DNA of 33,770 nt from a virus. Where the stretch lies: positions 1 through 33,770 of IMG/VR virus record IMGVR_UViG_3300025141_000397; one strand, 5' to 3'. This document shows positions 1 to 33,770 of the stretch, one piece after another (within the stretch, counting starts at the first letter, position 1; every line of letters begins with the position of its first letter). Both the position numbers and the translations under genes were made by a program. The notes under the pieces were generated by a model. The model was not told where the DNA came from and ran no database searches. It saw only the letters and a program-made list of their open reading frames with translations.

Positions 1-622
1 CGTAGCCATTAGCAAGCATATCAGCCGAAACTGGGTTGTCAGCAAAAGTACCAGAAGATGTTGCAATCAACAGTCCTTGAATACCTTTTGCTCCCCAAAT
101 TTGTTTGCTATTTCCGACATAGCTAAATGGCATTGGTGCGCCAGCCGCGTGAAGTTGGCGAGCAGCGTCAAAAAATTGGTCAAGAGTTAAGGCACTACCA
201 GCAGATCCAGAAGTCTGACTAAAGCCAGCCATTAAATCTGTAAGTAGATCATCAACTTTCAAAGCAGCCGCGTGACCTAAATTATCTGCCACATTACCGG
301 TCAGATCATAAGGTGCGCCTAAGATAGCTAAATCAGTTAAATCAGAACGTACAACATGGTTATATATAATACATTCATGTGCGCCAGTAGCTACTGCGAT
401 TGAAGCTCTTTCACTGCCTTCAGAAAGAGATGTTACATCCGAAGATGCTTTTGCTGTCATGTCCACAAATGTTACCGATGCAGCACCTGCTGGTGCTACT
501 GCGGAATTTACTAGTGGAGCCATGACATTAGATTTCGTAAATGCCATTATTACGTCTGGTAAAATATGATCAGACGCTGATACCGAATAATTGGCAAATG
601 ACGATTTTTGTGTTACAGCCAT
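1..622 (-). CDS. Major capsid protein, N-terminal part (runs off left edge)
   Basis: The frame opens with ATG at 620-622 (MAVTQKSSFANYSVSASD) and stays open for 207 codons to the edge. AGGAATTAAATA lies just upstream. The composition (Ala/Ser-rich N-arm, then alternating strands and helices with GAPYDLTGN and ADNLGHAAALKVDDLL) looks like HK97-fold capsid proteins of marine phages. It follows terminase, portal, gpF-like and scaffold genes, the normal place for the capsid gene. The C-terminal 53 residues of what is almost certainly the same gene sit at the right edge (33608-33770). The fold is inferred from context and general resemblance, not from a search. Confidence 0.85.
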   Translation of the reverse strand, partial: MAVTQKSSFANYSVSASDHILPDVIMAFTKSNVMAPLVNSAVAPAGAASVTFVDMTAKASSDVTSLSEGSERASIAVATGAHECIIYNHVVRSDLTDLAILGAPYDLTGNVADNLGHAAALKVDDLLTDLMAGFSQTSGSAGSALTLDQFFDAARQLHAAGAPMPFSYVGNSKQIWGAKGIQGLLIATSSGTFADNPVSADMLANGY

Positions 623-634
623 TATTTAATTCCT

Positions 635-883
635 TTATTCATAAGATTTTCTCAATGTTCCTGGACCAATGCCAGAAAAGTATCCAATAGATTTGGTTTT
701 CTTACCTTTCTGTATGCGTTCAATATTTTCTTGCGTAGCATCCACAAAATCAGTAGGCGTTATATGCTTACCGTCACGAGTTGCCACTGGCAATCCATCT
801 GGATCGGGGTCCATTTTAAGACGGTCGTCCGGATCGTGATCGACCCCTAGAACGATGTCTTTTTTGCCGTCAACGAGAGCCAT
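635..883 (-). CDS. Small protein between scaffold and capsid
   Basis: An 82-residue protein starting MALVDGKKDIVLGVDHDPDD, acidic in its first half, with a lysine-rich middle (QKGKKTKS) and a glycine-rich end. It overlaps the scaffold gene by 14 nt and ends 12 nt before the capsid start, so it belongs to the head operon. I do not recognise the family. Its position suggests a capsid-associated or scaffold-related role; that is inference only. Confidence 0.7.
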   Translation of the reverse strand: MALVDGKKDIVLGVDHDPDDRLKMDPDPDGLPVATRDGKHITPTDFVDATQENIERIQKGKKTKSIGYFSGIGPGTLRKSYE

Positions 884-1448
884 CTGGATTAAAGATGTTT
901 CCGAACTTGCTTTTTAGACCAGTTCCATCTTTTGCCTTTGCATAACCTACTGGATCATTCGTTACCCATTCAAGAGCAGAAGAATAACCACCAGTCGTTG
1001 AATTTTTTGCAACGCTTTCATCGGTTTGAACATTTTTTAAACTATTATATCGCTTTGAAAACTTCAGAAGTTTGTCTGTAGACATTTCTTCTGCGAATTC
1101 GCGATCTTCTTCGGGAACTGATTCTAAAGCATCAACTCGCAACGATTTTTCAAGGACCTCACCATATTCAACTTTTGCTTTTAATTCAGCCGTTTCCTTT
1201 TTTTGATCTTCAAAAAGAGTTCTATAATCCTCTTTTTCAACAAGCTGTTGATCCTTAATCGACTTGAGCTGATCTTGTAGTTTTACTACTTCAGTCTCAG
1301 ATTCCTGCGCCCTGGTTCTATATTTCTTGCTTTCCGCTATAAGAGAACCGTAGTCGGGCGAATCCCCACTTTTCTCTTCTTGCTGCTGTGCTGCAACTGG
1401 CTCTTGAGCTTTCTGCTCGACCGCACTTTGATCCTGTTCGTTAGACAT
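870..1448 (-). CDS. Scaffold protein (capsid assembly)
   Basis: A 192-residue, strongly charged protein with a Gln/Glu-rich N-terminus and a long predicted coiled coil at about residues 35-105 (alternating K/E with heptad hydrophobics). The C-terminal third is Gly/Ser/Asn-rich and basic (KSKFGNIFNPDGSR). This is the usual architecture of phage scaffolds placed just upstream of the capsid gene, which they guide into procapsids and then leave. AGGATAA precedes the ATG. No protease motif is visible, and no separate protease gene lies nearby. Confidence 0.8.
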   Translation of the reverse strand: MSNEQDQSAVEQKAQEPVAAQQQEEKSGDSPDYGSLIAESKKYRTRAQESETEVVKLQDQLKSIKDQQLVEKEDYRTLFEDQKKETAELKAKVEYGEVLEKSLRVDALESVPEEDREFAEEMSTDKLLKFSKRYNSLKNVQTDESVAKNSTTGGYSSALEWVTNDPVGYAKAKDGTGLKSKFGNIFNPDGSR

Positions 1449-1457
1449 AAATTATCC

Positions 1458-1982
1458 TCACATCCTTATGATGTTTACAACGTAACCTTTACTTGTAAAA
1501 ACATCTTTAAAGTTTTTCGCAATCTTACCAGCGATTGCGGTACCAACTTTATTTTTTACCTTGATTGGCAATGGGTTTTCCTTATCGGAAACAATTCTTT
1601 TTTTTCTAGTATTGGTATTCTTACCATAATGTCCGGTTTGATTACCGACTAATTTTTGCGCTTGTCTAGCATTTGTAATTCCGTATGTAAATCCAGAATT
1701 TGATGCTTTAATAAATTTAAAAGAGTCCATCATTTCCCCAGTTAAAGTCAAATTTGGTGGATTTATCTGGTTAGATCTCTGTGATTGACCCTTTTTAGCA
1801 GCTTTTCCCTGTGACTTGCGTCTTTTATAATCTGTTGTATACTGAACAAACGGTTTGTTGGTACGCGCATTTATGCCGTCCGCTTGAACCACTGTACGAT
1901 GTTGTAGCACCGTTTTTTTACCAAGTTCGTTAAAGAATTCTCTGTCGAACTTGACTATTTTTCTAAAATCTGGAATAATCAT
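1458..1982 (-). CDS. Minor head / virion morphogenesis protein
   Basis: A 174-residue basic protein with a Lys/Arg/Gln-rich central stretch (KRRKSQGKAAKKGQSQRS), then a region resembling phage virion-morphogenesis or head-completion proteins (LTLTGEMMDSF followed by a FTYGIT strand). Its ATG overlaps the stop of the gpF-like gene (ATGA), showing translational coupling. It lies between the gpF-like protein and the scaffold. A minor head or connector role is likely from position; the family assignment is uncertain. Confidence 0.6.
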   Translation of the reverse strand: MIIPDFRKIVKFDREFFNELGKKTVLQHRTVVQADGINARTNKPFVQYTTDYKRRKSQGKAAKKGQSQRSNQINPPNLTLTGEMMDSFKFIKASNSGFTYGITNARQAQKLVGNQTGHYGKNTNTRKKRIVSDKENPLPIKVKNKVGTAIAGKIAKNFKDVFTSKGYVVNIIRM

Positions 1983-2770
1983 CTGCTATCATAATAAGTC
2001 TGAAAGGTTACAGGCTCTTTCCACCTACCCTTGTCTTTCCGATCGTTAATCCAAGCATTAGCATCTTTGCGATCTTTATCACTCTGCTCTTGATCTATTG
2101 CTTTCCCCCAATGGTGTCTGCAATTCGGACCACCGCCTTCATCAAATGCACCAGGGAACTGTTGGTCGATTTCTCTCAAAGTTAAATCTGGACTCGCCAG
2201 CATTACTCGGCATATTGAGCGCGTTTTTCCGTCTAGTGGCCCAATATATTGATATAACTCACTATCTGGTGCATTTTCTGCCATCACCCCAACGACATTG
2301 CGGTTGAACGTGGCCATTCCCGATGCTATAAAATTTTCTATGTTTTTGGATTGAGTCAACGGGTCGCGTAAGATCATGGCTCGGATTCCACTTATAGATC
2401 TATTCGATGACAATCCTTGCGATGCAGTTAATCGGATACGTTCACCGAATTGTACTGTAAAACTTTCCAATGCGTCACGCTGCATAAACTCCAGGGCAGA
2501 TAATTGCGTTTCTGTCATCGGTGCAAAAGATTTAATATCATCTAACACTGCTCCAAGTCTTAATATATAAGAGTTTACGGCACTCTCCATGTTGAGCGTA
2601 GTAAGCCAATAATCTGCAATATTTATAGCAGCTAATGCGGCTAAGACATCTGCTATATCGAAACCTTCTTCTTCTAGTTCTTCTAGGTCGGCAAGAAAGC
2701 CATCTAAAGATATTTCAAATTGATTATTGTAGTCAGCAAAAGCTGAATCAATGTTTTCTGCTAACGGCAT
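1979..2770 (-). CDS. Mu gpF-like minor head protein
   Basis: A 263-residue protein. The first 120 residues are helical and acidic. The C-terminal half has the Mu gpF signature: YIGPLDGKTRSICRVM, then a spaced IDQQFPGAF and GGGPNCRHHW, giving the conserved Asp, Thr-Arg, Cys and Cys-Arg-His pattern. In SPP1 (gp7) and Mu relatives this protein binds the portal and enters the procapsid. It is coupled to the portal gene through a TAATG overlap, the standard order. Confidence 0.85.
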   Translation of the reverse strand: MPLAENIDSAFADYNNQFEISLDGFLADLEELEEEGFDIADVLAALAAINIADYWLTTLNMESAVNSYILRLGAVLDDIKSFAPMTETQLSALEFMQRDALESFTVQFGERIRLTASQGLSSNRSISGIRAMILRDPLTQSKNIENFIASGMATFNRNVVGVMAENAPDSELYQYIGPLDGKTRSICRVMLASPDLTLREIDQQFPGAFDEGGGPNCRHHWGKAIDQEQSDKDRKDANAWINDRKDKGRWKEPVTFQTYYDSR

Positions 2771-4104
2771 TAACTACCCTGTAGACGTTGCAATAATCTA
2801 TTAGATTGTGGTTGGACTTGTTCTTGTCTTTCTTCTTCCCACTTTTTACGGTCTTCTTCAGAAGCGTCACTATTCATATAATCAAACCAGTCTCTAGGTG
2901 TTGCTAACCCTTTATCAAATTTCCAATTCCAGTAATTTATTTCCTGGTCCACGCTCATAGGGTAATCTGGTTCTAGGAAGTCTACGCGGTAGTCTTCTTT
3001 AATTCTTGCATTAGTTTTTGCTTCTATAATAGCTTTATCTATCTTAAAGCGTTGTTTTTCAAACGGTCGCCAAATGTCTTCTGTGGAAGCAGTCCTCTCA
3101 TCATAATTTTCGTACTCCATTATTTTAAGACTTTCTGCTGAAGGGGCATTTCCACGCGTGTCTGCAAATTTAATTCTAATATGATTGTTGTTTAATGTAG
3201 CTTCTACTAGGAATCTGGTAGCGTCAATAATATCAGTTAATGAGCCAGATGGCGCGGTAACGCCAAAGTTACTTTCCTGGGGCAAATATAATATTTTGTC
3301 TACACCGACTTCGATACGACTAGCATCATCTACACCGGTGATGTACTTGATTCCGATAGCACCAAAGCGTATGGCCAAGGAAAGTTCGGTGGCGGCTACG
3401 GAAACACTTAAATCAGCTCTGATTATATCATGCGCACCTTCACTCCACCAGTCACGAATTGGTTTATAGCGATGTGCAAATGTTAATGGAATAACACCGT
3501 ATGGATTACGATCCCCCTCATTTACACTTTTCTTTGTGCCATTTTGATCTACTAAATAATGTTGTCCTGGAATCCCTGGACGATCTTCTGTCCACACTGC
3601 GTGCCATGGTTTTTTTAATTTACTAGAACCATGGTTTTCAATAGCAAAGATTACCCCTACCGGAGATTTTTCACCAGGTAAGAAAATAGGTTCAAAATTT
3701 TGTATTAAATCATATTTTATCTTTTGTTCGCGTTCGGACCAACGACTACGCATGGCCATGGTACCTAATAAAAATGTCAACTGTTCAAGTTGCCTGCGTG
3801 ATGAATTCAAGTCAGATATATCTATAAAATCTAAATACTTTTTGTCAACCGACATTTTTGGTGGACGCTTATATGTCATCGATCTTACCTTACAAATTCT
3901 ACGGGTCAAATTCTGCGTAAAAATAGGTACTTGATTTAGTGATTCGCTGCCAAAGAACTTTTTAACGTATTGGTCTATATTGACTCCCTCGAAGAAGTCT
4001 AACATATATTCGCGTTCTTTTACTCGTTCACTTTCTATTGTATGCAGTGCGTCTTTTAATGAAGAAAGGACTGCGCCTTGCGATAAATCTGGGATTGTTA
4101 CCAT
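2770..4104 (-). CDS. Portal protein
   Basis: A 444-residue protein of typical portal length, directly after the large terminase gene and before the gpF-like gene. The N-terminus is charged and helical; the centre contains YLVDQNGTK, a NPYGVIPLTFAH segment and a long helix around ADLSVSVAATELSLAIRFG; the end is Gln/Arg-rich and flexible. In this family twelve copies form the vertex channel that the terminase docks on. The start ATG overlaps the terminase stop by 7 nt. Identification rests on neighbours plus these patterns. Confidence 0.9.
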   Translation of the reverse strand: MVTIPDLSQGAVLSSLKDALHTIESERVKEREYMLDFFEGVNIDQYVKKFFGSESLNQVPIFTQNLTRRICKVRSMTYKRPPKMSVDKKYLDFIDISDLNSSRRQLEQLTFLLGTMAMRSRWSEREQKIKYDLIQNFEPIFLPGEKSPVGVIFAIENHGSSKLKKPWHAVWTEDRPGIPGQHYLVDQNGTKKSVNEGDRNPYGVIPLTFAHRYKPIRDWWSEGAHDIIRADLSVSVAATELSLAIRFGAIGIKYITGVDDASRIEVGVDKILYLPQESNFGVTAPSGSLTDIIDATRFLVEATLNNNHIRIKFADTRGNAPSAESLKIMEYENYDERTASTEDIWRPFEKQRFKIDKAIIEAKTNARIKEDYRVDFLEPDYPMSVDQEINYWNWKFDKGLATPRDWFDYMNSDASEEDRKKWEEERQEQVQPQSNRLLQRLQGS

Positions 4105-5408
4105 GGTATAGTTCCTGCTGCTTTCTGTTTAATAGGTATAAGGTTGACTAACGCATATCGAAAAGCATCCATTATATGATCGTGAACACCATCTTTTAAT
4201 GGAACTTCTTTCAAATGTTGGTCTACCTTTTTGTCTGGGTATCGATAATTTTCTGCTGCGGATATAAATCCTTTGCAATTAGGTGCAATAGATAAATGGT
4301 GCATACCGTTTGCATCTTCAAAGAATTGCCGGACGTGATTAACGCCATTGGCGACATTTCTGGCTATACGGTCAAATGTATAGCGGACATAAATTCCTTT
4401 TTTCTTGAATTGAGCTATTTCACTCATTCCACTCTGAGATTGAGTACCGGCACCGGCTGGATCGCAATAATATGTAGTGACAGGATACCCTTTGGCTTTT
4501 ATCATATCTGCGAGCTTGTCGGTTTTAACATTCTGTTTATGACATATCTCATCAATTATATATATGTGATCGAGACCAGATTCTTCTTTTTTGTGCTGCA
4601 CCCACACGACGGCTGGCTCTCTGTAACCCCAATCGATACCAACGTATACGGGAAGGTTGGGGTTGTACTTGAGGTTTTGGTCAATATGCCTGGTGCGGTC
4701 CATTGGATAGACCTTTCCGGCAAAGGAAATGAAATCTGCGAAAAATTCTTGTTGTACTGTTTCATGTGTTAATGTCCTCTTTAGTTCTTCTACATCATCT
4801 TTAAAATATGGTGATTCCGTACTGGCGTGTTGCCAAGACTCCCAATCTGGAAAGCTATCGTTTTGACCTCTAGAGTACAAATCAAATAGCCAGTTGAAAG
4901 ATCGGGGCGTGCTTGTAAATAATGCCCAGCCATTACGATCTGACAGTGTGGGACGCAAATATTGCTCCCATATTAATGAACTTGGCAATGTTGCTGCTTC
5001 GTCTATAATTATCCAATCTAAACCCTCGCCCACGAGACTGTCTGGATTGTCCGCACTTTTTATCCATACTTCGCTATTCAGTCCTGCAAGTTTAAAGTAA
5101 TATATTTGACCATTTATTTCCTTCTTGCTCAATGGCGGCAATTTTAACTTAAAGAATATATCTTCTTTAATAATCCGACCAATTTTGTCGCATAACTCAT
5201 AATTACGACTTACCACCCAGCCACGAGTGCCAGGTGACAATATATATGGCAGTGCTTCACGAGCAGCACTAAAACTTTTTCCAGAGCGTCTCCCTTGTAT
5301 ATTTACACGAAAACGAGCTTTGCTGTCGTGTACGTCACGCTGAATCTTCGTTGGCTTGTAGCCTACGAGATCCCACAGCTTCTGCTTGTTTAGTATCTTC
5401 TTCTTCAA
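4098..5408 (-). CDS. terL: Terminase large subunit (TerL)
   Basis: A 436-residue packaging motor. The N-terminal ATPase has Walker A GRRSGKSF (39-46) and Walker B DWIIIDEAA (131-139, with the catalytic Glu), then the coupling motif FTSTPR. The C-terminal RNase H-like nuclease shows VGIDWGYREP (Asp259), YYCDPAGA (Asp316) and HDHIMDAFRYA (Asp410/Asp414). It cuts and pumps DNA into procapsids with TerS and the portal. The ATG at 5408 overlaps TerS by 74 nt; a later alternative start cannot be excluded, but no good in-frame ATG precedes the ATPase core. Confidence 0.97.
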   Translation of the reverse strand: MKKKILNKQKLWDLVGYKPTKIQRDVHDSKARFRVNIQGRRSGKSFSAAREALPYILSPGTRGWVVSRNYELCDKIGRIIKEDIFFKLKLPPLSKKEINGQIYYFKLAGLNSEVWIKSADNPDSLVGEGLDWIIIDEAATLPSSLIWEQYLRPTLSDRNGWALFTSTPRSFNWLFDLYSRGQNDSFPDWESWQHASTESPYFKDDVEELKRTLTHETVQQEFFADFISFAGKVYPMDRTRHIDQNLKYNPNLPVYVGIDWGYREPAVVWVQHKKEESGLDHIYIIDEICHKQNVKTDKLADMIKAKGYPVTTYYCDPAGAGTQSQSGMSEIAQFKKKGIYVRYTFDRIARNVANGVNHVRQFFEDANGMHHLSIAPNCKGFISAAENYRYPDKKVDQHLKEVPLKDGVHDHIMDAFRYALVNLIPIKQKAAGTIPW

Positions 5409-5754
5409 TAGTAAACTCCGCGTCTATTGGACTGTCTTCAAATCCACATTCTTTTAATACAGATTCCAGGTTGCCTATCAGATCAATTTCTTTTCGATCT
5501 GTCTGACCAAGGTATTGTTTGCCAAGCCATATTAGCAAGGCTGTATTACCCCTGGCGGCATGGTCCCATTGTAACTGGCGTAATTTCACCTTCAGTGATT
5601 CGCGACCAGTTTCAAGTGCTTCCTTATATTTCTTACGAACGGTACTTTCATCCATCTGAAAATACTTGGCTATCTCAATAATTGAACAGCCGAAGGAAGC
5701 CAACATCTGTATTTTATCAAATTGCGGACTTGCGGACTTAACAAGGTCTGCCAT
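5335..5754 (-). CDS. terS: Terminase small subunit (TerS)
   Basis: A 139-residue protein. Residues near 20-50 form a helix-turn-helix (CSIIEIAKYFQMDESTVRKKY), followed by a helical oligomerisation segment with the ARGNTALLIWLGKQYLGQTD pattern common in TerS of marine siphoviruses. The C-terminal tail is acidic. It recognises phage DNA and hands it to TerL. I place the start at ATG 5752-5754, which forms TGATG with the upstream stop; a GTG one codon earlier is possible. Confidence 0.92.
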   Translation of the reverse strand: MADLVKSASPQFDKIQMLASFGCSIIEIAKYFQMDESTVRKKYKEALETGRESLKVKLRQLQWDHAARGNTALLIWLGKQYLGQTDRKEIDLIGNLESVLKECGFEDSPIDAEFTIEEEDTKQAEAVGSRRLQANEDSA

Positions 5755-6155
5755 CACATATACTCTTCTAGATTACACCGGCACTTGGCAATAGCTCTTC
5801 TCCAGTAGGTTTTTACGCTACTTACACTGATTTCCAGAGCTTCCGCTATTTGTGGAAATGTCTGCCCTACTAGCCTACAGGAAAATACTTGCATCTCACG
5901 TTCCGATAGAATGTCGTAGGCCATGTTACCGGCTTTCTGGTACTTGCGAAGGCGTTCGGGTATAAGGCCGGTGCGGAAGATATGCAGCTTCATGGAAGCG
6001 TCTTCTGCATGGTCGATGGCGTCTAGGAGCCGATCGTTTTCTAGGTCGGTAATACTGTACCAGTCCATACTTATTGATGTAACATTAGTTGTTACTTTAT
6101 ATACAAAATTTTTAGAGACACAATCCCACGACGGTACTTTTTCTCCTTGGTGCAT
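5754..6155 (-). CDS. LuxR/sigma-region-4-type HTH protein, likely late regulator
   Basis: The C-terminal 45 residues form a LuxR/sigma-4-like helix-turn-helix: ILSEREMQVFSCRLVGQTF, then PQIAEALEISVSSVKTYW. The rest is helical and has no visible receiver or ligand domain. It is the first gene of the leftward late operon, immediately before TerS (TGATG coupling), where ArpU/RinA-type late activators sit in other phages. The start is uncertain: ATG 6155 gives 133 residues but has no upstream RBS, while ATG 6068 gives 104 residues. An AAGGAG lies just inside the longer frame (6143-6148). The regulatory role is inferred. Confidence 0.75.
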   Translation of the reverse strand: MHQGEKVPSWDCVSKNFVYKVTTNVTSISMDWYSITDLENDRLLDAIDHAEDASMKLHIFRTGLIPERLRKYQKAGNMAYDILSEREMQVFSCRLVGQTFPQIAEALEISVSSVKTYWRRAIAKCRCNLEEYM

Positions 6156-6236
6156 GGGGGGTCCAGGTTAGCAATACACAGAACATAAACAAATATTTTG
6201 ATCATATACACCAACACATCACCGAGGATATGCTAA

Positions 6237-6266
6237 AATATAGTGCCAAAAATAAACCAAAATCAA
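6237..6266 (-). promoter_or_regulatory. Candidate leftward late promoter
   Basis: On the minus strand TTGATT (6261-6266) and TATATT (6237-6242) are separated by 18 nt, a good sigma70-like match. It lies upstream of the HTH-terminase-head operon, within the divergent intergenic region 6156-6421, which otherwise contains no gene. Sequence match only. Confidence 0.45.
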
Positions 6267-6356
6267 CCAGGTAAATTGAGGTTAACATCCGTTCATTACT
6301 TTTTGACACGTTCGGACAGCAAAAAGATTTACTGAAACATATATTTGTAATAACTA

Positions 6357-6385
6357 TTGACACATATTATATATATAGCTACATT
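6357..6385 (+). promoter_or_regulatory. Candidate rightward promoter of the accessory block
   Basis: A perfect -35 TTGACA (6357-6362), 17 nt spacer and TACATT (6380-6385), with the same box pair as the leftward early promoter at 16955-16984. It lies 36 nt before the GP88-like start codon. A second TTGACA at 6303-6308 lacks a good -10 box. Confidence 0.5.
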
Positions 6386-6421
6386 GCATTAATTAATGAA
6401 AACTAATTGAAAGGGAAGTCA

Positions 6422-7066
6422 ATGAAATTCACAATAAAAAAAGCAAATGAAATAACGGGCGGACTATCTAACCCGTCAAAAATGCCGTGCAAAGGGTATA
6501 ATTTACCCGCTAATGAATGCATCACGGGTAGTAAGCTACGTAATATTAAAGACTCCGTTTGTAATGGATGTTATGCATTAAAAGGAAATTACATAAGATT
6601 CGCAAAAACGATATTTCCTAAAATGTACAAAGCGTTAAATAGTCTAAATAATATAATGTGGGTTGATGCAATGTCATTTTTAATTAACAATCAAAAAGGA
6701 AAAGGAATTGACCCTAATTATTTCCGTTGGCATGACAGCGGAGATTTACAGAGCGTAAAACATTTACGCGATATTGTTCTAATCTGTAATAATACACCAA
6801 ATATAAAGCATTGGTTACCAACTAGGGAATATAAGATTATAAAGGATTATCTTAAAAAATACGGATCGTTTCCTAGTAATTTAATTGTTCGTTTATCCGC
6901 TCATATGGTGGGAGAAAATGCTCCAAATATTAACGGGTTAAATACATCAACAGTTGGATATAATAACAGTTTCAACTGTCCATCATTTAAGCAAGATAAT
7001 CAATGCCTAGATTGTAGGGCATGTTGGAATCCATCAATAAAAAACGTCAATTATAAATTACATTAA
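6422..7066 (+). CDS. GP88-like cysteine-rich phage protein
   Basis: A 214-residue protein. It matches what I recall of the phage Gene-product-88 family: SVCNGCYALKGNY (Cys47, Cys50), the central NYFRWHDSGDLQ (100-110), HWLPTREYK (130-138) and a C-terminal cluster CPSF..CLDCRACW (Cys186, 195, 198, 201). Eight cysteines suggest a metal or Fe-S site; the family's biochemical role is not known to me. I chose ATG 6422 over an in-frame TTG at 6407 because AAAGGGAAG sits at the right distance before it. It is plus-strand and clearly more AT-rich than the late genes, which suggests acquisition. Confidence 0.7.
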   Translation: MKFTIKKANEITGGLSNPSKMPCKGYNLPANECITGSKLRNIKDSVCNGCYALKGNYIRFAKTIFPKMYKALNSLNNIMWVDAMSFLINNQKGKGIDPNYFRWHDSGDLQSVKHLRDIVLICNNTPNIKHWLPTREYKIIKDYLKKYGSFPSNLIVRLSAHMVGENAPNINGLNTSTVGYNNSFNCPSFKQDNQCLDCRACWNPSIKNVNYKLH

Positions 7067-7098
7067 ATAAACCTACTGAAGATGGGTGGAATTCCTTG

Positions 7099-7124
7099 AA
7101 ATACGAGCAATTATGCCCGTATTT
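7099..7124 (+). other. Hairpin after the GP88-like gene
   Basis: AAATACG (7099-7105) pairs with CGTATTT (7118-7124), with a further GCA/TGC pair inside and an ATTA loop. No T-run follows, so it is not a standard intrinsic terminator. It could be an mRNA 3' stabiliser or processing site. Nothing else is visible in 7067-7148. Confidence 0.45.
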
Positions 7125-7148
7125 AGGTAATAAATAAAGGTAATTAAA

Positions 7149-7220
7149 ATGACTTTGGATGTAATTGTATTTATTGCAATTAATCTCTTTTTATTGATCT
7201 TGTTTTATATACAAGATTAA
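7149..7220 (+). CDS. Micropeptide, single membrane segment (23 aa)
   Basis: ATG at 7149 follows AAAGG with good spacing. The 23-residue product begins MTLDV, continues with about 14 hydrophobic residues (Val/Ile/Phe/Leu) and ends YIQD, so it would be almost entirely one transmembrane helix. It is the first of three tiny ORFs in a stretch (7067-7681) that lacks longer genes. Such a short frame could be chance; the RBS and composition are the only support. Confidence 0.4.
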   Translation: MTLDVIVFIAINLFLLILFYIQD

Positions 7221-7306
7221 TTAAAAGATATTAAAATAACTTAAAAACGGTCTATTATATAGGTTTAATTACTGTATATGGTGGGCATAAATAGAAAGGT
7301 AATACA

Positions 7307-7396
7307 ATGTTAAATAAAATGCTTATAGCATTAATTAAGCTAATTAATAGCAAAGCTACAGTATTAATTATAATCGGTCGAAATATAGAAAGGTAA
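7307..7396 (+). CDS. Micropeptide (29 aa), amphipathic or membrane
   Basis: ATG at 7307 follows AGAAAGGTAATACA. The 29 residues contain MLIALIKLIN and, after SKA, TVLIIIG, then a basic tail RNIER: two short hydrophobic runs with positive charges. The frame ends inside the next AGAAAGGTAA, the RBS-like element for the following tiny ORF, so the two share an almost identical translation-initiation leader. Function unknown. Confidence 0.35.
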   Translation: MLNKMLIALIKLINSKATVLIIIGRNIER

Positions 7397-7402
7397 AATA
7401 TT

Positions 7403-7498
7403 TTGCATAAAATAAATATAATTGAGTTTTTATTATTGGTTTTTATGTCTCTTTATTGGTCGCTTCATTTAGTTTTTGCGATCTGTAAAACGATATAG
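7403..7498 (+). CDS. Micropeptide, single membrane segment (31 aa)
   Basis: TTG start at 7403, 5 nt after AGAAAGGTAAAA. The product has a charged start (HKINIIE), about 18 hydrophobic or aromatic residues including FLLLVFMSLYWSLHLVFA, and ends CKTI. It looks like a one-pass membrane peptide. From 7499 to 7681 there is only very AT-rich DNA with the first 26-bp repeat and the RBS of the next gene. Confidence 0.35.
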   Translation: MHKINIIEFLLLVFMSLYWSLHLVFAICKTI

Positions 7499-7596
7499 CC
7501 AGTTTTTTTGGGTTTTTTAATGTGTATAAATCCGTAAAAAAATATGTGTATATAATATGAAAATAATGAAAAATAAAAGATTTGTGGTCTATATCT

Positions 7597-7622
7597 CTAA
7601 TATTTTGCCCAATACCATTTTG
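7597..7622. repeat. 26-bp composite repeat, copy 1
   Basis: CTAATATTTT, 5 variable bases, ATACCATTTTG. All 21 fixed bases are identical in three copies (7597, 8212, 8721). Looser similarity extends on both sides (GGTCTAT-like before, GAT/GGT plus T-run after). It lies 60 nt upstream of the gene at 7682. Confidence 0.85.
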
Positions 7623-7681
7623 ATATTTTTGAGAATTAAAGAATTTAGACGTTAAATAATAAAAAAAGAAAGGGAAATGTA

Positions 7682-7915
7682 ATGAAAACAGAAGTAATAA
7701 TAAGACAAGATAATTTAAGAAATGGGTCTAAATCTCGTATTAGACGTATTGATTATGAAACAACTCCAAGTATTTTAAATCCAAGTGGAAAACAAAGTGA
7801 TTATTATATTGAAGTTTCACATGACGAAGGAATAAGTTGGGAAGTATTTAATATTTGTAGTGGTTATTATTGGGTAGAAACAAGTTATAGACAAGTAACA
7901 AGAGGTTCAAGATAA
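7682..7915 (+). CDS. Hypothetical accessory protein (77 aa)
   Basis: ATG with AAAGGGAAA upstream. The 77-residue protein has a basic middle (NGSKSRIRRIDYE) and an aromatic C-terminus (SYYIEVS-like strand, ISWEVFNICSGYYWVETSY), suggesting a small beta-rich domain. It shares a TAATG stop-start overlap with the next gene, so the two are co-translated. It is bounded by repeat copy 1 and, past the partner gene, a terminator and repeat copy 2. I do not recognise it. The low GC and separate terminator are moron-like. Confidence 0.6.
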   Translation: MKTEVIIRQDNLRNGSKSRIRRIDYETTPSILNPSGKQSDYYIEVSHDEGISWEVFNICSGYYWVETSYRQVTRGSR

Positions 7916-8109
7916 TGAAAGAACCAACCTTAAAATTAGATGCGGATCACTGTCAGTACATAGAATCCGCATTAAAATTTTACAAGGACCATTTTAAGCT
8001 ATGGTGTAAAGATAATAGGTTAAAAGATATGCATATGCATGAAATTGATCGAGCGATTAATGAGATAGATCAATTTAGAAATGATATGTTTGATTGGACT
8101 AGTAAATAA
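7915..8109 (+). CDS. Hypothetical accessory protein (64 aa)
   Basis: A 64-residue helical, charged protein with a His/Met-rich turn (KDMHMHEID) and aromatic helix faces (FYKDHFKLW, MFDWTSK). Its start overlaps the stop of the 77-residue gene (TAATG). An intrinsic terminator follows 15 nt after its stop. Together the pair looks like a self-contained two-gene unit. Two-component modules (inhibitor/regulator, toxin/antitoxin) have this shape, but no family motif supports either choice. Confidence 0.6.
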   Translation: MKEPTLKLDADHCQYIESALKFYKDHFKLWCKDNRLKDMHMHEIDRAINEIDQFRNDMFDWTSK

Positions 8110-8123
8110 AATATACAATAAAT

Positions 8124-8148
8124 AAACCCCCTTTTTTGGGGGTTTTTT
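8124..8148 (+). terminator. Rho-independent terminator
   Basis: AAACCCCC, loop TTTTTT, GGGGGTTT, then a T-run: an 8-bp stem with a T-tract, reading rightward. It ends the 7682-8109 transcription unit and isolates it from the gene at 8276. Confidence 0.88.
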
Positions 8149-8211
8149 GTTTATAGTTTAACTGGTCTTTGCTCCAAAATGGGCAAATTTGTGAATTTTG
8201 GTGCTATTCCT

Positions 8212-8237
8212 CTAATATTTTTACTGATACCATTTTG
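8212..8237. repeat. 26-bp composite repeat, copy 2
   Basis: Same two blocks (CTAATATTTT and ATACCATTTTG) with the same 5-nt spacing as copy 1, 615 nt downstream of it and 38 nt before the gene at 8276. A nearby inverted fragment (CAAAATGGGCAAA, near 8175-8187) partly mirrors the copy 1 sequence. Confidence 0.85.
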
Positions 8238-8275
8238 ATTATTTTTTAATATTCAACTCAAGGAAGGAAAAGAAA

Positions 8276-8692
8276 ATGAAATACAAAATAGAAAAAAATA
8301 TGCCTATAAATAGACATTGTGATTATGATAGGTATGATGAGCAAGAAAATGAGAGTGAACTAGATTTTATGCTTGACATGAAACCAGGTGAATCTGTCTT
8401 TATTTTTCTTGATAATTGGGAAATGAAATTCGCTAAATATTATAAAGAAAAAAGTGATAATAGAAATTCAAGAGATTCTGGAATATACTTCTATAAAAAA
8501 AGGCAGCGAAAAAAACAGGCAAGAATATCCAATTTTCTACGCAATAAAATCAGATCTATTCATGGAAATGATGCGAATGTCGGTACCTTTTTTATGGCTA
8601 GGATAGAATATGAAAGGGAAAAGGATAGTCTGGAGATTATAAAATATGGACACAGATGGCATTGTATAAAAAGGGTGAGTAAGGATTCTTAG
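8276..8692 (+). CDS. Hypothetical accessory protein (138 aa)
   Basis: ATG preceded by AAGGAAGG. A 138-residue charged protein: Asp/Glu-rich N-terminus, a strand-rich middle (GESVFIFLDNWEMKFAKYY), a strongly basic stretch (KKRQRKKQARISNFLRNKI) and a C-terminal beta segment with GHRWHCIKR. The basic stretch suggests nucleic-acid contact. No family is recognised. It stands alone between repeat copies 2 and 3 and converges with the minus-strand gene ending at 8714. Confidence 0.6.
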   Translation: MKYKIEKNMPINRHCDYDRYDEQENESELDFMLDMKPGESVFIFLDNWEMKFAKYYKEKSDNRNSRDSGIYFYKKRQRKKQARISNFLRNKIRSIHGNDANVGTFFMARIEYEREKDSLEIIKYGHRWHCIKRVSKDS

Positions 8693-8713
8693 GTAAAATT
8701 AAAAATTGAGGGT

Positions 8714-9010
8714 CTATTTTCTAATATTTTTTCTCATACCATTTTGGGTTTTTTTGGATTTTGAATTTTGTTTTTCTTTTTCCAGGCGCAACATTCTATT
8801 TCTAAATGACAGCTTATCACGGCCTAAATACTTTAAAAAACATTTATTATGATGCTTAATACTGAGATCGTGATACCAACCTTCCACCATGCTGCACCAG
8901 GTGTCACCATCATCTCTGGCGATCGCCCAGGGGCATAATTTGTCATCTTCCGGTGATAGCTTACAGCGGTTAAAGAATGGTTTAAATTGCTCCATATTAG
9001 TTATAGGCAT
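8714..9010 (-). CDS. Hypothetical Cys/Trp-rich protein (98 aa)
   Basis: A 98-residue protein with a possible metal-binding N-terminal half (CKLSPEDDKLCPWAIARDD, DTWCSMVEGWYH, HHNKCFLKYL) and a Lys-rich helical tail. It is the last gene of the leftward early operon. Its final codons and stop lie inside repeat copy 3, so the repeat encodes the end of this protein. Start uncertain: ATG 9010 lacks an RBS, and a second in-frame ATG at 8995 is no better. Family unknown. Confidence 0.6.
   Translation of the reverse strand: MPITNMEQFKPFFNRCKLSPEDDKLCPWAIARDDGDTWCSMVEGWYHDLSIKHHNKCFLKYLGRDKLSFRNRMLRLEKEKQNSKSKKTQNGMRKNIRK
8721..8746. repeat. 26-bp composite repeat, copy 3
   Basis: Third copy with identical fixed blocks and spacing, 509 nt after copy 2. 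It lies between two convergent genes and overlaps the 3' end of the minus-strand gene 8714-9010. Confidence 0.85.
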
Positions 9011-9024
9011 TTTGGGGCAGAGGG

Positions 9025-9048
9025 GGGCAAAAACAGCGTTTTTTGCCC
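9025..9048. other. Hairpin upstream of the 98-aa gene
   Basis: GGGCAAAAA (9025-9033) pairs with TTTTTGCCC (9040-9048) across a 6-nt loop. T-runs on either side are too short for a convincing terminator. It sits 14 nt upstream of the 98-aa start codon in the mRNA and could act as an attenuator or RNA-processing element. Confidence 0.4.
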
Positions 9049-9067
9049 TTTAGGGGGTTCCTAGGTA

Positions 9068-9120
9068 TGATCATTTTAATCATTTGTAACAACTCCTTTA
9101 ACAAATGATCAATATGATCA
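9068..9120. repeat. Long inverted repeat (20-nt arms), possible operator or origin
   Basis: The left arm 9068-9087 and right arm 9101-9120 are reverse complements at 18 of 20 positions, separated by 13 nt. Each arm contains the palindrome TGATCA and a second TCATT half-site, so the element has internal symmetry as well. It lies in the largest gap of the early operon, right behind the primase-helicase gene. The shape suits a multi-dimer protein site, such as an operator or initiator region; it lacks a T-run and is unlikely to be a terminator. Confidence 0.6.
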
Positions 9121-9132
9121 ACTATACGCACC

Positions 9133-11076
9133 CTAGAGTTCTTTGGCCAAAATAGCATTATTAACCACAAAAAACTGCCCTGTTTTGCCCCTCTCGATCA
9201 AATTAAGGTTTACAAGACGATTTAAATATCGAGTTACTGAAGCTGGGCCTTCAAAGCCTAATTCTTCCATTATCACTGCAAATTGTTTCCTATTAAATTC
9301 ATTTTCTTTCACATCTGTACCTACACCGGCATATGTGCAAATCTGCTTCCATAGTTTAATCTCTACACTTTCCTTGGGATCTGCATAATACACTTCTTCT
9401 TTATTTGGCAGCACCGTTCGATCTTTAAATATCAAATTATCATTATCCCACATAATACCTTGAGCCATCATCCTAGTATCACTATTACCACTGCGTACCT
9501 TGGTCACTTTAAACACGCGCATATCATCAATAAGCTGACTATCTGCCATTTGCATTACATTACTGAGCCAATCGGTAAAGGTCTTACCGCCACGGATCAT
9601 CTCTTTATTTAATGAGCTAAATTGTCCATGGGTCTTATTGTGATGATTGACCAACATGACCGATAGCTCAAATTTGTTCTTTATTCTGCTTATGGTCCCT
9701 AATAAGGGCATCAAATGTTTATTATCACTAACGTCCACACCGGTGCTAGTGTACAAGTTATCTACTACAAGCACATCGAACTTCTTCCTGGAATACTGCA
9801 AGGAGGTTTCAATCCTTTCCCAGTTATCCTGGAACACTCCTGTATCCGGCTGAAATGGAACTATATGTAAATTATTTATATCTCCTGGAGCATCGGGTTC
9901 ATTAAAATATTGTTTAATTTTCTTTATTCGCTTACTTACCTCACCATTTTGCATCTCAAACTGTATTAACAGTACATTTCTCGGCTTCGGCACTGCATAT
10001 CCCAAAAATGGTATCCCTAGTGCTATACAAATAGCAAATTGCGCTACCAGAAACGACTTCCCTAAATTATCGGTACCGGCTATACATCCTGTACCTTGTT
10101 CCTCTAATATCTCCTCTACTATGTATCCAGGTTGTTTCCACTCCGAGTCTATAAAATTGTTTACTGTTAATATGTCAAAGCCACCAAAGTCGCTCGGTTT
10201 ATCGCCAAAGGCGCGTCCGCTGCGGACTAAGCGTTCAAAATCTTCCTTACTACCGCCACCCTGGAAGTAATCGGTAATGTCAAATCCTTCCGGAAATCCC
10301 TCATCAAACGTATATATATTTAATTTTACATCCCGATCCTGGTCTACCACGGCCCTTGCTAACTTCTTTGACCCTTCTCTGCCGGCATCATCGTTGTCAT
10401 ATACGATGTTTATGGTGCTAAAATCTCTTAATTTGCTAATATCTTCCGGTACAGATCCGCTACCGGCCGTAAAACAGATAGCATTTAGTCCATTAGAAAG
10501 CATTGTAACCACATCTTTCTCGCCTTCCACAATATATAGTGTCTCATCTCCTGGAATTCTTGTGAATATTTCTTCTGGGTATATTTTATTTGCCGAAGCA
10601 CCTATTTGGAACACTTTTCCATCTAAATCCTTGTGGAATTTGAAGTGTCGGTACTTTTCATTGCGTTTTATGGGGAAAATATAGCGTTCATTGTCCGGAT
10701 CATAGCCTATAAACAGTTTTCGGACCAACTCTTCGCTCCAAGGCATGTCGCCTATGGCTTCTTTGGTGTTATTTTTGACGTATGTAGCCGCTTCGTTGAT
10801 AATCTTTTGGTATTTTATAGGTATATTGCTACCATTTTTTTCTACTTTCGGCATTGGTGGTGGTTGCATTGGTCTATCTTCGCCACGAATCTTACCTTGA
10901 AACGTCTTATATCCACCCTCACCGCAACCGGCAAAGCATTTCCACTTCCCATCTTCTACATTAAAAGAGAATGAAGGGTTCTTATCTTCATGGAAAGGAC
11001 ACAATCCCTTTGCCTGTTGCCCGTGAACTTTTATATTTTTGACGTGGTTGCGGTAGAAGTCTGTGTAATTAACCAT
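9133..11076 (-). CDS. Primase-helicase (CHC2 zinc finger, TOPRIM, RepA/DnaB-like ATPase)
   Basis: A 647-residue fusion. N-terminal CHC2 zinc finger (Cys26, His29, Cys47, Cys51). TOPRIM with LYIVEGEKD (Glu184) and IVYDNDDAG (Asp227, Asp229). C-terminal RecA-fold ATPase with Walker A GTDNLGKS (334-341), IQFEMQNGE and Walker B FDVLVVDN (433-440). A winged-helix-like tail follows. It would make primers and unwind DNA at the phage fork; no DNA polymerase is encoded, so host polymerase is presumably used. I chose ATG 11076, with AAGGA upstream, rather than a TTG seven codons earlier. Confidence 0.93.
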   Translation of the reverse strand: MVNYTDFYRNHVKNIKVHGQQAKGLCPFHEDKNPSFSFNVEDGKWKCFAGCGEGGYKTFQGKIRGEDRPMQPPPMPKVEKNGSNIPIKYQKIINEAATYVKNNTKEAIGDMPWSEELVRKLFIGYDPDNERYIFPIKRNEKYRHFKFHKDLDGKVFQIGASANKIYPEEIFTRIPGDETLYIVEGEKDVVTMLSNGLNAICFTAGSGSVPEDISKLRDFSTINIVYDNDDAGREGSKKLARAVVDQDRDVKLNIYTFDEGFPEGFDITDYFQGGGSKEDFERLVRSGRAFGDKPSDFGGFDILTVNNFIDSEWKQPGYIVEEILEEQGTGCIAGTDNLGKSFLVAQFAICIALGIPFLGYAVPKPRNVLLIQFEMQNGEVSKRIKKIKQYFNEPDAPGDINNLHIVPFQPDTGVFQDNWERIETSLQYSRKKFDVLVVDNLYTSTGVDVSDNKHLMPLLGTISRIKNKFELSVMLVNHHNKTHGQFSSLNKEMIRGGKTFTDWLSNVMQMADSQLIDDMRVFKVTKVRSGNSDTRMMAQGIMWDNDNLIFKDRTVLPNKEEVYYADPKESVEIKLWKQICTYAGVGTDVKENEFNRKQFAVIMEELGFEGPASVTRYLNRLVNLNLIERGKTGQFFVVNNAILAKEL

Positions 11077-11155
11077 ATATTCCTTTATAATAGCCAATCA
11101 CACAAAGCACACTAGCAAACCCTAGCAATATCCAACCTATGTCTACACAGATCAT
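11069..11155 (-). CDS. Membrane micropeptide (28 aa)
   Basis: ATG at 11153-11155 overlaps the stop of the nuclease gene (ATGA), and the stop overlaps the primase-helicase start region. The 28 residues are MICVDIG followed by about 15 hydrophobic residues (WILLGFASVLCVIGYY) and KGIYG, one membrane helix. The tight coupling on both sides is the main evidence that it is translated. It may serve mainly to couple translation to the primase-helicase. Confidence 0.5.
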   Translation of the reverse strand: MICVDIGWILLGFASVLCVIGYYKGIYG

Positions 11156-11814
11156 TTTTTCTTCTTCAGCGCGTACAAAGCCAAACAATGTTGGAACACA
11201 TCCCAACCCCATTCCATTTTCTTGAGACTTATATCATGGTAGTCATAGGCACCAGTTTCACGATCTAGTCTTAATATACCGCCACTGTCTATTGTTCCGC
11301 CTACCTTTGTGCTTAAACCCATTTCTTCATACGCAATTTTGTACGCAGCGATCTGAATCGTCATCTCTGGATATACACCTTTACTCGTCTTCCAGTCGCA
11401 GAGAACTAATTTGCCACCGATCCTACCCACCATGTCCGCAGTACCACCAAATCTATATTTTTCGGATACTACTTTCACTTCTATATCTAGATATTCTGGA
11501 GTCATCGCTTTTTCCCAATCTAGAAAGGCAACAAATGCCGTCTTTGCCAACTCTATCTGATTTTGGGTGAAGTCGGCCGTACTAACCTTTTGTTTTTTAA
11601 TATGTCCTTCTATAAAACTGTGCGTCAAGGTTCCAGGTTTGGCAGCTTCATCTTTTATTTTATTTGGGTCGTTACCGGCCAAGGCTTCACGTCTTGCCCA
11701 TGCCACTAACATATTTTTATTCCACCCTAACTCATTAATCACCGTAGTTACTCCTGGCAATCTTTCGCCAGTACCAGTCTTATATACTGTGTGTTGTTTT
11801 GTATTTGCTTTCAT
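11152..11814 (-). CDS. RecB/Cas4-like PD-(D/E)XK exonuclease
   Basis: A 220-residue single-domain nuclease. It shows the RecB/Cas4-type motifs in order: LTHSFIEGH (His65), FGGTADMVG (Asp127), LVLCDWKTS (Asp140, Lys142) and the QIAAY helix motif (Gln154, Tyr158). No Cas4-type Cys cluster is present. It probably degrades or processes DNA ends in phage recombination or replication, next to the primase-helicase and in the same operon as an SSB-like gene. The start overlaps the preceding 50-aa gene (ATGA). Confidence 0.88.
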   Translation of the reverse strand: MKANTKQHTVYKTGTGERLPGVTTVINELGWNKNMLVAWARREALAGNDPNKIKDEAAKPGTLTHSFIEGHIKKQKVSTADFTQNQIELAKTAFVAFLDWEKAMTPEYLDIEVKVVSEKYRFGGTADMVGRIGGKLVLCDWKTSKGVYPEMTIQIAAYKIAYEEMGLSTKVGGTIDSGGILRLDRETGAYDYHDISLKKMEWGWDVFQHCLALYALKKKK

Positions 11815-11963
11815 TTGAACTTCCTTACATGTTTCCAGTTATTGATCTTTTGTTTGAATTGTTGTGCTTCCTTTTTATTACTAAAAATCTTTATAGTCTT
11901 TAAGTTTACCAAGTTCACTACATGGTACATGTCGTCTTCTTTCACTATGGCTAATGCTTGCAC
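11811..11963 (-). CDS. Small basic hypothetical protein (50 aa)
   Basis: GTG at 11961-11963 directly follows the stop of the 71-aa gene, and its own stop overlaps the nuclease start (ATGA). The 50-residue product has two short strands (ALAIVKEDDMYHVVNLVNL), then TIKIFSNKKEAQQFKQKINNW and a basic end. The strand-strand-helix pattern with a KKEAQQF helix is common in small early phage proteins. Too short for most gene callers, but positioned precisely. Function unknown. Confidence 0.65.
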   Translation of the reverse strand: MQALAIVKEDDMYHVVNLVNLKTIKIFSNKKEAQQFKQKINNWKHVRKFK

Positions 11964-12179
11964 CTAAACCTTTTCCACCTCACCCGTTTGTGGATTACGC
12001 TGATCTTTTTCTTTTTCTTTTTTCTGCTGCTCTAATAACTCTAACCGTTCTTTTTCATTAATAACATCTTCTAATAATTCTTTCGTGTCATTTGCGTCTA
12101 TATACATACTGATCTGCTTATCTCGATATGTTTTTAATGCCTTTATCATTATCTCTTGACGTTTTTTACTAATTCTCAT
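11964..12179 (-). CDS. Hypothetical charged helical protein (71 aa)
   Basis: A 71-residue, highly charged helical protein with a coiled-coil-prone Glu/Lys stretch in its second half (EKERLELLEQQKKEKEKDQ). The start overlaps the stop of the upstream 67-aa gene (ATGA). Early-operon position suggests a host-interaction or replication accessory role, without direct evidence. Confidence 0.65.
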   Translation of the reverse strand: MRISKKRQEIMIKALKTYRDKQISMYIDANDTKELLEDVINEKERLELLEQQKKEKEKDQRNPQTGEVEKV

Positions 12180-12379
12180 GCTATACCTATTTCCCTTTTT
12201 AATCTTTTAATACGTTCTGATAGTTCCAGATCTTCCAATTCTTCTAATATCCGCACCCCTACCAATAACCCTATAATTGTAGCAAACTCTATATCTTCTG
12301 TGTATGGTTTGTCCGGCTGTGCTTCCATATACGCATTTTTCAGCACTTTTCTGATGTTCCCTATTAGTCGTTCATCCAT
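12176..12379 (-). CDS. Hypothetical helical protein (67 aa)
   Basis: A 67-residue protein with helices around IGNIRKVLKNAYMEAQ and a hydrophobic centre TIIGLLVGVRILEELEDLEL, then a basic end. The centre is interrupted by charges and probably forms a dimerising helix rather than a membrane span. Its ATG directly follows the stop of the 47-aa basic gene. Family not recognised. Confidence 0.65.
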   Translation of the reverse strand: MDERLIGNIRKVLKNAYMEAQPDKPYTEDIEFATIIGLLVGVRILEELEDLELSERIKRLKREIGIA

Positions 12380-12523
12380 TTATGAACCTTTAAACGGTGA
12401 ATTCTGACTAAATATTCCGCGTCTTTGCTTCTGTATCTTTTTTGCATAGGTACTGTTATCCGACATCTTCCCAGACTTATTGCGCTCTATCTTCATTTTT
12501 CTAGTGAGTTTCTTTTTCTTCAC
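12380..12523 (-). CDS. Small very basic protein (47 aa)
   Basis: GTG at 12521-12523; the stop is immediately adjacent to the next ATG. The product is rich in Lys/Arg (KKKKLTRKMKIERNKSGK, then KKIQKQRRGIFSQ), consistent with RNA or DNA binding. The tight packing between neighbours supports it; no family is recognised and the GTG start is not certain. Confidence 0.5.
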   Translation of the reverse strand: MKKKKLTRKMKIERNKSGKMSDNSTYAKKIQKQRRGIFSQNSPFKGS

Positions 12524-12528
12524 TTCTC

Positions 12529-12666
12529 TTATTTCCCATTATCACTTCTTAAACATTGTTTACATAAAACACCACCACCACTTAATGTATAAGGTGCTTT
12601 GTATCTATACTTACCACATATAATACATGATCTAAATCCTAGTAAAGACATTATATATCTAAACAT
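12529..12666 (-). CDS. Zinc-ribbon microprotein (45 aa)
   Basis: ATG at 12664-12666 forms TGATG with the Nmad1 gene stop. The 45-residue product has two CxxC pairs, CIICGKYR and VLCKQCLR, spaced as in a zinc ribbon, joined by a Gly-rich turn (LSGGG). Another in-frame Met lies five codons later. Zinc ribbons of this size in phage early operons often act as small nucleic-acid or protein adaptors; the target here is unknown. Confidence 0.65.
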   Translation of the reverse strand: MFRYIMSLLGFRSCIICGKYRYKAPYTLSGGGVLCKQCLRSDNGK

Positions 12667-13007
12667 CACTTCGCCCACTTTCCGTTTTTGACTATAGTGG
12701 CCATGATCCCGTAATTGCTTACATCCAAAAAGGCATCTTCCATTGGCTCACCTTCAACTGCATTTTCTCTGCGCTTCATTAATAAATTCTTTAATCTCTG
12801 GATCTTGTCATTCATACGGAACCATAATCCCGTTAATGACATCAATACTTCTTCTTCTGTTTCTAACTGTGTACCTACACTAATATTGCCAGATCCATAA
12901 TCATGTTGTTTATGACAAAATAATTCATATTGTTCTTTTTGTAGTCTTTTGAATTCCGAAGTCATCTCCGGCCATTCCTTTTCCATTTGTTTTATTATAT
13001 CACTCAT
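12666..13007 (-). CDS. Nmad1 / DUF1599 nucleotide-modification-associated protein
   Basis: A 113-residue protein from ATG 13007, which overlaps the upstream stop by 8 nt; an earlier ATG (13070) lies inside the upstream gene and is less likely. The pattern fits the Nmad1 (DUF1599) family: CHKQHDYGSGNI (31-42), LWFRMNDKIQRLKNL (61-75), then EDAFLDVSNYGIM (90-102) and a terminal GKW. The family was proposed from comparative genomics to take part in modified-nucleotide metabolism; no reaction has been shown to my knowledge. Its closeness to a cytosine methyltransferase fits that idea. Confidence 0.75.
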   Translation of the reverse strand: MSDIIKQMEKEWPEMTSEFKRLQKEQYELFCHKQHDYGSGNISVGTQLETEEEVLMSLTGLWFRMNDKIQRLKNLLMKRRENAVEGEPMEDAFLDVSNYGIMATIVKNGKWAK

Positions 13008-13383
13008 ATTCTGGAAACTCCTTAAATGCCCAAAACCATAAACGGCCTTTGGTTTGATTATTTTTTGCATTTCGTAAAGCTAGATTAAAGCAATCCATCT
13101 TATCATCGTAAGGAATAAAAGCAATGACATCTTCTGGTAAATAATAAGCTGCAACGCAATCTACTCTTCCAGTTCCAATGTGCTTTGTCATTCTAACTTC
13201 AACACTTGTGCTAGTTTTTAACTTGGTTATAGTCTTTACATTCACGCGCTTAAATGTATTGTGCTTTCTATGTTCCACAACCAAATCCACTCCATCATTG
13301 TCACATTGCGGTATATAAACATTATATCCCTGTCTATGCAATTCTTTGCGAACTGCCAGTTCACCTAAAGTCCCTATTCCCAT
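13000..13383 (-). CDS. PD-(D/E)XK-like nuclease or resolvase
   Basis: A 127-residue protein with TLGELAVRKELHRQGYNVY (Glu8), a CDNDGVDLVVE strand (Asp30, Asp33) and FKRVNVKTI (Lys50), the core order of small PD-(D/E)XK enzymes such as group I intron endonucleases and archaeal-type resolvases. The residue two before Lys50 is Asn, where Glu or Gln is usual, so activity is uncertain. A second conserved block (VAAYYLPEDVIAFIPYDD) follows. It sits between the methyltransferase locus and Nmad1. Confidence 0.7.
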   Translation of the reverse strand: MGIGTLGELAVRKELHRQGYNVYIPQCDNDGVDLVVEHRKHNTFKRVNVKTITKLKTSTSVEVRMTKHIGTGRVDCVAAYYLPEDVIAFIPYDDKMDCFNLALRNAKNNQTKGRLWFWAFKEFPEYE

Positions 13384-13408
13384 TGAATTTCGTAAGGTGT
13401 GTGGATAT

Positions 13409-13507
13409 TTAATTATGTATCCTTTCTAATAAAATTCTTATTGCTCTTTCCGCAGTGTCTGGCACTACGCCATTCCCTAACAACCTTAATCGATCCACTC
13501 GGTTGGC
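13409..13507 (-). other. Out-of-frame C-terminal motif X of the cytosine methyltransferase
   Basis: This frame encodes ANRVDRLRLLGNGVVPDTA and a helix to a stop at 13409, the classic C-terminal motif IX/X of C5-cytosine methyltransferases (RVxRLRxLGNxVVP). It has no start of its own nearby and is in the same frame as the methyltransferase ORF that stops at 14183, 676 nt upstream. Between them the good coding frame is shifted by one. It would be translated only by frameshifting, or it is a remnant. Confidence 0.7.
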
Positions 13508-14727
13508 AGTTGCGTCCACCCCACTGGAAGACCCATCAGTTGTTCCACCCAATTGGGGTTTAACTTTTTTGACGACTTTTGGCTTTCCATGATCCCCACT
13601 GACTTGCTTAGTCCTGCTTGTTTGCTGTTTATTTCGCAATGAGGGGTTTTGTTTGCATCGTTTACTGCCGGAGTCCCCCACGACTCTTGGCTCTTCCCAC
13701 TCGTACTGCTTTTCTCCTGGTCTTGCTGGGTATTTGGTAAATGTACGATCTTGTCTAGATCTCTTTTTTGTCTCTCTTTTGATGTTCCCATCCCTCCTTT
13801 CCAATCTCTTGCTTTTGGTGTGGGCCAATTATGTACTTGCTCTCTTAAATTTGAGCATCCACCTTTTTTTGCTTTTTCACTTCGCTCTTCTGGCTTTCTA
13901 ACATCCGATCTTCCATCCATGGCTTGTGGTGTTGCCCAATTCTTTTCATTTTCTAAATCAATAGCTTCTCTTAATTGTATATTGTGCCACTTACCTTCTT
14001 TTATTTGTTTAGTTCTTTTTCCACCACTTGATTCAGCTAATGTAGGTGTGGGCCAATTCTTTTCTTCATGCGTTTCCACTGCATCTCTTAACTTTGCACC
14101 AAAGTATTGATCAGATTTATGTCGCTTTGATCGAAATCCTTTTTCACTCATTTCTGTTTCTATCCTACCGCCTTCCGCATCGCTATTCCTGGCGGTAGGC
14201 CATGATAAAGACTCTTTTTCGTTGATGGGGCGCACCAACTTCAACCGCGCTGAATATTCCCCACGATGTGATATAACCTCTTTCTTCCAAGTCTCCGAGG
14301 ACATACTTGAGTACCGATTCTCCGTCTGCGGTTTTGCTTGAGATGATTCCTTCGACATTTTCGAGAACAACATAAGTTGGTCTGCACTGTGAGATTCCTT
14401 CAGCGATGTATGGGTATAAATGTCTCGGATCATCTGTTGATTCTCGTCTTCCGGCAGCACTAAAGGGTTGGCACGGGAATCCGGCAGAGAGGATATCCAC
14501 TTTTCCAAGAAAGTATTTGAATGGGAAGGTTTTAAGATCCGTGTAAATAGGTGTTGGATGTATCCAACCCTCTTCAATCTTTGCTGCCAAGTTCGCGACT
14601 GCGAAGGCTTCGATCTCCACATAAGCGATTTCTCGCACATTTGGCCAAATGTTTCGGAGTCCCATTCCAATTCCTTCGTATCCTGTACAAAGGGAGAGGT
14701 GATTAATTGTTCTGTCAGTATCCACAC
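13486..14727 (-). CDS. WxTP-repeat protein in a second frame over the methyltransferase
   Basis: One uninterrupted 413-codon frame. Residues 1-181 lie over the methyltransferase gene in the +1 frame; residues 182-413 are unique. The unique part has W-x-T-P-type units at Trp176, 225, 264, 301 and 350, several preceded by LRDAV/LREAI-like helices, and ends LNPNWVEQLMGLPVGW (389-404). I recall this WPTP/LNPxWVExLMGxPxGW module as the C-terminal part of many phage cytosine methyltransferases. A possible GTG start (14727) overlaps the previous stop. It may be an independent protein or be joined to the methyltransferase by a +1 shift. Confidence 0.7.
   Translation of the reverse strand: MWILTEQLITSPFVQDTKELEWDSETFGQMCEKSLMWRSKPSQSRTWQQRLKRVGYIQHLFTRILKPSHSNTFLEKWISSLPDSRANPLVLPEDENQQMIRDIYTHTSLKESHSADQLMLFSKMSKESSQAKPQTENRYSSMSSETWKKEVISHRGEYSARLKLVRPINEKESLSWPTARNSDAEGGRIETEMSEKGFRSKRHKSDQYFGAKLRDAVETHEEKNWPTPTLAESSGGKRTKQIKEGKWHNIQLREAIDLENEKNWATPQAMDGRSDVRKPEERSEKAKKGGCSNLREQVHNWPTPKARDWKGGMGTSKERQKRDLDKIVHLPNTQQDQEKSSTSGKSQESWGTPAVNDANKTPHCEINSKQAGLSKSVGIMESQKSSKKLNPNWVEQLMGLPVGWTQLPTEWID
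14183..14725 (-). CDS. DNA (cytosine-5)-methyltransferase, catalytic domain
   Basis: A 180-residue catalytic domain: motif I LSLCTGYEGIG (SAM binding), motif II/III VEIEAFAVANL, motif IV AGFPCQPFSAAGRR with catalytic Cys85, motif VI VVLENVEG (Glu122-Asn123-Val124) and motif VIII QRKRVFIMA. It would methylate C5 of cytosine in phage DNA, for example to evade restriction. The frame stops right after motif VIII, so target-recognition and motif IX-X regions are missing here; motif X lies downstream at 13409-13507. Start GTG 14725 is 2 nt from an alternative GTG in the second frame. Confidence 0.9.
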   Translation of the reverse strand: MDTDRTINHLSLCTGYEGIGMGLRNIWPNVREIAYVEIEAFAVANLAAKIEEGWIHPTPIYTDLKTFPFKYFLGKVDILSAGFPCQPFSAAGRRESTDDPRHLYPYIAEGISQCRPTYVVLENVEGIISSKTADGESVLKYVLGDLEERGYITSWGIFSAVEVGAPHQRKRVFIMAYRQE

Positions 14728-14885
14728 TATAAATACTTATCTAAGTACTCATCTTCTGTAAATATATGGTAGCACAGAAGACAAAATGGTTCTTCTAGGT
14801 TTGTATATTCTCTTTGATCTTCTGGGTGATCGCAAGTTTCTTCTGGAATTAATTTTGTTCCAGGTTCTAATTCAGTTTCTGTCAT
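14727..14885 (-). CDS. Small acidic Cys-containing protein (52 aa)
   Basis: ATG at 14883-14885; the stop TAG shares its G with the GTG of the downstream locus. A 52-residue, Glu/Asp-rich protein with ETCDHPEDQ and CLLCYHIF, a C-x-H plus CxxC layout like a minimal zinc-binding unit. It is coupled to the membrane microprotein gene upstream, whose end it overlaps. Function unknown. Confidence 0.6.
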   Translation of the reverse strand: MTETELEPGTKLIPEETCDHPEDQREYTNLEEPFCLLCYHIFTEDEYLDKYL

Positions 14886-15003
14886 TGATCATATCCTTAA
14901 AACCAAATAATACACCTAAGATTATTATTGTGCCAATTCCCAGAAATAGCACACCTAACCCTAAGATAAATATGTTAGCAATAAAATTTGCTATTGTAAT
15001 CAT
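14872..15003 (-). CDS. Membrane microprotein (43 aa)
   Basis: ATG at 15001-15003 after a strong AAAGGAAAGGG. The 43 residues are mostly hydrophobic with glycines (FILGLGVLFLGIGTIIILG) and end with charged FKDMINDRN, giving one or two tight membrane spans. The strong RBS makes translation likely. It could be a superinfection-exclusion or membrane-targeting peptide; that is a guess. Confidence 0.6.
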   Translation of the reverse strand: MITIANFIANIFILGLGVLFLGIGTIIILGVLFGFKDMINDRN

Positions 15004-15074
15004 AACCCTTTCCTTTCTGTCCTAAAGCGCAGAAAAGGCTGGTACCACCTTTCTGACTTGCCAACCAGATGTCA

Positions 15075-15308
15075 CTAAACAACCCCATTTTTTTCCGCGC
15101 AGTGAGGACATTCTTTTTCTGTTTTACCGTACCTTGGAAAGTTTCGGTAATAATATGCGACCAAATATTTACCTTCTTTACCCATTGCCCATACATAATC
15201 ACAAGTGTAGCATAAAAATAAAGACTCAATTTTGTCTCTTTGAATAACTTTTTGATAATTATTACCGCTAACACCTTCATTGAATCTATTCAGTATCCAT
15301 TCGATCAT
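15075..15308 (-). CDS. Zinc-ribbon protein (77 aa)
   Basis: From ATG 15308 (GGAGAG upstream) the 77-residue protein has CYTCDYVW and, about 35 residues later, CPHCAEKNG, the two CxxC knuckles of a zinc ribbon separated by an aromatic strand region (KYLVAYYYRNF). It overlaps the resolvase-like gene by 23 nt. A longer start at 15335 is possible but has no better RBS. The 71 nt after its stop contain no convincing gene. Confidence 0.65.
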   Translation of the reverse strand: MIEWILNRFNEGVSGNNYQKVIQRDKIESLFLCYTCDYVWAMGKEGKYLVAYYYRNFPRYGKTEKECPHCAEKNGVV

Positions 15309-15600
15309 TTTTTGTTCTCTCCATAAAGTCATCAAACTTCATTATTACATAACTTTCATCTCGGTCGGCTCGAAACATTACTATATCACAATTTCTTAAT
15401 TGCAACCATTTAGGCACCGCCTTCCGTCTTTTACATTGCACAAGCAAATCATCTGCTACAAGATCCACATCCGGAGGCTGTGATAAAGATCTTCCATCGC
15501 TACCCCATGCTCTCTGAACGTCTTTGTATCCATGCTCTTTGAACATTTCTACGCATTCACGTTCGTAGACGGTGCCTTTTCTTTTAGATTTAGATGCCAA
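15286..15600 (-). CDS. Holliday-junction-resolvase-like PD-(D/E)XK nuclease
   Basis: A 104-residue protein with the compact resolvase/VRR-type layout: basic N-terminus (SKSKRKGTVYERE, Glu13), WGSDGRS, then DVDLVADDLLVQCKRRK with Asp44/Asp46 and the Gln-x-Lys pair Gln55/Lys57. In this fold these acidic residues bind the metal. It probably resolves branched replication or recombination intermediates before packaging. A TTG start directly follows the stop of the SSB-like gene, implying coupling. Confidence 0.78.
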   Translation of the reverse strand: MASKSKRKGTVYERECVEMFKEHGYKDVQRAWGSDGRSLSQPPDVDLVADDLLVQCKRRKAVPKWLQLRNCDIVMFRADRDESYVIMKFDDFMERTKNDRMDTE

Positions 15601-16122
15601 TTAATCGTCCCAAGGCATTTTTTCTTCGCTAGCTTCTTCTTTTCCGTCAAAGACTTCTTCCAACTTTTCAACCTTACCTGGAACCGTATATCCATGTACT
15701 GTACTGTATGTTTCAGCAATCGTCTTACATCGGCTTAAATAATCTTCTTCCGTGAACTTTGACCCTACAAGAGAACTGGCTGCCGCTATAACTACAGTAT
15801 CTGTTACAGAACCTGTACTTGTATTAGCAGTTGGTGTTGTAGTAGGTGTTTCAGCAACTCCATTTGCTAAAACTAAGTCTACAATTACACCTTTACCTTG
15901 GGGATTATTTTTACCTACCAAGGTTACTTTTGTCCCTGCATCTAAATCTTTCAATTTATAATGCAAAGGATCTTTTGCGAAGTAACCGATATTTTCACCG
16001 TTACTTCCAAAACGATATAAATGCCAGTTACCATATTGATTTTGACCGCTTTTCTCGGCACCTTTCATGGTTAATACTACTGGTATTTCATCGCCTACAT
16101 TGACCTTTAGAGTATCATTCAT
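15601..16122 (-). CDS. Single-stranded-DNA-binding-like protein
   Basis: From ATG 16122 (GGAGAGACA upstream) the 173-residue protein has a beta-rich first 90 residues compatible with an OB fold (aromatics in NQYGNWHLYRFGSNG, then TKVTLVGKNNPQG), a Thr/Ser/Val-rich linker, and a very acidic C-terminus ending EEKMPWDD. SSB proteins typically carry such an acidic tail for partner binding. Its place before a resolvase-like nuclease and in the replication operon supports this. The OB fold is inferred by pattern only. Confidence 0.6.
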   Translation of the reverse strand: MNDTLKVNVGDEIPVVLTMKGAEKSGQNQYGNWHLYRFGSNGENIGYFAKDPLHYKLKDLDAGTKVTLVGKNNPQGKGVIVDLVLANGVAETPTTTPTANTSTGSVTDTVVIAAASSLVGSKFTEEDYLSRCKTIAETYSTVHGYTVPGKVEKLEEVFDGKEEASEEKMPWDD

Positions 16123-16145
16123 TGTCTCTCCTTGTTTACTTCCCT

Positions 16146-16256
16146 TTAACAATTACTTAAATATGTGATTAATAATACTATTGATGCCGCAAAAAAGGTT
16201 ACTTGAAATCCGTACTTATCAATGTACCATCCAAGTTGTGAAAAAAAGTCCTTCAT
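16146..16256 (-). CDS. Membrane microprotein (36 aa)
   Basis: ATG 16254-16256 overlaps the stop of the DpnD-like gene (ATGA). The 36 residues have an amphipathic N-terminus (KDFFSQLGWYIDKYG) and one membrane segment (VTFFAASIVLLITYLS). The third such membrane microprotein in the early operon. Function unknown. Confidence 0.5.
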   Translation of the reverse strand: MKDFFSQLGWYIDKYGFQVTFFAASIVLLITYLSNC

Positions 16257-16414
16257 TTGATTTTCTCCACTATTTCTACACTACAACCTTTTGGTTGAGT
16301 AAAGCCTAATTGTACTCCTTCCCAATAGTTCTGCATAGCTTCCTCTTCGTTCTCAGCCTCAACCTCCCAAAATTCAACCTCTGATGTATATACTTTTACT
16401 TTGTATTTTTTCAT
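16253..16414 (-). CDS. DpnD/PcfM-like small protein (53 aa)
   Basis: ATG with GAAAGGAAAT upstream. The 53-residue protein has the pattern KKYKVKVYTSEVEFWEVEA, then NEEEAMQNYWEG and a final strand: a strand-strand-helix-strand layout with the V-x-V-x-A-x-(N/S)-x-x-E-A signature I associate with DpnD/PcfM proteins, small companions found in mobile elements and phages with no known activity. It overlaps both neighbours by 4 nt. Confidence 0.55.
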   Translation of the reverse strand: MKKYKVKVYTSEVEFWEVEAENEEEAMQNYWEGVQLGFTQPKGCSVEIVEKIK

Positions 16415-16683
16415 TTTATTTCCTTTCTAACAACCATGTCCGCGCCAACATTCTGCGTGATGTTATTATATCTTATATTACCTTCCCAATCTTCATTGGG
16501 TCTATTGAATAATTTTACTTTACAACTAGAGAAACTTTTGGCTATTAATAAGCCAATTCCTTGGGACCATTTAAAGTATTGGCCTTCTTCTAGTTTATAT
16601 AATATAGTGGATTTTTTGGAAAATTTACGGGCGGCAATCGATTGGGAAAGGGAAGATTTGTTATGGGTATGATCACCGCCCAT
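16411..16683 (-). CDS. Hypothetical early protein (90 aa)
   Basis: A 90-residue basic protein, second gene of the early operon. It begins with a His/Ser-rich stretch (GGDHTHNKSS), then SIAARKFSKKSTILYKLEEGQYFKW and a strand-rich end with NIRYNNITQNVGADMVVRK. The compact alpha-beta pattern resembles small phage DNA-binding or modulator proteins, but I cannot name a family. The spacing to its upstream GGAA is long, so the start is somewhat uncertain. Confidence 0.55.
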   Translation of the reverse strand: MGGDHTHNKSSLSQSIAARKFSKKSTILYKLEEGQYFKWSQGIGLLIAKSFSSCKVKLFNRPNEDWEGNIRYNNITQNVGADMVVRKEIK

Positions 16684-16727
16684 TGAGTTTCATTTCCGAG
16701 GTTTTATTTAATGGATGTGGTAAATTT

Positions 16728-16928
16728 TTATTGTGGAAAAAGTTCATCCGCAGGCACATCTGTAACATAGCATATATTGGTTTTATGATACTCTGACATA
16801 GTTCTTTTTCCGGCAATCATAAGATTCATAAGCGATGGACTAACACTGATCTTCCTGGCTAACCAGGACTTTGATCGCTCATTCTCTTGAAGCCAGATCT
16901 CTAGCGGTTGAAAATTATTTAAACTCAT
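16728..16928 (-). CDS. Cro/CI-type HTH repressor-like protein
   Basis: A 66-residue protein, nearly all one HTH domain: residues 9-20 first helix, SWLARKISVSPSLMNLMIAG (21-40) as helix-turn-helix, then a helix and VPADELFPQ, an ending common in Cro/C1 proteins. It is the first gene leftward of the divergent int/early intergenic region, so it probably binds the palindromes there. No larger CI-like repressor with a cleavage domain is encoded in this window. Whether it acts as Cro or as the lysogenic repressor cannot be decided. Confidence 0.85.
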   Translation of the reverse strand: MSLNNFQPLEIWLQENERSKSWLARKISVSPSLMNLMIAGKRTMSEYHKTNICYVTDVPADELFPQ

Positions 16929-16954
16929 GTTAATTCCTTTGATATGTTACTTAG

Positions 16955-16984
16955 AATGTATTTTATAATGGTTTTACTTGTCAA
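16955..16984 (-). promoter_or_regulatory. Candidate early leftward promoter
   Basis: On the minus strand a perfect TTGACA (16979-16984), 18 nt, then TACATT (16955-16960), 27 nt before the HTH gene start. It uses the same box pair as the promoter at 6357-6385. Confidence 0.6.
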
Positions 16985-16992
16985 CACTTTTT

Positions 16993-17024
16993 TTACAAAT
17001 AATCTTTGTAATTAAAGTTATTAC
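16993..17024. promoter_or_regulatory. Palindromic operators in the int/repressor region
   Basis: TTACAAA-5 nt-TTTGTAA (16993-17011) is a perfect 7-bp dyad, and GTAAT-7 nt-ATTAC (17008-17024) is a second dyad overlapping it. Both cover the -35 and spacer of the integrase promoter and lie just upstream of the early promoter, the expected layout for repressor operators. Confidence 0.6.
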
Positions 17025-17033
17025 AACTATATT
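17006..17033 (+). promoter_or_regulatory. Candidate integrase promoter
   Basis: TTGTAA (17006-17011), 16 nt spacer, TATATT (17028-17033), followed by AGGAG (17046-17050) and the integrase ATG at 17056. Overlapped by the operator dyads. Confidence 0.5.
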
Positions 17034-17055
17034 CGAGTAATTCATAGGAGATATT

Positions 17056-18153
17056 ATGGCTAAGAAAACATATAAAGGTAAAGATAAATTTGGAGTTCCA
17101 AGATGGTTATTCGACTGGAAAGATTACTTTACTGGCGAGCGTCATCGTAAAACATACGCTATGACCGAACAAGAAGCGGAAGCAAAAAGACAAAAGCTAG
17201 AGAGCTTGGAGATGTGTCGGCATACGGGTATACCTGTAGATATAAATAACCCTAACAGTGTTTCAGTAGAATATGTATTTAACGCATATTTAAATGACTA
17301 TATAAAACTGTGTGATGCGAAAAAACGCAGTATAAAATCATTTAATAGACATAAACACGCATTAACCTTATTTTATAAAGTATTTCCTAATAAAACCTTA
17401 ATAAATAACCTATTAGTTAGAGTAATTGATGGTGATGTATGTAATCCGATGCAAAAGTTTAACGATCATTTTGCACATCATAGTCATTCGGGTATTAATG
17501 TAAATCTACAATCTATTATAGCCGCATTTAATTGGGCAAAAAGAAACAATATCATATCTTCAACCCCTACTGCGGTCAAGGAAAAAGTAGAAAAAAAGAA
17601 AGTACATATTCTAACTGACCAAGAAATTCAATCAATCTTACAAGCTGAAGTTGATAGTGAAATTAAAGATGTATTTATGTTATATCTAAATACAGGTGCT
17701 AGGAAAATAGAACTTCTGAAAGATAATTTTACTTGGGATGATATAGATTGGGAACGCAAGGAAGTTACTTTACTTCGTAAAAATAATGAAAGACATACAG
17801 TTGTAGTAAATGATATGGTATTAAATATCTTAGCTAAATATAAAGATAGATCACATCCAATATCTTGGAGTGTAAGTTGGATAGATAACTGTATCATTGA
17901 ATTAAGAAAGCAAAGTGGAGTATACTTTACTTGTCACGATATTCGTAGGTCTGCCGGTGCTTTATTAGTCCGCAGTGGTGTACGTCTAGCGAAAGTGTCC
18001 AAGTGGATGAACCATAAAGACATTAAGATAACGTATGATCATTACTATGATATTATAGATACGGAACGTGAAAATATTGCGAATAAACTTGAAGAAAACT
18101 GCTTAAATATGATGGTGTCAAATGAAGCAAGTAAAAATATGATTGCTAATTAA
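17056..18153 (+). CDS. int: Tyrosine integrase
   Basis: A 365-residue tyrosine recombinase. N-terminal arm-type domain (GKDKFGVPRWLFDWKDYFTG, residues 8-27), SAM-like core-binding domain (about 70-170) and catalytic domain with Arg216 (LNTGARKIELL), His294 and Arg297 (CHDIRRSAGALL), His320 (WMNHKDIKITY) and Tyr330. All catalytic residues are intact. It inserts phage DNA into the host chromosome, so the phage is temperate. AGGAG precedes the ATG. It ends 4 nt from the convergent late operon, leaving no room for attP at its 3' side. Confidence 0.95.
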   Translation: MAKKTYKGKDKFGVPRWLFDWKDYFTGERHRKTYAMTEQEAEAKRQKLESLEMCRHTGIPVDINNPNSVSVEYVFNAYLNDYIKLCDAKKRSIKSFNRHKHALTLFYKVFPNKTLINNLLVRVIDGDVCNPMQKFNDHFAHHSHSGINVNLQSIIAAFNWAKRNNIISSTPTAVKEKVEKKKVHILTDQEIQSILQAEVDSEIKDVFMLYLNTGARKIELLKDNFTWDDIDWERKEVTLLRKNNERHTVVVNDMVLNILAKYKDRSHPISWSVSWIDNCIIELRKQSGVYFTCHDIRRSAGALLVRSGVRLAKVSKWMNHKDIKITYDHYYDIIDTERENIANKLEENCLNMMVSNEASKNMIAN

Positions 18154-18157
18154 GGCA

Positions 18158-19273
18158 CTAGAATTCTTCTTCTATTTTTAGTGATACATTCCATAAGTCG
18201 TTAGAGACTTGACTCATGCTTAATGAATTTTGTGCAAACCTAGCAAAGATATGTTCAGATTCCGCATTGGTTCCCGTAGAACCGTTATCACAACTAAAGA
18301 TAAATGGGATATGAGGACCATTCGTTTTATTCCACACATCCGATACCACTGTATCATCAGTATGTACTAATGATTCATATCTATTAGGCATTACAGTATT
18401 AGAGTTTAAAAAAGAAAAATTCATGTCATAGGATATTCTGCCACCATATCCTTCATAATCTGGATATCCAAGCGTAAATGGAGATTTACTGGTTGCTGTG
18501 GACGTTCTACCGTGGCTTATCATGTTAGAAAATCGTTGCCCACCAGTAGATTCTAATACTTTCACTTTATCAAAATCTATACTTCTTTTAACTGACATAT
18601 CTGGGGCATGGGGTGCGTCAAAATATTCTCCGATCAAAATATTCGACACAAAAAGGTCGGTTGATCCCCAAGTTCCATCACCTCTGCCTTCAGCAGAAGC
18701 TGAGGTATTACCCTCAAACTGTATTGCCCAATAACGCATATTTGTTTCATCAAATTTAAAAATAGTGCTTCCATCACTCGCAGGGATAACAATTAAACTT
18801 CTACCGGCATTGCCACCATCAGCGTCGCCACCGTCACCTATAACGTCTGCATTAACGACTTCAGCTGCATTCATACTTGACCAATCAACATCACCAGTTT
18901 CAGCGTTATCAGAATCTACTGCGGTTACATCTGTAGCTTCATTTCCGCAAAATATTCTTATTTTACCAACTGCTGTACCTAGATTATGATTTAATATAGC
19001 AATAAAATTTTTCTTACTAGATGCACTCTGTGTATCTATCGTAATTAAAACTTGACTGTCTGTATCTCCAGACGTATCAAAGTCCACTTTATTTAATGGA
19101 TTCATATCAAACAGTTCAATTTCTGATCCGGTTTGTATTCCTCTAGTCGCGGCAGCACCAGATCCACCAGTTGCTGTTACATCAAATTCTCCATTTTGTG
19201 CTACACCTCTGCTCATTAAATAATTGATTGTGTCTACATAGAACCTAGGTGTTCTTACATTCATATTTGCCAT
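18158..19273 (-). CDS. Tail-tip or tail-associated protein (371 aa)
   Basis: Last gene of the late operon. A 371-residue, Ser/Thr/Asp/Gly-rich, beta-sheet-type protein beginning MANMNVRTPRFYVDTINYLM. It contains KNFIAILNHNLGTAVGKIRIF and MRYWAIQFEGNT, as in receptor-facing or baseplate proteins with jelly-roll-like folds, and ends in LWNVSLKIEEEF. It lies directly behind the 781-residue tail protein with a 1-nt gap. Role inferred from position after the tape measure. Confidence 0.6.
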   Translation of the reverse strand: MANMNVRTPRFYVDTINYLMSRGVAQNGEFDVTATGGSGAAATRGIQTGSEIELFDMNPLNKVDFDTSGDTDSQVLITIDTQSASSKKNFIAILNHNLGTAVGKIRIFCGNEATDVTAVDSDNAETGDVDWSSMNAAEVVNADVIGDGGDADGGNAGRSLIVIPASDGSTIFKFDETNMRYWAIQFEGNTSASAEGRGDGTWGSTDLFVSNILIGEYFDAPHAPDMSVKRSIDFDKVKVLESTGGQRFSNMISHGRTSTATSKSPFTLGYPDYEGYGGRISYDMNFSFLNSNTVMPNRYESLVHTDDTVVSDVWNKTNGPHIPFIFSCDNGSTGTNAESEHIFARFAQNSLSMSQVSNDLWNVSLKIEEEF

Positions 19274-19274
19274 A

Positions 19275-21620
19275 TTAACTTACCTTTACTGCTTTAAATG
19301 AGCTATTGGATGGTGATTTACTCATATTTGTAATCATATAGTAATCTCCAGACATTGCCGTTCCAAATAGCTTAATGTTTGAATCCCAATTTGAAAATGT
19401 TATTATATCACCTATCTCCAGGTCATTATATTTTGGAGTTAGGGTTATAAAATCTATTACGTTTTTCTGATCTTTAAATAATGTTTTATATGCGTCTGCT
19501 AATTGTGTTGCAGTTGTTGTATCTAAAATACCAAACGCATCAAGTTTTAGCTTTAATCGTTGATTGATTCCCGTGGTGCCAGTTCCGTAGCTAGTAGAAT
19601 CTGTATCATTTATAGAAGATTTAAAAGATTCTGATTGATAATCAAAATCGTAATTAATGGTAATGTCATTTTTTACTGCACTTATCGGTGTCTTAGAAAT
19701 ACTCTTTAATTGTATATCATTATAATCTACAGTTTTATCATCTTCATCGTATTCATCGGGGCGTTTTAATACTTTTATTTTAAACAATCCATCACCGCTT
19801 AAAAACACATACGAGCAGCATTGTTTCGCTATTCCATCAATTAATTCTTTTGAGTTAATAAATTTATAATTACTAAATGCAAATTTTATATCACCAACTG
19901 CATCATCAAAAACATTACCAATAGCTCCATTACTTGAAGCACCAGCTAAATCAAATGATTCTTCATCTATGTAATCTTCATTTAATCCGCACTCGCTTCT
20001 TAATATTTCTTCAATTATGTAGATAGGGTTTTCAATTAAAGCACCATCATCGTAGCCAGGATCGGCAGCACTTCCATTGCTATCATTTCTTGTTCCTACA
20101 GAACTATCAACGACTGTGGCATCTATCCAGGCTTCATATTCCCTACCTTTTCCAGAAAAATATATATAGTCTAAATTTTGTCCTGTTAAAGCGGTATCAA
20201 TTTCAGTATTAACAATTTTATACCCACCTGGATCATTGTGCGCACCGGTATATATCACTTCTCTTTGTAGAACTGGTCTTGTAAAACTTTGATCTGCTGC
20301 AAATTCTACCTGCAAACCAACTTGCCCTATAACCGCAGCTGAAGAACCTGAACTGTCAGTAATAGTAAGTTTTAAATCTGTTGAAGTTAAATCTAATGAT
20401 TCTCTTTGTGTTGCATCAAAAGCGGTGCTATGAAATGCAACAGTTTGAGTTAAATCTGCTGAAGTATTAAATGTTAAATCAACATTTGTGCCAGGATCAT
20501 CTATTTCAAAATCAGTTCCAATTCCATTTGTTGAAGAAGTAGTAAACATAATAATATCAACTTTACTTGAAGAAGTAAGCATTCCGCATTTAGGTATTTT
20601 AGGAAATCGTAATTCTATTGATTGCGATCCGCTAGAACATCCAAACTCTTCAACTGTTGAAAAATTGCGATCTATTAATTCATCTGTATTCGTTACAGGC
20701 CCAGCAGCTGAAATACTTAAAAAATCAAAATATCCAAAAAAAGTTGTACCTTTAAATTTTATTATATTTTCATCATCTGTTCCTGGCGTATCATCCGATC
20801 CAGCAGAAGCATTACCCACAATTACATTAGAACTTAAACATTGCAAGTATACATTGTTTAAACCCATATATACGTTATTAGCATGTAATTGATTTAGTTT
20901 AACATTATTATTTTTTGTTACCCCACCTATGTCTACATACGATTGATTCGTATCGGGCAAGGCATTTACATATCCACTAGAATCTTCTTTATCTACAACA
21001 ATCGCTGGAAAGCGAGATTTTACTATATGGTTTTCAAAGTCACCGAACCCAGCTGCTGACTGACCAAAATCTCCAAAAGACATCGGAACTGGTGAACCGT
21101 AATTGTTTTTTGGTGCATTGGAATAGGTTGAAGCATCTACTGAATGATATGGCACTTGTTTGTGATATCTAGAAGAATTGTCTAATAATGTAATTTGAAC
21201 TTTTTCTGTATCATATTTTAAGTCTCCACCGATAATACCAGTACCGATCATTCTAGCAGCAGTATCGTATGTGCCAGCCTGGGCGGTATTTTGAAATAAC
21301 TCCCATTTTCTATTTGCATAATTATTGGATGCAAACAAATCAGAAAATCTAACACCGTCTACAGATTTATCTGTATTGATTAATGTGATCGTCATGTTTG
21401 CTGCCGTAGGATTAAACTTGAAAAAGTTTAGTGACTGTTGCAATGTTCCCCAGGATGATACAAGTCCATGGTATATGTCACTTCCGTCTACACGATGAAT
21501 GTCAGAAACGCCTAAAAAATCAGAAGCACCTTCATCGGAATGATATAATTTTAACACCCAAAAGGCAGTGGTGTTTTTTATAGCTAGTGCATTGGATAAG
21601 CTAGTATCAAAACTAAGCAT
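19275..21620 (-). CDS. Large tail-tip / baseplate hub-like protein (781 aa)
   Basis: A 781-residue, Ser/Asp/Thr-rich protein. The N-terminal about 180 residues (FWVLKLYHSDE, SWGTLQQSLNFFKF, TITLINTDKS) resemble distal-tail or hub beginnings. A middle beta region follows, and a C-terminal hub-like part begins near IYIIEEILRSECGL, with KYNDLEIGDIITFSN near the end, as in tail-tip proteins of siphoviruses. It overlaps the tape-measure gene by 8 nt. It probably plugs the tail and carries receptor-binding parts. Confidence 0.7.
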   Translation of the reverse strand: MLSFDTSLSNALAIKNTTAFWVLKLYHSDEGASDFLGVSDIHRVDGSDIYHGLVSSWGTLQQSLNFFKFNPTAANMTITLINTDKSVDGVRFSDLFASNNYANRKWELFQNTAQAGTYDTAARMIGTGIIGGDLKYDTEKVQITLLDNSSRYHKQVPYHSVDASTYSNAPKNNYGSPVPMSFGDFGQSAAGFGDFENHIVKSRFPAIVVDKEDSSGYVNALPDTNQSYVDIGGVTKNNNVKLNQLHANNVYMGLNNVYLQCLSSNVIVGNASAGSDDTPGTDDENIIKFKGTTFFGYFDFLSISAAGPVTNTDELIDRNFSTVEEFGCSSGSQSIELRFPKIPKCGMLTSSSKVDIIMFTTSSTNGIGTDFEIDDPGTNVDLTFNTSADLTQTVAFHSTAFDATQRESLDLTSTDLKLTITDSSGSSAAVIGQVGLQVEFAADQSFTRPVLQREVIYTGAHNDPGGYKIVNTEIDTALTGQNLDYIYFSGKGREYEAWIDATVVDSSVGTRNDSNGSAADPGYDDGALIENPIYIIEEILRSECGLNEDYIDEESFDLAGASSNGAIGNVFDDAVGDIKFAFSNYKFINSKELIDGIAKQCCSYVFLSGDGLFKIKVLKRPDEYDEDDKTVDYNDIQLKSISKTPISAVKNDITINYDFDYQSESFKSSINDTDSTSYGTGTTGINQRLKLKLDAFGILDTTTATQLADAYKTLFKDQKNVIDFITLTPKYNDLEIGDIITFSNWDSNIKLFGTAMSGDYYMITNMSKSPSNSSFKAVKVS

Positions 21621-23283
21621 TATTTAGTTTTGCCCCTGTACCTGTTGCTCGATTTATTGCTGGGATCAGTTCATTGCGTACATAGTCTTCTTGAACTACA
21701 CCGCCACTGATGTTAATTGTTACTGCGCCACCGCCCTGGGGACCATTTATATTACTATCTGCGAGAGGGGTAACTTGTACATGCTCCGGACCGCTACCTT
21801 CACCGACCATCATCATCTGTGGTCCCGAAGTAATAAAGTCAGCACCGTATTTTGCACCTTGCATTTCATTAATTTGATTTTGTATGGTAAGTACATTTGC
21901 TAAACCGGAAGCCAGTACAGATGCACCAGTTATAAGTCCTAATATACCGCCTTGCGCTAGTGCTTTGTTAAAACCAGCATAAGCATTAATAACAGCAGAG
22001 CCTTGAGCAAGTCTCGCTGCTATCAAAGCATATTTTTTATTTGTTCCGGCTAGTTGACTTAAACTGGATAATAAATCAGCTCCACCTTTTAACTCTGCTT
22101 GTTTTCTTGCTTGTGTTAATTGAATTATTTTATTTTGAATTTCAATATCTTTTGTTCCTGCGATATTTTGACCAATTACACCTTCTTCTATTTGCTGTGC
22201 TAAATGCGCTCTTTCTTTTTGCAAAAGATTTATTCGCTCTAATGAACTAATAACACCATCATCTGATAAAGCATGATTAATATTTCTTTGCATATCAAGA
22301 GCTTGTTCATCTAAAAGAAGTTTTCTTCTTTGTTCTAATGACATATTTGTTCTACCAGCAGCAAAAGTAGCGGCTGCTTCTAACTTCATAAATTCAGCTT
22401 CAGCGGCTGCCCAAGATTTTGTCCATCGCTCTGCTATCGGCAATTCAGCAAAATTCTCCCATTGTTCAAAAAATAATGGCCACCTAGCTAATGACTCCAT
22501 TATAAATACTTCTGTTTCTTTCATGAATACTTTTAATGGTAGCGCAGTTTGACCCAATCTCTCATTCATATCACTAATGCGATTTTCCATTTGATCAATC
22601 TGGCCAAGTGTAGTGGATGCTAATTGCTCTGCTAATCCTTTAAAATTGTTATCTAATTGTTTTATAAGAAATGCAAATTCTTCTGCTGGGCCTTTTGCTC
22701 TGGCCATTTGCACACCGAGATTGTCAACTAAAACACCGCTACGAGATAATGCCCCTACTTGACCAGTAAAAGCCTTTCCAAGTTGTAAAGCAATGCTAGT
22801 AAGGCCATCGCCACCGGTTCCCATAGCTGCTGCCATATCCAGCATTCTTGGTGTTAATTCAGCGATCGCGTCTTCGTTTAATTGGAATGTGGACAGCATA
22901 GCCATACCAGATATGATCTGTTCATCACCAAAAGTGGTGACTTTTTGCAGGGCGGCTGCAAGGTTAATAAGTTTGTCCGCACCGTCCTCTGATGCTGTAG
23001 TTACATTTCTAAGAGATGCTCTAAGCCTAGTTTCTGCTTCTATTTGTTTTTTGTAGGCTTCTACAGTCTTATTTATTGCTACAATTATGGCACCAAATGC
23101 AAATGTTGCTAGTAAGAGATCATTACGCAGTTTGGAGAATCCAGCTCTAAGTTTTGCTGTAGTTTTACCTGCCTTATTGGCTCTTCCCACATAAGTTCTT
23201 GTCTGTCCATTTAATTTGTCAAATTCTTTATTAGCTTGCTGAAAGCCTTTAGTTCTTACTTCAATAATAAATCTATTAGCCAT
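21613..23283 (-). CDS. Tape measure protein
   Basis: A 556-residue helical protein: basic start (NRFIIEVRTKGFQQANKEFDKL), long Ala/Gln/Glu-rich helices, a hydrophobic stretch near 52-70 (LLLATFAFGAIIVAINKTV) and another near 430-465 (QGGILGLITGASVLASGLANVL), with a Gly-rich end (NGPQGGGAVTINISGGVV). It follows the G/GT chaperone pair and precedes the tail-tip genes, which fixes its identity. At the usual roughly 1.5 angstrom per residue this would mean a short tail of about 80 nm. Confidence 0.88.
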   Translation of the reverse strand: MANRFIIEVRTKGFQQANKEFDKLNGQTRTYVGRANKAGKTTAKLRAGFSKLRNDLLLATFAFGAIIVAINKTVEAYKKQIEAETRLRASLRNVTTASEDGADKLINLAAALQKVTTFGDEQIISGMAMLSTFQLNEDAIAELTPRMLDMAAAMGTGGDGLTSIALQLGKAFTGQVGALSRSGVLVDNLGVQMARAKGPAEEFAFLIKQLDNNFKGLAEQLASTTLGQIDQMENRISDMNERLGQTALPLKVFMKETEVFIMESLARWPLFFEQWENFAELPIAERWTKSWAAAEAEFMKLEAAATFAAGRTNMSLEQRRKLLLDEQALDMQRNINHALSDDGVISSLERINLLQKERAHLAQQIEEGVIGQNIAGTKDIEIQNKIIQLTQARKQAELKGGADLLSSLSQLAGTNKKYALIAARLAQGSAVINAYAGFNKALAQGGILGLITGASVLASGLANVLTIQNQINEMQGAKYGADFITSGPQMMMVGEGSGPEHVQVTPLADSNINGPQGGGAVTINISGGVVQEDYVRNELIPAINRATGTGAKLNNA

Positions 23284-23608
23284 TATTCATCTCTCTTTTT
23301 CTCATTTCACATGCTTCTAACTCTTCATTAATTACTGAAAGGATGACTGAGCGATCATAGGTCATATCATCTAGGGAAGCTGCTGGTGGGATGTTTAACC
23401 TTTTGGCTGTAATATACTCATTAATATACATCTGCGATTCTTGGTCTAAGAAATATTGAGGATTAGCGAAAAGGGGAATATTATAATAAAGATTCTGACC
23501 TGGAGAGAATTTGCGTTTTTTATCTTCTGCCACTACTCTGTCTACCTCTTTCCAGATTTCTTTCTCATTGTACTTAATTTGTTTATAAAGGGTGGGGCTT
23601 TTCGCCAT
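23276..23608 (-). CDS. Tail assembly chaperone, T part (made as G-T fusion)
   Basis: A 110-codon frame from ATG 23608, but open upstream to the slippery site at 23698, so a -1 shift from gene G would give a 227-residue GT fusion including a 30-residue linker (DLTIRINTWFSYFGWGDDHP and onward). No convincing RBS precedes ATG 23608, which favours expression by frameshift. The T part is charged and helical (LYKQIKYNEKEIWKEVDRVV). In lambda and relatives the G and GT proteins load onto the tape measure protein, the next gene here. Confidence 0.82.
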   Translation of the reverse strand: MAKSPTLYKQIKYNEKEIWKEVDRVVAEDKKRKFSPGQNLYYNIPLFANPQYFLDQESQMYINEYITAKRLNIPPAASLDDMTYDRSVILSVINEELEACEMRKREMNNG

Positions 23609-23691
23609 GTAAGGGAAAGAGTGTTCTTTTGTAGGGAACGGATGATCATCGCCCCACCCGAAATAACTGAACCAAGTATTTATTCTTATGG

Positions 23692-23958
23692 TTAAGTCTT
23701 TTTTTTACTAGGTCCTTTATAATGTTGATATACATCAGACAATACTTCATCAACGTCATTGTCATCAAGATGGCCAAGTTCTTTTTCAGAGTCTTTAAAT
23801 GCGTATTCACGCACCCATTCAAGAATATCAAAGAACTTTTCCTGGCTTACATCTCCATCACTAGCCACAGTTTGAATCTCCATACGATGCAGTTTCCTAC
23901 GATCTGGAAACTTCATTTCACGGATATTAAATTCTCCGTGAGAGGTCTTTATTTTCAT
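23692..23958 (-). CDS. Tail assembly chaperone, G part
   Basis: An 88-residue protein (MKIKTSHGEFNIREMKFPDR, then acidic helices ending HLDDNDVDEVLSDVYQHYKG) lying between the tail tube and tape measure. This is the usual size and place of the short chaperone. It ends four codons past a run of eight A, where ribosomes can slip to the T frame. Confidence 0.82.
   Translation of the reverse strand: MKIKTSHGEFNIREMKFPDRRKLHRMEIQTVASDGDVSQEKFFDILEWVREYAFKDSEKELGHLDDNDVDEVLSDVYQHYKGPSKKKT
23698..23704 (-). promoter_or_regulatory. -1 ribosomal frameshift heptamer (A AAA AAG)
   Basis: On the minus strand the zero frame reads agt aaa aaa aag act taa. The heptamer A AAA AAG fits X XXY YYZ, and the -1 frame continues without a stop from GAC (23698) through the T ORF to 23276. 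A classic site for tail-chaperone frameshifting. Confidence 0.85.
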
Positions 23959-23996
23959 TTTTTAACCTTCAGTTTAGGCTGGCATCAATAATTTTA

Positions 23997-25007
23997 TTAA
24001 GTAAGTAACAAATACATTAATTTCCCAGCACCTGTTGCTGTGGCAGTAAAAGGAAGTTCTACAAACACTCCCTCTTCCGAAGCAAGATCAACATTATGAC
24101 CTGTATATTTAACAGTTGGAAATTCAAAGAATATTTTACTGGCACTACCTCCTTGCGATGTCCCATCATCCCCAACAAGAATAGCTTTACTTGTTCCAGC
24201 TAACCAAAATGGTTGTTGAGCAACAACCGTATCATCCATTTTAACATTTAAAGATCCAGTTATTTCTAATCTATCTCTTATATACTCTTGTGGTTCTCCA
24301 TCATTTGAATTAGCAACAGCAAATCCAACTCTTGCAGCAGGATGGCTAATGGTAAATGAAAATGCTTTAGCCGTTACCTGGGTAGTTGCTATTTCAATAG
24401 CATGACAATCAAATAACCCAATATTAAAAGCTGTATTATCAGCAGTAGATCCATCTGTTACAGCATTAGTATCCACTTTAGGTCGAAATCCCGACCATAG
24501 AGTACCGGATGCTCTCAATCGACCGCCATTTGTTCCAGCATCCATCGATAAAGTAAGTTCAGTTACTACAGCAGAGTGCATTACTCTTGTTTCTGAAGCA
24601 TCTGGGTTTACTATACATAATTGCAATGTATTAGCAGAACTTGCACCAACTACATAATCAGTAGCATGTGTGGCTGCACCTGTTACATTTATTAAACTTG
24701 TTGCAGTAGCTTCTACAGAAGATTTAACTAAAAATTGTAATATTTCTTCAGAATCAACAAGCCAGTCAAAAGACCAAGAATAGGTCCCACCGTTTCTAGT
24801 GCTAAATAAATCTTCTTCTCTAAGGACTTTTTGTCCGGTTCTTGGTATAAATTCTTGTATTACTCCAGCACTAAAATCTATATCATTTACAGTATCTAAA
24901 TTCCATCTATGAAGAGAAGCATCTGCTTCCTGGGTTTCTATCCCAAAGTTTACCGCATCATGTAAACCGACATAAACTAAAAATTGATTTCCTGAGTATG
25001 TAGCCAT
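23997..25007 (-). CDS. Major tail tube protein
   Basis: A 336-residue beta-rich protein beginning MATYSGNQFLVYVGLHDAVN, with many Thr/Ala/Gly strands (YSWSFDWLVDSEEILQFL, TELTLSMDAGTNGGRLRASG, FSFTISHPAARVG). Length, composition and position just before the tail chaperones identify it as the tail tube subunit. The middle with DRLEITGSLNVKMDD resembles tail tube folds. Its ATG shares a base with the stop of the 57-aa gene (TAATG). Confidence 0.85.
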   Translation of the reverse strand: MATYSGNQFLVYVGLHDAVNFGIETQEADASLHRWNLDTVNDIDFSAGVIQEFIPRTGQKVLREEDLFSTRNGGTYSWSFDWLVDSEEILQFLVKSSVEATATSLINVTGAATHATDYVVGASSANTLQLCIVNPDASETRVMHSAVVTELTLSMDAGTNGGRLRASGTLWSGFRPKVDTNAVTDGSTADNTAFNIGLFDCHAIEIATTQVTAKAFSFTISHPAARVGFAVANSNDGEPQEYIRDRLEITGSLNVKMDDTVVAQQPFWLAGTSKAILVGDDGTSQGGSASKIFFEFPTVKYTGHNVDLASEEGVFVELPFTATATGAGKLMYLLLT

Positions 25008-25180
25008 TATTTATCTCCATTTACTTCTTTAATCATTTTATTTTTTATTAATTTTTTAGGTGCTTCTGACAATTCCACACTTTCACCTCTACATAATTTT
25101 GAATGATTTTCATTACCAAGTCCTTCAAAATCATTAAAAGCATCTACGTCAAAAGATTTTGTTGCTTTATATTTTTTCAT
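25007..25180 (-). CDS. Small charged protein before the tail tube (57 aa)
   Basis: ATG 25178-25180 and its stop both form TAATG overlaps with the neighbours, so it is almost certainly translated. The 57-residue product (KKYKATKSFDVDAFNDFEG, a Glu/Ser middle, then a Lys-rich end) looks flexible. It begins much like small phage structural adaptors of the KYKALKDF type seen beside capsid or tail genes. Function unknown. Confidence 0.65.
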   Translation of the reverse strand: MKKYKATKSFDVDAFNDFEGLGNENHSKLCRGESVELSEAPKKLIKNKMIKEVNGDK

Positions 25181-25581
25181 TATTCTGTCACCGTACAGTT
25201 AAATTGTAATACAGCATTGTCTTTATTGTATATAACCGATTCAATACGGCCGTCATGCCATTTATAAGAACTACTCGGACTATATGCTGTATTATTTTGA
25301 ATTAATTTTTTCATCTTTTCAGCAATCTCTGTTACCTTTTCAACGCTATTCTTTGCATAATTACCATCTGGGTTAAATTGATAACTAATATTAATTGCAT
25401 AATCTCGTGATTGCCCATCCGATAAAAATCCAATTAATGTATTATCTATTGGAGTTATTAAAAAACTCTGATTTCCTTTATGTTCATCATAACACAATGG
25501 TATTTTAAACTCATCACTAATTATTGTGTGTAATGAATCAATAACATTGTCATAGGTTGTATTCGTATATGTTATTGCCAT
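25180..25581 (-). CDS. Neck / tail-completion protein, paralogue 2 (133 aa)
   Basis: A 133-residue protein sharing a continuous pattern with the gene upstream (25593-26087): (I/V)P-x-x-(Y/F)DEH-(K/H)-GNQSF(L/V)I-x-P, DGQSRDYAI versus SGQEREYAV, a helix with KKLI-x-NN, then W-x-(N/D)GR(V/I)ES(I/V) and QFNCT. This alpha-beta layout, between head-tail connector and tail tube, matches tail-terminator or tail-completion proteins. Position-based function; the paralogy is directly visible. Confidence 0.7.
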   Translation of the reverse strand: MAITYTNTTYDNVIDSLHTIISDEFKIPLCYDEHKGNQSFLITPIDNTLIGFLSDGQSRDYAINISYQFNPDGNYAKNSVEKVTEIAEKMKKLIQNNTAYSPSSSYKWHDGRIESVIYNKDNAVLQFNCTVTE

Positions 25582-25592
25582 CTCATATATCC

Positions 25593-26087
25593 CTAATTAG
25601 ACGACACTTCCCTAGATGTGCAATTAAATTGTATTTCCGATAGTAAGGATTCTTCATCCCTAGTGGTTGCAATAGATTCTACACGACCATTATACCAATT
25701 ATTATCATAGCTAATATTGTTAAAAATTAACTTCTTTACTCGTTCATAAGTCTCTGCTGCTTGTTTTATATGATTCCGATTAAAACTTCCACCAGATAAT
25801 AGTTTATGTTCGATCATAACGGCATATTCCCGTTCTTGACCGCTGTTAAAGAGCTGTTCCAGGTTATCTTCTAGTGGTCTAATCACAAAACTTTGATTGC
25901 CGTGATGTTCATCAAAGTAAATTGGAACATAGAATTCATTAGCTAATAGTTTATGTAGCTTTTGAATAACACGAGAATAGATAACATTCTCAAATCCATC
26001 AAAAGGTGGTGGCCATACATAACCTTCTAAATTCCAGAAGTTGGTAATATCTTCCCATTTTGATTCTTCTATTCTGTATAAAGCCAT
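25593..26087 (-). CDS. Neck / tail-completion protein, paralogue 1 (164 aa)
   Basis: A 164-residue paralogue of the following gene, with a 30-residue N-terminal extension rich in Trp/Pro (WNLEGYVWPPPFDGF). The shared core covers about residues 35-160. Its start overlaps the connector gene stop (TAATG). Siphoviruses usually have one head-closure protein and one tail terminator here; these two related copies may have split the roles, or form a hetero-oligomer. Confidence 0.7.
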   Translation of the reverse strand: MALYRIEESKWEDITNFWNLEGYVWPPPFDGFENVIYSRVIQKLHKLLANEFYVPIYFDEHHGNQSFVIRPLEDNLEQLFNSGQEREYAVMIEHKLLSGGSFNRNHIKQAAETYERVKKLIFNNISYDNNWYNGRVESIATTRDEESLLSEIQFNCTSREVSSN

Positions 26088-27073
26088 TATCTATAGATCT
26101 GTGCTGATTTTACACTCCCAATAGGAATGTCAGAAGACTGGAAAATTATTGACCAAGAATCTGAGGACGAATATAAGCCTTCAGAAAATCTTATTTTTGC
26201 TCCGTATGCTAGTGGCTGATAACTTCCATCTACTTGTTCTGCTGATACTACTGTATCCATACCAATGCCATTGTCATTCTTTGCTTTCACTTGATAATAA
26301 ACTGGACTTGTAGTGCCAGCAGTAAAAGTACCGCCTGTTGTTATGGATACGCGCACATCATCCCAATCTACTCCAGGTGGTCCGATAAGTTTTACGTCTT
26401 CTATTACACCAGTAGTGTTTGCATTTACGCTAACATCTTGTATTACCCCACCTTCCGTTCTCCAGGAAGTTTCATTCCATAATACATATTCTTTTTTCCG
26501 CAACCGATCTAATAAACCATCGCCCTCTGGATTGGTAATTCTAGATTCAATCTCTTCTGCTTTTTCCGGATCATAACTTCTAATTAAGTCCGCAACGGCC
26601 AAGGCAGCGTTACAGCGCACCAATATCCAATCGTAATTTCTTTCACTAGCACCTTGCGCCTGGGAACGCTTACGTTTGTAAACTGGTCTATTTAAATATG
26701 ACCGAATTCTGTCTGCTTGTTCCTTGCATACAGTACCCTTTAAATCATCCCAATCTTGTCCGCTTTCAAAAACTATAGAGTTTAATGCAGAGGTAGAACT
26801 TGATGCCAGGTAGAACTGAATACTGTCCGTTGCTTCTTGGTATCTCCAACCGTTATCTCCGGCTGGCTTTGATCCAGCTTCGGTGCCTAGATCTTGGCCG
26901 TCCTTAAATAGGACACTGCAAAATCCAGAATTGTTTAATTGATATACGTTAGCCGACCCTTCTGCTACCCAATTCGGACTTAGTACACGCTTTCGATCAT
27001 AACTATCGATTGTACTTAAAATAGCCTGGAGATCGGTACTGTTATTACAAAATGCTTCGTATCTACTGCTCAT
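26087..27073 (-). CDS. Head-tail connector-like protein (328 aa)
   Basis: A 328-residue protein. The part around residues 110-200 (CKEQADRIRSYLNRPVYKRK, ILVRCNAALAVADLIRSYDP, RLRKKEYVLW) looks like the helical adaptor of the gp6/gp15 type that binds the portal. The C-terminal about 120 residues are beta-rich (GGVIQDVSVNANTTGVIEDV, GTTSPVYYQVKAKND, DSWSIIFQSSD), like an attached Ig or decoration domain. The unusual length reflects this fusion. It sits before the neck paralogues. Confidence 0.65.
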   Translation of the reverse strand: MSSRYEAFCNNSTDLQAILSTIDSYDRKRVLSPNWVAEGSANVYQLNNSGFCSVLFKDGQDLGTEAGSKPAGDNGWRYQEATDSIQFYLASSSTSALNSIVFESGQDWDDLKGTVCKEQADRIRSYLNRPVYKRKRSQAQGASERNYDWILVRCNAALAVADLIRSYDPEKAEEIESRITNPEGDGLLDRLRKKEYVLWNETSWRTEGGVIQDVSVNANTTGVIEDVKLIGPPGVDWDDVRVSITTGGTFTAGTTSPVYYQVKAKNDNGIGMDTVVSAEQVDGSYQPLAYGAKIRFSEGLYSSSDSWSIIFQSSDIPIGSVKSAQIYR

Positions 27074-27249
27074 GCTTGTGCCGTTTCTTCCTTGAAATCA
27101 AAGTTTTCAAATTCTATTATTTCTGGACATTCCATGTGTTTAATTAACTTTAATATCCTATCCACATCTGGACTTTGTGATGTTGCTAAGTTCTTTAACC
27201 GATCCAAGTCTTTAAAAAACTTTTTAATATCTGTTACTGCAACTACCAT
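27070..27249 (-). CDS. Small hypothetical protein (59 aa)
   Basis: ATG 27247-27249; its stop overlaps the connector start (ATGA). The 59-residue product begins MVVAVTDIKKFFKDLDRLKN, continues with a helix DVDRILKLIKHMECPEI and ends acidic. The coupling to the next gene supports it. No family recognised. Confidence 0.6.
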   Translation of the reverse strand: MVVAVTDIKKFFKDLDRLKNLATSQSPDVDRILKLIKHMECPEIIEFENFDFKEETAQA

Positions 27250-27268
27250 CTATATATACTTATATCGT

Positions 27269-27733
27269 TTACTTGATCAGCTTTAACCAATGTTCGTGAG
27301 TAGCCTTTCCCTGCTCCGTATTATAATATTTCTTATAATAGAGCCATTGCTCGTCTAAAGTCTTCGGTAATGGTTTTGGGACCCGACGGTAGTGGAGCCG
27401 CGCGAACGATATCATAGCCGCTAAATTGGTTTCCAATATCCATGCCCAATCCTTTTCATTCGGAGCTGTGAAATAGGATAGCTTAACGCAACATGCTTCT
27501 GCAACTTTTCTCATTAACTCTTTACGATACGAAAGATAATTGGTGATAACGTCTACAGCGACCCAAGGCTCGCACTGTGCCATTCCGCAAGCTGGACCTT
27601 TAAGCTGTCGGATGTACTTTAACTGGCTTTCAACCTTCATGGTTTTAAGCACTAAGTCAGCAGCATCCTTAGAGTAAAGGTCTAGCTTCTCTAAAACTCG
27701 ATCAATTAAATCTTTTAATTGTTTTTCGTTCAT
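27269..27733 (-). CDS. Endolysin-like protein (lysozyme/transglycosylase type)
   Basis: A 154-residue protein with a pattern I associate with phage muralytic or lysozyme-like proteins of marine phages: MKVESQLKYIRQLKGPACGMAQCEP (a Glu followed about 20 residues later by GxxQxEP), then ISFARLHYRRVPKPLP and WLYYKKYYNTEQGKATHEHW. The conserved Glu could be the catalytic acid. It follows membrane proteins that look like holin candidates. The assignment is moderate; a structural role is the alternative. Confidence 0.6.
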   Translation of the reverse strand: MNEKQLKDLIDRVLEKLDLYSKDAADLVLKTMKVESQLKYIRQLKGPACGMAQCEPWVAVDVITNYLSYRKELMRKVAEACCVKLSYFTAPNEKDWAWILETNLAAMISFARLHYRRVPKPLPKTLDEQWLYYKKYYNTEQGKATHEHWLKLIK

Positions 27734-28029
27734 TTATTATCGGAACGTAAACCGCGCACAAACTCTGAGATACCATTAGATACAATATTGTCGATTGCAT
27801 CCACTATCCAGGGTTCTATGGTTTTATTCCATATGCCTTTGGTCATTTTCCATTTAGCTAATCCTAGCGTACATGCTACACCAGCACCATACATCATTAA
27901 GCCGAACTTTGCTTTAATTTTATCATTAGGAATCTTCTTCAATATCCATGCGATACCTATTGCTGCTACACCGCCAGCTGCATATTGTGCTGCTTGTGCG
28001 CCTACTTTTGCTACTGCCCATTCTAACAT
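27730..28029 (-). CDS. Membrane protein in the lysis cluster (99 aa)
   Basis: A 99-residue protein with hydrophobic segments at about 14-31 (QYAAGGVAAIGIAWILKK) and 42-56 (FGLMMYGAGVACTLGLA) separated by a basic loop, then a charged tail. Two membrane helices plus location directly before the endolysin-like gene (4-nt overlap) are holin-like, though no family is recognised. Confidence 0.55.
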   Translation of the reverse strand: MLEWAVAKVGAQAAQYAAGGVAAIGIAWILKKIPNDKIKAKFGLMMYGAGVACTLGLAKWKMTKGIWNKTIEPWIVDAIDNIVSNGISEFVRGLRSDNK

Positions 28030-28031
28030 AG

Positions 28032-28292
28032 CTATCCTTTCGTAAATAAATAGCCGAATAGAGAAGAAAAGATTGTGGCTACTGTAACGCCTATGGCTTT
28101 AATACCCGACATGTTCCCTTCTAATGTTCTTACTCGACCATTTTGTTCTTTTACTAATACTTTTATATCATCTATAGATTCTTTTACATACATAATATCT
28201 TGACTATGCTTTGCGTTCAATACAGCCAGTTCTTCTAATCGAGATTGAACTATAGAACGATAATCGTCAACTTGCTTCTTGTTCATGCCCAT
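28032..28292 (-). CDS. Coiled coil plus C-terminal membrane anchor (XhlA/holin-like)
   Basis: An 86-residue protein: about 50 residues of charged coiled coil (SRLEELAVLNAKHSQDIMYV, then DDIKVLVKEQNGRVRTLEGN), then a C-terminal membrane helix AIGVTVATIFSSLFGYLF ending KG. This matches the XhlA-type accessory of holins. It overlaps the upstream gene end by 26 nt, and the second Met (two codons in) is an alternative start. Confidence 0.6.
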   Translation of the reverse strand: MGMNKKQVDDYRSIVQSRLEELAVLNAKHSQDIMYVKESIDDIKVLVKEQNGRVRTLEGNMSGIKAIGVTVATIFSSLFGYLFTKG

Positions 28293-28596
28293 TGATTAAT
28301 TTCTTTTTAATAATTAATGCTTTTAATTGTGAATTTCTAATAATCATTTTACCTCTATTGCCATCTTTTAAATCGCCATGAAAGATTGTCTTGAATATTG
28401 TCATACGAACAACTCTCCATCTTCTCTCATCTGCTCCAAGCAATAAGTTATCATCAAGATTGACATCGTTTCCTCTGATCATCATTAGACCGCTTAGAAA
28501 TTCTTCTATGAAACCCCTGGCTAACCATACAACCGCTAATCCAATTAAATACCATGTAGCTTCGCCCAATATATCTTTAAAAAAATCTTCATTCAC
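28267..28596 (-). CDS. Membrane protein in the lysis cluster (109 aa)
   Basis: A 109-residue protein with one clear hydrophobic segment near residues 12-26 (EATWYLIGLAVVWLARGFIE), possibly a second short one (FLSGLMMI), then a basic cytoplasmic-like domain (NRGKMIIRNSQLKALIIKKK). It may be a holin or an accessory membrane protein; no family is recognised. Confidence 0.5.
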   Translation of the reverse strand: MNEDFFKDILGEATWYLIGLAVVWLARGFIEEFLSGLMMIRGNDVNLDDNLLLGADERRWRVVRMTIFKTIFHGDLKDGNRGKMIIRNSQLKALIIKKKLINGHEQEAS

Positions 28597-28608
28597 AGAC
28601 TTGTCCTT

Positions 28609-29040
28609 TTATTCATAGCTTACGCTCACATAAGCCATAGGTGTTGAATTAACAACTAGTTCTGGATTAAAATTCGCACCCTCTGCAATATATTCGCCCC
28701 ATATCTTTTTTCCGCCTTCTATTTGTATAGGCTGAATACCCGACCATATAACAGAATCTTGAACCATTATATACGCATGGAAGTAAGCGTCATATACGCC
28801 TTCTTCTAGCTGGAATATGTAATATGAGAACACTGGTCGCCAGGTATTGACTCCATCTTGTTCGGCCGTTGCTTGAAAATATATTGGAATTTTATTTTCC
28901 GCATCTATTATTCTTTTTTCAACCGTCATATAAGAATCTTCACATCCAATAAAAGCCAATCCTATGCAACTAAATACAAGAAGGACCAATATAAATTCTA
29001 TTATATCCCAAACTTTTTTCACTTCTTTTTCTTTCGCCAA
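28609..29040 (-). CDS. Lipoprotein-like or membrane-anchored protein, possible outer spanin partner
   Basis: A 143-residue protein with a charged start (MAKEKEVKKVWDI), a hydrophobic core (ILVLLVFSCIGLAF) and then IGC (Cys33), a near-lipobox that has Phe at -3. The rest is beta-rich (VYDAYFHAYIMVQDSVIW). It overlaps the preceding TM/coiled-coil gene by 22 nt, like overlapping i-spanin/o-spanin genes. The long n-region and large beta domain are unlike Rz1, so a different lysis or surface lipoprotein is possible. Confidence 0.45.
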   Translation of the reverse strand: MAKEKEVKKVWDIIEFILVLLVFSCIGLAFIGCEDSYMTVEKRIIDAENKIPIYFQATAEQDGVNTWRPVFSYYIFQLEEGVYDAYFHAYIMVQDSVIWSGIQPIQIEGGKKIWGEYIAEGANFNPELVVNSTPMAYVSVSYE

Positions 29041-29306
29041 CTTAAAGGGTTAATATTAAATTCCTTTTCGTAAAACTTAACTCTTTCCTCTAATTTTGCT
29101 ATTTCTTGTTCTTCATTTTCAATGTGCTTCGATAATAATTCTTCTATCTGACTATTTGCTTCTAACATATCTTTTTCTAATTCAAGAAAACGATTATAGA
29201 AGTAGAAGCCTTCACCGACTAATCCACTAATAAATACGAATAGAGCAATAAAGGCTTCTTTCCCTATTGGTGCATTATCCCAATTTATAAATGAACTTTT
29301 AGCCAT
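29019..29306 (-). CDS. One-pass membrane protein with coiled coil (i-spanin-like)
   Basis: A 95-residue protein: N-terminal membrane helix at about 16-37 (KEAFIALFVFISGLVGEGFY), then a long coiled coil (LELEKDMLEANSQIEELLSK, then NEEQEIAKLEERVKFYEKEF) and a Lys-rich end. This is the layout of inner-membrane spanins (Rz). The overlapping downstream lipoprotein-like gene adds support. Without a confirmed o-spanin the call stays tentative. Confidence 0.5.
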   Translation of the reverse strand: MAKSSFINWDNAPIGKEAFIALFVFISGLVGEGFYFYNRFLELEKDMLEANSQIEELLSKHIENEEQEIAKLEERVKFYEKEFNINPLSWRKKKK

Positions 29307-29330
29307 TTACAATTTAGTTTACGATGGAAG

Positions 29331-29570
29331 TTAATCTTCAACTACTTCTGCTTCCTCTGGTTCATTTAGTGCTTTATTCAAGTCACTATCATAACTTTTC
29401 TTACTAGCCATTAATTCATCGTGATTAAAAACAGAGTTTTCCAACTTTCTGTTAATATTCACAAGATGACTATAAGCCTTAAAGGCTTCTGGGTTTTCTC
29501 TAAGCTCCGCTTCTGTGTACTCTTTACCATCGTGGTTAAGTACAATGGGGTCTTTTTGTTTTTTTGCCAT
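29331..29570 (-). CDS. Small protein, DUF6447-like (79 aa)
   Basis: A 79-residue acidic protein: PIVLNHDGKEYTEAELRENP, then a helix with HLVNINRKLENSVF and KKSYDSDLNKALNE, ending in Glu/Asp. The short strand plus DGKEY turn followed by a coiled-coil helix resembles DUF6447-type phage proteins. Function unknown. Confidence 0.55.
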   Translation of the reverse strand: MAKKQKDPIVLNHDGKEYTEAELRENPEAFKAYSHLVNINRKLENSVFNHDELMASKKSYDSDLNKALNEPEEAEVVED

Positions 29571-29595
29571 TGTTCACTCCTTTGGTTATGTGTTA

Positions 29596-29925
29596 TTAAA
29601 CTTTTTTGAAATCTGCTATAGCTGCTTTTAGTCCATCACTTTGAGCTTTAGCTCTTGCCATTTCTGCATCATAACGTGCTTTTTCTCCTTCTAAATCAGA
29701 AAGTGAATATTCACGCTTACTATCATCCATAGCATCACCAGATTCAGCATCCCATCGTTTCTGACTCAAAGCAACGTATTCACGTTCCTCTTTGGCTTGA
29801 GCGTATACTAAAATCTTGCCATTGTCATCTTTTTCTTCATCTACTTTTTCTCGTATGACCTGTTTCTCTTTTCCAAAAGAAACTTTGCTACCAGATTTCA
29901 ACGAACTGTATTTACTCCAATCCAT
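29596..29925 (-). CDS. Hypothetical protein (109 aa)
   Basis: A 109-residue, highly charged protein beginning MDWSKYSSLKSGSKVSFGKE, with two strand segments (KVSFGKEKQVIRE, KILVYAQAKEEREYVALSQK) and a C-terminal helix (EGEKARYDAEMARAKAQSDG). Gene order suggests a small virion or fibre-associated protein. No family recognised. Confidence 0.6.
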   Translation of the reverse strand: MDWSKYSSLKSGSKVSFGKEKQVIREKVDEEKDDNGKILVYAQAKEEREYVALSQKRWDAESGDAMDDSKREYSLSDLEGEKARYDAEMARAKAQSDGLKAAIADFKKV

Positions 29926-29954
29926 TATATTCTCCTGTTAATTGTTATTCTATA

Positions 29955-30302
29955 TTAAAAAGGTTTACCAAGATTTATGGTCGGATTTTTTGATTCTGAC
30001 CATTGTTTCTCTATTCGTGATTCAACTGATTCAATTCCTTTTTCACCAAGTGATTCTTTTACCCATTCAATACATTTATCTTCTGTTAAATCGCTCCATT
30101 CAATAAAGTTGTCAAGAGGGTCATAATACTCTACCCCTTCAGATGCCTCAATAACATCAGTATTTATTTGCACACGACCAAACACTTGACCCATACCGTC
30201 CCCATCACCATCCCAAGCGTGATAGTTTATTTTTGAGACAACGTTGTTTTTACCACTTTTTTGTATATCGTATTCTAAACTTGATATTGTCCATTTAATC
30301 AT
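29955..30302 (-). CDS. DUF7936-like protein (115 aa)
   Basis: A 115-residue protein beginning with the MIKWTISSLEYDIQ strand, then VVSKINYHAWDGDGD, FIEWSDLTEDKCIEWVKESL and ending NPTINLGKPF. I recall this arrangement (WTISxLE, DLTExxxxxWV, P-x-x-x-x-G-x-P-[WF]) from a phage family annotated as DUF7936, often next to tail-fibre genes. Function unknown; it may be a fibre-associated structural protein. Confidence 0.6.
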   Translation of the reverse strand: MIKWTISSLEYDIQKSGKNNVVSKINYHAWDGDGDGMGQVFGRVQINTDVIEASEGVEYYDPLDNFIEWSDLTEDKCIEWVKESLGEKGIESVESRIEKQWSESKNPTINLGKPF

Positions 30303-30313
30303 TTACTAAACTC

Positions 30314-32962
30314 CTATGCATTGCTTAATGTTATAGATACAATTGGATGGCTACCGAAAATCATATACGAGCCATCCCCGTCTTTAATTTCATCACTTAA
30401 TGTCCATATAATAGTATTTGTACCGCTTGATTCAGAACCAGCCGCTGATATTGTTGCACCCTCTTCAACAATAGAATTTTCATTCCAAACAACTGATACA
30501 TTTGAATCCGCACCACTCATTACTGATTCGCAATAAGAATTATTAAATGCATCTAATCTTCCACCAATATGAATCTTATGCCAAGACCCCCAGTATGCAT
30601 TTGAATCTACAAATGTAATCGTTATTGTATCTGTATCAGTTCCAGCTATTTGCCCAGTATACTGATAGAAACCCGGGGTAGTAGTTCCCATCATCAATGA
30701 AGCACAATGAACTGTAGCTCCACTATCTTCAGCCATATATACATCTGTACAAGAAGCATTACCAAGAACTGCCGTATTATTACCTTTTCCATTAGCATCA
30801 TATCCAATTACAATTTCATTTGTTGGGGTTGTAGTATCAAAATCAGCCTCCGCACCAATAATTATACATTGGTCAGGGCTTGTTGCGTCAGAACCAGCAT
30901 CATCATGTTCTCCAGCTCTATAGCCAACGGCAACATTATTGCTCCCATCTGTATTTTCGTAGAGTGATTCCATCCCAATAGATGTATTAGAATCACCAGT
31001 AGTTAAATCTGCTAACGAACCATAACCAAGTGCAGTATTGCTTAACGCACCATTCATAGCGGCACTCGTAGCATAGTTACCAATGATTGTATTATAATTT
31101 GATTCCGCATCTGCCCAAGAACCACCGCCTGTATCTTTACCGATAAATATATTATTATTAGAACCTGCTGATGTAGATTGTGTTCCTCCACCCTGTGTCC
31201 TATCTGCGGCATGATAACCAATGACAGTATTATTACCACCAGTTGTATGCTCTTTCAATGCTTCACTACCAACAACTGTATTACCTAAGCCTGATGTAAT
31301 TGCATTTCCAGCAACATATCCAATAAATATTGATTCATCAGCATCAGCGGTCATAACCCCTTGACCAGCTCCATATCCAATACAGATTGCTTTATCAACC
31401 AATACTGTTCCTTTACCAGCGTTAGTACCTAAAAATACATTACCCCAACCAGTTTCTAAAGCAAGACCAGCTTGATATCCCAACGCATTATTATATCCAT
31501 CTCCAGTAGTGAAAGCAGTTAGAGCTTTTGCTCCAATAGCAGTATTATAATCTGCTGGAGTAGTCATTGCACTTAATGCTTGATAACCTACAGCAGTATT
31601 ATAAGTTGCATCATTCATTGTAGCATCAGATACTTGATGACCTATAAATGTATTATAGTTAGAACCAGCATCTAAACTTGCACCAGCAGAATGACCAAAT
31701 ATTGTATTTGATGTACCACTATCATTATTGGATAGGCTGATGCGAGAGTTGGAGTCAATTTTAAATGCCTGTGCTGAATTAGTATATACCATAAATGATT
31801 CATTTGCGGCTGTTGCGCTTAAATCAACTTGTATATAAGTTCTATTTCCACTATTTGAACCAAATAAAATAAATTGATCCGAAGTATTTGGTGCTAATAA
31901 TTGCATATTTGTATCACCAGCCGTTTCAAGTACAAGTGGAGCATTTGCATTTCCAGTTATGGTTCCTGCGCTTCCTGTCGATACGTGTAATGCTCTGTCT
32001 GGTGCCGCAGTGCCTATACCCACCCGATTATTTGAAGCATCTATTGAAAGAGTGTTAGAATCAAAGTTTATTGCATCTACAGCGGCATTTAATGTTATGT
32101 CTTTTGTAGCATCTGATAAATCAATTACATCAGCAGTTATATTTACTGCTGTCCCTGCCGCTATTGTTAAATCAGTACCATCACTTGATATATATTCTCC
32201 GCCTTTATCATAGAAATAAAGTTTTCTGTCAGCACCTAATCGCATACCTTCTGATTGAGAAGCATTTCCATCAGTAGTATAGAATACCATATCAGCACCA
32301 TTTTCACTTGCTGACCAAGCAGCATCCGTAATCGCTTCGATTCTCGCACCTACTGTTATATTATTACTACTGTCCTCTGCTCCAGCAAATTCAAGTACGC
32401 CAAGTCTGTGTCCGTCACCCATAGTGGCACCATCGTTAGCATATAATCTTAAATGCGCTCCAGTACCCGATGCACTTGCAACCGAACTTGCAATAAGAAC
32501 ACGTTGATCACTAGCATCTAACGTAACCATATTTGCATTACTACCACCGTCATTCACTCTTAGGATAATATCCTTATCAGAAGTAATGTTTTCTATATAA
32601 GCATCATCTGATGAAGTATATAGTTGTAAATCTTTTCCAGCTCCAAGAGCCATTTTTGTAGCATCTACTGGAACCCATACATAGTCCGTACTACCTTCTG
32701 CCAATGAAAGCATTTGCACTGCATCTGCATAAAAATCTAATACACCATCACTGGCTTCTGTTATATATGTTCCAGTATTTGTGCCATCAAAACCAAATTT
32801 ATCAGTAGCATCTATAGCTATTGATGTGGTTGCAATACTTAATGCACTATCTGTAGCATCACCATCTTCCAATTTTCTTAGTGTGCTATCTATACCACTA
32901 GAATCTATCTTTAATAATAGTGTGTAGGTTGAGGCAATCGAATTACCCGATAATGTAGCCAT
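30314..32962 (-). CDS. Fibre protein with NTAVGY-type repeats (882 aa)
   Basis: An 882-residue trimeric-fibre-like protein. The N-terminal about 330 residues are beta-rich (KDLQLYTSSDDAYI, NNRVGIGTAAPDRALHVSTG). From about 405 to 700 comes a long series of NT(A/I)xGY/G-type units with AL or AG turns (NTFIGHQVSD, NTAVGYQAL, NTAIGAKAL, NNALGYQAG, NTVIGYHAAD, NTALGYGSL, NNVAVGYRAGEHD), as in left-handed beta-roll adhesin heads. The C-terminal about 150 residues are a distinct domain. No S74 intramolecular-chaperone end is visible. It probably binds host surfaces; its place near the capsid gene also allows a head fibre. Confidence 0.8.
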   Translation of the reverse strand: MATLSGNSIASTYTLLLKIDSSGIDSTLRKLEDGDATDSALSIATTSIAIDATDKFGFDGTNTGTYITEASDGVLDFYADAVQMLSLAEGSTDYVWVPVDATKMALGAGKDLQLYTSSDDAYIENITSDKDIILRVNDGGSNANMVTLDASDQRVLIASSVASASGTGAHLRLYANDGATMGDGHRLGVLEFAGAEDSSNNITVGARIEAITDAAWSASENGADMVFYTTDGNASQSEGMRLGADRKLYFYDKGGEYISSDGTDLTIAAGTAVNITADVIDLSDATKDITLNAAVDAINFDSNTLSIDASNNRVGIGTAAPDRALHVSTGSAGTITGNANAPLVLETAGDTNMQLLAPNTSDQFILFGSNSGNRTYIQVDLSATAANESFMVYTNSAQAFKIDSNSRISLSNNDSGTSNTIFGHSAGASLDAGSNYNTFIGHQVSDATMNDATYNTAVGYQALSAMTTPADYNTAIGAKALTAFTTGDGYNNALGYQAGLALETGWGNVFLGTNAGKGTVLVDKAICIGYGAGQGVMTADADESIFIGYVAGNAITSGLGNTVVGSEALKEHTTGGNNTVIGYHAADRTQGGGTQSTSAGSNNNIFIGKDTGGGSWADAESNYNTIIGNYATSAAMNGALSNTALGYGSLADLTTGDSNTSIGMESLYENTDGSNNVAVGYRAGEHDDAGSDATSPDQCIIIGAEADFDTTTPTNEIVIGYDANGKGNNTAVLGNASCTDVYMAEDSGATVHCASLMMGTTTPGFYQYTGQIAGTDTDTITITFVDSNAYWGSWHKIHIGGRLDAFNNSYCESVMSGADSNVSVVWNENSIVEEGATISAAGSESSGTNTIIWTLSDEIKDGDGSYMIFGSHPIVSITLSNA

Positions 32963-32990
32963 TAGAGTCTCCTTTCCATGAGATCAGAAT

Positions 32991-33006
32991 GCACGGCCTT
33001 CCGTGC
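32991..33006 (-). other. Short GC-rich hairpin before the fibre gene
   Basis: GCACGG, a 4-nt loop, then CCGTGC. It lies in the 54-nt gap between the 114-aa gene and the fibre gene. With no T-run it may act as a weak attenuator or RNA-processing site. GGAAAGGAGA follows as the fibre gene RBS. Confidence 0.45.
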
Positions 33007-33016
33007 GGTTATAATA

Positions 33017-33361
33017 TTAATCAATGAAGTTCCACATCCTGTCTTCATCTTCAAATTTTGTTAAAATAGTAGACCAGCTATTATGAATCATATATTCCGG
33101 CATCATAGCTGACAATCCTTCGGTAGTCTCACCAACCATATCGGCAAAAGTCAATTTTATTGCCTGGTTTATCGTTGCAGAAGTTCCGCCTTGGTCCACG
33201 GCCCATGCTTTTAGCATTTTACCTAGACTACCAGAATGACCAAGAGCTTCTAATCCAGCTCTCATAGCGTCATTTAAACTTTTAGTACTAGTAGTACCAG
33301 CTACATCTAGCCAGTATTCTTTCCATAACTCATTAACGCTACGTTTGGTGCCTATGGCCAT
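33017..33361 (-). CDS. Hypothetical protein (114 aa)
   Basis: A 114-residue protein with helices (SVNELWKEYWLDVAG, LNDAMRAGLEALGHSG, INQAIKLTFADMVG) and an aromatic acidic end. Two-gene overlap (TAATG type) with the preceding 62-aa gene. It resembles small helical proteins that sit between capsid and fibre genes in marine phages. Role unknown. Confidence 0.6.
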   Translation of the reverse strand: MAIGTKRSVNELWKEYWLDVAGTTSTKSLNDAMRAGLEALGHSGSLGKMLKAWAVDQGGTSATINQAIKLTFADMVGETTEGLSAMMPEYMIHNSWSTILTKFEDEDRMWNFID

Positions 33362-33549
33362 TATTTAGATTCTTTTTTAGAGGATTTTAGTTTTGCTTTT
33401 GGTTTTGGTTTTATTTCATTACCATCAGCATCACACTCTATAAATCTTTCTTCAAAAGACTCAATATCATAGGATCTGGAATCATACTTGATAATTTTAT
33501 CAGTATTGCCAACCTTGAATTTGTCTTTTGGCTTTTTAAAATATCTCAT
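33361..33549 (-). CDS. Small basic protein after the capsid gene (62 aa)
   Basis: A 62-residue protein: MRYFKKPKDKFKVGNTDKII, an acidic middle (SFEERFIECDADGNE) and a Lys/Pro-rich tail ending in serines and lysines. It is the first gene after the capsid hairpin. Small basic proteins here are often head-decoration or completion factors; no family is recognised. Confidence 0.6.
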   Translation of the reverse strand: MRYFKKPKDKFKVGNTDKIIKYDSRSYDIESFEERFIECDADGNEIKPKPKAKLKSSKKESK

Positions 33550-33571
33550 TATTTCTCCTATTTAAGATGTC

Positions 33572-33594
33572 TAGGGGAGAATAAATCTCCCCTA
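33572..33594. terminator. Perfect hairpin between capsid and downstream genes
   Basis: TAGGGGAGA (33572-33580), loop ATAAA, TCTCCCCTA (33586-33594): a perfect 9-bp stem 14 nt after the capsid stop. In the minus direction no strong T-run follows, so it is likely a partial terminator or mRNA 3' stabiliser that raises capsid output relative to downstream genes. Confidence 0.65.
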
Positions 33595-33607
33595 AACTTT
33601 TACCAGA

Positions 33608-33770
33608 TTATGATACGTCTGTTATCATATAAACGCCAAATGAATCCTGGACTTCAATTACACCACATTTCAGAGATACAACGTATTCTGTGTGCTGATA
33701 TGAAGCATCGCGCTGTGTCTCAACATTAATAAGACCAGCAGATGAAATACCAAGACCAAGAGCATTCTTA
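33608..33770 (-). CDS. Major capsid protein, C-terminal part (runs off right edge)
   Basis: The minus-strand frame is open from the right edge to a TAA at 33608: 53 residues (NALGLGISSAGLINVETQRD, EYVVSLKCGVIEVQDSFGV, ending TDVS). The NALGLG helix, the VETQRDAS segment and the final G-V-x-E-x-x-D-x-x-GV strands are what I expect at the C-terminus of HK97-type capsid proteins of marine phages. It is the continuation of the gene at 1-622 in a circular map. Direct joining leaves the frame one base short, so a small piece is missing. Confidence 0.8.
   Translation of the reverse strand, partial: KNALGLGISSAGLINVETQRDASYQHTEYVVSLKCGVIEVQDSFGVYMITDVS

Follow-up and report, generated by a model that had tools for sequence, protein, structure and literature searches.

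The window analyzed here is the whole of IMG/VR virus record IMGVR_UViG_3300025141_000397 (33,770 bases). It encodes a terminase, a primase-helicase, an integrase and tail genes and is therefore probably a temperate tailed phage. The integrase (17056-18153, plus strand) is the chief plus-strand gene amid minus-strand genes, an arrangement that itself suggests a temperate phage. A methyltransferase locus on the minus strand contains the following features, where frame A is the frame of alphaN and frame B the frame of beta:

14727..14885, minus strand: upstream ORF of 52 aa, whose stop shares one base with the beta start
14723..14729, minus strand: nested stop and starts, TAGTGTG, holding the upstream ORF stop, the beta GTG (14727) and the alphaN GTG (14725)
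14183..14725, minus strand: alphaN, frame A, 180 aa, GTG start, C5-methyltransferase motifs I-VIII, matching PF00145 and phrog_363
13486..14727, minus strand: beta, frame B, 413 aa, GTG start, an open frame at +1 to alphaN, matching phrog_1008
14233..14298, minus strand: helix of beta, residues 144-165, within the overlap, from alignment and AlphaFold (pLDDT about 77-86)
13672..14202, minus strand: five W-x-T-P/A units of beta (W176, W225, W264, W301, W350), with constraint in frame B only
13829..14182, minus strand: dead spacer of frame A with 14 stops (TGA 7, TAA 4, TAG 3), where alpha is open in most relatives
13513..13563, minus strand: motif IX of beta, LNPNWVEQLMGLPVGWT, residues 389-405
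13409..13828, minus strand: alphaC, frame A reopened, up to 139 aa, start codon uncertain, with conserved YPARPG..EWEEPRVV..LGGTTDG and motif X
13460..13492, minus strand: motif X in frame A, RLRLLGNGVVP, containing the beta stop codon (13486-13488)

Directly after the methyltransferase, at 13000-13383 on the minus strand, lies a PD-(D/E)XK nuclease of 127 aa (PF11645, 1.6e-10), which could be a restriction partner of the methyltransferase or a resolvase. A PDDEXK_15/RusA-like resolvase is encoded close upstream (15286-15600, minus strand), so that the methyltransferase is flanked by two small PD-(D/E)XK nucleases. The upstream 52-aa ORF contains CDHPED...FCLLCYHIF and is a possible small zinc-binding protein.

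Distribution of methyltransferase motifs between the frames

AlphaN matches PF00145 (Pfam DNA_methylase) over profile positions 2-164 of 324 (1.2e-32, 114.1 bits) and phrog_363 at 1.9e-44. Both PCQ, which contains the catalytic Cys85 (14471-14473), and ENV are found within it, as motifs I-VIII of PF00145 call for. The chain ends right after motif VIII, with about half of the PF00145 model still to come. An earlier sequence-only reading had described the 413-codon ORF (13486-14727, minus strand) lying at +1 to the methyltransferase ORF (14183-14725), and the ORF is present as described. What it overlooked is that the frame of the methyltransferase closes just past motif VIII and is open again at 13409-13828, where NRVDRLRLLGNGVVPDTAERAI, in the same frame as alphaN, reads as C5-methyltransferase motif X.

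The first 178 residues of beta overprint alphaN, and frame B is without a stop over the whole of alphaN. Within this part, residues 145-163 read ETWKKEVISHRGEYSARLK, and W147, V151 and R161 are invariant in an alignment of 33 homologues. The W-x-T-P region, the presumed target-recognition region, follows, and motif IX comes last: LNPNWVEQLMGLPVGW occupies residues 389-404, at the C-terminal end where motif IX is expected. These residues, like the five W-x-T-P/A units, had been picked out by the sequence-only reading and are all there. Among 118 relatives, motif IX lies 22 to 31 codons upstream of the frame-A motif X, and it is kept in all intact relatives.

Beta matches phrog_1008 at 3.8e-22 through residues 73-279, partly where frame B overprints alphaN, and PHROG 1008, a 'DNA methyltransferase' family, also matches the motif X piece. 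A joined A-B-A protein, consisting of frame A up to motif VIII, frame B in the middle and frame A at the end, matches PF00145 over positions 2-319 of 324 at 130.6 bits, compared with 2-164 at 114.1 bits for frame A alone. Motifs IX and X are found after the presumed recognition region, as in PF00145, with IX supplied by frame B and X by frame A. The position of motif IX, the longer PF00145 match of the joined protein and the PHROG 1008 match argue that beta is the methyltransferase's own missing part, between motifs VIII and X and including motif IX. The second frame had been taken for a module of its own beside a complete methyltransferase, a view that gives way here; the 'element before WPTP repeats' of the sequence-only reading corresponds to the homologous N-terminal region in PHROG 1008, the family matched by frame B residues 73-279. 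Beta is poorly modeled by AlphaFold (mean pLDDT of 53), the more confident regions being helix 144-165, the surroundings of residues 190-224 and motif IX, and a profile search with beta for solved structures found none.

In the window start region, TAGTGTGG, the stop of the 52-codon upstream ORF, the frame B start and the alpha start all overlap. The relatives typically show ATGTGGAT, with B starting from ATG and alpha from a GTG two bases later (97/124 loci). No Shine-Dalgarno match was found at the window's alphaN and beta starts, and translation of the two by coupling to the upstream ORF is therefore likely.

Openness and selection in the two frames

Searching IMG/VR with frame B gave 213 relatives. 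Frames A and B are in the same phase in all 80 B-selected loci that were kept, and neither has a stop over a stretch of about 240 to 530 codons, the window's close kin excepted. A second search used frame A alone, so that loci were not chosen by openness of B. Over motifs I-VIII, 74 of the 80 loci in this frame-A-selected sample are open in +1 and none of the 80 in +2.

Expectations were obtained by synonymous-codon shuffling within each alpha gene, which preserves the protein and its codon usage. Such shuffles predict 3.2 +1 stops per locus over motifs I-VIII, and for frame A of the window itself 0.8% of the shuffles are open in +1. Of 27 loci below 80% DNA identity, 24 are open in +1, against 0.41 predicted by the shuffles; no flanking ORF is open in +1 (0/413). 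The sequence-only reading had held that the absence of a +1 stop across the 543-nt methyltransferase gene was unlikely by chance, and had proposed following the second frame through homologues; on both counts the relatives bear it out. Similarity of the +1 translation against shuffles reaches a z of 59, which is not our main evidence because the +2 value is also raised (z 34), from shared ancestry and constraint by B.

The overlap is also present in named phages, mostly annotated for alpha only: C75C1, N15 (gp58), BcepC6B, ZCEC5, Gungnir39, ABMM1, Lacticaseibacillus phage R9.1 and Synechococcus phage Yong-M2-251. Between PCQ and motif IX, eight of the ten named phages lack a +1 stop, with shuffle probabilities of 0.001 to 0.18, so taken one by one these phages are weaker evidence of openness beyond chance. 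Bacterial genomes searched for the locus yielded just three weak matches. One of the three, on a Blastopirellula MAG contig (L173), is a degraded copy with stops and frame changes, a prophage remnant or viral contamination. Another locus (L141, 2499-3300) holds a shortened copy in which both frames are shifted, motif IX is lost and motif X is in frame B, possibly a deletion derivative.

Selection was measured as w, from substitutions pooled over 94 pairs and classed by what each does in either frame, under a simple model rather than a phylogenetic likelihood; the pairs share some ancestry and are non-independent. Over motifs I-VIII, wA is 0.26 and wB 0.51. Flanking genes analyzed by the same method give 0.19 in the true frame and 0.85 in the +1 shadow frame, and for this reason the baseline for wB is 0.85 rather than 1. 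In each 30-codon block of the overlap, from the first block on, wB lies between 0.37 and 0.73, always under 0.85. When close pairs were aligned by DNA instead of by B, motifs I-VIII gave wA 0.19 and wB 0.42. Purifying selection acts on both frames over motifs I-VIII. The suggestion in the sequence-only reading that both frames of the locus are under selection, and that per-frame rates in the overlap would reveal it, is thereby supported, with the second frame constrained throughout.

The alpha spacer and the proposed enzyme

Between motifs VIII and IX the balance of the frames is different: wA is 0.99 and 1.01, which is neutral, and wB is 0.45 and 0.18, which is constrained. This alpha middle is nevertheless stop-free in 49/49 loci, against 6.4 stops per locus expected from B-synonymous shuffles. 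Neutral but stop-free in alpha and constrained in B, the alpha middle of most relatives behaves as a spacer needing only read-through, and sequence recognition is more likely to reside in B than in the alpha middle.

The window and six relatives (L083, L084, L085, L086, L089 and L090) form one clade with support 100/96, in which this spacer has been lost. Clade members have 6-34 stops between motifs VIII and X; the 14 in the window compare with 15.9 expected from B alone, i.e., the random rate. Reassignment of a stop codon as a rescue of frame A is ruled out, as the dead spacer has all three stop codons. In tests based on six or seven loci, alphaN of the clade retains a wA of 0.22. AlphaC is conserved as well: the motif X tail beyond the beta stop has a pN/pS of 0.19. 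Inside the beta overlap alphaC gives wA 0.61, a fragile value because the last 50 codons of beta, in clade pairs alone, give wA about 1.05 and no A-frame constraint. In 6/7 clade loci a candidate alphaC start is preceded by a Shine-Dalgarno match at least as strong as -6.3 kcal/mol, compared with about 18% of such codons in the background; the window's candidate start is a weak TTG. In the nearest relative, L083, the sequence downstream of position 3632 includes TSPPYWNQRDYQ, a motif characteristic of N4/N6 amino-methyltransferases, and a second methyltransferase may therefore follow the locus there.

The locus probably encodes one phage cytosine-5 methyltransferase whose parts are translated individually from two frames that overlap and then assemble, with alphaC as a third piece in the window clade. 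Ribosomes would initiate at a pair of nested start codons, one per frame. Frame A would yield alphaN, the cofactor-binding and catalytic half with motifs I-VIII, and frame B would yield beta, the VIII-X region with motif IX and the W-x-T-P units taken as target recognition. In most relatives alpha would continue through the neutral stop-free spacer to motif X; in the window clade, where the spacer has decayed, motif X would be made as alphaC, overlapping the end of beta. AlphaN, beta and alphaC would then come together non-covalently, as in M.EcoHK31I. The order of steps would be a full dual-frame overlap, a neutral open alpha spacer, and finally spacer loss with the splitting of alpha. Translation of each piece, the role of beta as recognition subunit, assembly and activity are what we infer from these comparisons. 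For the window, an enzyme in three pieces, namely alphaN, beta and alphaC, is the likeliest product, and we put the chances at about even that a three-polypeptide methyltransferase is drawn from two frames of this 1.3-kb stretch with motif X as its own piece of at most 139 residues.

Programmed frameshifting could instead produce one chain, by a +1 shift from alphaN into beta around motif VIII followed by a -1 shift from beta into motif X, with free beta as a by-product. The match of the joined A-B-A protein along the length of PF00145 fits such a chain, as does the end of alphaN just past motif VIII. We consider it unlikely, however: most relatives have alpha from I to X unbroken in one frame and can do without a shift; beta has a start of its own and is under constraint from the very first codons, neither of which frameshifting at motif VIII would call for; and no canonical slippery heptamer was seen by eye before alphaC. 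It is quite improbable that alpha is simply decaying in the window clade and beta alone is still used, for another purpose. Spacer stops at the random rate, and a beta that alone is intact at full length, would suit decay, but neither the wA of 0.22 in clade alphaN nor the pN/pS of 0.19 in motif X past the beta stop is decay-like. That the second frame is open through composition or codon usage and is functionless in the overlap has very little probability; codon position effects by themselves do bring w in the +1 shadow frame of ordinary genes to 0.85, but the observed wB of 0.51 is far below this, and shuffles that preserve codon usage predict 0.41 open loci where 24 are found. Two assembly or sequencing indels in an ordinary single-frame methyltransferase would also produce the A-B-A order, an explanation refuted by the same phase in 80/80 beta-selected loci and in the isolates C75C1, N15, ZCEC5 and Bloom.

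A methyltransferase divided between two overlapping frames has consequences beyond the window. The same-strand overlap is very long and well supported, with a beta of more than 400 codons enclosing alphaN and both frames constrained, and it is common in phages, where annotation mostly shows one gene. If the reading holds, many of the phage genes labeled 'DNA methyltransferase', N15 gp58 included, would hide an unannotated subunit, and recoding or cloning the annotated frame alone would abolish activity. Target recognition would be placed in the hidden frame, which is directly testable. The relatives form a natural experiment in how an enzyme coded in two overlapping frames sheds a redundant part.

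Comparison with known systems

The closest parallel is M.EcoHK31I, studied by Lee, Kam and Shaw in 1995, whose small chain is reportedly read from another frame within the gene of the large chain. The phage locus resembles this enzyme in having motif IX in a chain apart from I-VIII and X (118 relatives). Fragment complementation is established for C5-methyltransferases (PMC3404938). M.EcoHK31I (YGGCCR) carries motifs I-VIII and X in its large subunit and IX in its small one, and its predicted recognition domain is placed in the large chain (PMC3404938); here, in contrast, the VIII-X region is constrained in the beta frame only. Also unlike M.EcoHK31I, the window clade is without an uninterrupted chain carrying I-VIII and X, although most other relatives have one, and the window's beta starts at the start codon of alpha and exceeds alphaN in size.

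M.AquI (CYCGRG) is naturally split after motif VIII, and both IX and X belong to its small subunit, beta (PMC3404938). The split after motif VIII into separate chains is shared with the phage locus, but there the two motifs are parted, with beta carrying IX and frame A carrying X, partly past the beta stop. In mycobacteriophage Elephantoon (genes 85/84; L166, 978-2004), I-VIII are in one frame and the W/L-P-T-P units, IX and X are in +1; this overlapping pair, nearer to AquI in its arrangement, may be another end point of the same split.

Two isolates place the window's arrangement among annotated phages. In Paenibacillus phage Bloom, gp56 and gp57 are overlapping CDS in PHROG 363 and PHROG 1008, the two 'DNA methyltransferase' families that the window's frames match, and both are annotated; the Bloom alpha is intact and its annotated beta starts 67 codons inside alpha, whereas the window's alpha is broken. 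Phage C75C1 (OQ984151), the closest named isolate, has a beta frame open gene-wide with 35% identity to the window's beta; its alpha, unlike the window's, is intact (480 aa) and is the sole annotated frame. Set against these systems, several features look new: the spread of the overlap across phages, its full extent beginning at the start codon, a spacer that is neutral yet open, and the splitting of alpha in one clade. The literature searched, mostly outside subscription journals, contained no account of a phage-wide overlap or of the other three features.
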